Source: Anaerolineaceae bacterium oral taxon 439 (GTDB taxonomy: Bacteria > Chloroflexota > Anaerolineae > Anaerolineales > Anaerolineaceae). From it: a stretch of 64,000 bases of DNA. Both the position numbers and the translations under genes were made by a program. The DNA lies in the NCBI GenBank assembly GCA_001717545.1, contig CP017039.1, positions 1,426,001 to 1,490,000 on the forward strand, written 5' to 3'. Shown here piece by piece: positions 1-64,000 of this stretch (the first letter of the stretch is position 1; the number at the start of each line of letters is the position of its first letter). Below the pieces are notes generated by a model that did not search any database, was not told the origin of the DNA, and was given only the letters and a program-made list of their open reading frames with translations.

Positions 1-14
1 TTCTCAGTTGGCAT
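1..14 (-). CDS. Start of an unidentified gene, cut by the window edge
   Basis: On the minus strand an ATG at 14-12 begins the codons for Met-Pro-Thr-Glu and then runs off the window. It is preceded by a strong ribosome binding site (AAAGGAG, complement of 23-29) at a spacing of 8 bases. It lies 75 bases downstream of rpsR and is probably the next gene of the S6-S18 operon. Four codons are too few to identify the product. Confidence 0.45.
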
Positions 15-88
15 TTTTCAAGCTCCTTTAGAAAAAAAGGCACAGAAGTCTGACTCCCATGCCTGAAATGGATATGATCGAGGCTCGC

Positions 89-376
89 TTAGCGAACGAC
101 TTCCTGATACGGTTCCGACGTATACGGAAGAAGCGCAATCTGGCGGGCGCGTTTGATGGCGGATGCGACGGCGCGCTGATGCTTTGCGCAGGTTCCCGTC
201 TGGCGCCGGGGGCGAATCTTTCCTTCTTCGGTTACAAAGCGGCGGAGAAGATCCACGTTTTTATAATCAATTTCTGTCGTTTTGTCAGAGCAGAACTGGC
301 ATACCTTCAATCGGGGGACGAACCGGCGACTGTTTCCACCACGGTGTTCCTGCTCATTCACAATTTCATCACTCAT
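89..376 (-). CDS. rpsR: Small ribosomal subunit protein bS18
   Basis: 95-residue protein of the 30S subunit that binds next to S6 on the platform of the small subunit. The core [20 protein letters not shown] and the later R[12 protein letters not shown] stretch (about residues 55-70) are typical of bS18, and the ending ([12 protein letters not shown]) matches the family. The N-terminal 25 residues are a hydrophilic, poorly conserved extension. It lies 30 bases downstream of rpsF on the same strand. In many bacteria ssb sits between the two; here it does not. The identification is firm. Confidence 0.95.
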
Positions 377-406
377 TACAAAACTCCCAATTTAACTCGA
401 ATGAAC

Positions 407-697
407 TTATTTACTTTCAACCGCGGTAATCATGTAGCGGAAAATGTTCTCTACGAAACGCAGATCAGACGAGATCGGTTTAATCGCCGTGGGGTCTAAT
501 TTCGCGTTAATGAGAACGTAGTGACCATCGCGCTGTTTCTGGATTCGATAAGCGAGGCGTCGTTTTCCCCAGTCATCGATTTTCTCAACTTCACCACCGC
601 TTTCGGTGATCCAGCCTGCGACTTTATTATTCAAATCGGTAATGGACTGGTCGTCAAGATCCGGATTGGCAATATAGATGATCTCATACTGTTTCAT
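407..697 (-). CDS. rpsF: Small ribosomal subunit protein bS6
   Basis: 96-residue 30S protein. It begins MKQYEIIYIANPDLDD and contains the W-G-KRRLAYRIQKQRDGHYV block characteristic of bS6, ending shortly after the FVENIFRYMI helix. The ATG at 697 is preceded by a purine-rich ribosome binding site (GAGGAAAGGAGGAAG on the minus strand). It is the first gene of the S6-S18 operon. The 560 bases upstream hold no intact gene and mark the edge of the AT-rich island. Length is normal for the family. Confidence 0.95.
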   Translation of the reverse strand: MKQYEIIYIANPDLDDQSITDLNNKVAGWITESGGEVEKIDDWGKRRLAYRIQKQRDGHYVLINAKLDPTAIKPISSDLRFVENIFRYMITAVESK

Positions 698-1073
698 TGC
701 TTCTTCCTCCTTTCCTCGGGATTACTCCTGACTCTTGACGCTGCGGCCGTTCAGGAGTGGAAAGATTTTGCCGTTGGCAAATCAAACGGGATCCAGTATA
801 TCATGAATCTGAGAGTTAAGGGAGAAAGTCAGGCGAAAGTGTCAGTTGGAATAGTAAATGAAACCTAACATTCCTTGTAACATACCTCTAAATATTCACA
901 AGCTTATAATGAATATCTGTCAGGTCATTCCTAGTAACTTCTGCTGCTAATGAATGAACTTGCGTTTGAGATTAAAAAGATCTCCGTACGCCAGGTTTAA
1001 CCCATCTCGATCACTCGGTTTTATTAGCTGGGTTAGCACACATGGATTTTTGAGAAGCTTAATTCTGGCTTAG

Positions 1074-1196
1074 ATTCCACCTATTTCAGTTGGCGAAGAT
1101 TATGATTTTGCTGAAGAGTATGAGCAAGCTCGCACAGAAAATTTGCCAAGTTATATAAAAAAGTGGCTTAGCTTAGAGATTAATGGTTCCGAGTAG
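1074..1196 (+). pseudogene. C-terminal remnant of an unidentified gene
   Basis: A plus-strand frame opens just after a stop at 1071 and ends with TAG at 1194-1196, coding about 40 residues. The tail is well formed and charged (EDYDFAEEYEQARTENLPSY, then IKKWLSLEINGSE). It has no start codon or ribosome binding site, so it looks like the end of a gene whose front was lost when the island was inserted or rearranged. The family was not recognised. The rest of 698-1260 shows nothing else I can support. Chance coding of 40 residues cannot be excluded. Confidence 0.3.
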
Positions 1197-1260
1197 CGGT
1201 TTTGTCATCGCAACATATCTATATAACCACGGTAATTTGTCCAATTGTTTCTGCCCCTAA

Positions 1261-4200
1261 TCACTGTCTGTTCCTAACCTTGGTATGACCAAAACCAGCA
1301 GGAGTAGGTTTATACCGTTTGTCGGTCGGACTATATTTTCTTATCTGAAAATCTCTTAGATCACTGATTGGAAGATTAGCTTTTATGAGTACCGAGTTTT
1401 CTCCTCCTTTTATTCGTACAAAATTCATTTCCTCAGTTGACTTTGGTGCAATTAATCGAGAATCCCCATAGTCAGAAGTATTTGCTTGTACTGCAAAGCA
1501 ATGTACATCTCTTGCCACAGCCTCTAGAATATTGGAATAGTAATTCACATCTTTGTTGTACTCTACTGCAGCTAACAAGTCGATATCTGATCGGAAAAGC
1601 CCACGATGTAAAATGTCTGTTAGTTCGAAGCAATTAAACACTGTGAACACAGTTCCATGCCAATGAAACTTCTCATAAAGGAACGGCAGATTTGGCCTTT
1701 CTAAGGAAAGACGGGAAAGCTCATATGCTTCCATTGGGGAGTAATGGTTCTTTAGCCTCAATGAGGCATACAATTTGGAAAAGCCCTTCTTGTCTTTGAA
1801 CGGGAGGAGGGTGGCTACTAAATTAAGAGAGTGTTTTCCAATGTTGATATGTTCTAATCCAAAAATAAAACCTACTTGACGTTTTCGTGATTGTGCTGCC
1901 ATGAAAGGCAGCCAACCCAAGGGTAAGTAAACTTCAGGGAAAACAACTAGATCACATTTAGGGTCTGATTCTGCCTCATTGATTAGGTCGAAGAGCTCTT
2001 TTTGTTTTTTAAAGTTATCCAGTAAAGGTGTGTTAGATTTCATACACTGTCTGACACGAAGAGCATTGATTTTTACGTTTGCAATTCCTATGCAAAGTTG
2101 ATCCGGATCTTCGCAGGGGTCCTCGGTAAAAAGGAAATCCAAGGTGTAGACCGGAAATGAAGTTTTGTTCGCTTTCGGGTCTTCTAATTTCTGGGGTTTT
2201 GTAGTAATCCCCAACTCATCCAACACGCTATTAAAGCTATTTGAATTCTCATTTCCCCTTTTTTTTGCCTCACAGTTCCCAACCAAAAATGGTCTTTCCG
2301 ATGAATAAAATGGGGTTTGATCTGTATGGCCACCTTTTTGTTGACCCAGCTTAAGAATATTTACAAACACCCACAACAAAATCTTTTCATCAGGATGAAT
2401 ATACCTAGTTGCATTTTGCACCTTGTTATTATCCAAACCTGTAAGTTTGCTGAGATCAGCAAAGTTTAAAATAGATAAAGAACCATCATAATCTGTATAA
2501 TCCAATAAAGGCCAAAACATGTTTTGGTGCCTTAATAACAAGGTAGACCTGAACCAGTTTGAGAGCCTAATAAAGCTGTGCTCCGAGATATAGTTACTTC
2601 TATCTATTGGGCTTAAATAACCCATAGCCATCGCTATCGCGATTAACATATAATGTTTAGAATTTTCCCTCATTTTTTTAGAAATTTCGTCGCAGAAATC
2701 TTTATCATGAGGCGATTTTGTTTTGCTAGTTTGTTTATCATAGCAGGGATATTCTAACTTTTTAATTGTTTTGTCGATTGTTTCTTTATACCGGTGAAAA
2801 TCACCTTTCTTTTTTGTGATTGCCAACAAAGTGAATATTTTTTCCCAACTACGCATATAGTTCAAAATGTTCGTTCCTCTGAAAAATAGGAATAGATCGC
2901 GAATTGTCTGAGACTGTAACTGCTTTGGACATAACCAAGCTTTTAGTTGTTGTTTATATATAAACTGATTTAGTTTATTCTGATTTTCAGTGATTCCAAT
3001 TAGACTCCGAAACTTGTAAAGTGAACCGTTGTACTGTAAGTCATATGCCTCATCGGATAAATTTTTATACTCTTCCTCTGCTGGTAAAAACCGAAATTCA
3101 CTTGATCTTTTTCTAATTTCTTCTTTAAATTCCTTCAGACCCGCCCAGCTGTGATCATGCTGATAATAGTGAACAATAGTTTTGCTCGATTGGACATGGA
3201 GGTATGAATAGTCTTTGACACGATATGTAACTTCTCTATCACAGACCTCCCGACTATTTTCTTTATCTAGATGTTCATCATCAATTTTATCCGTCACATT
3301 AGCTAAGATTTCTGTATTGACAAGGAACTCTTGGATGAGGTTAGATGTGGACTTGTTATGAATATTCAATTTTGGCACATTCAATACGATTAATAAATCA
3401 TCCACATAACGACCATAATAAATCGGACGGAGCAGCTTCGTAATAGCATCATCAAGTTTTGTTAACTCCCAGTTCGCTATTATTCCTGAACTGTAAAGAC
3501 CAACTGGAAGTCCAATTGGTAAATCATCCCCTTGTGATAGAGTTCCTTTTTCAAAATCATGTCGAAAAAGGGTGTTCTCTATGAAAGCTCTAATTTTATC
3601 GTGATATTTTTCGTGAATTTTTTTTAGTCCATTATTGAGATTCAGGAGAATGTGCTGTCTTTGACCTGAGGTTATTTTTACAATTTCTTCTTCAATTGAG
3701 TCCCAATTTGCTTCGAGCCGGTGATAGCACTGCTTCAAGTCAAGGGCGATGAGTAAAACATTCTGGTTTTGTTCAAGCTGGTGTAAGCCCTCTTCTACTG
3801 CTTTGTCTCTCCATATCCCATATTGTCTAAAATAGGTTTTGAAGAGATTAATCTGATTAGTGTTTTCGTCGCTTGCTTCATAAACAACGTTTATCCTATT
3901 ACCATAGCAATCTGCTGTTAGCTTCTCATCCAATATCTTCCCCACCAATCGACACCAAAGAATGCTAAGAATATGGAGAGGTATGCTTCCAGAAAAGTAG
4001 AAGAAAATGTCTTCGACTTCGTATTTATCTTGTTCCCTAACATTACTGATTAGATTCTCAGATTTTTTACCATGATATTGGATTTTTTTTGGTAAGAGAA
4101 GGGTGTCAATTGTATCTATTTCCTTCAGAAACCAAGTCGATTCACTATCTGGGTCTCCCAGGTACGATTCTATTCTTTGAATAGACTCCGAAATCACATT

Positions 4201-4320
4201 ATGAAAATTGTTTTTTTCGAATTCCGCTATAGATTCTCGTAGGAACAGGTTGCTGGTATCATAATAAACTTCACGTTTAAGTTGTAAGTATGCTAATCTG
4301 ATTTCTTCTGATAATTTCAT
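1261..4320 (-). CDS. Reverse transcriptase-nitrilase fusion, putative anti-phage DRT (UG1/DRT type 1-like)
   Basis: 1019-residue two-domain protein. The reverse transcriptase spans about residues 90-390. Motif A is ALDLKQCYHRL with Asp194; motif B is QGDDLPIGLPVGLYSSG; the catalytic YVDD box is at 305-308; a lysine-bearing block (VQSSKTIVHYY) follows. A helical middle with no recognised domain covers about 390-740. The C-terminus, from about 745, is a carbon-nitrogen hydrolase with an intact nitrilase triad: Glu796 (FPEVYLP), Lys857 (LRLKNHY) and Cys897 (VFNCFEL). No maturase or endonuclease domain of mobile introns is present. RT-nitrilase fusions are known as defence-associated reverse transcriptases of the 'unknown group' class. 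The exact subgroup (UG1 versus a relative such as UG5) is inferred. The gene stands alone, is AT-rich unlike its neighbours, and starts at an ATG with GGAG 6 bases upstream. Target and mechanism cannot be read from sequence. Confidence 0.85.
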   Translation of the reverse strand: MKLSEEIRLAYLQLKREVYYDTSNLFLRESIAEFEKNNFHNVISESIQRIESYLGDPDSESTWFLKEIDTIDTLLLPKKIQYHGKKSENLISNVREQDKYEVEDIFFYFSGSIPLHILSILWCRLVGKILDEKLTADCYGNRINVVYEASDENTNQINLFKTYFRQYGIWRDKAVEEGLHQLEQNQNVLLIALDLKQCYHRLEANWDSIEEEIVKITSGQRQHILLNLNNGLKKIHEKYHDKIRAFIENTLFRHDFEKGTLSQGDDLPIGLPVGLYSSGIIANWELTKLDDAITKLLRPIYYGRYVDDLLIVLNVPKLNIHNKSTSNLIQEFLVNTEILANVTDKIDDEHLDKENSREVCDREVTYRVKDYSYLHVQSSKTIVHYYQHDHSWAGLKEFKEEIRKRSSEFRFLPAEEEYKNLSDEAYDLQYNGSLYKFRSLIGITENQNKLNQFIYKQQLKAWLCPKQLQSQTIRDLFLFFRGTNILNYMRSWEKIFTLLAITKKKGDFHRYKETIDKTIKKLEYPCYDKQTSKTKSPHDKDFCDEISKKMRENSKHYMLIAIAMAMGYLSPIDRSNYISEHSFIRLSNWFRSTLLLRHQNMFWPLLDYTDYDGSLSILNFADLSKLTGLDNNKVQNATRYIHPDEKILLWVFVNILKLGQQKGGHTDQTPFYSSERPFLVGNCEAKKRGNENSNSFNSVLDELGITTKPQKLEDPKANKTSFPVYTLDFLFTEDPCEDPDQLCIGIANVKINALRVRQCMKSNTPLLDNFKKQKELFDLINEAESDPKCDLVVFPEVYLPLGWLPFMAAQSRKRQVGFIFGLEHINIGKHSLNLVATLLPFKDKKGFSKLYASLRLKNHYSPMEAYELSRLSLERPNLPFLYEKFHWHGTVFTVFNCFELTDILHRGLFRSDIDLLAAVEYNKDVNYYSNILEAVARDVHCFAVQANTSDYGDSRLIAPKSTEEMNFVRIKGGENSVLIKANLPISDLRDFQIRKYSPTDKRYKPTPAGFGHTKVRNRQ

Positions 4321-4340
4321 TGTTCTCCAGTAATAGTTGT

Positions 4341-4346
4341 AGTATA
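4341..4346 (-). promoter_or_regulatory. Candidate -10 element of the RT-nitrilase gene
   Basis: On the minus strand this reads TATACT, 20 bases upstream of the start codon at 4320, inside an AT-rich leader. No convincing -35 hexamer is seen at 16-18 bases spacing. The assignment rests on the -10 match alone. Confidence 0.3.
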
Positions 4347-4489
4347 AATTTACTTGAGATGTCTTGTGCCCTAATTTTACTTGTAACGTGCTTTTAAAAT
4401 GTGGCTGTGTTTACTGAATAGGTTGACCAAAGCAATTATGTGGCGTATGATTCAAAATATTAAACCGCAGTTCGTATTGACCGCTACTT

Positions 4490-4520
4490 AAAAAACTTCC
4501 GAGAGGGCGGAAGTTTTTTT
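4490..4520. terminator. Bidirectional intrinsic terminator
   Basis: The arms AAAAAACTTCC (4490-4500) and GGAAGTTTTTT (4509-4519) form a stem around an 8-base loop, followed by a T-run on either strand. It separates the RT-nitrilase leader from the HhH protein gene and marks the right edge of the AT-rich island. The stretch 4347-4489 contains no gene or RNA that I recognise. Confidence 0.75.
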
Positions 4521-4602
4521 ATTCGCCGCAGTCGCGTTTATCGAGCGCGAAACCAGAAACGATTTGCTCATGTTTTTTTCTACCTGTTTCGAATTCGCGT
4601 AT

Positions 4603-4608
4603 TATAAT
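4603..4608 (+). promoter_or_regulatory. Candidate -10 element of the HhH protein gene
   Basis: TATAAT lies 64 bases upstream of the ATG at 4673. The -35 region is not clear, so only the -10 box is supported. Confidence 0.35.
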
Positions 4609-4672
4609 AGAAGCGGACGTTAAGGTCACGCAAGGGAAAAAAGTATTTCTTCATGAATTGGAGGATTTCGAT

Positions 4673-5362
4673 ATGAGCAGCGTGTTGTTTCCGTTCTGGG
4701 TATGGTTATTAATCGTTTTGATTATTATCCTGATTGTCTTATGGTTCCTTTTCCGCCCATCCGGCGAAACCGAATCAGCTGGTTCCGATTCTCATTCCGG
4801 TGGGGACGCTGTGCACGATGACGCTGAGGCAGCGTCCGTTTCCGACGCTGCGTTCGTCGATGAGGTCCCGGCTGAGATTGAAGAAGCGGTCGAGTCGGAG
4901 GAGGTCGGCGTGCTGCATGTGGTGGATGCCGGCGACGAAGAGGATACGGAGAGCGATCCTGACGAAGCGACGGAAGCGGTTGTCGCGGAAGCTGTAGCTG
5001 CTGAAGGGGACGCGGCGGAAACCCTCGACGAGGAGATTGAAGATGTCGTTGTTTTTGAAGGCGATCTGGACGGGAAATCTGCCGCGGTGGTCGAGGCTGA
5101 GCCGGTCGTGGAAGACGACTTGAAGATTATCGAAGGCATCGGCCCAAAGATCGAATCCATCCTGAAACAGGAAGGCGTCAAAACGCTGCGCCAGATTTCT
5201 GAGATGGGACCAGACGCGATTCAAACGATCCTGACGAAACATGCGCTGCGGTTGGCGAACCCCGCCTCCTGGCCGGAACAGGCTCGATTAGCGGTCGCGG
5301 GCGATCGGCAGGCGCTGGCGGAGCTTCAGGATAGGCTGAAGGGCGGGAGGATCGTTTCGTAG
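4673..5362 (+). CDS. Membrane-anchored helix-hairpin-helix protein
   Basis: 229 residues counted from ATG 4673, which has GGAGGA 7 bases upstream; the upstream TTG at 4658 overlaps that site and is less likely. One hydrophobic segment (about residues 5-27, FPFWVWLLIVLIIILIVLWF) anchors the N-terminus. An acidic Ala/Glu/Asp-rich linker covers about residues 30-145. The C-terminal domain (about 150-229) has DDLKIIEGIGPKIESILKQE, the helix-hairpin-helix signature of DUF4332-like or non-specific DNA-binding folds, and continues LANPASWPEQARLAVAGD. This arrangement recurs in Chloroflexota but has no defined function that I know of. Nucleic-acid contact near the membrane is possible. The gene is followed by a strong terminator and is probably monocistronic. 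Confidence 0.8.
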   Translation: MSSVLFPFWVWLLIVLIIILIVLWFLFRPSGETESAGSDSHSGGDAVHDDAEAASVSDAAFVDEVPAEIEEAVESEEVGVLHVVDAGDEEDTESDPDEATEAVVAEAVAAEGDAAETLDEEIEDVVVFEGDLDGKSAAVVEAEPVVEDDLKIIEGIGPKIESILKQEGVKTLRQISEMGPDAIQTILTKHALRLANPASWPEQARLAVAGDRQALAELQDRLKGGRIVS

Positions 5363-5410
5363 CTGATTTTCGGTCCTGATAAGAAATTAAATCGTTTTTC
5401 TGAAACCCCG

Positions 5411-5441
5411 AACCGGAGACGGATCCTGCCTCCGGTTTTTT
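5411..5441 (+). terminator. Intrinsic terminator of the HhH protein gene
   Basis: AACCGGAG (5411-5418) pairs with CTCCGGTT (5430-5437), followed by TTTT. It lies 49 bases after the stop codon. Confidence 0.8.
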
Positions 5442-5479
5442 AGCGTGCGGTTTCCTTTTCTGGATTTCCGGGATAAATC

Positions 5480-5507
5480 AAACGCGCGGCTTGCTTGCCG
5501 CGCGTTT
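5480..5507 (-). terminator. Probable terminator of the acetate-CoA ligase gene
   Basis: A perfect 11-base stem (AAACGCGCGGC at 5480-5490, GCCGCGCGTTT at 5497-5507) with a 6-base loop lies 30 bases beyond the minus-strand stop codon. The T-tract after it is short and interrupted on both strands, so termination strength is uncertain. Confidence 0.6.
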
Positions 5508-5537
5508 GGTATTGTAACGAAGGTAAAAGCGGGCGCG

Positions 5538-7652
5538 TTATTTCAGGATGATCCGCGCGTCAACAACTTTCAAGCCCTTCCCGTCTTCGTAGACCATGAC
5601 CGGATTGGCGTCTGATTCGGCGATCTCGTCTTTCAAATCAAGAATCATCTGCGAATAGCGGGAAATCGTCGTCGCCATGGCTTCGCGGTCCCGCGGCGCT
5701 TCTCCGCGCGCGCCGGCGAGAATCTTGGCGCCGCGAATCGCAGACTGCATTTTCAGCGCGTCGGAATGCGACACGGGGGAAACGGCAAATGTAACGTCTT
5801 TCAGAACCTCGACGAAGATCCCGCCCAACCCGAACATGACGGTCGGGCCGAACGCAGAATCGTTGACAGAGCCGAGGATGACTTCCGTTCCGAGGTTTTC
5901 CATCTTCTGGACGCAGACACCGAGGATTCGGGCGTCGGCCTTGTACGCTTTGGCATTAGCGAGGATCGTGCTGTATGCCTCGCGAACCATCGCGTCGTCT
6001 TTGATATTGACTTTGACGCCCTTGGCGTCGGATTTGTGGAGGATGTCGGGGGAGACGATCTTCATAACGACCGGATAACCGATTTCGTTCGCGAGCTTGA
6101 CAGCTTCGTCTTCCGACGCCGCCAGTTCCGTTCGCGCAACCGGCATTCCGTATAACCCGAACAGCTTTTTGGCTTCGACTTCGGTCAGCGCATTACGGCC
6201 GTCTTTTCGGGCGGCAGCGATAATCGCGTCGACGGCGGCGCGATCGACCTGGATCGGCTGATCTTCGCTCTTGGTCGCTCTCTCTGCCATCATGCGTCCA
6301 TATTTCCGCAGTCCGGCAATCGCCGCAATCGCGCGGTCCGGATCGTCATACGCCGGGATCCCTTTCTCCATCAGCCAACGCATCGCCTCGGCGCAGCGTT
6401 CGCCGCCAACGAAGGAAACGGTGATCGGTTTCGTCTTGATCGCGTCGCCGGCGCTTTGGCTCGCTTCATAGATACCCTGCGCGATCTCCATCGGGTTTGT
6501 CACCGCGGTTTCGCAGTAAAGAACGCTCAGACCATGAACCCAGTCCTGCGGCAGGCCGAACGCGATACATTTCTTATAGCCTTCCAGTCCCGCGCCGCCG
6601 GTAATATCAACCGGGTTCCTGGCGGATCCGAAATCGGGCATGTAGTCCTTGAAAGCGGCCTGGAGGTCGGGCGGCGTGAATTTCAGCGGGATGCCATGCC
6701 GTTCGGCGGAATCGGTTGCCAATACGCCAACGCCGCCGCCGTTCGTGATAATCAGGAGGTTATCCCCAAGCATCGGCGGCTGAAGCTCGAACGCCTGGGT
6801 CAGATCGAAGAGATTATTCAGGCTGGAGGCTTGGATAACGCCGGCCTGCTCGAACGCATTGCCGTAAACGGCGGCTGCGCCGGCGAGGGAACCGGTATGC
6901 GAAGCGGCCGCGGCTGCGCCATGCGCAGAAACGCCGGATTTCAGCGCGATGACCGGCTTCTTTGACCTGCGGCAGACTTCCATAAATCGCCGTCCGTCTT
7001 TGAGGCCTTCAATGTAGAGAGAAATGCAGTTGACCGCCGGATCGTCCTGGAGCCAGTCGATAATATCGGCGAAATCGACGTCCGCCATGTTCCCGAGCGA
7101 AATCAGCTTGTCAAAGCCGACGCCGCGCAGGTAGGTTCCCATGTCCAACGCGATCAGCAGCGCGCCGGACTGGCTGATCAGCGATCCGGATCCGTCGAGC
7201 GGAAGCATCGTTGCGAACGAAGCGTTGCATTTATCCGAGTTGGAGAGCGTCCCGATAATATTCGGGCCGAGCATGCGCATCCCGTATTTATGCGCGGTTT
7301 CAACGAGCTTTTTTTCAGTTTCATGGTCGCCGACTTCGCCGAATCCGGACGTGATGACGCTGACGCCTTTGACGCCGGCCTTTCCGCATTCCTCGACCGC
7401 TGCTGGGACCAGCTTGGCGGGGATCGTTACGACCGCCAGGTCGACCTTGTCTTTAAGATCCAGAATGGATTTGTACGCTTTTACGCCCTGTATCTCATCC
7501 AATTTTAAATTGATCGGGTAAATATCGCCTTCATATTTCCCGTTCAGCAAAGCCTGAACGACGGAATAGCCGATCTTCCCGGGGGTGGCGGACGCGCCGA
7601 TGACAGCTACGCTTTCAGGTCGAAAAAGACCGTCCAAAACTACATTGTTCAC
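5538..7652 (-). CDS. Acetate-CoA ligase (ADP-forming), fused alpha and beta subunits
   Basis: 704-residue enzyme that converts acyl-CoA, ADP and phosphate to the acid, CoA and ATP. This is a substrate-level phosphorylation step in fermenters. The alpha part comes first: a CoA-binding Rossmann domain (SVAVIGASATPGKIGY, residues 14-29), then ligase-CoA domains with ISQSGALLIALD and the phosphohistidine-type ASHTGSLAGA motif. The beta part is an ATP-grasp domain starting near residue 480 (LTEVEAKKLFGLYGMPVA; GYPVVMKIVSPDILHKSDA). Length and order match fused Acd enzymes. The ATG at 7652 has AGAGAGG upstream. Acetate is the default substrate; other acyl-CoAs are possible. It appears to be a single-gene unit. 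The 280 bases to htpG hold only its terminator. Confidence 0.92.
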   Translation of the reverse strand: MNNVVLDGLFRPESVAVIGASATPGKIGYSVVQALLNGKYEGDIYPINLKLDEIQGVKAYKSILDLKDKVDLAVVTIPAKLVPAAVEECGKAGVKGVSVITSGFGEVGDHETEKKLVETAHKYGMRMLGPNIIGTLSNSDKCNASFATMLPLDGSGSLISQSGALLIALDMGTYLRGVGFDKLISLGNMADVDFADIIDWLQDDPAVNCISLYIEGLKDGRRFMEVCRRSKKPVIALKSGVSAHGAAAAASHTGSLAGAAAVYGNAFEQAGVIQASSLNNLFDLTQAFELQPPMLGDNLLIITNGGGVGVLATDSAERHGIPLKFTPPDLQAAFKDYMPDFGSARNPVDITGGAGLEGYKKCIAFGLPQDWVHGLSVLYCETAVTNPMEIAQGIYEASQSAGDAIKTKPITVSFVGGERCAEAMRWLMEKGIPAYDDPDRAIAAIAGLRKYGRMMAERATKSEDQPIQVDRAAVDAIIAAARKDGRNALTEVEAKKLFGLYGMPVARTELAASEDEAVKLANEIGYPVVMKIVSPDILHKSDAKGVKVNIKDDAMVREAYSTILANAKAYKADARILGVCVQKMENLGTEVILGSVNDSAFGPTVMFGLGGIFVEVLKDVTFAVSPVSHSDALKMQSAIRGAKILAGARGEAPRDREAMATTISRYSQMILDLKDEIAESDANPVMVYEDGKGLKVVDARIILK

Positions 7653-7931
7653 TTTTTACCTCTCTTGAAATAGTTTTTTGTCGCTCGAGAACCCGCCGCC
7701 TTTTTACGATTCCGATCCAAAAAAGATCCGTAATTCAAGCCGGAACAGCTTTTGGCTTGACGACGCGATGAGATAGACGAGCTATCCAAAACGGATATGC
7801 GTCAGACAGGGGTAAGTATATCACAGGCAGCGTTTTTTTACTATAGATTTTAATTGTCAATATAAATTTCGATGATTGTATGCGCGCGCCTGGACCGGTC
7901 AACGGCGTATTCGGATCGAGCGTTTCAGCGT

Positions 7932-7973
7932 AAAAAAAGACGTTACACCATGAGCGCCGGGGTAACGTCTTTT
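7932..7973 (-). terminator. Intrinsic terminator of htpG
   Basis: AAAAGACGTTAC (7935-7946) and GTAACGTCTTTT (7962-7973) form a 12-base stem. On the minus strand the stem is followed by a 7-base T-run. It lies 20 bases beyond the htpG stop codon. Confidence 0.85.
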
Positions 7974-7992
7974 GGCCTTTGAAAAGCGCCGC

Positions 7993-9861
<1,869 letters not shown>

Positions 9862-9896
9862 GTTGCTTGCCTCGTTTTCGTTTGATAACTATGGCT

Positions 9897-9902
9897 ATTA
9901 TA
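9897..9902 (-). promoter_or_regulatory. Candidate -10 element of htpG
   Basis: The minus strand reads TATAAT preceded by TG (as in cctgTATAAT), 35 bases upstream of the start codon. The -35 hexamer is weak. Confidence 0.45.
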
Positions 9903-9956
9903 CAGGCATGGGGTTGATATTTTATTAACATGGGCGGGTTCTTATAAAAGATTAAT

Positions 9957-9993
9957 CATTCAGGCGCTGACTTAAGAAAGTCGCCAGTGAATG
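9957..9993. repeat. Imperfect 37-base inverted repeat upstream of htpG
   Basis: The outer arms CATTCA/TGAATG and inner arms GACTT/AAGTC are symmetric about 9975, with unpaired bases between them. It lies about 95 bases upstream of htpG. It does not match the CIRCE consensus. It could be a regulator site or a weak hairpin. Confidence 0.3.
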
Positions 9994-10077
9994 AGATTAT
10001 GAGATGGGTTAAATTCGCATATCCTTTAAGAAGAGCGCTGCTTGCGGGCAGCAAGGCGCTTGGACGCCGGGCGATCA

Positions 10078-10118
10078 GAAAAAAACAACGGGGCCCATTC
10101 TTCATCGAGCGGGCCCCG
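10078..10118 (-). terminator. Terminator of the agmatine operon
   Basis: CGGGGCCC (10089-10096) and GGGCCCCG (10111-10118) form an 8-base GC stem. On the minus strand it is followed by TTGTTTTTTT. It lies 22 bases after the ptcA stop. Confidence 0.85.
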
Positions 10119-10140
10119 CGTCATCATAAAAAATTCAGCT

Positions 10141-11169
10141 TCAGATCATGCCTCGATCCGCCATGAAACGGTCGAGGTCTTCTTTCGCCGCGGCGATCCT
10201 GAGTTCGGACGCGGCCTGCTCGCGCTGATACTGCGTCAGGTAGACGAGCAGCCCGCGCATGGCGGTCAGGCGGTTCCCGGCCTGAACCCAGCAAAGCGAC
10301 GATTCGGAGTCGGCGACTTCGTCGGTGACGTCTTCGCCGCGCGTCGCCGGAAGGCAGTGCATGAATTTGCAGCCGATATTTCCGAGCTGCATCAGATCCC
10401 GGTTGACCTGATAATCCTTGAAAGTCCGGACGCGTTCTTCCTTCGGCGTTTCCGCTTCGTAAAGCCCGTACCAGACGTCGGTATAGATGAAATCCGCGCC
10501 TTTGACGCTGTCGCGCCGGTCGGTGACTTCCCAGCTTCCGCCTGAAGCTTTGCAGTTGGCTTCCATGATCGCTTTATGCTGTTCGAGAAGCTGGTTGGAT
10601 TTCGGCCCATAATGAACGAACCGCATTCCGAGCTTGGTCGTGATAAAGCCTAACGACGCGCAGACCTGCGTTCCGTCGCCGACGAAAACGACCTTGACGT
10701 CTTCGAGCTTTTTCCCGCGCGGAAGATTCTCGACAATCGTACAAAGGTCGCCGATTTCCTGCGTCGGGTGGTTGTAATCCGACATGCCGTTCAGGACAGG
10801 GATCGTACAGGCTTCGGCGAGATCGACGACGGTCTGATGCGTAATAACGCGCGCCATGACGATATCGACGAGCTGCGAAAGGACGCGGCCGGTATCGCCG
10901 ATCGTTTCATGGCCGCCGAGCTGGATCATGCCCGGACCGAGGTACTGCGCGTGGCCGCCCATCTGGCCCATCGCCGTCTGGAACGAGACGCGCGTCCGCG
11001 TCGACGACTGCTGGAAGATCATGCCCAGCGTTTTATCTTTCATCAGCGGCGGATAATAGCCGGCGCTGATGCATTTCTTGATGGTCAGCGACAGGTCGAT
11101 GATGTCCAGCAGCTCCTGCTTGCTGAAATTGGCGGTGTCGATAAAATGACGAAGATGATATTGATTCAT
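10141..11169 (-). CDS. ptcA: Putrescine carbamoyltransferase
   Basis: 342-residue transcarbamylase. It probably converts N-carbamoylputrescine and phosphate to putrescine and carbamoyl phosphate, the second step of the agmatine deiminase pathway. The carbamoyl-phosphate loop SSTRTR is at 55-60, with HPTQ and HCLPA further on. The stretch [18 protein letters not shown] (about 77-94) is the substrate-loop form seen in putrescine enzymes; ornithine enzymes differ there. The C-terminal extension ([20 protein letters not shown]) fits the extra helix of PTCs. It follows aguA by 41 bases, with GCAGGAG before the ATG. The pairing with agmatine deiminase decides against ornithine carbamoyltransferase. 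Confidence 0.88.
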
Positions 11170-11210
11170 AGTTGGTTCTCCTGCGGTCCGGAGCTGCCGG
11201 GCGCGCGAAA

Positions 11211-12326
11211 TTATTTCTTAACCGACGGCTGCTGCTGCGTGATGCAGTGGATATTTCCGCCGCCGAACGCGACTTCTTCGGTCCGGACCGGTTCGATAAC
11301 GTAGCCGGGGAACATGGCCTGAACCTGCTCAACGGCGAGCGCGTCGTTCTCGTCGCCATACTGGGGCATGATGATCGCGTTGTTCGTGATCAGGAAGTTC
11401 ATGTATGAAGCGATCGAGATTTCGCCTTCTTCGCGCGGAATCGCGCCGGTCGCCGTGTCGATCGTATCGGCGCCGATCAGGCGGCAGGGCTTCCGGGTCA
11501 GGCAGAGTTTATGGACCTTGAGCTTTCGTCCCTTGGCGTCCGTCGCTTCGCAGAGCGTCTTATAAGCGGCCTGTGCCTGCTCATAGAACGGATGGTCTTT
11601 GTCGTCGGTATAGATACAGGCGACTTCGCCGGGGCGGACGAAGCAGGCGACATCGTCGATATGTCCGTTGGTTTCGGCGGGGTCGATTCCGTCCTTGATC
11701 CAGATAATTTTGTCGAGGTTCAGGTATTCCACGAGCTTTTCTTCGATTTCCTCGCGGCTCATGTCCGGGAAGTTCCGGCCTGAATCCGGATTCAGCAGGC
11801 ACATTTCCGTCGACAGGAGCGTTCCTTCGCCGTCGACATGGATCGAACCGCCTTCGAGGATGAAGCCGTCGGTCCGATAGGAATCGATTCCCTGCAGGTC
11901 GCAGATCTTCTGCGCCATGGCGTCGTCGTTCGCCCAGGGGAAGTACAGCCCGTCGACCAGTCCGCCCCATGCGTTGAATTCCCAATCGCAGCCGCGGATT
12001 TCGCCGGTTTTATCGTTGACGACGAACGTCGGACCGCAGTCGCGGACCCAGGAATCGTCGCTGGAACATTCGACAACGCGGATATCTTCGGGAAGACGCG
12101 CCCTTGCGTTGGCGTATTGGGCGTTGCTGACGAGCATCGTGACCGGCGTATGCTTCGCGATCGCTTTCGCAACTTCTGTGAACGCTTTCTGTGCCGGTTT
12201 CGCGCCGTTGCGCCAGTTGTCCGGCCGCTCCGGCCAGATCATGAAGACGTGGTCCTGCGGTTCGAACTCTCCGGGCATGCGGAAGCCGTCCTGTTTCGGT
12301 GTCGAGTCATAGATACGTTTTGCCAT
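11211..12326 (-). CDS. aguA: Agmatine deiminase
   Basis: 371-residue peptidyl-arginine-deiminase-like hydrolase that converts agmatine to N-carbamoylputrescine and ammonia. Family hallmarks are [23 protein letters not shown] at the N-terminus (about 18-40), [14 protein letters not shown] (about 89-102), [31 protein letters not shown] and the catalytic-cysteine motif [14 protein letters not shown] near the C-terminus. All five propeller-type blocks are present, so the enzyme looks intact. It starts at 12326 with AGGAGG upstream and sits between the antiporter and ptcA genes. Confidence 0.95.
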
Positions 12327-12377
12327 TTTGATATTCCTCCTGAAATTTATGGTTTTATAGTTTATTGTTGCTTGTTT

Positions 12378-13784
12378 TCAGCTCGCCAATCGATCGGAAT
12401 CGGTCCGATTGACGTTGCTTTCTTTCCGTTCGCGAAGCCCGATCAGGACTTCGCCGAAGATGATACTGATAATCGCGCCGATCGTAATCGGAAGAACCGT
12501 CGCGAGCGTCGCCGAATCGAAGGACAGCGGGACCGCGGTAAAGAAGATCGAAATCGCGATCAGGACGATCGGAACGTACGCCATGAGCTTCAGCATAACC
12601 GGACCGCCGGGAACCTTAATCGGGCGTTCGGTATCGGGATCCGTTTCCCGGAGCTTCAGGAACGCCGGGAATACCGGAACGTAGCTTAGCAGCAGCAGGA
12701 CAAGGTTGAGCGCGAAGAAGCTCCAGAAAAGCTGTGAATCCGGCGCGACGATATTAACGATGACGCCCAGGAGGATGACGCCGGAGGCGACGATCCCGTT
12801 CATGAGCGCCGAGCCAATCGGCATGTCATTCTTACTCCAGCGCCTGGTAAAGAATTTCGGCATGTCGCCGTTATCCGCGGCGTAGGCGGCGGTCGAGTTG
12901 ACGCCCATCGACCAGGAAATCATGTTGCCGAAGAGAGTTACGAGGAAAAGCAGCGCGACTAAGCTGATAAAAATCCCGGTTTCAGTTCCGCTGATCAGCA
13001 TGACGGCGTCAAGCAATCCGGAATCGACGCTGATTTCCGAAGTTGGGATCGCCGCGCCGATGCCTGATCCGCCGATGAGGTAGATCGCCGCGATGGCGAG
13101 CCCGCCGATGACGATCGCCTGAGGAATCTGCTTCTTCGGATTCTGCATGTCTTCGGAGAAGGTGCAGATGACTTCGAAGCCGAGCATGTTAAAGATAATG
13201 ACGGAAATGTACGAAAGACTGTCGAGATTGAAGCTGGGGAGGAACGAACCGAGAGACATGTCGTTCGCGAATCCGTTTTTCAGTCCGAAGTAGAGACCCA
13301 TTCCGCCGACCAGCAGCGCTAAGACGACCTTGATAACCGCGCTGACGTTCAGGATCACGATATTATCGCAGACAGGGTAAAAAGCGATCAACGTCACGAT
13401 CCAGACGAAGGCTAACTGAATCAGGGCGCTCGGGATAATCCCGATTTCGATTCCGGTCGCGATCGTAATCAGCTCGGGGCACATCACCGCCAACGATGCC
13501 ATCCATAGCGGGAAGTTCAGCCAGTACCACCAGGACGCGCGCGCTCCCCAGCGGGTCCCGGGGAAGGCTTGATGGATCCAGTCGTAGAGTCCGCCTTCGC
13601 CCTGATACGTCGTTCCTAACTCTGACGAAATTAAACCGTACGGTAAAAGGAAAGCGATAATCATGAAGAGCCACCAGAAAAACTGGCTGTTCCCGATCGC
13701 GGCGACGGGAGCCGCCGCTTCGGCAACGAAGACAACGCAAATCACGGAGAGAATGACGCTGCCCAAATTGAATTTTTTATTCAT
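12378..13784 (-). CDS. aguD: APC-family amine antiporter, probably agmatine/putrescine
   Basis: 468-residue inner-membrane transporter with about 12 hydrophobic segments. It belongs to the amino acid-polyamine-organocation superfamily; YQGEGGLYDWIHQAFPGTRW (about 60-79) is the conserved cytoplasmic loop. As first gene of the operon ahead of aguA and ptcA, it most likely exchanges external agmatine for putrescine, as AguD does in enterococci and lactococci. This substrate is inferred from context; glutamate/GABA-type antiporters are the closest alternative. The start at 13784 has AAAGGA upstream. No carbamate kinase gene is next to the operon. Confidence 0.8.
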   Translation of the reverse strand: MNKKFNLGSVILSVICVVFVAEAAAPVAAIGNSQFFWWLFMIIAFLLPYGLISSELGTTYQGEGGLYDWIHQAFPGTRWGARASWWYWLNFPLWMASLAVMCPELITIATGIEIGIIPSALIQLAFVWIVTLIAFYPVCDNIVILNVSAVIKVVLALLVGGMGLYFGLKNGFANDMSLGSFLPSFNLDSLSYISVIIFNMLGFEVICTFSEDMQNPKKQIPQAIVIGGLAIAAIYLIGGSGIGAAIPTSEISVDSGLLDAVMLISGTETGIFISLVALLFLVTLFGNMISWSMGVNSTAAYAADNGDMPKFFTRRWSKNDMPIGSALMNGIVASGVILLGVIVNIVAPDSQLFWSFFALNLVLLLLSYVPVFPAFLKLRETDPDTERPIKVPGGPVMLKLMAYVPIVLIAISIFFTAVPLSFDSATLATVLPITIGAIISIIFGEVLIGLRERKESNVNRTDSDRLAS

Positions 13785-13812
13785 TGAAGAATTCCTTTCT
13801 GTTTTTTATTTT

Positions 13813-13831
13813 CCGCCTTGTCGAAAGGCGG
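13813..13831. repeat. Small hairpin in the antiporter leader
   Basis: CCGCCTT (13813-13819) and AAGGCGG (13825-13831) pair across 5 bases. There is no T-tract after it in either direction, so it is not an obvious terminator. It would lie in the 5' leader of the antiporter mRNA. Confidence 0.35.
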
Positions 13832-13893
13832 TTCGCTGCTGAATTCTCGTTTCCTGCTGTTGTAAAAGTTCTGCTCGGGATAGCAATGCGTCT

Positions 13894-13923
13894 GGTCGTG
13901 AAAGACGTTGCTTTCACCTGACC
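13894..13923. promoter_or_regulatory. Palindrome between the agmatine operon and its regulator
   Basis: GGTCGTGAAAG (13894-13904) and CTTTCAC-CT-GACC (13911-13923) form an interrupted palindrome. The 7-base inner arms are perfect and 6 bases apart; the GGTC/GACC outer arms are offset by two bases. It lies 110 bases before the antiporter start and 275 bases before the regulator start. The position suits an operator for the LuxR-type protein. No other feature was found in the 413-base divergent region. Confidence 0.5.
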
Positions 13924-14197
13924 GAGAGGATATCATTCTTCCAATCGGTTGGCAATTTCATCCGGCTAAACTTCCGGTAGATTTTTATTGGACCTTCGGG
14001 TTTATTTTTTCTGAAGCGACTAAACCTGATGAAGTCAGTTCAAAACGAGAATCAGTACAGACAGCAGCTTCGCTGGATTTTGTGTCAGATTGGCATAAAT
14101 GCCTGAATTCTGGGCGGTTTGGGATGGAAATCTGATAGAATTCAAAAAAATGTCGGTTGGAAAGACGTGCCCCTTCCGGCGGGGAGAACATACGCGG

Positions 14198-15250
14198 ATG
14201 ATTGATCCGACGCTGTCTTTTGTTTATAACGTTATTCAGATTGTCGTTTACGCTTCGGTTATTTCGATCGGTATCAGCCTGAAAATCAGCAGGAATTCTA
14301 AAACGGCTGGTCCGATCGTCGGGTTGTTCCTTTTCATTCTGGCGGATTCCGTGGTTATTTTCATGACCGAATTTCTGCCGGATTTCATGCAGTGGTATGA
14401 GGTTAATTTTATCCGGACGCCTTCTCTGAAAATGCTGATCTTTTTAGGAACCGGGTTCTTTATGTTGCTCTGCTGGAGCTCGGCGACCGGGTCGGTTTTT
14501 ACCGGCGGGCAGGGACTGCTGCTTTTTGGGTTCGGATTATGGCTGATTTTTGTTCCGTTGCTGCTGGACGGAGCGGTCGAATCGTTCCTTTTCTTTTCAG
14601 GCTATCAGGTTTTCTGTATCTGCGTATCGATTTACGCGCTCTGGAAAATCCGGAAGCTCGATCCTTCCCGGCTCCAGCTTCCCGCTCAATGGATCTGGAC
14701 GTTCCTGATTGTCACGGTTGTTTTCTGCGTGCTGATTATGGCTGAGGATAATTGCGTTATATTTTATATAGATAATTATGACTTAATGAAAGGGGATCTG
14801 AATATCTATTATCGGAGCGTGAGCGAGGATTTGCTTCGGTTCGTTTACAGCGGGCTTATTCTTTCTTTATTTATTGACCAGCTCCGGCGCGGCGAAACGA
14901 AGCGTACGGTGGGAGCGGCTTCTTACGCGGGCGAAGCCGTCTGCCCGGCGGCTGCCTTGTCTACGTCGGAAGCGGATTCGGAAAGCGGACCGGTTCGGAC
15001 GCCGGCAGAGTATAAACGCATGAAGTTCGCGCGGATACTGACGCTGACCGAACGGGAGGAAGAGGTTTTGACGCTGCTGATCGACGGGCGGAGTAATCAG
15101 GATATCAGCGGCGCGCTCCATATTTCGGTCGGAACCGTCAAGGCGCATGTCCATGGGATTTATCGGAAAGCGAAAATTACGCATCGTTACGAGCTGAGGA
15201 CGTTATACGAAGCGTTCGATCCGGAGGAGTCGGACGAGCCGGGCTTATAA
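14198..15250 (+). CDS. Membrane-bound LuxR-family regulator, AguR-like
   Basis: 350 residues counted from ATG 14198, which has GGGGAG 11 bases upstream; earlier in-frame ATGs at 14099 and 14150 lack a ribosome binding site. The N-terminal 250 residues contain about seven hydrophobic segments (for example QIVVYASVISIGISL and FLIVTVVFCVLIM). A linker of about 50 residues follows. The C-terminal LuxR-type helix-turn-helix reads LTEREEEVLTLLIDGRSN, QDISGALHISVGTVKAHVH, RKAKITHRYEL. The same layout, seven transmembrane helices plus a LuxR domain encoded divergently from the agmatine genes, is known for AguR of Enterococcus and Lactococcus, a membrane one-component agmatine sensor. Orthology is inferred. 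Confidence 0.8.
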   Translation: MIDPTLSFVYNVIQIVVYASVISIGISLKISRNSKTAGPIVGLFLFILADSVVIFMTEFLPDFMQWYEVNFIRTPSLKMLIFLGTGFFMLLCWSSATGSVFTGGQGLLLFGFGLWLIFVPLLLDGAVESFLFFSGYQVFCICVSIYALWKIRKLDPSRLQLPAQWIWTFLIVTVVFCVLIMAEDNCVIFYIDNYDLMKGDLNIYYRSVSEDLLRFVYSGLILSLFIDQLRRGETKRTVGAASYAGEAVCPAAALSTSEADSESGPVRTPAEYKRMKFARILTLTEREEEVLTLLIDGRSNQDISGALHISVGTVKAHVHGIYRKAKITHRYELRTLYEAFDPEESDEPGL

Positions 15251-15273
15251 TTTAATTTCGCGGTTCTGGCGCT

Positions 15274-16785
15274 TTAAATCGTTTCGGTTTTCAGGAGATC
15301 GTATTTCTCGACGCTCAGCCGCACGCTTGAATCACAATGAAACGAAATCCGATCCGCATCCTGCTCCGTGAACAGCGTCATGGACAGAACCTGTTCGCCG
15401 CCGTTGACGAAAATTTCCGCGCTGAAGCGGTCTAAGATAAGACGCAGCCTGATTTTTCCATGGTCATGGTTCACCCGTGCGGAACGCTGATGAACGAATC
15501 CCCGTCGCGAGCCGGAAAAGGTCCGATCGATCGTCAAGCGGGATTTTTCCGGATTGAACCGGACGAAAGAAAAGCGGGTCTCTTTTTCAGCGCTGTTCTG
15601 GGCAAAAAAGACGGTGAATTCTTCGAATAATTGATCCGGGGATTCCGGCTCGATTTCAAGATCGAGGTCGATCTGACGTCCGCGGACCCCTGGCAGCTCT
15701 ATCGTGTTTTTGAAGAGAATATCTTTTTGGATAATTGGATTTCGGCGAAGGGACGTTATTTCGCGAACTGGCTTTTGAATCAGCTTCCCGTTTACGACGG
15801 ATAGTTCACGCGGCAAACTTGTCTGGCCGAACCAGGGCAGGTCAGGCATTTGAACATGGATCGTGTCCCAGTTCTGCATCCATCCGATCATGATGCGCCG
15901 TCCGTCCGGCGAAAGAACGGTTTGCGGCGCGTAAAAATCGATTCCCTGGTCGACGGGTTGATGACTTTTTTCATCGAAGGATTGAGCTTCCGCGTCGTAA
16001 TCGCCCAATAAACAGACTGTTCCATTACCGTTATAATAGACTTCTTCAAGTGGAATCATATCCTGAGGACTGATTAGAAGAACCTGCGTTCCGTCCAGCT
16101 CGAACAGGTCAGGACATTCCCACATTTTGCCGAATCTTCCGTTGTTGCGGACCAGCGTTTTCTCGAATTTCCATCTTATCCCGTCAGGGCTTGAAAAAAG
16201 CAGCAGGTGTCCGTCCTGTTCCGTTATCGTGCAGGCGGCGATAAGGCTGCGAAAGGATCCGTCTTCAGCCCGCCAGATTTTAGGATCGCGGAAATCGTAC
16301 CGACTGTAGATAGCCGGAATGTTTTCGTGCGTAAGTACCGGATTGGCGGGATATTTTTTGTAGCTTTCTCCGTCCCCGAAGGCGATGCATTGCGATTGAA
16401 CCTCCCGTTTTTTTCCAGAGGGAAGGAATTCATTCGCGACGCCGGTATACATGAGCATATGTCTCCCGTCGGGAAGACCAATCGCCGTGCCTGAAAAGCA
16501 GCCGTCGCGATCGGCGTTGCAGTCGGGCGCCAAGGCTACCGGCCGGTATTGCCAATGAAGAAGGTCGTCGGTGACCGCGTGTCCCCAGTACATAGGCCCC
16601 CACGTGCAGGAATAGGGATAGTACTGAAAGAATAGGTGAAATCGATCTTTATAGTAGGAAAAACCGTTCGGATCGTTCATCCAACCGATTCGCGCGGTCA
16701 GATGGAACCCCGGGCGTTTTTCTTCCGGAACCGTTGTTCCCATGATTTCTTCATATCTTTCTGCGTCTCTCAGGATCTTGCTCAA
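15274..16785 (-). CDS. GH32 beta-fructosidase (sucrose/fructan hydrolase)
   Basis: 503-residue glycoside hydrolase that cleaves terminal beta-fructosides such as sucrose, inulin or levan oligomers. The three GH32 acids are visible: nucleophile Asp38 in WMNDPNG, transition-state Asp167 in FRDPKIW, and acid/base Glu223 in MWECPDLF. A five-blade propeller is followed by a C-terminal beta-sandwich (about 350-500). There is no signal peptide, so it works in the cytoplasm on imported sugar. The start is TTG 16785 with AAAAGGGG upstream; ATG 16743 (residue 15) is an alternative. It is the last gene of the transporter operon. Free versus phosphorylated sucrose cannot be told apart by sequence, but an ABC importer favours unphosphorylated substrates. 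Confidence 0.92.
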   Translation of the reverse strand: MSKILRDAERYEEIMGTTVPEEKRPGFHLTARIGWMNDPNGFSYYKDRFHLFFQYYPYSCTWGPMYWGHAVTDDLLHWQYRPVALAPDCNADRDGCFSGTAIGLPDGRHMLMYTGVANEFLPSGKKREVQSQCIAFGDGESYKKYPANPVLTHENIPAIYSRYDFRDPKIWRAEDGSFRSLIAACTITEQDGHLLLFSSPDGIRWKFEKTLVRNNGRFGKMWECPDLFELDGTQVLLISPQDMIPLEEVYYNGNGTVCLLGDYDAEAQSFDEKSHQPVDQGIDFYAPQTVLSPDGRRIMIGWMQNWDTIHVQMPDLPWFGQTSLPRELSVVNGKLIQKPVREITSLRRNPIIQKDILFKNTIELPGVRGRQIDLDLEIEPESPDQLFEEFTVFFAQNSAEKETRFSFVRFNPEKSRLTIDRTFSGSRRGFVHQRSARVNHDHGKIRLRLILDRFSAEIFVNGGEQVLSMTLFTEQDADRISFHCDSSVRLSVEKYDLLKTETI

Positions 16786-16859
16786 GTGGGGGCCCCTTTT
16801 CTTTGAATGTTTTTATTTATCTGTGTTCCGGAGCGAGACGAACTGGCTTTTTCAGCGCC

Positions 16860-16888
16860 GATTCCCATCCGGAAAATGGATGGGAATC
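16860..16888. repeat. Perfect stem-loop between the lipoprotein and GH32 genes
   Basis: GATTCCCATCC (16860-16870) pairs fully with GGATGGGAATC (16878-16888) across 7 bases. No T-run follows on the minus strand, so it is more likely an mRNA-stabilising or partial-termination stem at the 3' end of the binding-protein message. Confidence 0.55.
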
Positions 16889-16907
16889 GTAGAAAATGGA
16901 GCGGAAT

Positions 16908-18593
16908 CTAATTCGCTTCTTTTTGGGATTGGACGCTGACATAACGATCGTACGCTGCCTGATACACCTCAGTCAGTTTTTCGATCCCGCAGCTTTCAAC
17001 CAGAATATTTTTGTATGCGTTCCATTGCTCATCGGTCGGTCCGCCGTCGCGGAGCCAGAGCCCTTCGTTTTCAGCAACCGTATTTTCGAAGTCGGTCTTA
17101 TACTGATCGATAATATCGAGCTCCTCTTCCGTGAAGACGGCGTCGATCGGGTAAGTAATCGGGTTGGATACGAATGGCATCCAGAAATTATAAAGGTCTT
17201 CCAGGCGTTCAACCGCGCGATCTTCCATTTTGAATGTCGTTTGGTAATAATCGCTCAGGATCAATTTCGGTCCGGAGACTTCGAGTTCATTTTTTAATTC
17301 TCCCGCGCTCTTTCCGTATTTTTTCCGGCTTTCTTCGTCTGTGATACTGAGCCATACGCCGTTTTCGTCTTTGCCGGTAAAGAACGTATCGATCGGACCG
17401 TATTGAAGCTGCATAACGATTTCCGGCTCGTACCAGCGATCATAGAATTTCAGGAGGTTAGCCGGGCTTTTCGCCGCGCTCGTGATGCTCAAGCTGCCGC
17501 TGGATGTCCCGCCGCCAGTTCGGACCGTGACGTTATGCGTACCGCTGGGTCCGTCCAGAACCGGAAGGAAAACGTAGTCTTTCGAATATTCGCCCATTAA
17601 TTCTTCAATATACCACCAGGTTGAAACTCCGACGTAACCCTGTGACGTTTTCGCCATGAGTTGGGTATGATCCTGACTGAACATTTCGGGGTCGATCAGA
17701 CTCTCAGCGAACCACTCATGAAAGTAAGTCAGCGCGGCGCGATAATTATCCGAAACGCTGACGAATTCAACTTTTCCGTCGGGATTCAGAATGAGATCAT
17801 TTATGACGTCGTTTGGCCAGTTCGTGAAGCCGAAACCGGCGTAGAAAATATTTTGTCCCCAGCACCATTCGTCAAAACCAACGCTCAGCGGGATCGTCGT
17901 TCCGGCTTCATGCCCATAATACTTCGCGCTCATGTCGTTTTCTTTAAAGGCGACGAGAACGTCATGAAGTTCGTCAAGGGTCGTCGGGATATCCAATCCA
18001 AGATCATCCAGCCAGGCTTTATTGATCATGCTGAATTGCGGAATTGTGAAGATACTGTAGTCCTCGTCTTTTCCGATGCCTTTTGTTCCCATCCGTTCAG
18101 CGGACGGCAGCCCGTATATATTCCCGTCATTCATGGTTATGGCAGCGTGAATATCCGGGTTTTCAGCAAGGATTCGCGTTAAATTTGGCATGATTTCCGC
18201 CGTCATGTACGGCGTCAGGTCGATAAACGTTCCGTCCCTTCCATAACGGGCAAGGTCGTAATTACTAAATCCGACGCCCATGAACGCGTCGGGAAGCTCT
18301 CCGCCGGCGATACGGATGTTGACTTGTTCGCCTACTGAATCGCTTATCGTATTCCATGTTATTTTGACGCCGGTTTCTTCCATTAATTGATTCAGGACGA
18401 CGTTATCGGTGTATCCGTGGCTGAGGGCGCTCATGCCGCCCATGATCTCGAACTCGGTTTGGCTATTGTCTGTATTTAACGCTTCCGGATTATCGGCGTC
18501 TTCCTTCGTCCCGCCGCAAGCGGTCATGAACAGCGCGGATAAAGCGAACAGGACGACGGTGTATAGAAATCTTTTTATATTTAACGGTTTCAT
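16908..18593 (-). CDS. Sugar ABC transporter substrate-binding lipoprotein (LplA-type)
   Basis: 561-residue extracellular binding protein. It has a lipoprotein signal peptide (hydrophobic to residue 25, lipobox FMTAC with Cys26, then GGTKEDAD). The mature part is a family 1 solute-binding fold with DEWCWGQNIFYAGFGFTNWP and a C-terminal helix ending KLTEVYQAAYDRY. At more than 500 residues it belongs with the long LplA/YtcQ group that pairs with LplB/LplC-type permeases, as here. Substrate is inferred as a fructose-containing oligosaccharide from the GH32 downstream. AAAGGAAG precedes the ATG. No ATPase gene is present; a shared MsmK-type ATPase elsewhere is likely. Confidence 0.9.
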   Translation of the reverse strand: MKPLNIKRFLYTVVLFALSALFMTACGGTKEDADNPEALNTDNSQTEFEIMGGMSALSHGYTDNVVLNQLMEETGVKITWNTISDSVGEQVNIRIAGGELPDAFMGVGFSNYDLARYGRDGTFIDLTPYMTAEIMPNLTRILAENPDIHAAITMNDGNIYGLPSAERMGTKGIGKDEDYSIFTIPQFSMINKAWLDDLGLDIPTTLDELHDVLVAFKENDMSAKYYGHEAGTTIPLSVGFDEWCWGQNIFYAGFGFTNWPNDVINDLILNPDGKVEFVSVSDNYRAALTYFHEWFAESLIDPEMFSQDHTQLMAKTSQGYVGVSTWWYIEELMGEYSKDYVFLPVLDGPSGTHNVTVRTGGGTSSGSLSITSAAKSPANLLKFYDRWYEPEIVMQLQYGPIDTFFTGKDENGVWLSITDEESRKKYGKSAGELKNELEVSGPKLILSDYYQTTFKMEDRAVERLEDLYNFWMPFVSNPITYPIDAVFTEEELDIIDQYKTDFENTVAENEGLWLRDGGPTDEQWNAYKNILVESCGIEKLTEVYQAAYDRYVSVQSQKEAN

Positions 18594-18649
18594 ATGGTTC
18601 TTCCTTTCATCAAGAATCCTGTTGAATAACGTTTTTGGCTTGGCGGCGA

Positions 18650-19576
18650 TTAACCTTTAATCGCGCCTGCCATAAATCCTCTTTCAAAATATTTCTGTAC
18701 AAAAGGATAAAAAATCAGCATCGGAGCGGCCGCGACGATGATCGACGCAAACTTGATCAGTTCTGTGATTTTGTTCAGCTCTGCGAATCCGCCGGAAATC
18801 GTACTTGCCTGCGACGCGGTCGCGGAACTTCGGATCAGGATCCCGCGCAGCACCAGCGGAAGCGGAGCTTTTTCAACGCCGGGAAGATAGATCATCGCCG
18901 TAAACCAATCGTTCCAATACGCAACCATGGAGAAAACGACCATAACCGCCATAATCGGGCGGCTCAGGGGCAAGACGATATTTGTGAACGTTATCCATTT
19001 CGAAGCGCCGTCAATTTCGGCGGCTTCGACGATTTCGCGCGGAATGCTGTTATCAAAGAAGTTCCGGACGATGATCATGTTCCCGACCGCTACGCCGCCG
19101 GGAATAAACAGCGCCCACATATTATTCATCAGCCCGGTTTGGCGGACGACTAAATATGTGGGGATCAGTCCGCCGCCGAAATACATTGTGATGATGAAAA
19201 AAATATTAAAGAATTTTCTTCCCGGCAGGTCTTTCGAGGCTGTCTGGCTCAGCGGATAGGCGGTCAGAAAGAGAATCGTAACGGAGAAAAAGGTCCCGAT
19301 AATCGTATACTTGATGCTATTAAGATAGCCGGTAACGATGCTGTTTTCGGCGAAAACTGCCTGATATCCGGTCCAGGTGAGTTCGCTTGGAATGAGAAAG
19401 GTTTTCCCGGCGTAAACGTCGTAAGGGTTGGAAACGGACGCTATCAGGACATAGTAGAGAGGATACGCAACCAGCAGTACAATAATTGTACAGATTACGA
19501 TCAGGATAATATCGCTGGCCCGATCCGATAACCCGGACGGTACGCGTGAGGACGAGCTTGAAGCGGCTTGGTTCAT
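18650..19576 (-). CDS. Carbohydrate ABC transporter permease (LplC/YtcP-type)
   Basis: 308-residue inner-membrane permease with six predicted segments. The conserved EAA loop is EAAEIDGASKWITFTNIVLPLSRP (about 185-208). It starts with a Ser-rich N-terminus, and the first segment is LIVICTIIVLLVAYPLYYVLI. The ending PFVQKYFERGFMAGAIKG is typical of the CUT1 partner permease. It follows the other permease by 11 bases and is followed by the binding-protein gene 56 bases on. It forms the heterodimeric channel with the gene upstream. Confidence 0.9.
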   Translation of the reverse strand: MNQAASSSSSRVPSGLSDRASDIILIVICTIIVLLVAYPLYYVLIASVSNPYDVYAGKTFLIPSELTWTGYQAVFAENSIVTGYLNSIKYTIIGTFFSVTILFLTAYPLSQTASKDLPGRKFFNIFFIITMYFGGGLIPTYLVVRQTGLMNNMWALFIPGGVAVGNMIIVRNFFDNSIPREIVEAAEIDGASKWITFTNIVLPLSRPIMAVMVVFSMVAYWNDWFTAMIYLPGVEKAPLPLVLRGILIRSSATASQASTISGGFAELNKITELIKFASIIVAAAPMLIFYPFVQKYFERGFMAGAIKG

Positions 19577-19587
19577 TTCGGGCTCCT

Positions 19588-20532
19588 TTATACGAATCTA
19601 ACGTTGTCGGACATTCTGGACGCAACCCGATTGACGACGATCAGTAGGATGATATTCGCAACCGTATTGAAAAGGCCGACTGCTGTCGAGTAGCTGTATT
19701 TTGCGTTTTCGATCCCTTGCTGATAAACGTAGACTGAAATAACGTCGCTGGTCGCTTTATTCAGGTTTGTCTGGAGTAGCCAGACTTTTTCAAATCCGAC
19801 GTTCATTAAGCTTCCTGCGCTCATGATCAGCATGAGCATAATCGTTGGCATCAACTCCGGAATATCGATATGTCTGATCCGCTGAAGGAGCGAAGCTCCG
19901 TCGATTTTGGCGGCTTCATATTGAGACACGTCGATGTTGGCCAATGTCGCCATGTAGACGATGATGCCCCAGCCGGCGTCCTGCCAGATTCCGGATGCGA
20001 TATAGATTGTTCGGAATGCGGATGCGTGCGAGAGGTAATCGGTGTTTGATTGGGTGATAAGGTTGATCAGGCCTCCTGATGGGCTTAGAAAAATCCTGAT
20101 CATACCGCAGATAACCATAATAGAAATGAAATGCGGCGCGTAAAGAATTGTCTGGATAATGCGCTGGAACCGCTTGAAGCGCAGCTGATTGATCATCAAA
20201 GCCAGAATAATTGGCACTGGAAATCCCCAGAGAAGACTGAAAAAGCTGAGGAGTACCGTATTCTTAAGCATTCGCCAGAAGTTCGGAGCTGTAAAAAAGC
20301 GCTCGAACCATTGAAGCCCGACCCACTTGCTGCCGAACATGCCGCGGCTCGCTGTATAGTCGCGAAACGCGATCTGGATCCCATACATGGGAATGTACTT
20401 ATAGATAATTGTTATGGCGACCGGAATAATCAGCATCAGATACAGCTGCCAGTTGTCTAAGATTCGATAGAGAAGGACGCTGTTTTTCAGTTTGCCTTTT
20501 TTCCGATTTGCGATTGCGCCTGTCGGCTCCAT
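19588..20532 (-). CDS. Carbohydrate ABC transporter permease (LplB/YteP-type)
   Basis: 314 residues from ATG 20532, chosen because AAGGAGCGG lies just upstream; an in-frame ATG at 20586 would add 18 residues without a good site. Typical features are LMLIIPVAITIIYKYIPMYGIQIAFRDY (first segment), PIILALMINQLRFKRFQRIIQT, and the EAA loop YEAAKIDGASLLQRIRHIDIPELMPT. The end RVASRMSDNVRFV is common in this subfamily. First gene of the transporter-GH32 operon, reading away from the LacI-type regulator. Confidence 0.9.
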   Translation of the reverse strand: MEPTGAIANRKKGKLKNSVLLYRILDNWQLYLMLIIPVAITIIYKYIPMYGIQIAFRDYTASRGMFGSKWVGLQWFERFFTAPNFWRMLKNTVLLSFFSLLWGFPVPIILALMINQLRFKRFQRIIQTILYAPHFISIMVICGMIRIFLSPSGGLINLITQSNTDYLSHASAFRTIYIASGIWQDAGWGIIVYMATLANIDVSQYEAAKIDGASLLQRIRHIDIPELMPTIMLMLIMSAGSLMNVGFEKVWLLQTNLNKATSDVISVYVYQQGIENAKYSYSTAVGLFNTVANIILLIVVNRVASRMSDNVRFV

Positions 20533-20594
20533 GACCGCTCCTTTCGTCTGTTTGACTAAAAAATATTGATTGACGCGAGTTTTCACCGATTCCG

Positions 20595-20606
20595 TGAAAC
20601 GTTACA
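20595..20606. promoter_or_regulatory. LacI-type operator, operon side
   Basis: TGAAACGTTACA is a near-perfect dyad around a central CG, as bound by LacI/GalR regulators. It lies just downstream of the predicted operon promoter on the minus strand, a position for blocking transcription. Confidence 0.65.
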
Positions 20607-20619
20607 CTGTGTTGATTCA

Positions 20620-20647
20620 ATCTTATCATATCCTGACCAGCCGTCAA
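20620..20647 (-). promoter_or_regulatory. Promoter of the fructoside transporter operon
   Basis: On the minus strand TTGACG (20647-20642) and TAAGAT (20625-20620) are separated by 16 bases. The start of transcription would fall next to the operator at 20595-20606. Confidence 0.55.
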
Positions 20648-20760
20648 TTGATCTGAATCCCCGGGAGAGCAGGCTTGTGAATAGAAAATAAAGAAGCGGA
20701 TATATGTCATTTATTTATATTACATTCATCCTGTCAGGATGCGTAGTTTAGCGGATGTCG

Positions 20761-20772
20761 TGAATCGTTTCA
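20761..20772. promoter_or_regulatory. LacI-type operator, regulator side
   Basis: TGAATCGTTTCA matches the operator at 20595-20606 at ten of twelve positions and is also preceded by CG. It lies 108 bases before the regulator start, close to the position expected for its -35 box. It suggests autoregulation or looping between two sites 166 bases apart. Confidence 0.6.
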
Positions 20773-20796
20773 TTTTATTTTGCGAGAGATCGTGAG

Positions 20797-20802
20797 TATA
20801 AT
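20797..20802 (+). promoter_or_regulatory. Candidate -10 element of the LacI-type gene
   Basis: TATAAT lies 67 bases before the preferred ATG. The -35 region (TTTATT at about 20774) is weak and abuts the operator. Confidence 0.35.
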
Positions 20803-20869
20803 TGAAGACAGGGCAGGCGGTTGTGGATCAGAAGGAGTGACGGGTATCTATGCTGTACGGGGCCAGGGA

Positions 20870-21907
20870 ATGAAGCATTCGCAAAAAGCGCCGACGATGA
20901 AGGACGTGTCGATTGCGGCGCAGGTCTCTTTAGGGACGGTTTCAAAGGTTATTAACGGTATTCCAGTCGGCGAAGCCTATCGGAGAAAGGTGGTGGAGGC
21001 GATCGACAGGTTAGGCTACCAGGTTAATAACTATGCGCGTGGGATGCGGACGAATCGGACGTATTCCGTCGCGTTTCTGGTTCCAAATATCGTTTCTCCG
21101 TTTTTCGCTGCGCTGGCGAATCAGCTGAACCGCGTCCTGTTGAAACGGAACTACCGGATGCTGCTCTGCTGTACAGATTACAATGGCGCGTCAGAACAGG
21201 GATACATTCGAATGGCTCAGCAGCACAAAGTCGATGGAATTATCGGGCTGACGTATAACCCGGATCTGGTGATTGACGGGCAAACGCCTTTTGTATCCAT
21301 CGACCGCATGATTCATCCGGGGATTTCTGTCGTCGCCAGCGATAATTTCGCCGGAGGCGAGCTGGCGGCCCGGAAGCTGTCTGAGCTGGGGTGTAAACGG
21401 GTTGCTTTTCTTCGGGTTGGTTCCAGCCTGCGAAATGAACCGAATAAACGGAAAGCTGGGTTCGAAAATGAGTGCAGAGAAATCGGGTTGCCTTTTGAAA
21501 TGAAGATATTGACCGACGGCGAATCCTATGAAGCGTTCCGCGCTTTTCTGGCGGAACGGATCGCAGGCGGAAAGCTGGGGATTGACGGGATTTTTTGTGT
21601 AACCGATCGTTTAGCTTATATAATTATCGGAATGCTGAGAGAAATGGGGCTGCGGGTTCCCGAAGACGTTCAGGTCATCGGGTATGATGGCGCAAGGCGA
21701 TTCGGTAATCTGGCGTATGAATGTTCGACGATCGTTCAGCCCGTCAATGAGATGGCGGAGATGTGCGTGGATTTGCTTCTGGATCGGCGGCACACTGAAC
21801 GTCCTTCCTTAGTCTGTCTTCCTGTGACGTACGCTTATGGCGGGACGACGCGGGAAAAAATCGGTGAAGATCATGGAGAGATTGGAAAATTGGTGGACGT
21901 ATCATAA
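20870..21907 (+). CDS. LacI-family transcriptional regulator of the fructoside locus
   Basis: 345 residues from ATG 20870. The helix-turn-helix follows at once (PTMKDVSIAAQVSLGTVSKV, then ING), then the hinge helix (YQVNNYARGMRTNRT). The periplasmic-binding-like sensor covers residues 60-335 (VAFLVPNIVSPFFAALANQL; VVASDNFAGGELAARKL; IDGIFCVTDRLAY; VQVIGYDGARR). The start is not certain: GTG 20837 would add 11 residues, and an AAGGAG site at 20832-20837 is too far for ATG 20870. It is divergent from the transporter-GH32 operon, and two matching operators lie between. It probably represses the operon until sugar is bound. Confidence 0.9.
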   Translation: MKHSQKAPTMKDVSIAAQVSLGTVSKVINGIPVGEAYRRKVVEAIDRLGYQVNNYARGMRTNRTYSVAFLVPNIVSPFFAALANQLNRVLLKRNYRMLLCCTDYNGASEQGYIRMAQQHKVDGIIGLTYNPDLVIDGQTPFVSIDRMIHPGISVVASDNFAGGELAARKLSELGCKRVAFLRVGSSLRNEPNKRKAGFENECREIGLPFEMKILTDGESYEAFRAFLAERIAGGKLGIDGIFCVTDRLAYIIIGMLREMGLRVPEDVQVIGYDGARRFGNLAYECSTIVQPVNEMAEMCVDLLLDRRHTERPSLVCLPVTYAYGGTTREKIGEDHGEIGKLVDVS

Positions 21908-22529
21908 GGGCTACGTTATCGTCGGAATGATCCTGCTCTGGATTCTGGCCGATTTGCTGCGGTCGGGCTGGAATGCGCGGATGGATGCGCCGGATTTTCA
22001 GGTCGCTTATGTTGGCGGGGCGCCGTTAGGGGACGATTTGATCAGGATGCTGGAGATGGCATTCGAGACGATCGCGCCGGATCGGAACGGCGACGGGAAG
22101 ACGATTGTACGGATTCAATCGTATCTGTTGGAGACTCCGCGGGATCTCCCTGACGCAGCGTTGGCGCAACTGGCTGCGGATATTCGTTTGACAGCTGACA
22201 TTGAATCGCAGGAAAGCGTGTTTTTTATGAGCGAGGATCTTGAGCGATTGCAGGCGAGTTACGGAATTCTGGAGACTGCGGATGGAACTTGCCCGGGCGC
22301 GAATGGAACGGCGGGTGCGGATCAGGTCCGTAGATTGTCAGTATTTTCGATATTGGAGCGGATCGCATTGATGGAAGAGGCGGGTTTCGCTGTACGGGAC
22401 GTCCTGGAACCGTCCGCTCCGGAATTGTTCTATTCGTTGTCGATCGGGCGGCGCTGTTTTCATGGCATGGTTCCGGATGAAGATCTTGCCGCCGCGGATG
22501 AATTTTGGGATAACTTGACGGGAGCGTAA
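21873..22529 (+). CDS. Unrecognised single-pass membrane protein, coupled to the LacI gene
   Basis: 218 residues from ATG 21873, which overlaps the end of the LacI-type gene by 35 bases and is 5' of a hydrophobic anchor (YVIVGMILLWILADLL, about 13-28). The rest is an extracellular or periplasm-like soluble part with the notable pieces PDFQVAYVGGAPLGDD and APDRNGDGKTIVRIQSYL. No family is recognised. The fixed trio of regulator, small anchored protein and YesL-like protein, with translational overlap, suggests a role with the sugar transporter, but this is inference from position only. Confidence 0.7.
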   Translation: MERLENWWTYHKGYVIVGMILLWILADLLRSGWNARMDAPDFQVAYVGGAPLGDDLIRMLEMAFETIAPDRNGDGKTIVRIQSYLLETPRDLPDAALAQLAADIRLTADIESQESVFFMSEDLERLQASYGILETADGTCPGANGTAGADQVRRLSVFSILERIALMEEAGFAVRDVLEPSAPELFYSLSIGRRCFHGMVPDEDLAAADEFWDNLTGA

Positions 22530-22535
22530 AGAACG

Positions 22536-23330
22536 ATGGGCTGGTTTGATCGATTCGCGGTTCAAACGTCGTATCAGGCAGGTCGCCGTTTAACGGGAAT
22601 TCTTCGTTATCGGGAGCTGACCGATCGGTATTTCGGCGCTTTTTTCAAGGCGAACCTGCTGACGATTTTCGGTTTTCTTCCGATGGGGATCGGGTTTCTG
22701 TTTGTTTCCGGGACTGGAAACCCGGCGTTGGTCCTGGCGGTTTTTATCGTCGGCGGCGGGATCGCGGCGCCGTTTTTAGCGGGCCTGTACGACGCGGTTT
22801 ACCGTGCGCTGCGCGATGCGCCCGGGAGCTGGTTCGAGAATTATCGGAAGGCCTGGCGTCAGAACTGGCGTTCCTCGATCGTTCCCGGGATGGTATTCGG
22901 ATTGCTGCTAGGTTCGTATAGCTTATCTGGAATGACGCTTCTCATGAGCCGGCAGAGTCTCTGGACGGTCGCCGTTATCTTTTTTTCGCTGATTTTATTC
23001 ACGATGTTCTTCTCCGTATACTGGCCCCTGCTGGCGCTCATGGATCAGACGGTTTCGGTCGGGATTCAGAACTGCCTGATGTTCCTTTTGAAAGAGTTCT
23101 GGAAGGTTTTGGGAATTGCGCTTCTTCAAGCGGCGTACTGGATCGCAATCGTTCTTTTCTTTCCGCTGTCGCTGCTGACGCTTCCGATCCTGGGCTTCTG
23201 GTTCATCCTGTTTACCGCGAATTTCCTGATTTACGGAGCGATGAACGCTGTTTTTCGAATCGAAGAGCAGATCGCCGCGGTTTATCCTGAGCAGGCCGCC
23301 GATTATCGGCTGGATGGTCCGTTGCCATAA
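22536..23330 (+). CDS. YesL-like (DUF624-type) membrane protein
   Basis: 264 residues with five to six hydrophobic segments. The opening MGWFDRF, then TDRYFGAFFKANLLTIFGFL, and later GLYDAVYRALRDAPGSWFENYRKAWRQNWR resemble DUF624/YesL proteins, which in Firmicutes lie in clusters with LplB/LplC-type sugar permeases. Function of the family is not established. The gene begins 6 bases after the preceding one, so the two are co-transcribed. It is the last gene of the regulator transcript; no clear terminator follows. Confidence 0.7.
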   Translation: MGWFDRFAVQTSYQAGRRLTGILRYRELTDRYFGAFFKANLLTIFGFLPMGIGFLFVSGTGNPALVLAVFIVGGGIAAPFLAGLYDAVYRALRDAPGSWFENYRKAWRQNWRSSIVPGMVFGLLLGSYSLSGMTLLMSRQSLWTVAVIFFSLILFTMFFSVYWPLLALMDQTVSVGIQNCLMFLLKEFWKVLGIALLQAAYWIAIVLFFPLSLLTLPILGFWFILFTANFLIYGAMNAVFRIEEQIAAVYPEQAADYRLDGPLP

Positions 23331-23389
23331 GATAAGGCGTAAAAGGGCAGGCCGAAATCCGTTTTTTTATGCTCCCAACGTCCGGACGT

Positions 23390-24289
23390 TCAGGGATATC
23401 GCCCATTTCTTTTCTTTGCGGACTTCCTGATTTCCTCATGATAGAAGAAGTTGACAAGGGTCGGCGGCGCGTCAAAGGATTTCTGCATGGAATCGTCATT
23501 CCGAACATATTCCAGACGGTTCTTTTTTGCGTATTCGCGGAGTGCGGCGTTGAGCGTTTCCCAATACAGACGACTTCCATGATTGTAGATTTCTTCATAT
23601 AGAGGACTCAGTTCTGAATGACGCTTCCGGATATAGTCCAAAATTACGGGCTTGTAGCTTCCGCGCAGGTTCAGGTTTTCCAGCCAAACCAGGTTGCACT
23701 GGTCTTTGACGCGGTCGATAATCGCCTCGCAGTCGGTGATCCCCGGGAAAATTGGCGAAATGAAGCAGGTGGCGCGGATCCCCGCGTCGTGAAGTTTTTT
23801 CATCGCCGCGATTCTCCGCTTGATACTGACTCCCTGCTCCATATCGTCCTTAAAGTTCTCATCCAGCGTGTTAATGGAAAAGCCCACCCGTGCGTTCGGA
23901 AACGTCCTGATCAGGTCCATATCGCGCAGCACCAGGTCGGACTTGGTCTGGATACTCAGCTTTATGTCGACGCCCTGCAGCTGTTCCAGCAGGGACCGAG
24001 TGCGCCGGTACGTCTCCTCCTGCGGCAGGTATGGATCGGTGACGGAGCCGAAGAATAGTTCTTTGCCTGCGTACTTTTCCGGTTTGCTGATCTCTGGCCA
24101 GAACTTCACGTCCAGAAATTCGCCCCACGGTTCCGCATGACCGGTAAACCGCTTCATGAAACAGGCATAGCAATACTTACAGGCGTGGGTACAGCCTGTA
24201 TAAGGGTTGACAGAATAATCGCTGACCGGAAGATTTGATTTTGTGACGACGCTTTTTACCTGGATTTCCCGGATGATCACTCCCGCCAT
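23390..24289 (-). CDS. Radical SAM protein, spore photoproduct lyase (SPL)-like family
   Basis: 299-residue iron-sulfur enzyme. The cluster motif CTHACKYCYA (about 33-42) is CX3CX2C, preceded by YSVNPYTG, as in SplB-like proteins. ELFFGSVTDPYLPQEETYRRTRSLL and FSINTLDENFKDDMEQG are conserved core pieces, and SPIFPGITD lies in the distal barrel. A C-terminal lysine/arginine-rich tail follows. True SplB repairs spore photoproduct, but this organism shows no sporulation genes here, so the reaction is unknown. GGAAGGGG precedes the ATG. It may share a transcript with the metallo-hydrolase gene upstream (72 bases). Confidence 0.85.
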   Translation of the reverse strand: MAGVIIREIQVKSVVTKSNLPVSDYSVNPYTGCTHACKYCYACFMKRFTGHAEPWGEFLDVKFWPEISKPEKYAGKELFFGSVTDPYLPQEETYRRTRSLLEQLQGVDIKLSIQTKSDLVLRDMDLIRTFPNARVGFSINTLDENFKDDMEQGVSIKRRIAAMKKLHDAGIRATCFISPIFPGITDCEAIIDRVKDQCNLVWLENLNLRGSYKPVILDYIRKRHSELSPLYEEIYNHGSRLYWETLNAALREYAKKNRLEYVRNDDSMQKSFDAPPTLVNFFYHEEIRKSAKKRNGRYP

Positions 24290-24361
24290 CTTGTCCCCTT
24301 CCCGTCTACAGCTGGCTTCAATCGTTACCGGAGCCTGGTCCGGCGGGTCCCGTCTTCCTTA

Positions 24362-25357
24362 TTAAAAATCGTCGAGCTTGTCGTAGTTATCTATGTATTC
24401 GAAATCGGCGTCATCGTCATAACCCCCTCCGTCCGATTGGTACTGCGTTTCTTCGGAAGAGAAGAAGTCTCCGAAATCGTCGTCATCTTCGTCGTTGTTG
24501 ATCAGGTCTTCATCCGCAGGACGTCCGAGTTCAGCCAACGAATGTTTGTAAATCGCGATCAGGTTGGCGGTGTGAATCGAAGTCGCCAGTCCGCTGATCA
24601 GGACACGTGACTTTCCGCAGGATTCAATGCTGAACTGATTCAGGTAAATCGCGGGGTTCCGGTACCTGAGCGCGTCTTCTCCGATCTGTTTTAACTTCGT
24701 CAGGTACGCTAAATTTTCTTCAACGGCCGAGTCGATTTCGCCGCGCAGCACGATATCGCCATGGCCCTGAATAATATTTTCGAGCCCCATTGCCGCGACT
24801 TTGTGGATGGTGGCGATGCTGTCTTCGTACGAGCCGCCGGAAAACTGGGGAATGCCTAAAAAGCTGTCGCCGGCGAAGAGGATCCGGTCTTCCTCGACGA
24901 AAACGCCGATCCCGTCGTCGCTATGCCCCGGGGTCAGGACGACAGTAATATTTTTCTTCCCGACTTTCAGGGTTAATTCGCCGATATCGAAAGTCAGATG
25001 TGGAATGACGATATGAGACTCCGCGAATTCCGGATTTTTCGCTTTCGTTTCTTCGAGCGCAGGAATTCCAATGGTTCGGAGATACTCGGCGCATTTGGTA
25101 TGCGCGATGATCGTTGCGCCGGGGAAGAAACAATTCCCCCACGCGTGGTCAGAATGGGAATGCGTGTTAATTAAATAACGAACCGGAAGGCCTAATTCTT
25201 CCACGACGAATTTACGGATTGCTTTCGCTTCGAAGGGAAAAGCGAGCGTATCGACCACGATCGCCCATTGCGGGCCTGTGATGACCCCCGCCGTAACCTG
25301 CGCGTACTCTTCGCTCTGAAACCAGTAAACGTTATCGGATATCCGTTCTCGACGCAT
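24362..25357 (-). CDS. Metallo-beta-lactamase-fold hydrolase with acidic tail
   Basis: 331 residues. Zinc ligands are visible in NTHSHSDHAWGN (about 62-73), VLTPGHSDDG and IIQGHGD. The enzyme resembles glyoxalase II or class B beta-lactamase relatives acting on small thioesters or esters; the substrate is unknown. From about residue 285 a tail of Asp/Glu and aromatic residues (NDEDDDDFGDFFSSEE and DDDADFEYIDNYDKLDDF) follows, which is not part of the fold. The metallo-hydrolase at 32839 has a similar acidic tail. No strong ribosome binding site is seen before ATG 25357. Confidence 0.85.
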   Translation of the reverse strand: MRRERISDNVYWFQSEEYAQVTAGVITGPQWAIVVDTLAFPFEAKAIRKFVVEELGLPVRYLINTHSHSDHAWGNCFFPGATIIAHTKCAEYLRTIGIPALEETKAKNPEFAESHIVIPHLTFDIGELTLKVGKKNITVVLTPGHSDDGIGVFVEEDRILFAGDSFLGIPQFSGGSYEDSIATIHKVAAMGLENIIQGHGDIVLRGEIDSAVEENLAYLTKLKQIGEDALRYRNPAIYLNQFSIESCGKSRVLISGLATSIHTANLIAIYKHSLAELGRPADEDLINNDEDDDDFGDFFSSEETQYQSDGGGYDDDADFEYIDNYDKLDDF

Positions 25358-25509
25358 TTGTTATGAGGTGACCCCCAATTCTTCCTTATAAATCTCTCGG
25401 CGACGAGGCGATGCTGACTCCTACCGATTGTAATTAGAGTTTACCAGTTTATGCGTTTTATTTTAAGATTTGCGCGCGATTGGTTATTTGGCATGGCGGT
25501 TCGCGCTGG

Positions 25510-26787
25510 TTATTTTTCTTCCGTGATCCGGTCGATTCCGCCCATCCATGGCTTCAGAGCCGCGGGAACGACGACGGTTCCGTCAGGCTGCTGATACGTT
25601 TCGAGAACGGCGATCAATGTCCGCGGCAGTCCCAGTCCCGATCCGTTGAGCGTATGCAGAAAGCGGGGCTTCCCGGAAGCGGAATCGCGGAAGCGGATTC
25701 CGGCGCGTCGTGCCTGAAAATCGCCGTCGTTTGAAACGGACGATACCTCGAGCCATTCCTTAACGCCGGGCGCCCAGACCTCGATATCATAGCAGATTTC
25801 TGCGTTGAAACCTAAATCTCCGGTGCATTGCGCGACGATCCGATACGGAAGTTCGAGCCGTTTCAGAGTCTCTTCCGCCGCGGCGAGCATCCGGTCGAGT
25901 TCTTCCGCGGATTTATCCGGATGCGAATAGCAGTACATTTCGACCTTATCGAACTGATGGCCTCGTTTGATCCCGCGGACGTCGCGTCCCGCGCTCATCT
26001 TCTCGCGCCGAAAACAGGGCGTGTACGCGGTAAAACGCATCGGCAGTTTCTCTTCGCTAATGATTTCGTTCATGTACAGTCCGGTCAGCGGGACTTCGGC
26101 GGTCGGGACCATCCAGTAATCTTCCTCGATATCCCGATAGAGGTTCTCTTTGAATTTCGGAAGCTGACCGGCCGCGTAAAGAACTTCCTCTTTGACCATG
26201 AACGGGGTATAGCGTTCGGCGTATCCCTGGCTCGCGTGCAGATTGAGCATGAACGCAATCAGGGCGCGCTGGAGACGGGCGGCAGCCCCGTTGAGGACGT
26301 AGAAACGACTTCCGGTCAGTTTAACGCCGCGCTCGAAGTCGATGATATTTAATCTTTCGGCTAATTCCCAGTGCGGCAGGAGATCGTAAACCGGTGCCGG
26401 AATCGTGCCTTCGGTCCGGAGAACCGGATTATCGGTGTCGCCGACGCCGATCGGTACGTTGGCGTTCGGAATATTCGGGATCATCGCCATGATTCCGGTG
26501 AGCTCGGCTTCTACGGCTTTAACCTTCGCGTCGAGGTCGGCGATTCGGTCGGATACGCTTTTCATTGCCGAAATTCTGGCTTCGCGTTCTTTCGGATCCT
26601 TGAGCTTTCCGATCTCTTTGGAAGCGGCGTTGCGTTCGGCTTTCAGCGCTTCGACCTCGCTCAGGACTGTCCGCCGTTCGACGTCGAGAGCGACCGCGCG
26701 ATCGACCGGTTCGCTGTCCATTTGTCGGTGTTTCATCGCGGTCCTGACGAGTTCAGGATTCTCACGGATCAGATTCATATCCAACAT
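25510..26787 (-). CDS. serS: Seryl-tRNA synthetase
   Basis: 425-residue class II synthetase that charges tRNA-Ser. The N-terminal coiled coil (about 30-105, EVEALKAERNAASKEIGKLK) binds tRNA. Class II motif 2 is FRREKMSAGRDVRGIKRGHQF (about 257-277; the bacterial form), and motif 3 is LNGSGLGLPRTLIAVLE (about 383-399). Length is normal. The ATG at 26787 has GGGAGGAG 7 bases upstream. No T-box signature was found in the leader. Confidence 0.96.
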   Translation of the reverse strand: MLDMNLIRENPELVRTAMKHRQMDSEPVDRAVALDVERRTVLSEVEALKAERNAASKEIGKLKDPKEREARISAMKSVSDRIADLDAKVKAVEAELTGIMAMIPNIPNANVPIGVGDTDNPVLRTEGTIPAPVYDLLPHWELAERLNIIDFERGVKLTGSRFYVLNGAAARLQRALIAFMLNLHASQGYAERYTPFMVKEEVLYAAGQLPKFKENLYRDIEEDYWMVPTAEVPLTGLYMNEIISEEKLPMRFTAYTPCFRREKMSAGRDVRGIKRGHQFDKVEMYCYSHPDKSAEELDRMLAAAEETLKRLELPYRIVAQCTGDLGFNAEICYDIEVWAPGVKEWLEVSSVSNDGDFQARRAGIRFRDSASGKPRFLHTLNGSGLGLPRTLIAVLETYQQPDGTVVVPAALKPWMGGIDRITEEK

Positions 26788-27018
26788 TGCGCGTCTCCTC
26801 CCGGAATATTCCGGATCTTCTTGAAATAGTGCCGTCTCGAAAGAGCCCGGTTCGAAATTTCGATTAATTTTACAGTATTTCTTTCGGACAATGGGCGTGG
26901 ATAATGAAACCCATGCGCGAGGAACGCAGGCAACGTGAATTGAAAAGGTAAAATAATTAATTGCCGAAGTAAATCCACGGTTAGTGAGTCTACGATCGCA
27001 TTGACCCAGGTAAATCTG

Positions 27019-27042
27019 AGATCACCTGTTTAATGGTGATCT
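27019..27042. repeat. Hairpin in the serS/alkD divergent region
   Basis: AGATCACC (27019-27026) and GGTGATCT (27035-27042) pair across 8 bases, without a T-run on either side. It sits in the roughly 480 bases between divergent serS and the AlkD-like gene. I see no gene or known RNA in the remainder of that interval. Confidence 0.35.
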
Positions 27043-27267
27043 TGTCTGGTATACTCCCGAATTTGACAGTTGGGGAGAAAGAAACAGCAGTTGGCTGGCG
27101 CGAATGAGATAATCGAATCTTTCAAGGCGCATATTCGGGCGGGGGTAGACGATCAGCGGAAGCGGACGTTCCCGATATAATTCTTTCAGCGCGTTGGCTT
27201 ATAGCGTTGCACTGTGGAATGCAATGGTATCCAGTCAATTTAGATGAAGAAGGAGTGCATGCGAATC

Positions 27268-27972
27268 ATGATCATAGATGAAATCGAAGCCGAACTTTTT
27301 AAAATGCAGGATAAAAAGTACCGGGATTTTCAGTCCAAACTGATCCCGACTTTGGATCCGGACAGGATCATTGGCGTAAGAACGCCGGAATTGCGGAAGT
27401 ATGCGAAGCAGCTGATCAGGCGGGAAGATATTCCGGAATTCCTGCGCGCCCTCCCGCATCCGTATTTTGATGAAAACCAGCTTCACGCGTTCATTATTTC
27501 TGAGATGAATGATTTTGATCGGTGCATAAATGAGGTGTGTCTGTTCCTGCCCTTTGTTGATAACTGGGCTACCTGCGACCAGCTGTCGCCGAAGGTCTTC
27601 AAACGCCATCGCACGGAGCTGCTCGAATCTGTCGGGAAATGGCTTTCTTCGACCCAGACGTATTCCGTGAGATTCGCAATTGGAATGCTGATGGAACATT
27701 TTTTGAATGAGGGTGTTGATATTGCATATATGGAGATGGTCGCGGGTATAAGATCGGAAGAATATTACATTAATATGATGATCGCCTGGTACTTCGCCAC
27801 AGCGCTCGCAAAGCAGTATGATATGGCGCTTCCTTACATAGAGAATCAGCGGTTGGATATCTGGACGCACAACAAGGCGATCCAGAAGGCGGTCGAAAGC
27901 TACCGGATGACGGATGAACAAAAGGCATACCTTAAGAGCTTGAAAATCATTCGCCAGAAGAGGAGATCATAG
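27268..27972 (+). CDS. AlkD-like DNA alkylation repair protein
   Basis: 234 residues, built of HEAT-like helical repeats. IIGVRTPELRKYAKQL (about 28-43), DNWATCDQLSPKVF (about 93-106) and the TYSVRFAIGMLM piece match the AlkD family, DNA glycosylases that remove cationic alkylated bases such as 3-methyladenine. The Trp and Asp of DNWATCD are the expected catalytic-pocket residues. Three in-frame ATGs (27244, 27259, 27268) exist around one AAGGAG at 27250-27255. The last has a usable 12-base spacing and fits family N-termini, but the choice is uncertain. Followed at 9 bases by an acetyltransferase gene. Confidence 0.85.
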   Translation: MIIDEIEAELFKMQDKKYRDFQSKLIPTLDPDRIIGVRTPELRKYAKQLIRREDIPEFLRALPHPYFDENQLHAFIISEMNDFDRCINEVCLFLPFVDNWATCDQLSPKVFKRHRTELLESVGKWLSSTQTYSVRFAIGMLMEHFLNEGVDIAYMEMVAGIRSEEYYINMMIAWYFATALAKQYDMALPYIENQRLDIWTHNKAIQKAVESYRMTDEQKAYLKSLKIIRQKRRS

Positions 27973-27981
27973 GGTGAGCAT

Positions 27982-28404
27982 ATGATTGAATATAAGGAGT
28001 TCCGATCGGAATTAATAAATGAAGTGTACAGTATCTACGAGGAAAATCAGTGGAAGAGCTATTTGGGGGATAAAGAAAAACTCTCCAGAGCCTTCGAGCA
28101 GTCGCTTTATCTTCTCGGCGCTTTTGAAGAGGGTAATTTAGTTGGGTTTGTGAGGTGCATCGGGGACAGCGAGTATATTCTGTACGTTCAAGACCTGATC
28201 GTGAAACCATCGTATTATCGTCAGGGGATCGGGAAAGCATTGATGGCGCGGGTTGCAGAAAAGTATTCCTCCGTTCGGCAGTTCGTCCTGATCACGGACG
28301 AAGACGACGAAGCGTCTAACGCTTTCTATCGGGCCATTGGATTGGTAAAGAGCGGCAGCCGATTTCCGGTTAATCTTTATTTCAGGGAGCGGCGGGCAGA
28401 TTAA
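27982..28404 (+). CDS. GNAT-family N-acetyltransferase
   Basis: 140 residues. The acetyl-CoA-binding motif A is VQDLIVKPSYYRQGIGKALM (about 69-88), with the Q-x-x-G-x-G core. The later NAFYRAIGLVKSG matches motif B. Substrate unknown; the short length and the ITDEDDEASNAF stretch are common in small-molecule acetyltransferases. It is co-transcribed with the AlkD-like gene. The 245 bases after it show no gene. Confidence 0.85.
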   Translation: MIEYKEFRSELINEVYSIYEENQWKSYLGDKEKLSRAFEQSLYLLGAFEEGNLVGFVRCIGDSEYILYVQDLIVKPSYYRQGIGKALMARVAEKYSSVRQFVLITDEDDEASNAFYRAIGLVKSGSRFPVNLYFRERRAD

Positions 28405-28649
28405 AAAATCCGGTTTCGTGAGGCGAAGGCGATACTTGCGCAGGCCTGGAAAAGAAGCGGCGCGAAGCTTGTTTTGAACCGCAGCCGTCAGGGAGCGCAA
28501 GCGGGCAAATGCGGTAAAATAGCTTTATAACATTTTCGCGTTCAGGATGGGGTTTGTCGATTATCATAATTCGGCCTGTCCGGTTGAAAAAACGGCGAAG
28601 AGCGACCGGATTTTCGTGAGCGGGAAGGACATGAACGGAGACGCCTGGG

Positions 28650-29222
28650 ATGAACGAATGGAACGAATATGCGGTCGACAGTATTCATGTTAGCTTAACT
28701 ACGCAGCAGCGTATGCTGATTCTAAAGGACGTTCGCGACGAAATCTATCTTCCGATCTGGGTAGGTTCGTTTGAGGTCGACACGATCGTTATCGGGCTTC
28801 AGGAAATCGAGGTCAGCCGTCCGCAGACGACCGACTTGCTGAAAGAGGTTATCGAAAGCCTGAACGGCAAGGTGCAGCGGGTCGAAATCACAAAGATTCA
28901 GGACGAAACGTATTATGCGAATATTGTCATTCAAAGCGGCGATCGGACGCTGCGCCTGGACGCGCGTCCCTCCGACGCAATCGCGCTGGCGGTTCGATCG
29001 CACGTTTCGATTTTCGTTTCCGCTGCGATCGTTGAGAGCGCGTCGATTCGCCCGGAAGCGGATATCCGAACGGCGTCGATCGATCGCGGGGAACCGGCGG
29101 CGCCGATCGATCTTGCCGGGCTCAGCGTTTTCGACGATTTTCTTAAGACGTTAGGCGTCGATGGGGATAGCGAAGGTTTAACGGACGGGGCCGGCGATTC
29201 AGGCCCGGACGCGTCGATTTGA
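28650..29222 (+). CDS. Bifunctional nuclease family protein (DUF151)
   Basis: 190 residues. The BFN domain covers about residues 6-130: VSLTTQQRMLILKD, LPIWVGSFEVDTI, RPQTTDLLKEVIESL and ARPSDAIALAVRSHVSIFV are the family's conserved blocks. Members have been reported to cut DNA and RNA in plants and occur widely in bacteria with unclear function. The C-terminal 55 residues are acidic and variable. The stop overlaps the first possible codon of dnaB, so the genes are coupled. Confidence 0.88.
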   Translation: MNEWNEYAVDSIHVSLTTQQRMLILKDVRDEIYLPIWVGSFEVDTIVIGLQEIEVSRPQTTDLLKEVIESLNGKVQRVEITKIQDETYYANIVIQSGDRTLRLDARPSDAIALAVRSHVSIFVSAAIVESASIRPEADIRTASIDRGEPAAPIDLAGLSVFDDFLKTLGVDGDSEGLTDGAGDSGPDASI

Positions 29223-29227
29223 TTAAG

Positions 29228-30619
29228 ATGATGGAAGATCGTCCGTTCCAAACGGTTCTGCAGGAGGAAGCGGCGGGACTGCCTGATGACGGTCCGGCGC
29301 TGCTCTTGGTCAATCGCGACGCTGAGGTCAACGTTTTAGGGTCGCTGCTGATCGATCCTGAAAAGTTCTATGACGTCAGCCGTCGGGTCAGGAGCGAGGA
29401 TTTCTATTTCCGGAAACATCAGTGGATTTTTCAGGCGATCCATGACCTGATCAACGACGGGATGGCGGTCGATCCGACAACCGTCGCCGGGCGGCTGAGC
29501 GATGTCGGCCGGTTGGCGGAGATTGGCGGTCAGAATTATTTATTGTCGCTGACGATCGAGACTGCGTCTTCGTTAGGCGCGGAATCCTACGCGCGGATCG
29601 TCCAGGAAAAAAGCGCGCGGCGGCAGCTCGTCGCGCGTTCCGCGGAAATTGCCGCGCTCGCGAAGGACGAATCGACCGAACTCGATACGGTTTTTCAATC
29701 GGCGGAACAGAAGCTTTACGAAATCCACGAGAATCAGGCGAATAAGGGTTTCGAAACGGCGCAGGACGTCATTCAGCAGGTTTTCAGCAAGCTGCATGAA
29801 AAGGCGCAGTCGAAAGAGGAATTTCATGGCCTCCCGACCGGGTTCACGGATTTGGATAAGCTCCTTGGCGGGATGCATCCCTCCGACCTGATGATCGTTG
29901 CTGCCCGTCCGGGGATGGGGAAGACGAGTTTCCTGATGTCCGTCCTGCGTCACGCTGCGCTGAACGTTAAAAAGAACGTCGTTTTCTTTTCGCTGGAAAT
30001 GAGCAATGATCAGATCATGCAGCGGCTCCTTTCACAGGAGTCGGGGATCGACAGCCGGAAAATCCGCGACGGTCGGCTGGCGTCCGACGAGCTTCAGAGT
30101 CTCCTGATATCGATGGACGTGATCGGCGATTCACAGATTTTTCTGGACGATACGCCGGGGATCACCCCGATGGCGCTGCGTTCGAAGCTGCAGCGGCTTA
30201 AGCGGGAAGCCGATATCGACCTGATAATTATCGATTATCTGCAGTTGATGTCCGGGGATCTGTTTAAAGACAATCGCGTTCAGGAGGTATCGTATATCTC
30301 TCGGAATCTTAAAATTCTTGCGAAGGAGTTCAGCGTTCCGGTGCTGACCGCCGCGCAGATGTCCCGCTCGGTTGAGCAGCGCGCGGATAAGTTGCCGATG
30401 CTGTCCGACCTGCGCGAATCGGGGTCGCTGGAGCAGGACGCGGATATCGTCATGTTCCTGCACCAGCCGGACAGCGAAGCCGGGGAGGGGCTGGAGGGGT
30501 TGGTGAAGCTCATCGTTGCGAAGCATCGGAATGGCCCGATCGGCGATATCGACCTCGTGTACCGGAAAAATTTAGCGCGTTTCGACAACGCGGCCAGAAT
30601 GAACGATTATGGCGGATAA
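29228..30619 (+). CDS. dnaB: Replicative DNA helicase DnaB
   Basis: 463 residues from ATG 29228; TTG 29219 would add three. The hexameric helicase unwinds DNA at the replication fork. The N-terminal domain (about 25-130) includes VNVLGSLLIDPEKF. The RecA-like domain has Walker A ARPGMGKTSF, Walker B DLIIIDYLQLM, and the C-terminal SDLRESGSLEQDADIVMFL with the arginine-finger region. No intein is present. No clear ribosome binding site precedes the start, consistent with translational coupling to the nuclease gene. The next gene, dnaD-like, overlaps by 11 bases. Confidence 0.96.
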   Translation: MMEDRPFQTVLQEEAAGLPDDGPALLLVNRDAEVNVLGSLLIDPEKFYDVSRRVRSEDFYFRKHQWIFQAIHDLINDGMAVDPTTVAGRLSDVGRLAEIGGQNYLLSLTIETASSLGAESYARIVQEKSARRQLVARSAEIAALAKDESTELDTVFQSAEQKLYEIHENQANKGFETAQDVIQQVFSKLHEKAQSKEEFHGLPTGFTDLDKLLGGMHPSDLMIVAARPGMGKTSFLMSVLRHAALNVKKNVVFFSLEMSNDQIMQRLLSQESGIDSRKIRDGRLASDELQSLLISMDVIGDSQIFLDDTPGITPMALRSKLQRLKREADIDLIIIDYLQLMSGDLFKDNRVQEVSYISRNLKILAKEFSVPVLTAAQMSRSVEQRADKLPMLSDLRESGSLEQDADIVMFLHQPDSEAGEGLEGLVKLIVAKHRNGPIGDIDLVYRKNLARFDNAARMNDYGG

Positions 30620-31247
30620 GCTTACGCGTCCTTTCCAGAGCTTCAAGAGCGGCGTCACGGCGATTCCGACGCAGTTTTTTTCGGACGTTCTCCCCTGGAT
30701 CGACGACATGGACGAATTAAAGGTTACGCTCTTCGGGTTTTACCTGCTGAATCAGTTCGTGGGCGATATGCGCTATATTATTATCGACGACTTCCTGGAG
30801 CTGTCCGGCGTGATCGAAGCGTTCGGCGCGGAAAACGCCAGGGCCCGCGTTCGAGCTGGGCTCGAAAAAGCGGCGGAGCGCAGGACATTTCTGACCGTCG
30901 ACTACGGCGGGCGGACGCTTTATTTCCTGAACAGTCCGAAGGGCCGTGCCGCCGTTCGCAGACTGACGTCGGGCGAATGGACCCCCGACGCATTTTTGCA
31001 CCTGTCGAGGACGGTCGATCTGGATCGTCCAAATATCTATACGTTATACGAGGAAAATATCGGTCCATTGACGCCGCTGATCGCGGATCGGCTTCGGGCC
31101 GCGGAAGAAAAGTATAAACCGAATTGGATCGCCGACGCGATTGAAAAAGCGGTCGTCAGCAACGTCCGCAGCTGGCGGTACGTTGAAGCGATTTTGATGA
31201 GCTGGAAGGAGAACGGGCGAGATGGGACCGAAAGAGACGATCGTTGA
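30609..31247 (+). CDS. DnaD-domain replication protein
   Basis: 212 residues. A winged-helix-like N-terminus (FLELSGVIEAFG; GGRTLYFLNSPKGRAAV) is followed by the DnaD/DnaB_2 domain (about 137-200): IYTLYEENIGPLTPLIADRL, then WIADAIEKAVVSNVRSWRYV and AILMSWKENG. This is the canonical YxxxIG plus WIxxA...N..W pattern. DnaD proteins act in primosome assembly and helicase loading. It overlaps dnaB upstream and the loader-like gene downstream (26 bases), so the three form one translational unit. Confidence 0.88.
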   Translation: MADKLTRPFQSFKSGVTAIPTQFFSDVLPWIDDMDELKVTLFGFYLLNQFVGDMRYIIIDDFLELSGVIEAFGAENARARVRAGLEKAAERRTFLTVDYGGRTLYFLNSPKGRAAVRRLTSGEWTPDAFLHLSRTVDLDRPNIYTLYEENIGPLTPLIADRLRAAEEKYKPNWIADAIEKAVVSNVRSWRYVEAILMSWKENGRDGTERDDR

Positions 31248-32658
31248 GCGGCTGCGACGAATTTACGGCGATATCGAGCCGATGCTGCCGGCGGCGGATT
31301 CGTCTCCGGCCGGCTCATATGGCGCTCTCGGCGATGTAGATTGTCCGATTTGTCATGGGATCGGTTTTGTATCGTACGACCGGCCGGTCGGCGATCCGGA
31401 TTTCGGACGGATCGTTCCCTGCGGCTGCCGCAGGCGGCTAACCGAAGGCGAGCGGCGTTCCGCGCTTCTTTCCCGGAGTAATTTACGCGGCTACGAGGAG
31501 ATGACGTTTGAGCGGTTCAATCCAGACGGCAGGGGGCAGCTCTCGCCCGAGGAGCGGCAAACGCTGACGCTGGCGAAAAACGCGGCGATGAATTTCGCTT
31601 CGCGGCGGGAAGGCTGGCTCCTTTTCAGCGGCGCGTACGGGACGGGAAAAACGCATTTAGCCGCCGCGATCGCGAATCAGGTCGCGGCGGACGGGATCGA
31701 CGTCGTATTCCAGCCGGTTCCGGACTTGCTGGACTGGCTCCGCGCTTCCTATTCCGCGTATAGCGACTCATATCAGGAACGCTTCGATCGGATCCGGATG
31801 GTTCCGGTCCTGATCCTTGACGATCTGGGCGCGGAGAGCGGGACCGAGTGGGCGGGCGAAAAAATCTTTCAAATCTTAAATTACCGGACGGTCAACCAGC
31901 TGGCGACCGTGATCACGACGAACGCGGGCCTATCCGAGCTTGACGGCCGAATCGCTTCGCGGCTCTCCGATCCGGCGCTGGTCACCCAGATTCGGATTAC
32001 CGTCCCGGATTACCGGAAGCCGTATTCCAACGGCGGGGCGTTCGATTCAATTTCAACGCTTCATCAGCTTTCAGACCGGTTGTTTTCGAACTTTGACGGT
32101 CGCGAGGCTGAGAACCTGGGCCCCGACGCCCGAGCGGAGCTGGATCAGGCGCTTCGGAAGGCGCGGGCGTTCGCCGCTTCGCCGCAGGGCTGGCTTATTT
32201 TTTCGGGCGCGCATGGCGCCGGCAAGACGCATTTGGCCGCCGCGATCGGGAACGAGGCGGTGGGGACGAATCCAGGCCGCGTTCTTTTCGTCAGCGTCCC
32301 GGAGCTGCTGGATCACCTGCGCGCGACGTTCAGCCCGACGTCGTCGGTCTCGTTCGATCGGTTATTCGAATCGGTTAAGAACGCGCCGATCTTAATTCTG
32401 GATCATTTAAATACAGCGAACGCGACGCCCTGGACGAAGGAAAAACTCTTCCAGATCGTGAATTACCGCTCGCTGATGCACCTGCCGACGGTCGTGACGA
32501 CGATCCTGCCGCTTCAGGATCTCGATCCCGGGATACAAAGCCGCTTCCTGGACCCGAAACGTTCCGTTATCGTCTCGATGTTCCGGATACCCATGTACGG
32601 CCGCAGCGTGGAAAGCGGCCCGCTTCCGCCGCGGGCCGAGAAAAAGAAGCGTTTCTGA
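31222..32658 (+). CDS. DnaC/DnaI-like helicase loader with two tandem ATPase modules
   Basis: 478 residues, about twice the usual loader length. An N-terminal zinc-binding segment has CPICHGIG and CGC (about 37-71). The first AAA+ module has Walker A GAYGTGKTH with Lys143, Walker B LILDDLGAE with Asp200-Asp201, and a TTNAG sensor 1. After about residue 270 a second module repeats the pattern: GAHGAGKTH with Lys335, then LILDHLNTAN where the second Walker B acid is His395, then TTILPL. The second site therefore binds nucleotide but probably hydrolyses poorly. It ends KKKRF. Together with dnaB and the DnaD-like gene it likely loads the replicative helicase. Confidence 0.88.
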   Translation: MGPKETIVERLRRIYGDIEPMLPAADSSPAGSYGALGDVDCPICHGIGFVSYDRPVGDPDFGRIVPCGCRRRLTEGERRSALLSRSNLRGYEEMTFERFNPDGRGQLSPEERQTLTLAKNAAMNFASRREGWLLFSGAYGTGKTHLAAAIANQVAADGIDVVFQPVPDLLDWLRASYSAYSDSYQERFDRIRMVPVLILDDLGAESGTEWAGEKIFQILNYRTVNQLATVITTNAGLSELDGRIASRLSDPALVTQIRITVPDYRKPYSNGGAFDSISTLHQLSDRLFSNFDGREAENLGPDARAELDQALRKARAFAASPQGWLIFSGAHGAGKTHLAAAIGNEAVGTNPGRVLFVSVPELLDHLRATFSPTSSVSFDRLFESVKNAPILILDHLNTANATPWTKEKLFQIVNYRSLMHLPTVVTTILPLQDLDPGIQSRFLDPKRSVIVSMFRIPMYGRSVESGPLPPRAEKKKRF

Positions 32659-32838
32659 CCGCGCAAAGCGTCTCGGCGGATATGACCGGTCCCGTGTGAA
32701 AGCTTTGGAAAGACGCGTGTAACCTTATTTTAGGAAAATTGCACGGATAAGAACATGGCGCTTTGCGAATCGTTACTCTGAAAGGCTGGTATCATTGGGC
32801 TGAAAGACCCTTTTCAAGGAAGGAGAGAAAACAGCGTT

Positions 32839-33735
32839 ATGTCAAAGAAAGCGTCGAATTTTCAGAAAAAGGTAATGAGCCTCGGCTATCGCGGAAAAGA
32901 GATTTTTAAGCCAATCAATACCGGCCGAATCGATGAACATGTCGCCTGTATTCGAGAGTGGGTCGCAAACATATTCTTTTATACGAAGAACGGCGTGACG
33001 ATCATGATCGACGCCGGATATAACTATGACCGGCTGAGGGAGAAAATGGGGTGGCTGGATATTGATCCGGCGGAAATTCAGCACATTCTGATCACGCATC
33101 AGGACACGGACCACGTCGGCGCGGTGGAAACGGACAGCGATCTGATGTTTAAGGATGCGACGCTTTATGTCGGGGAGGTCGAAAACCGGTACCTCACGGG
33201 AGAGGTGCGTCGAAAGGTACTCTTTGGTTGGTACCGGCTGCCGCTTGTTAAGATCGATAATCGAAAAATCCTGCTGAAAGACGGCGATATTTTCAATATC
33301 GGAGATATCCGGATTGAGGCGTTCCTGGTTCCGGGTCATACCTGGGGACATATGGTCTATCTGATCGATGACGCCTACCTGTTTACCGGCGATACGATCT
33401 GGTTCGGCGTGGATGGAGGCTATAGCTTTCTTAACGGCCTGGCCGAGGACAATCAGCTTGCGCTCCGTTCATTGGCGACGCTGGAACAAAAACTGAGAGC
33501 CAGAAAAAGGAGCCCGATCATTATCACGGGACATACGGGTTGGACGGACAGTCTGGATTTTGCATTTGCGCACCGGGATCAGATCTGCAACAGTTTTAGA
33601 AAGCAGGAGCCGCACGATCCGGACGCCCCGTATGATGCATATGATGACTCGGACGATACGGAAGAGAAAGCGCGGAATGTCAGCTTGCCGAAAGCAAACA
33701 AGGGAACGCGCGCGCATCCGACGGCGACGGGATAA
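32839..33735 (+). CDS. Metallo-beta-lactamase-fold hydrolase
   Basis: 298 residues. The zinc motif reads LITHQDTDHVGAV (about 89-101), a variant of HxHxDH with Gln-Asp in the first positions. Others are VPGHTWGHMVY (about 168-178), YLFTGDTIW and IITGHTGW. The fold is sound, but the missing first histidine (H-x-D-x-D-H) could reduce one zinc site. The C-terminus from about 255 is Asp/Glu-rich and then basic. Start 32839 has GAAGGAGAG upstream. It stands alone on a short transcript; substrate unknown. Confidence 0.85.
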   Translation: MSKKASNFQKKVMSLGYRGKEIFKPINTGRIDEHVACIREWVANIFFYTKNGVTIMIDAGYNYDRLREKMGWLDIDPAEIQHILITHQDTDHVGAVETDSDLMFKDATLYVGEVENRYLTGEVRRKVLFGWYRLPLVKIDNRKILLKDGDIFNIGDIRIEAFLVPGHTWGHMVYLIDDAYLFTGDTIWFGVDGGYSFLNGLAEDNQLALRSLATLEQKLRARKRSPIIITGHTGWTDSLDFAFAHRDQICNSFRKQEPHDPDAPYDAYDDSDDTEEKARNVSLPKANKGTRAHPTATG

Positions 33736-33872
33736 AAGACGCGGTATTCTTTGATATTTCAGGATACAATAGTGGGACGGCTGCGCCCTGTTTTTATGGA
33801 AAGAATGGCTTTTTAATGTTGGATTGATTTTCGGTTTTTTATTTCGTTCTGCTGTTCGTGAAAGGAGTTCTG

Positions 33873-34673
33873 ATGCGTACGCGAAGTTGGTTGTCGGTTC
33901 TATTGGCAGCTTTGTTTCTATTTTTCTGCTGTTCCGGCCCCTGCCTGGCGAGGCAGGCTGCGTCCGAAGCGTTGACTTCCGAAGAGGTGATGATCCTGCT
34001 GAACCTGCTGATCGAGAAGGCTGAGAGCGCGGTTTCCGCCGATGGGGAGATTGAGAACGCTGCGCTGATCGAAAAGCTGATGAAAATAGCGGAGGGGCAG
34101 GAAGGACCGGCCGGCAGTCCCAGTGCGGATTATCCTGCGGCTGAGCCGGAAACAGCAGCGCCGGAGCCTCAGCCCGAAGACGAAGCGATCGACTGCGTCA
34201 TGGGGCCGATTGCGTTGAATCAGGTTTATTCCTGCACGGCGGGTGGGCATGACGCTGAATTCGCGATCAACCTCGTCTGGCAGCCGCGAATGTATACTCA
34301 TATCGCTGAATACGCTGCGGTCGGGTATTTTGTCGAAATGCGGATTGAAATCACGAACCTGACCGATAAAACCTGGGATGGCCTGAAAGCGTCGTCTTTT
34401 TCGCTGATTGCGAATCTTAACGGCGTTGAGTCGGATATCATCGTTCCGCTCAACGAGCAGGTTTCCATCCGGAAATCGACCTCTTATGAGCAGAACCAAA
34501 TCCGCGATCCCTTCTTCCCGGGCCAGAAGCTGTCTACGTTCCTTATTTTCGACGTCGCGAAAGAAACGAACGGTGGAACGCTCATATTTCGGGCTGAGGA
34601 TAAAGCGGGCCAGCAGTCGGTGCTGCGTATCAGGATCCCGCTTCCGAAATTTATTCGTCCGGAATTCCAGTAG
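33873..34673 (+). CDS. Secreted protein with a DUF4352-like beta domain, paralogue 1
   Basis: 266 residues from ATG 33873, which has AAAGGAG 5 bases upstream; the ATG at 33858 precedes this site. A signal peptide (WLSVLLAALFLFFCCSG, then LARQA) is followed by a helical EEVMILLNLLIEKAES piece, a Pro/Glu/Ala linker (about 85-110) and a C-terminal domain (about 115-266) with INLVWQPRMYTHIAEYAA, EITNLTDKTWDGLKASSF and FFPGQKLSTFLIFDV. The last resembles DUF4352-type immunoglobulin-like modules but is not a clear member. Two cysteines (CVMG, YSCTAG) could form a disulfide. Its neighbour is a paralogue. Function unknown. Confidence 0.75.
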   Translation: MRTRSWLSVLLAALFLFFCCSGPCLARQAASEALTSEEVMILLNLLIEKAESAVSADGEIENAALIEKLMKIAEGQEGPAGSPSADYPAAEPETAAPEPQPEDEAIDCVMGPIALNQVYSCTAGGHDAEFAINLVWQPRMYTHIAEYAAVGYFVEMRIEITNLTDKTWDGLKASSFSLIANLNGVESDIIVPLNEQVSIRKSTSYEQNQIRDPFFPGQKLSTFLIFDVAKETNGGTLIFRAEDKAGQQSVLRIRIPLPKFIRPEFQ

Positions 34674-34761
34674 ACTGGGAGGATTCGCGAACCGTTCGGT
34701 TCAGGTTCATCGCGCGATTGATTCGCAGGGATGCTTTTTTGACGGAAAGGAGAGGATTGAG

Positions 34762-35676
34762 GTGCCGGGTTCTATATCTGTTTCAACGATTTTATTCAGC
34801 TTGATTTCGGTGTTTCTGACGGTTCCGAGCTTCCATGTCGCTGAGCCGGCGCCCGTTGCGACGGTTTCGACGGGAGCGAGCGGAATGATTTTGGTCGGGG
34901 AGATAACCCTGACGGTTCCGCCCGAAGAAGGCAGAATCATTTTTGTTGAAGACCCCGTACTGGCGATGAGCGCGACAGAGGCTCCTGAAATCGCTCCGAC
35001 GGAGACGCCGGAGCTGACGGATCAGGGGATTCAGGCGGTCACCGCGACCGGGGAAGCTTCCGCGACGCCGACGGAGGGCATGTCGCTGGCGGAAATGAAA
35101 ACCTGGCTGGCGGAGCGTCAGCGAACTCAAACCGTTGCCGCAGCGGTCAATGCACCGGAGCCGACGCTTACTTCTGAACCTGAGCCGTATACCTGCCTGC
35201 TGCCGAAGGCGCGGATGGGTTTTGAGAATACCTGCCTGACCTCGCCGCAGACGCCAGAGTTTTCAATCAATATCGACTGGCAGCCGAGGTTCGAGACGCA
35301 TATTGCCGGCATCGCCGCCGCGGGTGTATTCGCGGAGATCCGGGTTAAAATAACCAATCTGTCGGAAAGAACATGGCATGGTCTGGACGCGGGATCTTTT
35401 TTCCTGGCGGAAGATCTCCCGGACTCGGACGTGGCGATCGAGTATCGGATTGATGAGGCAATGACTGTCCGGAAGTCGAACTCCTTTCAGATTAATCAGC
35501 TTGAAGAAGATTTCCATCCCGGTCAGGCGAAATCTTATTACCTGATTTTCGATATTCCAAAGAATTCCCGGGCGCAGACGCTGATATTTCGTGCCGAAGA
35601 GATCAACGGCGGAAAAGCCGCGGTCCGATATAAATTTCAGCTTCCGGATTACGTTCCGTTGGAGGATCGTCAGTAA
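34762..35676 (+). CDS. Secreted protein with a DUF4352-like beta domain, paralogue 2
   Basis: 304 residues from GTG 34762, which has AAAGGAGAGG 7-9 bases upstream; the open frame extends much further upstream but overlaps the previous gene and lacks a site. A signal peptide (ISVSTILFSLISVFLTVPS) leads to a Thr/Glu/Pro-rich linker (about 75-145). The C-terminal domain (about 155-304) repeats the neighbour's features: INIDWQPRFETHIAGIAAAG, ITNLSERTWHGLDAGSFF, FHPGQAKSYYLIFDI, and YTCLLP with a second Cys. The two genes arose by duplication. Upstream of the cobalamin riboswitch; function unknown. Confidence 0.75.
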   Translation: MPGSISVSTILFSLISVFLTVPSFHVAEPAPVATVSTGASGMILVGEITLTVPPEEGRIIFVEDPVLAMSATEAPEIAPTETPELTDQGIQAVTATGEASATPTEGMSLAEMKTWLAERQRTQTVAAAVNAPEPTLTSEPEPYTCLLPKARMGFENTCLTSPQTPEFSINIDWQPRFETHIAGIAAAGVFAEIRVKITNLSERTWHGLDAGSFFLAEDLPDSDVAIEYRIDEAMTVRKSNSFQINQLEEDFHPGQAKSYYLIFDIPKNSRAQTLIFRAEEINGGKAAVRYKFQLPDYVPLEDRQ

Positions 35677-35719
35677 TTCGCCCGATCGCGCGGACTGCAA
35701 GCGAATCGGATATGATACA

Positions 35720-35845
35720 ATCCGGGAAGAAGAATCGTCGGATGAAATCGGTGTGAATCCGATACTGACCCGCAGCCGTGAAAGCGAGCCCGCTTAAGAC
35801 GGACCATCGACGAGGATGACAGAAGAGAAAGACGCCTCGGGGAAT
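35720..35845 (+). promoter_or_regulatory. Cobalamin riboswitch
   Basis: The conserved B12-box pieces are present: ATCGGTGTGAATCCGAT (35747-35763 region), then CTGACCCGCAGCCGTGA and the AGCCCGC block. The element lies 100 bases before a cobalamin-type ABC transporter operon, exactly where B12 riboswitches occur. The boundaries are approximate. A terminator hairpin follows and forms the likely expression platform. Confidence 0.85.
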
Positions 35846-35865
35846 GGGTGAAAACGAATGATCAG

Positions 35866-35888
35866 AAGAGCCTCGAGCAGGCTCTTTT
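35866..35888 (+). terminator. Riboswitch terminator hairpin
   Basis: AAGAGCCT (35866-35873) pairs with AGGCTCTT (35879-35886), followed by TT. It lies between the riboswitch core and the first transporter gene, fitting transcription control by cobalamin. Confidence 0.7.
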
Positions 35889-35948
35889 CGGTTCTCGGGC
35901 ACGGCGCGGTCGAAGTTTCCTGGCGATTTAGATGAAAGAAGGTTGATC

Positions 35949-36905
35949 ATGAGAAAATGGTTTGTCCCGCTGAGTCTGATGTTTTTGTTGGCTGTCCTGA
36001 TTTCGGTTCCGTTTTCGGTCCAGGCTCAGGCGCCCGCGCCGGCAGCTGTCGACGAGCCCGTCATTGAAACGAAAGTTTTCGAGGATGGATTTGGCCGCAG
36101 GGTTGAAATTTCGTATCCGCTGACGTCGATCGTTTCGTTAGCGCCGTCGGTTTCGGAAATGGTCTGTGCCGCTGGAGTTTGCGACAAGCTGGTTGCGGTC
36201 GACGCTTATTCGAATTATCCGGAATCGTTGAATGAACTGGAGAAAATCGGCGGAATGAGCAGTGGGCTCGATATCGAAACGATCGTTTCTCTTGAACCGG
36301 ATCTCGTTCTTGCGGCCGAAATTAACGCGCCGGAGGAAATCAAGAATCTTGAGGATTTAGGTATTCCGGTTTATCAGTTCGCGAACCCGACCGATCTGGA
36401 CAGTATCCCCGCGTATTTCCTTGAGTTTGGCGAGGTTTTAGACGAGGTTGAGACGATGGAAGCGGCGGCGGAAGATTTCCTGGCCCGCCTGGACGCGGTC
36501 AAAGAAGCGCTGGAGGGGGTTGATCCGATTACGGTATTCTACGAAATCGACGCGAGCGATCCCGCGAGCCCATGGACGACGGGCGGCGGAACGTTTATCG
36601 ACAGCCTGATTACGCTTGCCGGCGGAACGAATATTGCTGCGGAGCTGGAGGGCGACTGGCTTCAGATCAGTATCGAAAAAATCCTGGAGAGCGATCCCGA
36701 CGCGATCGTTCTGAGCGACGCGAATTACGGCGTCACGATCGAAAGCGTTGCTGATCGGGAAGGCTGGGACGATCTTAGCGCGGTTCAGCGCGGCGCGGTT
36801 TATCCGATCGATTCGGATATCGCTTCGCGGCCGGGGCCGAGAATGGCCGACGCGGCGGAGATTCTTGCGGAATTTTTTCATCCGGAAATTTTCGGAACGA
36901 AATAG
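35949..36905 (+). CDS. btuF: Cobalamin ABC transporter substrate-binding protein
   Basis: 318 residues from ATG 35949 (AAGAAGG upstream). A signal peptide (PLSLMFLLAVLISVPFSVQA) is followed by the class III binding fold: GRRVEISYPLTSIVSLAPSV, EMVCAAGVCDKLVAVD, LEPDLVLAAE. The long bridging helix is about residues 155-185. GGGTFIDSLITLAGGTNIA and RPGPRMADAAEILAEFFHP end the second lobe. There is no lipobox cysteine, so anchoring is by the uncleaved helix or another route. Cobalamin specificity is inferred from the riboswitch; iron-siderophore binding is the alternative for this family. Confidence 0.9.
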   Translation: MRKWFVPLSLMFLLAVLISVPFSVQAQAPAPAAVDEPVIETKVFEDGFGRRVEISYPLTSIVSLAPSVSEMVCAAGVCDKLVAVDAYSNYPESLNELEKIGGMSSGLDIETIVSLEPDLVLAAEINAPEEIKNLEDLGIPVYQFANPTDLDSIPAYFLEFGEVLDEVETMEAAAEDFLARLDAVKEALEGVDPITVFYEIDASDPASPWTTGGGTFIDSLITLAGGTNIAAELEGDWLQISIEKILESDPDAIVLSDANYGVTIESVADREGWDDLSAVQRGAVYPIDSDIASRPGPRMADAAEILAEFFHPEIFGTK

Positions 36906-36947
36906 CCCCGCCTGCCGTTTGGAATCATTTCTCTAGAATGGCGAAGC

Positions 36948-37991
36948 GTGTCTGAAAATATGAAGCTGCGAACCGGGCCGATCGCGATTTTCCTCAGCGC
37001 CGCGATCATCCTGTCGCTGGCGCTGAGCATCCTGATCGGACCGGTCCCGCTTTCTTTTCAGTCGCTCTTCTCTCTCTTCTGCGCTAAAATTTCCGGTACG
37101 CCGGTTCCTGCGGTGCTGTCGAAGGTCGACACGATCGTCTTTTCGCTTCGGCTTCCGCGGGCGGTCCTGCTGCTGCTGACCGGCGCGGCGTTGGGCTGCA
37201 GCGGGGCATCGTATCAGGGCCTTTTCCGGAATCCGCTGGCGGATCCGTTCCTGATCGGCGTTTCGTCCGGGGCGGGATTAGGCGCGGTCGTCGCGCAGTC
37301 GTTCGTCGCACGGCAGGGTTTGTTTGCGCCGTTCCTGCGGCCGGCGTTCGCGCTCCTGGGCGGAATTCTGGTCGTGACGGCGGTATTTTTTCTTGGCCGC
37401 GACTCGGCGGGCGGGGCGTACCGGACGAACCGGCTGATTTTAGCCGGAGCTGCGATGAATTCGTTCTGTTCCGCGATGATCAGTTTTGTGCTGCTGTATT
37501 TCCAGAATAACCTGCGGACGTCGATGGCCTGGATGATGGGAGGAATTACGCTTTCGGGCTGGGACCCGGTCTGCGTTCTGGTTCCGTTCGTCTCGATCGG
37601 GCTGATCGGCCAGCTCGTTTCGGCATATTCATTGAACGTTCTTCAGTTTGGCGACGATCAGGCGTCATCGCTGGGGCTGGATGCCGGCAGCGTCCAGCTG
37701 CGGACGATTTTTTTTGCGACGCTGACGACGGCTTCGGCGATTTCCTTCGCCGGGGTTATCGGCTTTGTTGGGCTGATCGTTCCGCATGTGGTTCGCCTGC
37801 TCATCGGCGCGGATTACCGAAGGATCCTGCCGCTGTCGATTCTGGGAGGAGGGTTGTTCCTGCTGATCGCGGATTTAATCGCGCGCCGGGCGTTTGCGCC
37901 GCAGGAATTTCCGGTTGGCCTGATTACGGCGCTGACTGGCGCGCCGTTTTTCTTCTGGCTTCTGTCAGCGCGGAAGGCGGATGGATCATGA
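36948..37991 (+). CDS. btuC: Cobalamin ABC transporter permease
   Basis: 347-residue FecCD-family permease with about ten membrane segments. RLPRAVLLLLTGAALGCSGA and NPLADPFLIGVSSGAGLGAV are conserved blocks, and FVGLIVPHVVRLLIG is the coupling-helix region. The start is GTG 36948; ATG 36960 is an alternative, and neither has a clear ribosome binding site. It overlaps the ATPase gene by 4 bases. Confidence 0.9.
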   Translation: MSENMKLRTGPIAIFLSAAIILSLALSILIGPVPLSFQSLFSLFCAKISGTPVPAVLSKVDTIVFSLRLPRAVLLLLTGAALGCSGASYQGLFRNPLADPFLIGVSSGAGLGAVVAQSFVARQGLFAPFLRPAFALLGGILVVTAVFFLGRDSAGGAYRTNRLILAGAAMNSFCSAMISFVLLYFQNNLRTSMAWMMGGITLSGWDPVCVLVPFVSIGLIGQLVSAYSLNVLQFGDDQASSLGLDAGSVQLRTIFFATLTTASAISFAGVIGFVGLIVPHVVRLLIGADYRRILPLSILGGGLFLLIADLIARRAFAPQEFPVGLITALTGAPFFFWLLSARKADGS

Positions 37992-38773
37992 GCCGCGGGG
38001 CGCTGCGGATCGAGCGGTTTTCGGCAGGTTACGCTTCGGAAACCCGGGCGACGGTTTCAGGCGTGAGCCTCGAAATCCGTCCTGGGGAAATTTACGGTCT
38101 GATTGGCCCGAACGGGTCTGGGAAAACGACGCTTGTCCGCGGCGTCGCCGGCAGGGCGAAAATTTTTTCCGGGTCGGTGGCGTTCGACGGACAAAACCTC
38201 GCGCAGCTTCGGGCGAGGGAAAGGGCTAAAGTCATTTCGATCGTTCCGCAGGCTTCGGGGCTTCCAGAGGGATATACGGTGTCGGAGGTCGTCGCTATGG
38301 GGCGGACCGCGTATCATAACGCGTTCGGCTGGCTCAGCCCGGAGGATCGGGAAAAAATCGAAGCGGCGTTGGAAATGACGGGACTGAACGGGCTTCGGGA
38401 CCAGCCATCGCATCGGCTTTCCGGCGGGGAACAGCAGCGCGTCCTCTTAGCGCGCGCTTTTGCGCAGGATACGCCGGTTATGATCCTGGACGAGCCGACT
38501 GCGTTCCTGGACCTGTATTATCAGGTCCGCCTGCTGGATCTTGTCCGCGCTTACAGCATGACGAAGCGGAAAGCGGTCCTGCTGATCCTGCATGACCTGA
38601 ACCTGGCGGCGCGGTACACGGATCAGATCATGATCCTTTCGCAGGGCAGGCCGGCGGCTTCGGGCGAGACGCAGCGGGTCCTTGACGCGGATCAGCTCAG
38701 CGCGATTTACCGGCTTCCGATTGAACGGATCGAGCGTGGAGACGGTTCGCCGCCGGTCCTGATCCCGAAGTAG
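37988..38773 (+). CDS. btuD: Cobalamin ABC transporter ATP-binding protein
   Basis: 261-residue ABC ATPase. Walker A is GPNGSGKTT (about 38-46), the signature is LSGGEQQRV (about 143-151) and Walker B is VMILDEPTAFLDL (about 162-174), followed by the switch histidine in ILHDLNLAARY. It energises the BtuC dimer. An ATGA overlap links it to the permease. The last gene of the operon; a short inverted repeat (38804-38828) follows, without a T-tract. Confidence 0.92.
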   Translation: MSRGALRIERFSAGYASETRATVSGVSLEIRPGEIYGLIGPNGSGKTTLVRGVAGRAKIFSGSVAFDGQNLAQLRARERAKVISIVPQASGLPEGYTVSEVVAMGRTAYHNAFGWLSPEDREKIEAALEMTGLNGLRDQPSHRLSGGEQQRVLLARAFAQDTPVMILDEPTAFLDLYYQVRLLDLVRAYSMTKRKAVLLILHDLNLAARYTDQIMILSQGRPAASGETQRVLDADQLSAIYRLPIERIERGDGSPPVLIPK

Positions 38774-38886
38774 CGTGGGCCGGCCTGGGAGATCTGGAGC
38801 GGCTTTTCAGGCGGATCTTTCCTGAAAACTCCATAAAAAATGATTAAATCGAGGCTCCCGCCTCGCTGCTGCGTTATACTGGTTTC

Positions 38887-39549
38887 ATGCAATTTAAAAC
38901 GATTTTTTTTGATATTGACGAAACGTTGTACCCGGTCGGCTCCGAATTTGTTAACGTTTTTTCGAAACGCATGGATCAGTTTATCGACGAACGTTTCGCG
39001 GCCGGCGAGCTGGGAACGGCAAAGCCGGATCGGAACCAGCTTTTTAAAAAGCACGGCGCGACCGCGAAGGGCTTAGCGCTCGAATACGGGATTGATACGT
39101 TTGATTTTATGCACTATGTCAACGATTTTCCGATCAACGAATATTTATACCCTGATCCGACGGTTCGGGAGATGATTTTACGGATCCCGATGAATCGGTA
39201 TCTGTTGACGAATGCCGATCGGTTTCATGCCAACCGTGTTCTCCGCGCGCTGAACCTGTCCGACTGCTTCGACGGTATGATCGATTCGATCGACCTGTTC
39301 CCGGAAATTAAGCCCTCGCCGTTTGCTTTTGAATTCGCGCTTCGGATTACGAAACAGGCGGATCCGAAAGAATGTATTTTTGTTGATGATAAGGATTATA
39401 ATATTTCGGCTGCGCATGAGATCGGTTTTTTTGCGGTTCAGGTCGGGCCGAAGCGGCTTTCGGAAAAAGCGGACGCACAGATCGGTCGGCTGATCGATCT
39501 GCCGAAGCTGGGACTGTATCAGGAGCGGGAGACGGCGAATCGTGATTAG
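38887..39549 (+). CDS. HAD-superfamily pyrimidine 5'-nucleotidase-like phosphatase
   Basis: 220 residues. Motif I is FFDIDETLYP (Asp9, Asp11), motif II is LLTNADRFH, and motif III/IV includes KPSPFAFEFALR and FVDDKDYNISAA. LYPVGSEFVNVFSKRMD after motif I matches the SDT1/pyrimidine 5'-nucleotidase group, which often dephosphorylates UMP or CMP; other phosphates are possible. It precedes the processing protease gene by 37 bases. Confidence 0.88.
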   Translation: MQFKTIFFDIDETLYPVGSEFVNVFSKRMDQFIDERFAAGELGTAKPDRNQLFKKHGATAKGLALEYGIDTFDFMHYVNDFPINEYLYPDPTVREMILRIPMNRYLLTNADRFHANRVLRALNLSDCFDGMIDSIDLFPEIKPSPFAFEFALRITKQADPKECIFVDDKDYNISAAHEIGFFAVQVGPKRLSEKADAQIGRLIDLPKLGLYQERETANRD

Positions 39550-39586
39550 CCTGATTCGTTACGCAATCAGAAGGTTTGGAGAAACA

Positions 39587-40945
39587 ATGAAAGATAAATC
39601 GATAAAAATAGTTGCAATAGTAGTTATTACGGTCAGTTTTTTGGCCATCGGGTTCAGTTCCGGCGTAATTATCGGTTCGTTAGTTGGGCGCGCGCCGGTG
39701 GAGGTTTCGGCGGCGGGAAGCGGCGTTCTGTCGCAGATCGATTTCAGCGAACTGAGCAATATCGGAAATGCGGACGCCGAGGCGGATGCGGAGACGACTG
39801 AGCCCGAAGAAATGGACATGGGGCCGTTTTGGGAAGCGTACGAAATCCTGAAGGAATTCTACGTGGACCAGCCGCTCGATAACGACGCGCTCGTCGAGGG
39901 GGCGATCGAGGGCATGGTTAAATCGTTAGGCGATCCGCATACGCGTTATTCCGACGCCGAAAGTTATCAGGCAGAACTTGCCTACATGGAAGGCGAAGAA
40001 TATGAAGGAATTGGCGCGTGGGTCGACTTATCCGGCGATTATGTGCGCGTGACGTCGCCGATGCACGGGAGTCCGGCCGAGGCGGCTGGACTACGTCCGC
40101 GCGATCTCGTTATCGCGATCGACGGCGAGGATCAGACTGGCGAAGATCTGAATCTTTCGCTATCGAAGATTAAGGGCCCGGAAGGAACGAAGGTTGTTCT
40201 GACAATCAAGCGCGGCGAGGAAGAACCGTTTGACGTCGAGATTATTCGCGCGCGGATGACGACGCCCATGGTGATTTGGGAGATGCGGGACGGTGATATC
40301 GCGTATATCGAACTGACGCAGTTCGGCGAATCGACCGTCGAAGAGCTGGAAAAAGCGATCGACGAGCTCCTTCCGCAGGAGCCGAAGGGGATCGTTCTCG
40401 ACTTGCGGAACAACGGCGGAGGCTATGTCGATGCCTGCGTTTCGGTCGCGGAGGAGTTTCTCCCGAAGGGGTCGCTCGTATTAATCGAGAAAAACGGCGA
40501 TGGAACGCTGGTCGATTATAAAACGCGCTTTACTGGGCAGGCGCAGGATATCCCGATGGTCGTCCTGGGAAACGATGGAACGGCTTCTGCTTCAGAAATC
40601 CTGATCGGCGCGCTGCAGTATTATCATCGCGCGATTTTCGTCGGAACGCAGACGTACGGGAAGGGCACGATGCAGATTCAACCGGAGCTTTCGAACGGCG
40701 GGGCTGTGTCGGTGACGATTGCGCGCTGGCTGACGTCGGGCGGCGATTCGATCCATGACGCGGGGATTACGCCCGATATCGTCGTCGAGCGGACGGAAGA
40801 GGATTATAAGAATGAGATCGACGCTCAATATAATAAAGCGGTTGAGCTGTTGCGGCAGGGGGTAAAGCCAGAGGATCTCGAGCCGATTCCGGCGCCTGCC
40901 GGAGGCGAAACGGACGGGCTCCCAGACGAAGGAAGCGAGCTGTAG
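39587..40945 (+). CDS. S41-family C-terminal processing protease
   Basis: 452 residues from ATG 39587 (GGAG upstream). An N-terminal signal or anchor (IVAIVVITVSFLAIGFSSGV) leads to an acidic linker, a PDZ domain (about 150-230, GAWVDLSGDYVRVTSPMHGS) and the S41 catalytic domain. The Ser/Lys dyad lies in NDGTASASEILIGAL and GTQTYGKGTMQIQ. The enzyme trims exported proteins at their C-termini. The C-terminal 40 residues are Pro/Glu-rich. A terminator follows. Confidence 0.92.
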   Translation: MKDKSIKIVAIVVITVSFLAIGFSSGVIIGSLVGRAPVEVSAAGSGVLSQIDFSELSNIGNADAEADAETTEPEEMDMGPFWEAYEILKEFYVDQPLDNDALVEGAIEGMVKSLGDPHTRYSDAESYQAELAYMEGEEYEGIGAWVDLSGDYVRVTSPMHGSPAEAAGLRPRDLVIAIDGEDQTGEDLNLSLSKIKGPEGTKVVLTIKRGEEEPFDVEIIRARMTTPMVIWEMRDGDIAYIELTQFGESTVEELEKAIDELLPQEPKGIVLDLRNNGGGYVDACVSVAEEFLPKGSLVLIEKNGDGTLVDYKTRFTGQAQDIPMVVLGNDGTASASEILIGALQYYHRAIFVGTQTYGKGTMQIQPELSNGGAVSVTIARWLTSGGDSIHDAGITPDIVVERTEEDYKNEIDAQYNKAVELLRQGVKPEDLEPIPAPAGGETDGLPDEGSEL

Positions 40946-40979
40946 CGTCTGTTGAGACTGGGCAGTGAGACCGGGCAGT

Positions 40980-41023
40980 GTAAATGCGGCCGGAGAAGCT
41001 GGCAACGACCGCATTTACCTTTT
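40980..41023 (+). terminator. Terminator after the processing protease gene
   Basis: GTAAATGCGG (40980-40989) and CCGCATTTAC (41009-41018) form a perfect 10-base stem with a 19-base loop, followed by CTTTT. Confidence 0.8.
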
Positions 41024-41138
41024 CGGTTTACATTTCATGTTGAGGCACGATTTTGTCGAAATCAGTCTTTACACTCACGATATTCTTTAGTAGAATAAAA
41101 GTGTTAAGTGCAGCGATCAAAAATGCCTGAGACCGGAT

Positions 41139-42458
41139 ATGTTTGAAAATTTAACCGAACGACTGAATACGATTTTTGCGGGACTGACGCGGCGCGGAAA
41201 GTTATCCGAGGAGGATGTTAACGCCGCAATGCGCGAGGTGCGTCTGGCTTTATTAGAAGCGGACGTGCATTATTCGGTCGTCAAAACTTTCGTGGCGTCG
41301 GTCAGGGAACGGGCGGTTGGCGTCGAGGTTTCAGCTGCGCTGAACCCGGGCCAGATGGTTATCAAGATCGTCAATGAGGAGCTGGTTAAAACGCTCGGCC
41401 CGGCGGAAAGGCTCAACCTGACGGGCGAGAAGCCGCGCGTGGTGATGTTCGTGGGGCTTCAGGGCTCCGGAAAGACGACGCATACCGCTAAGGTCGCGAA
41501 AAAACTCCGTTCGCTGGGCGAACGCGTCCTTATGGTCGCGGCCGATCCGTACCGCCCGGCGGCGGTTAAACAGCTTCAAACGTTAGGCGAGCGGATCGGC
41601 GTTGAAGTCTTCTATCAGGAGGGCGTCAAACCGCCGGAGCTTTCCAAACGCGCGATTGAATACGGCCTCAAAGGGGGCTTTTCGGTTATCCTGATCGATA
41701 CGGCGGGGCGTTCGCAGCTGGACCAGCAGCTGATGGACGAGCTGCGCGCGATTCAGAAAGCCACGAATCCGAAAGACGTTCTCCTCGTCGTGGATTCCAT
41801 GATCGGGCAGGAGGCGCTTCATGTCGCCGAAGGATTCCGCGATACAGTCTCGATTACCGGCTTGATCCTGACGAAGATGGACGGCGATTCGCGCGGCGGG
41901 GCTGCGATCTCGATTCGCTCGGTAACCGGCGTTCCGATTAAGTTTCTGGGGACCGGCGAAGGCGTCGACGCGCTCGAGGTATATGATCCCGGACGATTAT
42001 CTTCCCGAATCCTGGGAATGGGTGATATTATTGGATTAATTGAGAAGGCGGAATCCGCTTATTCGGAAAAATCCATGGAACAGGCCGGACGAATGATGTC
42101 CGGGCGGTTCACGCTCGAGGATTTCGCTGACCAGCTGCGCCAGGTTAAGAAGATGGGCCCGATTCAGCAGATTTTAGGCATGCTCCCCGGACAGTTGGGC
42201 CAGGCGGCGAAACAGATCGACCCGAAAGCCGCCGATAAGAGCCTGAAGATGACCGAGGCGATTCTCTCTTCGATGACGAAAAAAGAACGGCTCAACCCGG
42301 ATATCCTGAACGCCGGGCGGAAACGACGGATCGCGGCGGGTTCGGGAACGGAGGTTCAGGACGTCAATCGACTGCTCAAGCAGTTTCGCGAGTCGCAGAA
42401 GATGATGAAAACGTTACAAAAAACAGGTGGAAAGGGTCTTTCCAATCTGTTTCGCTGA
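41139..42458 (+). CDS. ffh: Signal recognition particle protein Ffh
   Basis: 439-residue GTPase that delivers nascent membrane proteins to FtsY. The N domain comes first. The G domain has GLQGSGKTTHTAK (about 108-120), DTAGRSQLD, TKMDGDSRGG and GTGEGVDALE. The M domain (about 300-439) is methionine-rich (EQAGRMMSGRF, QKMMKTL) for signal-peptide and 4.5S RNA binding. It leads the ffh-rpsP-khpA-rimM cluster. Confidence 0.97.
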   Translation: MFENLTERLNTIFAGLTRRGKLSEEDVNAAMREVRLALLEADVHYSVVKTFVASVRERAVGVEVSAALNPGQMVIKIVNEELVKTLGPAERLNLTGEKPRVVMFVGLQGSGKTTHTAKVAKKLRSLGERVLMVAADPYRPAAVKQLQTLGERIGVEVFYQEGVKPPELSKRAIEYGLKGGFSVILIDTAGRSQLDQQLMDELRAIQKATNPKDVLLVVDSMIGQEALHVAEGFRDTVSITGLILTKMDGDSRGGAAISIRSVTGVPIKFLGTGEGVDALEVYDPGRLSSRILGMGDIIGLIEKAESAYSEKSMEQAGRMMSGRFTLEDFADQLRQVKKMGPIQQILGMLPGQLGQAAKQIDPKAADKSLKMTEAILSSMTKKERLNPDILNAGRKRRIAAGSGTEVQDVNRLLKQFRESQKMMKTLQKTGGKGLSNLFR

Positions 42459-42583
42459 TATGTACAGCTCAGAGGCTCAGACCCTGCGTAATTCCTTCAG
42501 CGCAACCCTCGTGCTCGGGCTACAAACAGCGAATTTAGAAAGCAATAGAATAAGTTAGAAGGAAATGGAGAATTAACTCAATT

Positions 42584-42937
42584 ATGGTTCGTATTCGTTT
42601 GCGCCGCAACGGCTTAAAAGGTCAGGCTTCTTATCGGATTATTGCGGCGGATAAGGAAAGCCCGCGCGACGGTCGTTTTCTCGAGATTCTGGGCAGCTAC
42701 AACCCGCGTACGGAACCGTTCGATTTCAAAGTCAAAGAAGAACGGGTTTATCATTGGATGAAAAACGGGGCGCAGCCGAGCGAGTCCGTCGCGAAATTAT
42801 TCAAGAGCGTCGGCTTGGACGAACGCTTCGCGCGGTATAAGGCCGGAGAAGCTTTGGAAACCGTTCTCGCGGAAGCGGCGGAGTATTACGCCAACCGGAC
42901 GGTCAATCCGAAGACTCGCCAGATCAAGACCGCTTAA
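42584..42937 (+). CDS. rpsP: Small ribosomal subunit protein bS16
   Basis: 117 residues beginning MVRIRLRRNGLKGQASYRII, with AADKESPRDGRFLEILGSYNP, the standard bS16 core. A C-terminal extension of about 35 residues (YYANRTVNPKTRQIKTA) exceeds the E. coli length of 82. A GGAAATGGAG stretch lies upstream. The 125 bases before it show no feature. Confidence 0.96.
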   Translation: MVRIRLRRNGLKGQASYRIIAADKESPRDGRFLEILGSYNPRTEPFDFKVKEERVYHWMKNGAQPSESVAKLFKSVGLDERFARYKAGEALETVLAEAAEYYANRTVNPKTRQIKTA

Positions 42938-42944
42938 GTTAACA

Positions 42945-43241
42945 ATGGTATCTGAAAAGGGGGGGACATTGCAGCGAAACACATCCGGCAAAACCGATCC
43001 GACGAAATCGTTAGTTGAATATATTGCCCTTTCGCTTGTTGATGACCCGAGCAGCGTAAAAGTTACGCAGCAGCGCAGCGGGAACCGGATCCGTTTGGAG
43101 CTTCAGGTCGCGAAAGAAGATATGGGGCGGATTATTGGAAAGTCCGGCAAGGTTGCAAACTCGATTCGGGTTTTGCTGCGGGTTGCTTCGAACCGGAGCG
43201 ATCGGAACGTCACGCTCGACGTTTTGGAGCCGAATCACTGA
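42945..43241 (+). CDS. khpA: KH-domain RNA-binding protein KhpA
   Basis: 98 residues from ATG 42945. The KH domain (about 22-98) shows LVEYIALSLVDDPSSVKV and the GxxG-type loop IIGKSGKVANSIRVLL. KhpA works with KhpB in RNA binding linked to cell elongation in Firmicutes. An alternative TTG at 42969 sits just after AAGGGGGGGAC and would give a 90-residue protein closer to family length. Its place between rpsP and rimM is conserved across bacteria. Confidence 0.9.
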   Translation: MVSEKGGTLQRNTSGKTDPTKSLVEYIALSLVDDPSSVKVTQQRSGNRIRLELQVAKEDMGRIIGKSGKVANSIRVLLRVASNRSDRNVTLDVLEPNH

Positions 43242-43258
43242 GTTTCCTGAACCGGAAC

Positions 43259-43822
43259 ATGGCAGATTCACGAAACGGAACATTTGACAGGGAATCAGGC
43301 TCATCGATCAACGGTGAGCCTGAGTTTGTTTGCGTTGGGAAGATTCATCGCGCGCATGGAATTGAGGGCGAGGTCGTTTTAAACCCGATGACCGATTTCC
43401 CGGAGAGGATTCGCCGTGGAAAAATTCTTTTCGCCGGAGAGCTGAAGCGGCCGCTGACCGTTCGGACAGTCCGGCAAAAGCCACCGTACCTGCTCGTTCG
43501 ATTCAACGAACTCACGAGCTCGGAGGAAGCGAACGAATTCCGGAACCAGTTCGTCTTTGTTCCTGTCGCCGGGCTTCCGCCGCTCCCCGACGGCGAATAC
43601 TATTTTCATCAGCTGATCGGGTTGGACGCTGTAGACGAGCGGGGCGAACCGGTCGGCGTTCTCAGCGAAATTCTTGAAACCGGGGCGAACGACGTTTACG
43701 TTCTGCGTGCCGGCGATGGAAGCGAAAAGCTGATTGCCGCGATTCCGGAAAACGTACTGCGGGTCGATCTCAGCGCCCGGACGATTTGGGTCCGCGTTCC
43801 GGAAGCATATTCCGCGGAGTAA
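43259..43822 (+). CDS. rimM: Ribosome maturation factor RimM
   Basis: 187-residue 30S assembly factor that binds S19. The N-terminal beta-barrel begins VCVGKIHRAHGIEGEVVLNP (about 23-42), and the PRC-barrel domain (about 105-187) has GEYYFHQLIGLDAVDERGEP and LIAAIPENVLRVDL. The N-terminal 20 residues are a nonconserved Ser/Asn-rich extension. It follows khpA at 17 bases. No trmD follows, unlike the usual order. Confidence 0.94.
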   Translation: MADSRNGTFDRESGSSINGEPEFVCVGKIHRAHGIEGEVVLNPMTDFPERIRRGKILFAGELKRPLTVRTVRQKPPYLLVRFNELTSSEEANEFRNQFVFVPVAGLPPLPDGEYYFHQLIGLDAVDERGEPVGVLSEILETGANDVYVLRAGDGSEKLIAAIPENVLRVDLSARTIWVRVPEAYSAE

Positions 43823-43831
43823 AAAACGGGC

Positions 43832-44941
43832 GTGTTTCCTGATTTGAAATATCGGATCGCGTTTTCCCATATTCGTGGGATCGGCGCGGTTCGATTTAAG
43901 CTTTTAGCCGAACGGTTCGGTTCCTACGAGGAGGCCTGGCGAGCCGATCTTCGGGCGCTGAAAGAAGCGGGTCTTCCCGATTCGCTGGTTCAGGCCGTGC
44001 TGACGGAGCGGAAAAAGACCGATCCCGACGCGTTAGTCGCCGCGATCGAACGTAAAGGAATCAATGTTATCTGCATCGACGATCCGATGTATCCCGCGCT
44101 CTTGAAAGAGATCGCCGCCCCGCCTCCGATCTTATACGTCCGGGGCATGCGCGAGGTTTTCGCTCGGAAGGCGGTCGCGATCGTCGGTACGCGGATGATG
44201 ACCAGTTATGGGAAGGCGGTTGCGTCGGAAACTGCGAAGGCGATGGCTGAGAGCGGGGTCGTCGTCGTTTCCGGTCTGGCGCGCGGCGTCGACGGTGCGG
44301 CGCATGCGTCGGCGCTCGCTTCGAGCGGCGATACGATCGCCGTTTTAGGGTCTGGCGTCGACGTTATATATCCCGCGGATCATTCTCATTTGGCGGCCCA
44401 GATCGTTCGTCATGGCGCGCTCGTCAGCGATTACCCGCCGGGAACGCAGCCCGAACGTCAGAATTTTCCCCCACGCAATCGGATCATCTCCGGTTTGTCT
44501 GTCTGCACGATCGTTATTGAAGCCGGTGAAAAATCAGGGTCGCTGATTACCGCGCGCTTCGCCGCCGAGCAGGGACGGGAAGTTTTCGTCGTTCCTGGAA
44601 ACCTGCGTGCGCCGCAGTCGGTCGGGACCAACCGGCTGATTCGCGATGGCGCGAGATCGATGCTGTCGATTGAGGACGTCCTGAGTTACCTGGAGACGGC
44701 GTCGCCATCGGGCACGGACAGGCCGTTTTTACCCAGGCAGCAGCAGATCGCGTTTGAAGAGCCGATGGAACGGGAGATTATTGAATTAATTCAGAACGAA
44801 CCGCTGCATGTCGACGAGATCGCGCGTATTTTGAAAATTCCCAGCGGCGTTTTGGGCGCGAAAATGACGCTCCTGGAGCTTAAGGGCTTCATCGATCAGG
44901 TTGCTCCAAACGTATATCAGAAGAACTTATCGCTTTTTTGA
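43832..44941 (+). CDS. dprA: DNA-processing protein DprA
   Basis: 369 residues from GTG 43832. A SAM-like N-terminal domain leads to the Rossmann DprA core: VAIVGTRMMTSYGKAVA, GLARGVDGAAHASAL, PERQNFPPRNRIISGLS, EKSGSLITARFAAEQGREVFVVPG. A C-terminal winged helix (about 305-365) completes it. DprA loads RecA on incoming single-stranded DNA, so the cell may be naturally competent. The start has no clear Shine-Dalgarno site. Confidence 0.94.
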   Translation: MFPDLKYRIAFSHIRGIGAVRFKLLAERFGSYEEAWRADLRALKEAGLPDSLVQAVLTERKKTDPDALVAAIERKGINVICIDDPMYPALLKEIAAPPPILYVRGMREVFARKAVAIVGTRMMTSYGKAVASETAKAMAESGVVVVSGLARGVDGAAHASALASSGDTIAVLGSGVDVIYPADHSHLAAQIVRHGALVSDYPPGTQPERQNFPPRNRIISGLSVCTIVIEAGEKSGSLITARFAAEQGREVFVVPGNLRAPQSVGTNRLIRDGARSMLSIEDVLSYLETASPSGTDRPFLPRQQQIAFEEPMEREIIELIQNEPLHVDEIARILKIPSGVLGAKMTLLELKGFIDQVAPNVYQKNLSLF

Positions 44942-45070
44942 GCTGCAAGGGCCGCGCGTTCGTCCGAATTTTTATCAATTGCCTTGATTAATTTTGCGGC
45001 TCATGGCAGGATTGATCAATGTGGCTCAGATTCTGCAAGGATAGTTCAGGGACAAGGGCGAGGAGGAAGC

Positions 45071-46156
45071 ATGAATGAACATTATTATGCGATGATTTTA
45101 GCGGGCGGCGGGGGTTCGCGCTTATGGCCGTTATCACGCGGATCGAAACCGAAACAGATGCAAAAAATTGGCGGCGAGCGGAGCATGTTCCAACTGACGG
45201 TAGACCGTTTGACCGAGTCGCTTCCGATCGAGAACGTGTACGTCCTGACGACGGCGGCTCAAAGCGTCGAGCTGTCCGCGCAGGTTCCGGAAATCCCTGA
45301 AGAGAATTTTATTCTGGAATCAAAGCCGAAGGGAACGGCGAGCGTCATTGGTTTAGGCGCGGTTCATCTTATCCGCCGCGATCCTGACGCGGTTCTGGCG
45401 GTCCTGCCCTCGGATCATTTTATTAAGAACGGCAGGCTGTTTACCGAGCTGCTGGATCAGGCGTACGTCGCGGCGAAAGACCGGCATATTGTCACGATCG
45501 GGATTGAGCCGACGTTTCCCTCGACCGGGTATGGCTATATTGAAGAGGGTGATCGGCTCGATTATGACTTCCCGATTCATTCGGTCCGGCGCTTCCGCGA
45601 AAAGCCGGACGCGGCGACGGCCAGGGCTTTTTTCGACAGCGGAAAATTCTGGTGGAACGGCGGGATGTTTATCTGGACTGCGCGGCGAATCCTGGACGAA
45701 ATCGGGCTCCATTTACCCGACCTGTCGGCGAAGCTGACCGCGATCGCGGAAGCGATTGGCAGTGATGGATATGAACGATGTTTCCAGGAGAACTGGGACG
45801 CGATTACGCCGATGACAATCGATTACGGGGTTCTTGAAAAGGCCCGGGATATTGTCTTTCTTCCGGCCCGGGGATTAGGCTGGAACGATATTGGCTCCTG
45901 GGATTCGCTTTTTGACGTTTTGGACGCGGACGCGGACGGGAATATCCAGCTCGGCGGCGAGCGGCTGTCGATCGATTCGTCCGGAACGCTGACCGGGACG
46001 GACGATCCGGGAAAAATGATTGTGACGATCGGGGTAAAAGACATGATCGTATATGAAAGCGGGAACGCGATTTTAGTCTGTTCACGTGCGGAGGCACAGC
46101 GGGTTCGGCAGGCTGTCGATCAATTAAAGGCCGCAGGTAAAGCCGAGCGCCTTTAG
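45071..46156 (+). CDS. manC: Mannose-1-phosphate guanylyltransferase
   Basis: 361 residues from ATG 45071, which has GAGGAGGA upstream; an upstream in-frame ATG (44984) is not supported. The enzyme makes GDP-mannose from mannose-1-phosphate and GTP. Key blocks are ILAGGGGSRLWPLSRGSKPKQM (about 10-31), FILESKPKGTASVIGLGAV, LPSDHFI, and WNDIGSWDSLF. The isomerase domain of bifunctional ManC is absent. GDP-mannose would feed the glycan genes at the right end of the window. Confidence 0.92.
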   Translation: MNEHYYAMILAGGGGSRLWPLSRGSKPKQMQKIGGERSMFQLTVDRLTESLPIENVYVLTTAAQSVELSAQVPEIPEENFILESKPKGTASVIGLGAVHLIRRDPDAVLAVLPSDHFIKNGRLFTELLDQAYVAAKDRHIVTIGIEPTFPSTGYGYIEEGDRLDYDFPIHSVRRFREKPDAATARAFFDSGKFWWNGGMFIWTARRILDEIGLHLPDLSAKLTAIAEAIGSDGYERCFQENWDAITPMTIDYGVLEKARDIVFLPARGLGWNDIGSWDSLFDVLDADADGNIQLGGERLSIDSSGTLTGTDDPGKMIVTIGVKDMIVYESGNAILVCSRAEAQRVRQAVDQLKAAGKAERL

Positions 46157-46204
46157 GCGCGCAGTGCCTTTGGTACAAAGACGAAGAAAAACCGAGGGGT
46201 AGAG

Positions 46205-48616
46205 TTGGAAGCTTATTGTCTGAAATGTAAACAAAAGCGAGAAATGAACGATCCGGTCGCCGGATTCATGAAAAACGGAGCGCCGGTAACGAAAGGTACA
46301 TGTTCGGTCTGCGGCTCCAGAATGAACCTGGTGGGGCTGACTGACGCACATGCGGGGCTGGAGCGTCCGATCGTTGCGCCGAAGGAATCGAAGCCGGCGG
46401 CTAAAGCGAAGACGGGCATGAAACCCGGCTCGAAAAAAAATGTGAAAGCGAAAGCGGGAACGAAGGGATCCGCTTCCACTGCCGGAAAACGCTCTGCGTC
46501 GGCGAAGGGAAAAAAGCTCGTTATTGTTGAATCGCCGGCGAAAGCGAAAACCGTCGGTAATTTTTTAGGGAAGGAGTACGTTGTCAAGGCGTCGATCGGG
46601 CATGTTCGCGACCTGCTCCGGTCGACGCTATCGGTCGATGTCGACCATGATTTCGAGCCGACGTACCGTGTCCCGAACGAAAAACGGGCGCTGGTTAAGG
46701 AGCTTAAATCGTTAGCCGCGAGCGCGGATAAAATTTTTCTGGCGACCGATCCGGATCGCGAGGGTGAAGCAATCGCGTGGCACCTGAAAGAGTCGACGGA
46801 AATGGACCCGGGCGCGATCGAGCGGGTCGTTTTCCACGAGATTACGAAGCCTGCGATTGCGGACGCGTTCGCGAACCCACGGGAAATTGATATGAATCTT
46901 GTCGACGCGCAGCAGGCGCGCCGGATCCTTGATCGGCTCGTTGGTTATAAGCTGAGCCCGCTGCTTTGGAGCAAGGTCCAGCGAAAGCTCTCAGCCGGGC
47001 GGGTTCAATCGGTCGCGGTTCGGCTTGTCGTCGACCGGGAGCGTGAAATTGAAGGATTCGTTCCGGTTGAATACTGGTCGATTACGGCGGAGCTTTGCCC
47101 CGAAGGCTCGGAAAAGAAGACCTTTTTCTCCCGCCTGGTTAAGATCGACGGTGCGGACCCGGTTTTATCGACCGAGGCCGACGTCGAGGAGCATCTTTCA
47201 AAGCTCCGATCGGCGGCGTTTACGGTCGATTCGGTTAAGCGCGGCGTTCGCCGGCGCAGGCCGTCCCCCCCGTTCACGACGTCAACGCTTCAGCAGGAAG
47301 CCTCCAGGAAGCTGGGCTTTACCGCGAAGAAAACGATGGCCGTTGCACAGCAGCTCTACGAGGGAGTAGATATTCCCGGGGAAGGTTCGGTCGGTCTGAT
47401 TACGTACATGCGTACCGATTCGACGAATGTTTCAACGGAGGCGCAGCGCGAAGCGCGGACGCTGATCGAGTCTCGTTTCGGGTCCGCTTATTTACCGGCG
47501 AAATCGCCGGAGTACAGGACCCGGTCGCAGCGGGCGCAGGAGGCGCATGAAGCGATTCGTCCGACGAGCTGCCTCCGGCATCCGGACGAGATCAAGGATA
47601 GCCTGCAGCGCGATCAGCACCGCCTGTACCAGCTCGTCTGGCAGCGGTTCGTCTCGTCGCAGATGGAAGACGCCGTTTACGACACTGTGACTGTCGACGT
47701 GCTTGGGAAAAGCGAGGCGCGCGCGTATTTATTTCGCTCGTCCGGTTCCAGACTGAAGTTCCAGGGATTTTTAGCGGTTTACGAGGAGAGTCTCGACGAA
47801 GACGCGAAAAAAGAGGATATCGACGCGAAACAGTTTATTGAGGGCCTTGACGTTGGGACCGCGCTTAAGCTGATCCGGCTTCTCCCTGAACAGCATTTCA
47901 CACAGCCGCCGGCGCGGTACACGGAAGCGACGCTCGTTAAAGCGCTCGAAGAAAACGGGATCGGCCGTCCTTCAACCTATGCGTCGATATTAACGACGAT
48001 TCAGGCGCGCGGATACGTCGTTCGCGAGGCGAAGCGGCTTTATCCGACCGAAACCGGTACGCTCGTTACGGATTTACTCGTCGGAGCGTTTCCGGACGTT
48101 ATGAACGTTGGGTTCACGTCGGAGATGGAAGACGAATTGGATTCGATCGCCGGAGGAGAGGAGCAATGGCAAAAGGTCGTCGCGGAATTTTACCGTGAAT
48201 TTGAGCCTGCGCTGACCGCTGCGCTGAATAATTTACCGAAGACGAAGATCGAACCGGAGAAGATCGGGCGCGCCTGTCCTGAATGCGGAAAGGATCTGGT
48301 GATCCGAAACGGACGATTCGGAAAGTTCATTTCGTGCAGCGGGTTCCCCGGCTGCCGGTACACGGAACAGATCCTGGAGAAGATCGACGTCGCCTGCCCG
48401 AAATGCGGTAAGGATTTAATCGTTCGCCGTTCTCGAAACGGGCGGACGTTTTACGGCTGTTCCGGATATCCGGACTGCGACTTTACGACCTGGAAACGCC
48501 CGGTTCAGCTGAAATGCCCGAATTGCGGCGGGCTGTTGGTCGACCAGTCCCAGTCGAAGCTGAAATGCCTGGATTGCGGAAGCGATTTTGATAAGGAAAT
48601 CCTTGAAAAAGGGTAA
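46205..48616 (+). CDS. topA: DNA topoisomerase I with N-terminal DUF5679-type domain
   Basis: 803 residues from TTG 46205 (GAGGGG upstream). The first 45 residues are a zinc-binding DUF5679-like module (EAYCLKCKQKREM ... CSVCGSRM), followed by a Lys/Ala-rich linker (about 60-103). The TOPRIM domain follows (KKLVIVESPAKAKTVGNFLG, ATDPDREGEAIAWHL). The catalytic tyrosine is Tyr401 in LITYMRTDST. The C-terminus has three zinc ribbons (CPECGKDL, CPKCGKDL, CPNCGGLL). The enzyme relaxes negative supercoils. The N-terminal fusion is unusual outside Chloroflexota. Confidence 0.95.
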   Translation: MEAYCLKCKQKREMNDPVAGFMKNGAPVTKGTCSVCGSRMNLVGLTDAHAGLERPIVAPKESKPAAKAKTGMKPGSKKNVKAKAGTKGSASTAGKRSASAKGKKLVIVESPAKAKTVGNFLGKEYVVKASIGHVRDLLRSTLSVDVDHDFEPTYRVPNEKRALVKELKSLAASADKIFLATDPDREGEAIAWHLKESTEMDPGAIERVVFHEITKPAIADAFANPREIDMNLVDAQQARRILDRLVGYKLSPLLWSKVQRKLSAGRVQSVAVRLVVDREREIEGFVPVEYWSITAELCPEGSEKKTFFSRLVKIDGADPVLSTEADVEEHLSKLRSAAFTVDSVKRGVRRRRPSPPFTTSTLQQEASRKLGFTAKKTMAVAQQLYEGVDIPGEGSVGLITYMRTDSTNVSTEAQREARTLIESRFGSAYLPAKSPEYRTRSQRAQEAHEAIRPTSCLRHPDEIKDSLQRDQHRLYQLVWQRFVSSQMEDAVYDTVTVDVLGKSEARAYLFRSSGSRLKFQGFLAVYEESLDEDAKKEDIDAKQFIEGLDVGTALKLIRLLPEQHFTQPPARYTEATLVKALEENGIGRPSTYASILTTIQARGYVVREAKRLYPTETGTLVTDLLVGAFPDVMNVGFTSEMEDELDSIAGGEEQWQKVVAEFYREFEPALTAALNNLPKTKIEPEKIGRACPECGKDLVIRNGRFGKFISCSGFPGCRYTEQILEKIDVACPKCGKDLIVRRSRNGRTFYGCSGYPDCDFTTWKRPVQLKCPNCGGLLVDQSQSKLKCLDCGSDFDKEILEKG

Positions 48617-48646
48617 CGGGCTTAGCCGAGCTGATTGGAGGGATGC

Positions 48647-50617
48647 ATGATCGAATCATTCAAATCTTTCGCACGTAAATCGCCGTTAATCGCCGGAGCC
48701 CTGATCGGGGCGGTCGCCGTCGGGATCCTGTTCCTGATCGGATCGCTCCTGACCGGCCCGAGGACTGAATTTGGGAGCGCGGCAACGATTCTTAAGGAGG
48801 ACTACCTGCGGCTGGCGATCGACGAATTCGCACAGAGCGGCGATGGTGCGCGTGCCCGCTGGCGCTACGAACGACTTGGGAGCGAAGGGCCGGGCCTGCT
48901 GACGCTTTTGAAAAATGATCTGCTGACCGATCCTGCGACACTTTTGAATTTTGCGCGCGCGGTGGGAGACGACGTCCTGATTGCTGCGGAACCGGCGGCA
49001 GCGCCGCGTCCGGCGAACGGCGGATTCTCGGTTATCGGTTGGATCCTGACGCTGCTCGTGCTGATCCTGGCCGCGGGGTTCGTTTACCTGTTCCTGACCG
49101 ATCCGAAACGGAAGGCATCGGCGGACGCGCTGCGAGCGAAGCTGGAAAAAGTCTTTTCCCGGTTTTATCGGAAGTCCGCGCCGCGCGGCGACCGGCGGCC
49201 TGATCCTGAGGCGCCGTCGATTAATTACCGGGAGAACCCGTTTAAACTTCAGGATTATCCGCCGACGCCATCCACGGCAGCGCAGGGCATTCCGCCCGTG
49301 AAGAACGCGGCTTCCGTCGTCGCCGAGGAGCCATCACCGCGAGGCGGCTCACGGTCTGCTGCGGCGTCGCTGCCGGAGGACGCAATGCCGGAACTGACGG
49401 ATGTAACGGATACTTTGGCGTCCCAGACGGCTGAGACGGCTGTGAGGTCCACCGCTGGCGCGTCGGCAGCTTTTTTTCAGGATGTTCGCGAGGAACGGCG
49501 TGCGGCGCGCCGGACAGACAATGGATCGGTGACCTCCGTGGGGTCTTCGTCCGCTTCCCCGGATATCCCCGAGTTCCTGAAGGGCGAAGAAGCGGCGCTC
49601 TCCGAACCGGAGACTGCTGCGGCCGACGATCCCGATTTTTACGCGGAGGACCGGCTTCCAGCGGATCAGCTCCATTCGAAGCCGGACCACGAGTCATTCG
49701 CGTTTTATGAGCCGCCGCGTCCGGTTTTGGCGGGCGTGCCGGAGCCTGAGCCGGAATCGGGCGACGAAGCGGACGCCGGGTTCAGCCCTGCCTGTAACGA
49801 TGCTATGATCGATGATCAGATAGCCGACGATGACAACCAGGACAGCGATGTTCCGAACGACGATTTCCTGGAAGACGCAGGCAGCGGCGATGAAGCTGAA
49901 CCGTTCGCAGCGGATATGCAGCGCGAGGTTGGGAGGGGCGAGGAGCTCCCGCCCTGGGAAGATTCGCCGGCTGCCGGAGCGCAGGCGATCGACGCGATTG
50001 AATTTAAGCTTGAAAATCGTGAGAGCGGAGCTGCGGATGGGCGCGAACCAGCGCTGGAAGCGAAGTCTGATCCGGTGGAGCCGGCGCCGTCGGTCGGTTC
50101 GGAGGACGATTCGCTTCAGCATGACGGCGGCGAAAGCCTCCCAGAGTCCGTTCCGGAGCCGATCCATGTTGTGCGCTCGGATAACCTGAATCTTCCGCTG
50201 GTGCACTATAAAGCGGTCTATCGGTTGGGCGACGATTTGTTTGATGAGACGTTTTCGATTGATGAAATGGACGATGAGTTTATCGGCGAATGCGGGATTG
50301 GAATCGCGGAGACGATAAACTCGACCGAACCCAAGGCGGTTACTGCGTTCGAGGCGTGGCTTTTTGATCGTCAGGATACGATGACGCCGACGTTTTTCAT
50401 GTTGAGCGAATACGCCTATCAGCAGCCGGAGATGTTAGAGCGGCTGAAAAACAAGGGGCAGTACGGCTTGATGGAGGTTGGACAGTCGTACGTGATCGAA
50501 ACGTTTGCATTGAAAATGACGCTGACGATTCTGGAAATTGTTTATGGAACCGAATCGTCCGATCCGAAAAGTTATTTTGACCGCGTCGTGTTCGACGTGG
50601 AGGTCGTCCGTCGGTAG
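48647..50617 (+). CDS. Large two-segment membrane protein with acidic linker, function unknown
   Basis: 656 residues from ATG 48647 with GGAGGGA upstream. Two hydrophobic segments (about 14-36 and 126-150, the latter VIGWILTLLVLILAAGFVYLF) flank a short helical region. A long low-complexity acidic stretch with Glu, Ala and Pro (about 195-510) follows. The C-terminal domain (about 515-656) is well ordered, with HYKAVYRLGDDLFDETFSID, FEAWLFDRQDTMTPTFFML and SYFDRVVFDVEVVRR. No family recognised. It is directly downstream of topA and ends at a strong terminator. Confidence 0.75.
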   Translation: MIESFKSFARKSPLIAGALIGAVAVGILFLIGSLLTGPRTEFGSAATILKEDYLRLAIDEFAQSGDGARARWRYERLGSEGPGLLTLLKNDLLTDPATLLNFARAVGDDVLIAAEPAAAPRPANGGFSVIGWILTLLVLILAAGFVYLFLTDPKRKASADALRAKLEKVFSRFYRKSAPRGDRRPDPEAPSINYRENPFKLQDYPPTPSTAAQGIPPVKNAASVVAEEPSPRGGSRSAAASLPEDAMPELTDVTDTLASQTAETAVRSTAGASAAFFQDVREERRAARRTDNGSVTSVGSSSASPDIPEFLKGEEAALSEPETAAADDPDFYAEDRLPADQLHSKPDHESFAFYEPPRPVLAGVPEPEPESGDEADAGFSPACNDAMIDDQIADDDNQDSDVPNDDFLEDAGSGDEAEPFAADMQREVGRGEELPPWEDSPAAGAQAIDAIEFKLENRESGAADGREPALEAKSDPVEPAPSVGSEDDSLQHDGGESLPESVPEPIHVVRSDNLNLPLVHYKAVYRLGDDLFDETFSIDEMDDEFIGECGIGIAETINSTEPKAVTAFEAWLFDRQDTMTPTFFMLSEYAYQQPEMLERLKNKGQYGLMEVGQSYVIETFALKMTLTILEIVYGTESSDPKSYFDRVVFDVEVVRR

Positions 50618-50656
50618 GAAACAGCCTTGAAATCATAGTGACGCGGGGAAACGATG

Positions 50657-50710
50657 CGCCCTCCGATTGTCAGGCTTTACGTCCGGCGTCGGAGGGCGAT
50701 TTTATTTTTT
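50657..50710 (+). terminator. Terminator after the acidic membrane protein gene
   Basis: CGCCCTCCGA (50657-50666) pairs with TCGGAGGGCG (50689-50698), with a 22-base loop, followed by ATTTTATTTTTT. The other strand lacks a comparable T-run, so it serves the plus-strand gene. Confidence 0.8.
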
Positions 50711-50730
50711 TAATCTTGAAAAGAAGTGGT

Positions 50731-51207
50731 TTAGCTTTCGCGGATTTCAAGAATCTTGAATTTGATTTCTCCGTTTGGCGCCTGAGCAGTGACAACGTCC
50801 CCGACTTTCTTTCCGAAGAGCGCGGCGCCGATCGGCGAACGGAAAGAGATCTTCCCCTGAGCAGGGTCGGATTCCTGTGAGCCGACAATCCGGTATTCCT
50901 CCGGGTCTTCCCCGTCCTCGGCGATCAGGACGGTCGAGCCGATATTGACCGCGCCTTTTTCGCGCTGAACGTCGTCGATCAAAACGACGTTCCCGAGAAG
51001 CGTTTCGAGTTCACGGATCCGCCCTTCGGTGAAGGCTTGTTCTTCTTTGGCTGCGGTGTAATCCGCGTTTTCTGAAAGGTCGCCCTGTTCGATCGCGAAA
51101 CGCAGCCGCTTCGCGATCGCGGGACGACGATTATTCGTTAAATCGTCTAATTCCGCCTGCAGATCCTGCTGACCTTGATAAGTTAAATAAGTTGGCTCCT
51201 GCGTCAT
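50731..51207 (-). CDS. greA: Transcription elongation factor GreA
   Basis: 158 residues. The N-terminal coiled coil (about 1-75) carries the acidic tip GDLSENADYTAAKEEQAF, which inserts into the RNA polymerase channel to stimulate RNA cleavage. The C-terminal FKBP-like domain follows (ISFRSPIGAALFGKKVGDVV). GAGGAGAG precedes the ATG. Last gene of the minus-strand isoprenoid-HD-hydrolase operon. Confidence 0.96.
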   Translation of the reverse strand: MTQEPTYLTYQGQQDLQAELDDLTNNRRPAIAKRLRFAIEQGDLSENADYTAAKEEQAFTEGRIRELETLLGNVVLIDDVQREKGAVNIGSTVLIAEDGEDPEEYRIVGSQESDPAQGKISFRSPIGAALFGKKVGDVVTAQAPNGEIKFKILEIRES

Positions 51208-51231
51208 GATACGTCTCTCCTCTTGCTTGCG

Positions 51232-52386
51232 TTATGGAATAAACGAAGGATCGAACAGTTTTCGAACCTGACTTAAGGCGTAGCGATCGGTCATTCCGGC
51301 GATATAGTCGCAAATCGTTCGTTCAAGTCCTCTTTCTTCGATATTCTTCTGGATATGCGTCGGCAGCAGGCGCGGTTCTTTTTGAAACGTCTGGAAAAGC
51401 CGGGTGATCATCTGTTCCGCCTTATGTGACATGCGCATGACCCGGTAATGACGGTAAAAATTTGCGAACAGGAAGTCCTTCAGTTCCCGGTTCTGAAGCC
51501 GCTGCGTTTCGCTGTTACAGATTACATTATAAGGCAGTCTCTGTAACTCGTCTACTGATTGGATATGGGCTTCTTTAATTCTCGATTCGGTCGAGTAAAA
51601 AACGTCAGAAACGATATTATTCGTCAGTGCGTTGATGAGGCGATGCCGGTCGAGATCGGTAAACTCCGGACCGACCCAGCCGACCTGGTTGACCAGCTCC
51701 CGCCAGATCAGCAGATCGCGGCACTGATCCGGCGACAGAATACCGGATCGGAGCCCGTCGTCGAGGTCGTGCGCTGAGTAGGCGATTTCGTCCGCGGCGT
51801 TTGCGATCTGCGCTTCGAGTCCGCCGCGCAGGTCGGGCGAGTATTCAGCGATTGCGGCTTTATCGTACTCGGTCTCATGCTTCGCGATTCCTTCGAGCGT
51901 CTCGTAGCAGAGATTCAGGCCCGGGAATGCCTCATATCGGCGTTCGAGGAAGGTAACGATCCGGAGCGTCTGTTCGTTATGATCGAATGAGCCGAAATCG
52001 ATCATGAGGTTCGCCAGCGTAGCTTCGCCCGCGTGGCCGAACGGCGGATGACCGAGATCATGCGCCAGACAGATCGATTCGACCAGGTCCTCGTTTGCGC
52101 CGAGGGCGCGCGCGAGCGTCCGGCCGATCTGCGCGACTTCGAGCGTATGCGTCAGGCGCGTCCGGTAATAATCGCCCTCGTCGTTGACGAAAACCTGCGT
52201 TTTATATTCAAGCCTTCGGAACGATGTGGTGTGGATGATGCGGTCTTTATCGCGTTGGAACGGGCTGCGAAACTCATGCTCATTTTCAAAATGCTTCCGA
52301 CCTTTTGTGTCTTTTGATCGGAAGCCGTATGGCGCGACTGTGATTTCTTCGCGGCGGCGAAATGCGAGTGCGGATGCGTAGTTCAT
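51232..52386 (-). CDS. dgt: dGTPase-like HD-domain triphosphohydrolase
   Basis: 384 residues. The HD motif reads RLTHTLEVAQIGRTLA (about 78-93), then CLAHDLGHPPFGHAGE (about 107-122) with the catalytic His-Asp pair. QRDKDRIIHTTSFRRLEYKTQVF is the conserved N-terminal block. dGTPases hydrolyse dGTP to deoxyguanosine and triphosphate and influence dNTP pools; some restrict phages. It lies 24 bases upstream of greA and 43 bases after the isopentenyl phosphate kinase gene. Confidence 0.92.
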   Translation of the reverse strand: MNYASALAFRRREEITVAPYGFRSKDTKGRKHFENEHEFRSPFQRDKDRIIHTTSFRRLEYKTQVFVNDEGDYYRTRLTHTLEVAQIGRTLARALGANEDLVESICLAHDLGHPPFGHAGEATLANLMIDFGSFDHNEQTLRIVTFLERRYEAFPGLNLCYETLEGIAKHETEYDKAAIAEYSPDLRGGLEAQIANAADEIAYSAHDLDDGLRSGILSPDQCRDLLIWRELVNQVGWVGPEFTDLDRHRLINALTNNIVSDVFYSTESRIKEAHIQSVDELQRLPYNVICNSETQRLQNRELKDFLFANFYRHYRVMRMSHKAEQMITRLFQTFQKEPRLLPTHIQKNIEERGLERTICDYIAGMTDRYALSQVRKLFDPSFIP

Positions 52387-52429
52387 CTTAATTCCTCCTT
52401 ATTCATGCTGGTTCCGGCGTTCGTCAATC

Positions 52430-53233
52430 TCAGGCAGCGGTTATGATCGTTCCGGCCCGCTCACCCGACAGGGCCCGTTCGATTGCCCCCGGCTTGTCCC
52501 CGGAAAAAATCAGGGCTTCTTTCACGGTTCCGCTGCGGAGAAAACCGGCGACAGCGTCGATTTTTGACTTCATGCCTCCGGTTACGTCGGGATAAATCGA
52601 TTCTTTTACATATTGTAATTCGTAATCCTGATTAAGCGGAAGGGAAATTTCGCGGATCGGTTTTTCCCGGATTGGAAAGTCCGAATATATTCCATCTTCG
52701 ATTCCGGCCAGAAGGACGCGCGACGGTTCCTGGAGTCGTTCGAGTATCGCGCCGAAAAGGTCTTCTGTCGAAACGATCGTTCCGCCGCGGACAGAATCGA
52801 AAGCTGTATCGCCGAAGACGAGCGGGATCAGCCCGTTGTCGAACGCGCGAATTAATGGCCCCAGATCCCATTCGACGATTCTCCCGTCGGTGCAGCGGAT
52901 CCCGTCCATTGCGGTAAACGAGAGAACCGGGAGCCCAACCTCGCGCAGCGCGTCCAGGACGAGGCGGTTCAGCGCCGTCGCGTCTGAATGCACCTCGGCG
53001 AAGCCGCGCCATTCTTCGACGCTGTGAACGCCGGACCGGGTCTGGTATTTTTTGGCTGGAATATGACCGAACGATCCGGAGCCATGACCGAGGATCAGCC
53101 GGCAGTCCGTTCCGGCGTTCCGGCGGCAGGCGGCGATTTCAAGCGCAATCCGGCTGAGCGTTTCACGGCGCAGCGTTTTCGCTTTCGCTTTCTCGGTAAT
53201 CAGGGAGCCCCCCAGTTTCAGCAGCTGGATCAT
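52430..53233 (-). CDS. Isopentenyl phosphate kinase
   Basis: 267-residue amino-acid-kinase-fold enzyme that phosphorylates isopentenyl phosphate to IPP. The start is LLKLGGSLIT (4-13). The diagnostic GHGSGSFGH is at 49-57, in which His57 is the IPK-specific histidine that contacts the substrate phosphate. FGDTAFD and VTGGMKSKIDA are further active-site blocks. It overlaps the mevalonate kinase gene by 4 bases. Both belong to the alternative mevalonate pathway known in archaea and in Roseiflexus of the Chloroflexota. Confidence 0.92.
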   Translation of the reverse strand: MIQLLKLGGSLITEKAKAKTLRRETLSRIALEIAACRRNAGTDCRLILGHGSGSFGHIPAKKYQTRSGVHSVEEWRGFAEVHSDATALNRLVLDALREVGLPVLSFTAMDGIRCTDGRIVEWDLGPLIRAFDNGLIPLVFGDTAFDSVRGGTIVSTEDLFGAILERLQEPSRVLLAGIEDGIYSDFPIREKPIREISLPLNQDYELQYVKESIYPDVTGGMKSKIDAVAGFLRSGTVKEALIFSGDKPGAIERALSGERAGTIITAA

Positions 53234-54153
53234 AGGCGGATGATGGCCCCTGCGCGCGTGAGCTCTTCGGCAATCGTTTTCTTTTCGGTGTCGTTACGCG
53301 CTAATACGACGAAATTGCCCCCGCGCCCCGCGCCGGTCAGTTTTGCGCCAATTGCTCCGGCGCCGCGCGCGATCGCGAGGAACCGGTCAAGTTCGGCGCA
53401 GGATACGTTCAGCTCCTGCAGGAGCCGCTGATTCTCGTTCATCAACGCTCCGATTTCGTCGATCCGATTCTTGTGGAGGGCGGCTGCGGCGCGTTTGGAG
53501 ATTGATCCGATTGCGTCGATGATCGGTTTATTCCGCGGATAGTCCCGGCGAACGCCTGTAACGATGTCGATCGTACTGGCCTTAATCCCGGTATCCGCGA
53601 TCAGGATCGGCAGCTGTCCGTTCGAGCGGATCGGGCGGACGGGCTGGCCGCGGGTAAAGAAAATCGACTGCTCATAGGCGATCACCGTATTGTCGATCCC
53701 GGAGGGTGCGCCATGATAGATCTTTTCAATTTCGAACGCGATCGCCGATACCTCCGCCTCGTCCGGCGACAGTCCGAATCTCCGCGCAAAGGCGCGGATG
53801 ATCGCGACGGAAACCGCCGCGCCGGAGCCTAATCCGGCCGCGACCGGAATTGAAGACTCGATTTCAAGCCGGCCGTTCCGTGGGAGGCTTTTCCCGAACC
53901 GCAGGCAGAGCAGTTCTAAAAGCTTTCGCTGCGGATGCGTTTCCGGGAGCGCGTCCGGCGGCGAGTCCAAGCCGATCGATCTGGAAACGATCCGGAACCC
54001 GGGGTTTTCAGGACCGTCGATCAGCGCGGCGAACGCGCGCAGCGCGGGAAGCGGGATCGCGATTCCAGGCTGCCCATAGACGACGGCATGTTCCCCGAAG
54101 AGAATCGTTTTCGCCGGCGCGGAGGCGAATTGGGTAAGGCGGTTTTTATCCAT
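53230..54153 (-). CDS. mvk: Mevalonate kinase
   Basis: 307 residues from ATG 54153 (the open frame allows 54174). GHMP-kinase blocks are KTILFGEHAVVYGQPG (about 12-27), the phosphate loop ESSIPVAAGLGSGAAVSVAI, GAPSGIDNTVIAYE and the C-terminal GAKLTGAGRGGNFVV. It makes mevalonate-5-phosphate. A decarboxylase linking it to isopentenyl phosphate must be elsewhere. The start codon overlaps the end of the UbiA-type gene, and no ribosome binding site is evident. Confidence 0.92.
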   Translation of the reverse strand: MDKNRLTQFASAPAKTILFGEHAVVYGQPGIAIPLPALRAFAALIDGPENPGFRIVSRSIGLDSPPDALPETHPQRKLLELLCLRFGKSLPRNGRLEIESSIPVAAGLGSGAAVSVAIIRAFARRFGLSPDEAEVSAIAFEIEKIYHGAPSGIDNTVIAYEQSIFFTRGQPVRPIRSNGQLPILIADTGIKASTIDIVTGVRRDYPRNKPIIDAIGSISKRAAAALHKNRIDEIGALMNENQRLLQELNVSCAELDRFLAIARGAGAIGAKLTGAGRGGNFVVLARNDTEKKTIAEELTRAGAIIRL

Positions 54154-55024
54154 GAAAATACAGCGCGTAAACAACGATTGCGGCGTAGATCAGGAGCGTC
54201 GCCTGAAACGGACGGTCGGAAAGCAGGATTTCTTCCGGAGCGTCGCCTTCGTTCTCCTGATAGATCAGGTACTGATAGCGGAAGATCCCGTAGACGACGA
54301 CTGGAATCGTCAGCATCATCAGGTTGTTCCCGGGGAGCGTCGGGCCTGAGAACGTGTACAGCGAATAGGACAGGATCGTAATCGACGAAACGATCGTGAT
54401 CAGCTGATCCAGCAGGGTAACGCTGTACCGCGAGAGCGCAGGACGGACGACGTCCTTCTCGATATCCGTCCGGATCATCTCGCTCCGGCGTTTCCCGAAC
54501 CCCAGGAAAAGAGCGATCATGAACGTCATCAGGTAAAGCCAGGGCGAGAAAACCTTAACGCTGATCAGCGATAATCCGGCGATGACGCGCAGGATAAATA
54601 AACAGCCGATCAGGATGACATCGACGATGACCTCATTCTTGAGAAATTTCGTGTAGATGATGTTGATCGTGATAATTGCCAGTTCGGCTTGGAAAAAGCC
54701 GAGCGAGAGCTGGAATCCGAGGCAGAGCGAGACTGCCGTCAGCGCGAGGGCAAGGATAATGGCGTTGACGGGCGGAACCTCGCCGTTAGCGAGCGGCCGG
54801 TTTTTCTTTTTCGGGTGCGCCCGGTCGGCTTCAAGATCGTTCAGGTCGTTGAAGATGTACGTTGCTGCGTACAGCGCGCAGAGCAAGGCGAAGCCGGCGA
54901 GCGTTTTCAGGAAAGAACTCTTCAGGCGAAGTTGTCCGTCGAAGACGAGGGGAATGAAGATGAAAACGTTCTTTGCCCATTGTTTCGGACGAATCAATTT
55001 CAGATATGGTTTAATAACCGTCAT
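54146..55024 (-). CDS. UbiA-family prenyltransferase (decaprenyl-phosphate phosphoribosyltransferase-like)
   Basis: 292-residue membrane protein with about nine hydrophobic segments. The first Asp-rich motif is FNDLNDLEADRAHPKKKNRP (about 58-77), and the second is SEMIRTDIEKD. The HPKKKNRP form and the opening LIRPKQWAKNVFIFIPL resemble decaprenyl-phosphate phosphoribosyltransferase (mycobacterial UbiA) more than quinone or chlorophyll enzymes. It is the first gene of the mevalonate kinase-IPK operon, so it may use the prenyl chain made from that pathway. No Shine-Dalgarno site is seen; a -10 box lies 6 bases before the ATG. Confidence 0.82.
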   Translation of the reverse strand: MTVIKPYLKLIRPKQWAKNVFIFIPLVFDGQLRLKSSFLKTLAGFALLCALYAATYIFNDLNDLEADRAHPKKKNRPLANGEVPPVNAIILALALTAVSLCLGFQLSLGFFQAELAIITINIIYTKFLKNEVIVDVILIGCLFILRVIAGLSLISVKVFSPWLYLMTFMIALFLGFGKRRSEMIRTDIEKDVVRPALSRYSVTLLDQLITIVSSITILSYSLYTFSGPTLPGNNLMMLTIPVVVYGIFRYQYLIYQENEGDAPEEILLSDRPFQATLLIYAAIVVYALYFHG

Positions 55025-55030
55025 ATCCAG

Positions 55031-55036
55031 ATTATA
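55031..55036 (-). promoter_or_regulatory. TATAAT box directly before the UbiA-type start, possible leaderless mRNA
   Basis: The minus strand reads TATAAT with only 6 bases between it and the ATG (55024). Transcription would begin at or within the start codon. No ribosome binding site is seen and the -35 region is weak. Confidence 0.45.
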
Positions 55037-55098
55037 ATCGTTTGAGCCGATGCGGCTTGAAATCGGCCGAAATAAGACTTATCAGGACTGGACACGAT

Positions 55099-55905
55099 AT
55101 GGAAAAGAAGCGCCTGGATTTAATTCTGGTTGAACGCGGGTTGGCGGAGAGCCGTACCGCCGCGCAGAAGATTATCATGGCCGGGGAAGTCCGCGTCAAT
55201 GGGAACATGATCATTAAGCCGTCGGTTCCGGTAACCGAAACCGATGAAGTCACGGTCGACCGCGGGCCGCGGTTCGTATCGCGCGGCGGAGAAAAAATGG
55301 CGGGGGCGTTGGAAGCGTTCCAGCTGGACGATTTAAGCGGGCTGACCTGCGTCGACGTCGGTTCGTCTACCGGCGGGTTTACCGACTGCCTGCTGCAGCA
55401 TGGCGCGGCGAAGGTTTACGCGATTGACGTTGGTTATGGACTGCTGCATTGGAAGCTTCGGCAGGACGATCGGGTCGTCGTGATGGAGAAGACGAACGCG
55501 CGCGAGGTTAAGGGGTTTCCGGAGCCGGTCCAGCTGGCGGTTGTCGACGCGTCGTTTATTTCTTTGAAGATCATGCTGCCCGTGATTCGGGAGTGGTTCG
55601 GGGATGGAGACGGAATGGTTTTAGCGCTGATCAAGCCGCAGTTCGAAGCCGGACGGGAAGAGGCGGCGCGTGGGGCGGGGGTTATTCGCGATCCGGCGAT
55701 TCATCGGCGCGTTCTCGACGAGATTCTGGCGTTCGCGACGGAGAGCGGCTGGGGCGTAGGCGGATTGGTCCGTTCGCCGCTGAAGGGACCGAAGGGAAAT
55801 ACGGAATTTTTCATGCGGCTGACGACGAAAGCGCGGACGGTTGACAGGGGGAGGCTGATTCGCGAGGCGATGCGCAGGTGCTGGGAGGCGGATTCAGGAT
55901 TCTGA
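55099..55905 (+). CDS. tlyA: TlyA-family rRNA methyltransferase
   Basis: 268 residues from ATG 55099. An N-terminal S4 RNA-binding domain (about 5-65, LDLILVERGLAESRTAAQKI) precedes an FtsJ-like Rossmann methyltransferase with the SAM loop VDVGSSTGGFTDCLL (about 91-105) and ALIKPQFEAGREE. TlyA 2'-O-methylates 16S and 23S rRNA, and its state affects capreomycin susceptibility in mycobacteria. Its 3' end overlaps the converging TrpR-like gene by 12 bases. Confidence 0.92.
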   Translation: MEKKRLDLILVERGLAESRTAAQKIIMAGEVRVNGNMIIKPSVPVTETDEVTVDRGPRFVSRGGEKMAGALEAFQLDDLSGLTCVDVGSSTGGFTDCLLQHGAAKVYAIDVGYGLLHWKLRQDDRVVVMEKTNAREVKGFPEPVQLAVVDASFISLKIMLPVIREWFGDGDGMVLALIKPQFEAGREEAARGAGVIRDPAIHRRVLDEILAFATESGWGVGGLVRSPLKGPKGNTEFFMRLTTKARTVDRGRLIREAMRRCWEADSGF

Positions 55906-56196
55906 CGCTTCGGCTCGGTCGAAAACGACCTGATACCCTTTCGCGCCATACATGAGCGAACGGTTCACGCGGGCGATCGTCGCGGTCGACGCGCCGGTCT
56001 GCTGAACGATTTCGTTAAATTTTTTGCCTTCCGCGAGCAGCTTCGCGACTTCGAACCGCTGCGCAATGGATTGCAGCTCTTTACGCGTACAGAGATCATC
56101 AAAAAAGCGTAAACATTCCTCCCGGTCTTTCAGCGACAGAATTGCGTCGCAAAGATTGTTGATCGCATCAGATTGATCATGCATAGGCTTGTTCAT
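55894..56196 (-). CDS. TrpR-like YerC/YecD-family DNA-binding protein
   Basis: 100 residues. The Trp-repressor-fold helices are LCDAILSLKDREECLRFFDD and CTRKELQSIAQRFEVAKLLA, with the recognition part TGASTATIARVNRSLMYG (about 68-85). YerC-type proteins resemble TrpR but lack a known corepressor. It precedes the amino-acid ABC ATPase gene in coordinates, and the ATPase gene (stop at 56217) lies 20 bases upstream of this start, so it may be the last gene of the transporter operon. Confidence 0.88.
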   Translation of the reverse strand: MNKPMHDQSDAINNLCDAILSLKDREECLRFFDDLCTRKELQSIAQRFEVAKLLAEGKKFNEIVQQTGASTATIARVNRSLMYGAKGYQVVFDRAEASES

Positions 56197-56216
56197 TGTT
56201 CCTTCGCCTGAATCTC

Positions 56217-56978
56217 TCAGCGCTGCAATTTCTGCAGGAACGCTTTGGTTCGTTCGTTATTCGGGTTGGCGATCAGGTCCGCCATTCCCTCTTCAATTAT
56301 AACGCCTCCATCCATGAAAACGACGCGGTCGGAAACGACCTTCGCGAATTCGATTTCATGCGTCACGATCACCATCGTCATTTTTTCATCGGCAAGCGAT
56401 CGAATGACTTTCAGGATTTCACCGGTCAGTTCAGGGTCCAGAGCGGAGGTGGGTTCGTCGAAAAAGAGGATCTCAGGATTCATTGCCAACGCCCGCGCGA
56501 TTGAGACGCGCTGCTGCTGGCCGCCGGAGAGCTGGTAGGGGAACGCGTCTTTCTTATCGCTGAGCCCCATCTTGTTCAGCAGCGCCATGGCTTCGGCTTC
56601 GGCGTCTTTTTTCGTCCGTCCCCCGACGCAGATCGGCGCGTCTGTGATATTGCGCAGAACGGTAAAATGCGGAAAGAGGTTGAAATTCTGGAAGACGAGG
56701 CCGAATTTCCGGCGGCAGCTCCGCAGCGTGTCCTCGCTTTCGTAAACCGTCTTTCCAGAGACGTCGTTTTTCGCGATCACGCGCGAATCGTACGCGATTT
56801 CGCCCGCGTTCAGCCGCTCCAGCAGCGTCGCGCAGCGCAGCAGCGTCGATTTTCCCGATCCCGAAGGGCCGATAATCGAAACGACTTCGCCGCTTTCGAC
56901 GGACAGGCTGATCCCGCGCAGCACGTCGGCGCAGGTATCAAAGGTTTTCCATGCGTTGGTGATTTGAAAGATGGGCAT
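56217..56978 (-). CDS. Polar amino-acid ABC transporter ATP-binding protein
   Basis: 253 residues. Walker A is [13 protein letters not shown] (about 37-49), the signature is [14 protein letters not shown] (about 149-162), and Walker B is [15 protein letters not shown] (about 170-184), followed by [10 protein letters not shown]. The form and genomic partners match the GlnQ/ArtP group of polar amino-acid importers. It lies 29 bases after the permease gene. Confidence 0.92.
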
Positions 56979-57007
56979 GCGTCGGTCTTTCCAATTTTTC
57001 TCAGGGC

Positions 57008-57658
57008 TTATCGGATAAAATTCAGCTTCTTTTCAAGCCGTTCCATAACGGCCGCTACAATAAAATTGAAAACGTAGTAGAAAAGTCCGGCGATCGCGTA
57101 GGACAACATTGTCTTTTCAGACGACGCGATTGCCTTCGCAACGGTGAACATTTCGCTGACCGCGATCGCAAACGCGATCGATGTATCTTTAATCAACGTG
57201 ATAATTTCGTTGGTAACGGAGGGCAGGATCGTTTTCACGACTTGCGGCAGGATGATCCGCAGGAACGCCTGCGACTTTGTATAGCCAAGAATTTCCGCCG
57301 CTTCGCGCTGGCCCCGCGGGACCGACTCGATTCCGCCGCGATAGATTTCGGCGAAGTAGGCGGCGTAATTCAGGACGAACGCGATAATCACCGCCCAGAA
57401 GCGGTAATCCGGAGAAAGCCTGATCCGGAGGAGATAGTAAGGGCTGAAATATACGACGAGCAGCTGGAGCATCAGGGGCGTTCCGCGCATGACCGAGATA
57501 TAGCCGCGCGTCAGCGATCTCAGGACGTGATTCGGGCTCATCCGGATCAGCGCGACGCCCAGCCCCAACGGGAGGGAGAAGACCAGCGTCAGCGAAAAAA
57601 TGAAGAACGACGTCGTCATTCCTTCGCTCAGTTTCAGGATCATCAGTCCAGGGGTCAT
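57008..57658 (-). CDS. Polar amino-acid ABC transporter permease
   Basis: 216 residues with five membrane segments. The HisM/GlnP-type EAA motif is [20 protein letters not shown] (about 134-153), ahead of [25 protein letters not shown]. It is probably a homodimeric channel, since only one permease gene is present. No strong ribosome binding site is seen. Located between the binding-protein gene and the ATPase gene. Confidence 0.92.
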
Positions 57659-57704
57659 TCGTTTGCTCCGCCTTGTTTGTTCGCTTCGTCCGTTTTAGAA
57701 CGGC

Positions 57705-57734
57705 GGGACCGGGTCTTTCCCCGGCTCCGGTCCC
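57705..57734. repeat. Stem-loop between the amino-acid binding protein and permease genes
   Basis: GGGACCGG (57705-57712) pairs with CCGGTCCC (57727-57734) across 14 bases. There is no long T-run on the minus strand. It likely protects the binding-protein mRNA or reduces readthrough to the permease and ATPase genes. Confidence 0.5.
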
Positions 57735-57773
57735 AGCCGCCCATATTATATAACCGAACGGATCCGTGAATGT

Positions 57774-58571
57774 TTACTCAGCGCTCTTTTCACAGGCCGC
57801 CAGGGCGCAGGAATCGTAGCTGAAATATTTATCCGACAGCTCGGAAATAAAGCCCTCCTTCGCCATCTCGTTTAACGCTTCCTGGACCTTGTCGCGGAGT
57901 TCCTCGTTCCCGAGCTTGAAACCGACGGCGTAGTCTTCTTTTTGAATGTATTCATCGAGGATCCGATAGTCGTCGTCTTTCCCTTTGATCTGGAAGAGGG
58001 CGACGTCGACGTCCATGACGATCGCGTCGACCGCGCCGGCCTCAAGATCCATGAACGCCTGATTGTAATCCGGGACGATTGTGAGCTCCTTGAACGAAGC
58101 GGTCAGCTCGGCGTTGGCTTCGTCCTCGAGCGCGGCCAGACCGGCGGAGTCTGTCTGAACCGAGACGACTTTCCCGCTTAAATCTTTCAGGTCGACGATT
58201 CCGGATTTGGCGGCGACTAAGACGATCTGGCCGGCTTCCTTATACGGCTCGGTCCAGGTATAGTCGTCTTCACGGCCCTGAATCGTGAACCCGTTCCAGA
58301 TCAGGTCGATCGTTCCGGAATCGAGCTCCATGTCCTTCGCGTCCCAGTCGATTGGCTGATAAACGATTTCGAGATCGAGCCGTTTCGCGACTTCGGCGGC
58401 GAGATCGAGGTCATACCCGGTGAACTCGCCGTCCTTCCCGACGTAGCCGTAGGGGGGGAAGTTCTGGTCAAAGCCGACGACGAGCGTTTTTTCTCCATCG
58501 GCGAAAACCGCTGAAAATGAAACGATAGCCGCTAAGAGGGCGACGACGAAAATAAAATAGGACTTTTTCAT
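57774..58571 (-). CDS. Polar amino-acid ABC transporter substrate-binding protein
   Basis: 265 residues. A signal peptide (SYFIFVVALLAAIVSFSAVFA) is followed by the type II binding fold: VVGFDQNFPPYGYVGKDGEFTGYDLDLAAEVAK (about 31-63), then WNGFTIQGREDDYTWTEPY, and the C-terminal LGNEELRDKVQEALNEM. There is no lipobox; two cysteines at the C-terminus (SCALAACEKS) are unusual. Substrate is a polar amino acid; the exact one cannot be told. AAGGAGAAAG precedes the ATG. It is the first gene of the operon. Confidence 0.9.
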   Translation of the reverse strand: MKKSYFIFVVALLAAIVSFSAVFADGEKTLVVGFDQNFPPYGYVGKDGEFTGYDLDLAAEVAKRLDLEIVYQPIDWDAKDMELDSGTIDLIWNGFTIQGREDDYTWTEPYKEAGQIVLVAAKSGIVDLKDLSGKVVSVQTDSAGLAALEDEANAELTASFKELTIVPDYNQAFMDLEAGAVDAIVMDVDVALFQIKGKDDDYRILDEYIQKEDYAVGFKLGNEELRDKVQEALNEMAKEGFISELSDKYFSYDSCALAACEKSAE

Positions 58572-58616
58572 GGCACTTTCTCCTTCTGGTTCTGTTTGAT
58601 GAGGTTATTTTAGCGC

Positions 58617-58630
58617 TTTACCATGGTAAA
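58617..58630. promoter_or_regulatory. Perfect palindrome upstream of the amino-acid ABC operon
   Basis: TTTACCATGGTAAA is a 14-base perfect palindrome, 46 bases before the ATG of the binding-protein gene. The position suits an operator near the transcription start; the cognate regulator is unknown. Confidence 0.45.
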
Positions 58631-58821
58631 TCCAAGAAGCGCCGGAAAACTTATGACATTTTCGAAAATTGACCGCGTCATGAAAAGGTTCGGGCATAGC
58701 AGTGCGGGGCGCTGATCTTTCCAATCGCCTGATCTTGAAATGACGGTTTTCGTTTTGTATTTCGGAATAAAAAGGCTGATCATCGTGTAATGTGTTGATT
58801 GCTTCGTGCAAATGAAGTGCA

Positions 58822-59008
58822 ATGAAGTTGGCAGTGAGAAAGGTTCTTCCGAAGCGTTGCAAGGATCATGATTTGATGGGCAATTGGAAAGGATATTGCG
58901 AGTGTCATGTTTCTTCTGATTGGCTTCTGATTTATCGTATCGAAGCGGAGGTTCTGGTTCTGACTTTATTTCATACGGGAACACTACAGCGACTTATTTG
59001 AAAAATAA
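58822..59008 (+). pseudogene. Remnant of a YafQ/RelE-type mRNA interferase toxin gene
   Basis: The plus frame from ATG 58822 encodes MKLAVRKVLPKRCKDHDL, then MGNWKGYCECHVSSDWLLIY and RIEAEVLVLTLFHTGT. This matches the C-terminal half of YafQ-family toxins (LPxxxKDHxLxGxWKGxRxCH, DWLLIY, RTGTH-SDLF). After GT the frame is off by one base: reading on at 58982 restores HYSDLFEK and a stop at 59006-59008. The N-terminal half of the toxin and any antitoxin gene are missing, so the system is dead. The rest of 58572-59123 is without another feature except the operator. Confidence 0.75.
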
Positions 59009-59106
59009 GAACCTGATCAGATGGTAAGCCTTTCAGCTGTGAAATTGAGAGCTCCCGCAGGCGGGTCATGGGTTCCCGATTTTACGGCTGCCAACGCGTT
59101 CAATGA

Positions 59107-59112
59107 TATACT
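59107..59112 (+). promoter_or_regulatory. Candidate -10 element of lepA
   Basis: TATACT ends 11 bases before ATG 59124. With a start of transcription about 7 bases after the box, the leader would be 4-5 bases. No ribosome binding site precedes the ATG, and the -35 region is weak. Confidence 0.35.
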
Positions 59113-59123
59113 TTTATGTTGCG

Positions 59124-60923
59124 ATGAAAGATTTAATTCGGAATTTTTGTATTATTGCGCATGTCGACCATGGCAAATCGACGCTGGCCGATCGCCTTCT
59201 CCAGCAGACGGGTACGATCTCCGAGCGGGAGATGATGGCGCAGGTTTTGGACTCGATGGACCTCGAACGCGAAAAAGGGGTCACGATCAAGGCTTCCGCC
59301 GTCCGGATGAACTATACCGCGTTGGACGGGAAAACGTATGAGCTGAACCTGATCGATACTCCGGGGCATGTCGACTTTAATTATGAAGTCAGCCGGGCGT
59401 TGGCCGCCTGCGAAGGGGCGCTGCTCGTTGTCGACGCGACGCAGGGGATCGAAGCGCAGACGCTCGCGAATTTATATCTGGCGCTGGAATCGGACTTGGT
59501 TATTATTCCGGTGATCAATAAAATCGATCTCCCTTCGGCGGATCCGGATCAGGTCGCGAAGGACGTTTCCGAGCTGACCGGGATCGCCCCGGGGAACATC
59601 CCGCGGATTTCGGCGAAGGAAGGGTTGAATATCGGCTTTGTCCTGGAACAGGTCGTCAAGCTCATCCCGCCGCCGGCCGGTTCGGACGAGCGGCCGCTTC
59701 GGGCGCTGATTTTCGATTCGGAGTATGATTCTTTTAAAGGCGTCGTCGCATACGTCCGCGTCCGCGAGGGGCGGATCGACCGGGATAAGGCGCTACGGCT
59801 GATGGCGACCGGGGTGGATTTGAAACCGGTTGAAATCGGTATATTTTCGCCGGCGATGAAGCCGGTCGACTCGCTCGGGGCTGGCGAAGTCGGTTATATC
59901 GCGACAGGGCTGAAAACGGTTCGTGAGTGCCGCGTTGGGGATACGGTGACTTCCGCGCTGAGCCCGGCGTCGGAGATGCTCCCCGGGTACCAGAAGGCGA
60001 AATCGATGGTCTTTGCGGGGATTTATCCCGTCGACGGCGAAGATTACGACGATTTGCGCGAATCGCTGGAAAAGCTTCAGCTGAACGATGCGTCGCTCGA
60101 TTATCAGCCGGAAACGTCGCAGGCGCTGAATTTCGGGTTCCGCTGCGGTTTTTTAGGCCTGTTCCATATGGAGATTATTCAGGAACGGCTTGAGCGGGAA
60201 TATGATCTGGATATTGTCGTGACCGCTCCGTCGGTTGAATACGAGGTCATCCTGAACGACGGGACAAAGATCGAAGTCGATTCGCCGGTTAAACTGCCTG
60301 ACGAGCAGTATATTTCTGAGATTCTTGAACCGTGGATGAAGCTTCAGGTATTTTCGCCGACCGAGTTCTATGGGACGATTATGGATCTCGTCCGGCGGCG
60401 GCGCGGGATTTATATTGACGAAGCGTATCCGGCGGGCGATCGCGTCGTTCTGGAGTATGAGATTCCGTTGGCGGAGCTGATCGTCGACTTTTTCGACGAG
60501 CTCAAATCGCGGACGCGCGGCTACGCCTCGATGGATTATCATGTCGCCGATTATCGCGCCGGGAACCTTGTCAAGGTTGAAGTTCTCGTCGGCGGGGAGC
60601 CGGTCGACGCGCTGGCGACGATCGTCCATAAGGATGACGCGTATCATAAGGGCCAACGGCTGGTCACGAAGCTGAAAGAGCTGATTCCGCGTCAGATGTA
60701 TGACGTCGCGATCCAGGCGAGTTCGTCAGGACGAATCATTTCGCGCGCGAACGTCAAGGCGCTGCGGAAAGACGTATTGGCGAAATGTTACGGCGGGGAT
60801 ATTACACGGAAGAAAAAGCTCCTCGATAAGCAGAAGCGCGGGAAACGGCGGATGAAGATGGTCGGGTCGGTCGAAATTCCGCAGGAGGCGTTTATGGCCG
60901 TGCTGCGCCTGGGCGAAGATTAG
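59124..60923 (+). CDS. lepA: Elongation factor 4 (LepA)
   Basis: 599 residues from ATG 59124 (an earlier ATG at 59103 would add seven). The translational GTPase has G1 [15 protein letters not shown]3 DTPGHVDF and G4 [10 protein letters not shown]. After the EF-G-like domains, the LepA-specific C-terminal domain ends [20 protein letters not shown], then [20 protein letters not shown]. LepA back-translocates or remodels stalled ribosomes. It begins a plus-strand cluster of polysaccharide or envelope genes. Confidence 0.95.
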
Positions 60924-60937
60924 CTGGTGAATTGGAT

Positions 60938-61972
60938 ATGAACCTGAACGAACCGAAAAAAGAACGGTCGGTTTTATGGGAGACGGCGCCCGGAATCGTT
61001 ATCAGCGTCGTTCTCGTCGTCTTTCTGGTCTGGATCGTGGACTGGGAGAGCCTGGTCCGCGCGTTCGCGGCGGTTCCGCCGTCGTTGGCCGCGGCGTTAT
61101 TCGCGCTGCAGACTATTGCGTTCATGCTTCGGGCCGCGGCCTGGCGGATTGCGTTGGACATGCGTCCGAGCTGGGCGCAGTGTTTCTGGACGATTTCGGA
61201 AGGGTACCTGCTGAACCTGATGCCGCTACGGCTGGGCGAGGTCGGGCGCGCCGTGATCATGGGCGGGCTGATCGGTCGGAATCCGGTTTCGGTCTTTTCG
61301 ACGATCGTTCTGGAACGGCTTTTTGACTTGCTGGTGACCGCGGTTTTCCTGATCGTCAGCGTTCCGCTGGTCAGCGGTGCGGCGATTTCGCCGGTTTTTT
61401 ATCTCGTCCTGGTCGGGTTGATCGCGGGCGGTCTGGTCCTGCTTTTCGCGCTGCTCAGGAACCAGGCGCGTTTCTTTGCGTGGCTCGGGCGGTTCCTGAA
61501 GCCCGAGTCTAAAGTCGGCCGCGCGCTGACGGGTATCCTGCGTTCGGTCTTCCGCGGGTTGGAAGTTCTGGCGGAGCCGCGGAAGTTTTTCGCATGGCTG
61601 TTTTGGATCCTGGCTACCTGGGTATTCTGGTTTGGGTCGATGTATGCGGCGCTGATGGGGTTCTTCCCTGAACTGCCCGTCTGGTCGACGTTCTTTATTC
61701 AGGGGTTTTCCGCGTTCGGCGGGGCGATTCCGTCCGCGCCGGCGGGAATCGGGGTCATCGAAGGCGCGACGGTTTTCGCGCTGGGGCTTTTCGATATTGA
61801 AACGTCGCCGGCGCTGGCTTTTGCGTTGTTTAATCATTCGATCGCGATCCTGACGCCGATCGTTCTCGGACTGATCGGGTTTATCGTTCAGGGTCAGCGG
61901 TTCTCGTTAATTTTCAGGCGTTTACGCGAAACTCGCTTATCCGGCGAGGAGGAGGACAGCGGTGAGCAGTAA
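60938..61972 (+). CDS. Lysylphosphatidylglycerol-synthase-TM/flippase-like membrane protein
   Basis: 344 residues from ATG 60938, with about eight hydrophobic segments. The conserved piece NLMPLRLGEVGRAVIMGGLIG (about 95-115), followed by VSVFSTIVLERLFDLL, and a later SAFGGAIPSAPAGIGVIEG are hallmarks of the UPF0104/LPG_synthase_TM family. Members include the membrane half of MprF and putative lipid-linked-sugar flippases; the catalytic half of MprF is absent. The downstream sugar-epimerase and glycosyltransferase genes favour a glycolipid or glycan role. Confidence 0.85.
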   Translation: MNLNEPKKERSVLWETAPGIVISVVLVVFLVWIVDWESLVRAFAAVPPSLAAALFALQTIAFMLRAAAWRIALDMRPSWAQCFWTISEGYLLNLMPLRLGEVGRAVIMGGLIGRNPVSVFSTIVLERLFDLLVTAVFLIVSVPLVSGAAISPVFYLVLVGLIAGGLVLLFALLRNQARFFAWLGRFLKPESKVGRALTGILRSVFRGLEVLAEPRKFFAWLFWILATWVFWFGSMYAALMGFFPELPVWSTFFIQGFSAFGGAIPSAPAGIGVIEGATVFALGLFDIETSPALAFALFNHSIAILTPIVLGLIGFIVQGQRFSLIFRRLRETRLSGEEEDSGEQ

Positions 61973-62993
61973 AAAGGTATTTGTAACCGGCGGGGCCGGA
62001 TTTATCGGGTCGAATTATGTCGCCGACCTGATCCGCAGGGGCGACGAGGTCACGATCTACGATAATTTATCGCGGCCGGGCGTTTCGTATAATATTGACT
62101 GGCTGAATCGCGAATTCGGAGCGGACGCGTTCCGGCTCATCGTCGGCGACGTACGCGACGCGGATAAACTCGAAAAAGAAATCGGGAAGCCGGACGTTGT
62201 CGCGCATTTCGCGGCGCAGGTCGCGGTTACGACGTCGGTCGTCAATCCGCGCGAGGATTTCGAAATCAACGCGCTTGGGACGTTCAACGTTCTCGAAGCG
62301 GTCCGAAAATCCGGAACGCAGCCGACCGTCCTTTACACGTCGACGAATAAAGTTTACGGCGGAATGGAAGACGTTCGCGTCTCGGTCGGGAAGACCCGCT
62401 ACCGGTATCTGGATTATCCGGAGGGAATTACAGAGGCCCAGCCGCTCGATTTTCATTCGCCTTATGGATGCTCCAAGGGGGCGGGGGATCAGTACATGCG
62501 CGATTACGCACGGATTTACGGAATTCCGACCGTCGTATTCCGGCAGAGCGCGATCTACGGAACTCGCCAGTTCGGGATCGAGGATCAGGGCTGGGTTTCC
62601 TGGTTCATTATCGCCGTGCTGACGAATAAGCCGCTGACGATTTACGGCGACGGGAAGCAGGTCCGGGACCTGCTGTATATCGACGACCTGATCCGCGTTT
62701 ACCATGCGGCCGTCGAGCAGCCGGAGAAATCCGCCGGGCAGATTTTCAATATTGGCGGGGGCTCTAAACGCGTTATTTCGGTTTGGAAGGAGTTTGGTCC
62801 GCTGCTGGAGGAATTAGCTGGAAAGCCGGTCGACGTCCGCTACAGCGACTGGCGTCCGGGCGATCAGGTCATCTACGTTTCCGATATCCATAAGGCAAAG
62901 GACGTTCTCGGCTGGGCGCCGGAAATCAGCGTGCGCGACGGGATTGAAATGGTCTGGCGCTGGGCTTCGGAGAATAAGGGCTTATTTTCGTGA
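61962..62993 (+). CDS. SDR-family nucleotide-sugar epimerase (CDP-paratose 2-epimerase-like)
   Basis: 343 residues from GTG 61962 with GAGGAGGA upstream. NAD binding: FVTGGAGFIGSNYVADLI (about 6-23). The piece YDNLSRPGVSYNIDWLNREFG (about 37-57) and AAQVAVTTSVVNPREDFEIN are characteristic of CDP-tyvelose/paratose 2-epimerases. The YxxxK active site reads YGCSKGAG (about 168-175). The substrate is inferred; other NDP-sugars are possible. It overlaps the flippase-like gene and is followed at once by the glycosyltransferase gene. Confidence 0.88.
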   Translation: MSSKKVFVTGGAGFIGSNYVADLIRRGDEVTIYDNLSRPGVSYNIDWLNREFGADAFRLIVGDVRDADKLEKEIGKPDVVAHFAAQVAVTTSVVNPREDFEINALGTFNVLEAVRKSGTQPTVLYTSTNKVYGGMEDVRVSVGKTRYRYLDYPEGITEAQPLDFHSPYGCSKGAGDQYMRDYARIYGIPTVVFRQSAIYGTRQFGIEDQGWVSWFIIAVLTNKPLTIYGDGKQVRDLLYIDDLIRVYHAAVEQPEKSAGQIFNIGGGSKRVISVWKEFGPLLEELAGKPVDVRYSDWRPGDQVIYVSDIHKAKDVLGWAPEISVRDGIEMVWRWASENKGLFS

Positions 62994-64000
62994 AGATTCT
63001 TGTAGCGGTAACTTATTTCAGCCCGTACGTCAGCGGGCTGACGATATACGCCGAGCGGATCGCCAAGGCGTGGGCACGGCGGGGACATGAGGTAACTGTC
63101 CTTACCTCGCGTCATGATCCTTCGCTTCCGCGTGAAGAATTCGTCGACGGGGTTAAAATTGTCCGCTGCCCGATCTGGCTGAGGATCAGTAAGGGCGCGG
63201 TTATGCCGGCGTTTTGGGCTTATGCGCTGAAGCATATGGGCGAGTTCGACGTCGTCAATATCCACCTGCCGCAGTTCGACGCGGCCTGGGTCGCGTTCGC
63301 CGCCAGGCTGAAAAAGACGTTTTCGGTCCTGACGTATCATTGCGACCTGGTGATGCCGTCCGGATGGGTAAACGGGTTGGCGAACCGCGCGGTATTATGG
63401 ATGAACCGGATGGCGGGGCGGTTCGCGGATAAAGTCGTCGCTTATACCGAGGATTACGCCGCCTATTCGTTCTTCCTTCCTGAATTCAAGCCGAAGCAGG
63501 CGATTATTCAGCCGCCGGTCGAGCTTCCCGCCGTGAGCGACGAGGGCGTTGACCGTTTTATCGCGGCGGTTAATCCGGACGGGTTCCGGCCGGTGATCGG
63601 AATGGCCTGCCGGTTGGCGGAGGATAAAGGCGCGGAAATTCTGCTGGACGCGCTTCCGGCGATCCTTGAAAAATATCCGAACGCCTGCGTTTACTTCGCT
63701 GGTCCGTACGATAACGTTTTAGGCGAACGTCCGTATTACCTGCGGCTGAAGGCGCGGTTCGACGCGATGATCCGCGCGGATCATTGGCGCTTTCTGGGGT
63801 CGCTTTCGCCGGACGGAATGGCGAAGTTCTACCGCATGATCGATTTACTGACGATGCCGTCGTTGAACCGGACGGACTCGTTCGGCCTGGTGCAGATTGA
63901 GGCGATGATGAACGGGAAGCCGGTGGTGGCTTCGAATTTACCCGGAATTCGCGTTCCGGTAACGCGGCATGGCATGGGCAGAATCTGCGAAATCGGGAGC
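62990..64000 (+). CDS. Glycosyltransferase family 4 protein, cut by the window edge
   Basis: At least 337 residues from GTG 62990, whose GTGA overlaps the stop of the epimerase gene. The GT-B N-terminal domain begins KILVAVTYFSPYVSGLTIYA, with ERIAKAWARRGHEVTVLTSR. The C-terminal domain has GMACRLAEDKGAEILLDALP and the sugar-nucleotide binding motif TDSFGLVQIEAMMNGKPVV. The protein is not complete at the window end. It likely transfers a sugar to a lipid- or cell-wall-linked glycan, working with the epimerase and the flippase-like protein. Confidence 0.9.
   Translation, partial: MKILVAVTYFSPYVSGLTIYAERIAKAWARRGHEVTVLTSRHDPSLPREEFVDGVKIVRCPIWLRISKGAVMPAFWAYALKHMGEFDVVNIHLPQFDAAWVAFAARLKKTFSVLTYHCDLVMPSGWVNGLANRAVLWMNRMAGRFADKVVAYTEDYAAYSFFLPEFKPKQAIIQPPVELPAVSDEGVDRFIAAVNPDGFRPVIGMACRLAEDKGAEILLDALPAILEKYPNACVYFAGPYDNVLGERPYYLRLKARFDAMIRADHWRFLGSLSPDGMAKFYRMIDLLTMPSLNRTDSFGLVQIEAMMNGKPVVASNLPGIRVPVTRHGMGRICEIGS

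Follow-up and report, generated by a model that had tools for sequence, protein, structure and literature searches.

An agmatine deiminase operon with a putative AguR-type membrane regulator in an Anaerolineaceae genome without a match to the carbamoyl phosphate synthetase large subunit

Where does the carbamoyl phosphate go when an agmatine operon stops short of a carbamate kinase gene? The question arises at positions 10141-15250 of the window (the whole stretch of DNA analysed, 64,000 nucleotides), which hold the genes of an agmatine deiminase (AgDI) system. On the minus strand lie, in order of transcription, aguD, an APC-family antiporter of 468 aa (12378..13784), aguA, an agmatine deiminase of 371 aa (11211..12326), and aguB/ptcA, a putrescine carbamoyltransferase (PTC) of 342 aa (10141..11169), with intergenic gaps of 51 and 41 bp; the regulator gene aguR (350 aa, 14198..15250, plus strand) diverges from them across a 413-bp region (13785..14197). 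The initial annotation had read an antiporter, an agmatine deiminase, a PTC and a divergent seven-helix LuxR-type gene here with no carbamate kinase nearby, and profile matches place all four genes as described. Indeed, the window has a single amino-acid-kinase-fold match (of n=5 in the genome), at 52430-53233, and this encodes an isopentenyl phosphate kinase, so that no carbamate kinase lies near the operon. A minus-strand hairpin resembling an intrinsic terminator (10084..10122; -24.7 kcal/mol, z -2.74, with an equally good fold in 4/200 shuffles) follows the PTC stop and runs into a T-run, and the operon therefore probably ends there. No arcC remnant was seen by eye in the three minus-strand frames of the 279 bp between PTC and htpG.

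The identity of the two enzymes is carried by curated models and by residues. The agmatine deiminase passes TIGR03380 (547.3 bits, cut-off 381.8) and has agmatine deiminases as its best PDB matches (2ewo/2jer), and the PTC passes TIGR04384 (530.9 bits, cut-off 500), has the PTC 3txx as its best PDB match and, sharing 62% identity with its E. faecalis counterpart, cannot be a chance ORF. The published PTC signature comprises STRT and HCLP without a lysine two residues before STRT, a 230-loop in which (Y/W)(G/W)(V/L/I)X replaces SMG, and a C-terminal helix motif (PMC3282769); the window protein has Q two residues before STRT, HCLP, DVWYGLY with SMG absent, and LDRFM near its C-terminus, unlike the ornithine carbamoyltransferase of the same genome (L045), which reads DTWVSMG at the matching loop. 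Thus, although the protein also scores above the threshold of TIGR00658, an ornithine carbamoyltransferase model (306.1 bits, cut-off 280.85), its signature residues disfavour an ornithine enzyme; note that ornithine itself is poorly used by the E. faecalis PTC (PMC3282769), for which a preference for putrescine is reported. The antiporter matches PF13520 and 14 NCBIfam models, none of which (0/14) reaches its own cut-off; it shares 65% identity with the APC permease encoded in the E. faecalis ptcA operon and ~70% with the antiporters of loci L054 and L059, and we infer from this setting that it exchanges agmatine for putrescine. Elsewhere in the genome, arginine deiminase has a best match of only 21 bits and N-carbamoylputrescine amidohydrolase has no match. 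The latter result, together with the putrescine formed by PTC and AguA, is what a non-catabolic route from internal agmatine to polyamines would predict, but the operon's antiporter, like the AguR-type membrane sensor, fits a fermentative layout, and we regard such a route as improbable.

The regulator is, judging from its sequence, a relative of AguR, only ~30% identical to the known protein. It matches PF00196 (53.4 bits, cut-off 23.5), and hydropathy (two overlapping rows merged) and an AlphaFold2 model (mean pLDDT 86.6, pTM 0.66) predict seven membrane helices, behind which the GerE helix-turn-helix lies. Four acidic positions of the regulator, E58, E183, D184 and E210, are conserved. Its reading frame is open from 14099 and its homologues begin at 14198, which is the more likely start. 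Among 72,556 plasmid records it has matches in 8, all Enterococcus, where it is 25.9-30.5% identical, over 94-95% of the query, to genes beside ptcA, each with a PTC match within ~0.3 kb (8/8). Compared by fold with the PDB, the model had no match at E <= 0.001; LuxR-type DNA-binding domains made up most of the top rows, and for the membrane part even the best rows had TM-scores <=0.43 over the query. The 413-bp region contains three GTTTA/TAAAC words (13967-13971, 14000-14004 and 14021-14025), a count reached in 12/500 shuffles. A tandem GTTTA-N5-GTTTA, a candidate AguR operator, is present in 11/18 divergent regions of agu loci (300 shuffles: mean 0.04, maximum 2), a test that is not independent since the word was first noticed in the same sequences; the 18 regions are 22 thinned by hand by dropping four Enterococcus regions, with ends set by a rough script. 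The window is among the 7/18 regions without the tandem, which was not found there even allowing two mismatches.

If the kinase gene is not in the operon, is it in the genome? A single arcC was found by searching for arcC-like genes (G000:C1:9081-10013), ~1.4 Mb from the operon, which bears out the suggestion of the initial annotation that the kinase lies elsewhere and rules out that the organism lacks one altogether. Its product passes TIGR00746 narrowly (362.4 bits, cut-off 358.25) as the sole match in the genome, with the carbamate kinase 1e19 as its best PDB match. In the related genome G344, of the same genus, one carbamate kinase gene shares both neighbour types with this arcC, which suggests an old resident gene; the orthology relies on the neighbours, because two carbamate kinases of G344 match the window strain's product about equally well (78.4% and 78.1%). 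A carbamate kinase over the cut-off is present in 56 of 61 genomes drawn from the same family. Unlinked arcC is in any case common, a linked carbamate kinase being missing from 25/61 well-covered PTC/AguA loci elsewhere (the best 80 named loci listed, less 5 in which no AguA was seen and then 14/75 with a contig end too near; ArcC and LuxR counted as present at >60 bits on small home-made profiles within 7 kb), so the absence of arcC from the operon is unremarkable. An operon without arcC could also be the non-functional leftover of a broken import; however, its four frames are all open, the PTC signature residues are retained, a kinase is available in trans and an unlinked arcC is common elsewhere, which makes this extremely unlikely.

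We therefore consider it highly probable that the locus is an agmatine-inducible AgDI operon with enzymes of clostridial source, serving fermentation via an unlinked carbamate kinase. AguR would act as a one-component membrane activator that senses extracellular agmatine and switches on aguD-aguA-aguB, and activation by extracellular agmatine is reported for L. lactis AguR (PMC4696319). The antiporter would then bring in agmatine in exchange for putrescine, AguA would convert it to N-carbamoylputrescine and ammonia, and PTC would carry out phosphorolysis to putrescine and carbamoyl phosphate, from which the single chromosomal carbamate kinase, also serving the other carbamoyltransferases of the genome, would yield ATP, ammonia and CO2. 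A portion of the carbamoyl phosphate may plausibly enter pyrimidine (perhaps arginine) synthesis, since PyrB/PyrI and an ornithine carbamoyltransferase are present and the synthetase large subunit was not detected. As far as sequence goes, the arcC product could work in either direction.

The unexpected feature of this genome thus seems to be less the unlinked kinase than the absence of a match to the carbamoyl phosphate synthetase large subunit. In a genome assembled as a single contig and 99.89% complete, the large subunit (carB) has no match (best 18 bits, with 14/14 controls over the cut-off), although PyrB, PyrI, PyrC, PyrF, PyrD, PyrE and a PyrK-type domain are present. The 18 bits belong to a 404-aa ORF (L156), which passes NCBIfam NF009402 'carbamoyl phosphate synthase-like protein' (381.4 bits, cut-off 218). 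In our judgement its Pfam content (PylC-like_N and a single ATP-grasp) and its carB score speak against its being a carbamoyl phosphate synthetase; if this judgement is wrong, the reading of a missing synthetase is weakened. Among 147 genomes of the family, some of them incomplete, carB is over the cut-off in 16 and in pieces in 3 more, and in two genomes of the same genus a carbamate kinase gene lies directly behind pyrB. These observations suggest that agmatine-derived carbamoyl phosphate may supply pyrimidines besides ATP. The missing synthetase match also makes the alternative raised in the initial annotation, a flow into pyrimidine or arginine synthesis, more plausible.

How far this can be taken depends on the family as a whole. 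A chiefly anabolic operon, in which agmatine donates the carbamoyl group of arginine and, via PyrB, of pyrimidines while ATP is secondary, would agree with the gap in this genome and with the lack of carB in 24/28 same-family genomes that have a PTC-like match. It also has a precedent in Thermococcus kodakarensis, which has no synthetase, draws its pyrimidine carbamoyl phosphate from arginine via ornithine carbamoyltransferase and is little affected by disruption of arcC (PMC13260591). However, 53/65 same-family genomes with a full-strength ATCase and without carB also have no PTC-like match, so that another source must suffice there, either a carbamate kinase working in the synthetic direction or other carbamoyltransferases; we find a chiefly anabolic role unlikely. 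More broadly, and only tentatively, with rather less than even confidence, we propose that the family has largely abandoned carbamoyl phosphate synthetase and obtains carbamoyl phosphate from reversed carbamoyltransferases (PTC on agmatine, and purine-linked ones) and/or from carbamate kinase acting as synthetase, agmatine being a pyrimidine precursor in this strain. If true, much of one bacterial family would build pyrimidines without the textbook first enzyme, and the disputed supply of carbamoyl phosphate by carbamate kinase or catabolic carbamoyltransferases would become testable in bacteria.

Returning to the AgDI operon itself, comparison with known loci points to an apparent transfer from Clostridia, which would extend a fermentation system of known kind, with its membrane sensor, beyond Bacillota. 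The initial annotation saw a copy of the enterococcal/lactococcal locus; the AgDI gene set and the AguR relative agree with this, but an enterococcal copy does not hold. Indeed, the enterococcal aguR-aguBDAC loci (E. faecalis L049, with the PTC and antiporter identities given above, and E. gilvus L050) share the functions and a divergent AguR with the window, whereas their order is B-D-A-C including arcC (aguC), against D-A-B with arcC outside the operon, and their PTC falls in another clade of the tree, in which the window protein groups with Clostridia (83% identity to Clostridium sp. Marseille-P2415, the closest among the matches listed). The clostridial loci L056 (Lachnospiraceae) and L062 (Ruminococcaceae), with PTCs 80% and 74% identical to that of the window, have the same antiporter-AguA-PTC order and a divergent LuxR; in both, arcC directly follows PTC, where the window operon stops. 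In L062 the antiporter is spread over two reading frames. The agu loci G208 and L042, from the window's own family, and L117, L118 and L124, from named Chloroflexota, have the antiporter, AguA and PTC with no arcC found nearby, as in the window, but in the order PTC-antiporter-AguA, with an Lrp/AsnC-type gene upstream (regulator checked with Pfam for L042 only) and with PTCs that are 47-49% identical to the window protein and form a separate clade. Finally, the Thermococcales described in PMC13260591 and in the review PMC6022934 are archaea, use an ornithine rather than a putrescine carbamoyltransferase, and have been tested genetically, whereas the present system is known from its genes; they nevertheless combine, as does this genome, pyrimidine genes and a carbamate kinase without carbamoyl phosphate synthetase.

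The antiporter (12378-13784), agmatine deiminase (11211-12326) and putrescine carbamoyltransferase (PTC; 10141-11169) genes, all on the minus strand, are separated by gaps of 51 and 41 bp, form an operon and are followed 3′ of the PTC gene by a terminator-like hairpin, while a LuxR-type regulator gene (plus strand, likely start 14198) diverges from them. The gene calls of the initial annotation proved good, with identities coming from models and a GerE domain in the regulator: agmatine deiminase passed its curated model, PTC passed both its own curated model and that of ornithine carbamoyltransferase, and the antiporter was placed in the APC family only. The PTC agrees with every point of the sequence signature as described in PMC3282769, in contrast to the ornithine enzyme of the same genome, in which the SMG loop is present. 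Note that elsewhere in the window (52430-54174, minus strand), an isopentenyl phosphate kinase (158.1, cut-off 120) adjoins a mevalonate kinase (241.7, cut-off 163.05).

One of two alternatives suggested earlier was that the carbamate kinase (arcC) missing from this operon lies elsewhere, and the search of the genome (one contig, C1, of 2,945,494 bp, with the window at 1426001-1490000; completeness 99.89%) found a single such gene at C1:9081-10013, with 362.4 bits on TIGR00746 (cut-off 358.25), whose best solved relatives are carbamate kinases, 1e19 ranking first. A carbamate kinase was matched in 58 of 61 genomes drawn from the same family (above cut-off in 56), and the congeneric genome G344 has two; since both are equally ~78% identical to the C1 product, only the neighbourhood indicates which is the orthologue. 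One of them has the same kinds of neighbours, presumably a transporter of the AEC type and a gene resembling mevalonate decarboxylase, the neighbour pairs being 39% and 57.5% identical, and because of this shared neighbourhood the C1 kinase gene looks like an old resident, outside the apparently acquired operon. Among the best 80 named loci of the PTC scan, 75 had AguA close by, and in 61 of these each flank extended for 2 kb or more; arcC was found within 7 kb in 36 of the 61 and not in the other 25, so that an operon without carbamate kinase, as in the window, is ordinary. Judged by its sequence, the window locus is a normal AgDI operon: its enzymes are of clostridial type, and its kinase is supplied in trans.

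In a 98-row tree, the PTC of the window groups with four clostridial rows in a supported set (SH-aLRT 95 by a quick method), and the named Chloroflexota and same-family PTC-like proteins form a separate group (17 rows, support 80, one genome twice), which suggests Chloroflexota as the phylum of the window; in other parts of the tree the program flagged long branches that meet. The best identities were 83% for PTC (L053), 74% for agmatine deiminase (L064) and 70% for the antiporter (L054, L059), all to loci that are Clostridia by title or tree place, and the 14 best matches of the regulator reached 27-32%. PTC-like matches at E ≤ 1e-80 occur in 28 of 147 family genomes, the window's own counted, the other 27 being 46-51% identical to the window's; the 13 further congeneric genomes contain none. 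Within a 301-genome draw of the phylum, the PTC cut-off was passed by two genomes, the window's own and G208 of the same family, and a third, G104, has its gene split across two contigs. An Lrp/AsnC-type gene stands just upstream in G208 (Pfam-checked) and G104, the two family loci with flanks read besides the window's, and the same holds for four loci of named Chloroflexota (L117, L118, L120, L124).

Scoring for AguR-like genes picked out 19 of the 75 AguA-linked loci, and 6 of the 25 lacking arcC carry one (two from Streptococcus, the others from Paraeggerthella, Collinsella and Adlercreutzia, four in all). Regulator matches in 8 of 72,556 plasmid records, every one Enterococcus, all have a PTC match within ~0.3 kb by compared coordinates. 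Outside the DNA-binding domain, Y10, E58, E183 and R206 are invariant and P75, Q137, I180, D184, I188 and E210 near-invariant among 24 aligned sequences, including the window's. In an AlphaFold2 model, these residues would lie mostly in outward-facing helix halves, provided that the C-terminal domain is cytoplasmic, and the outward carboxylate cluster would suit the doubly charged agmatine. AguR of L. lactis is described as sensing extracellular agmatine and activating PaguB (PMC4696319), and the agu genes of E. faecalis as activated by AguR (PMC3796520). A tandem GTTTA-N5-GTTTA, a candidate AguR binding site, was found in 11 of 18 divergent regions of AguR loci (L049, L053, L056, L062, L068, L070, L072, L075, L102, L104 and L121); it is absent from that of the window.

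The genome search settles the kinase puzzle, and a better one takes its place, namely the supply of carbamoyl phosphate. A search for carB, the gene for the large subunit of carbamoyl phosphate synthetase, gave only one match of 18 bits, with controls above cut-off in 14 of 14, in a genome that does have the pathway consuming carbamoyl phosphate: PyrB, PyrF, PyrE, PyrD, PyrI (above one of two models), PyrC (by a broad model) and a PyrK-type iron-sulphur domain. A single ATP-grasp protein (L156:910-2124, C1 near 941.5 kb), 'carbamoyl phosphate synthase-like' in NCBIfam, scores 18 bits on carB. Across the family, carB is above cut-off in 16 of 147 genomes and in two pieces in three more, the exact carB-less fraction being soft because the 147 include many incomplete genomes (completeness ≥ 90% with contamination ≤ 5% applies to 64). 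Among 82 genomes with ATCase at ≥ 313 bits, 16 have full carB, one split carB and 65 neither; among these 65, a PTC-like match occurs in 12 and is absent from 53. Within the 61-genome kinase set, 48 of 51 carB-less genomes have a carbamate kinase match. Among the papers listed by our literature search, mostly outside subscription titles, none reported synthetase loss in Anaerolineae or Chloroflexi.

In two congeneric genomes, a carbamate kinase gene lies 3′ of pyrB, by 36 bp (G344) and 23 bp (G314), in a row of PyrK-like, PyrD, PyrB, carbamate kinase and dihydroorotase/allantoinase-like amidohydrolase genes (L160:4923-10593 in G344, proteins tested; L161:7298-12591 in G314, by eye) behind ABC-transporter-like genes. 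Such rows are either pyrimidine operons with carbamate kinase replacing the synthetase or orotate-fermentation operons, and the pyrB-kinase layout suits a synthetic role or a reverse-running pyrimidine breakdown. Catabolism is suited by the layout of genome G327, in which the kinase lies 3′ of two carbamoyltransferase-like genes and beside purine deaminases (L162:3837-10957: 8-oxoguanine deaminase, adenine deaminase, GntR-like, ATCase-like, ornithine-carbamoyltransferase-like and carbamate kinase), likely a purine-fermentation cluster; this layout was also seen, by eye, in L159, L167 and L168.

The window's own genome has five carbamoyltransferases: PTC, the ornithine enzyme, PyrB, YgeW (759, cut-off 500), which adjoins YgeY, and an unassigned fifth whose cluster also holds a second YgeY-like gene as well as ABC-transporter-like ones. 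Two YgeY-type hydrolase loci were observed (L046:1923-9802 and L047:6859-9300), each cluster with a carbamoyltransferase (YgeW in one, the unassigned enzyme in the other), suggesting ureide or purine breakdown that would also yield carbamoyl phosphate. The best arginine deiminase score in this genome was 21 bits, and a dimethylargininase-like protein, below its model cut-off (250 versus 450) and compared with PDB relatives, could by its sequence be a citrulline maker. A precedent is described for Thermococcus, where the source of carbamoyl phosphate can be a carbamoyltransferase and not carbamate kinase (PMC13260591).
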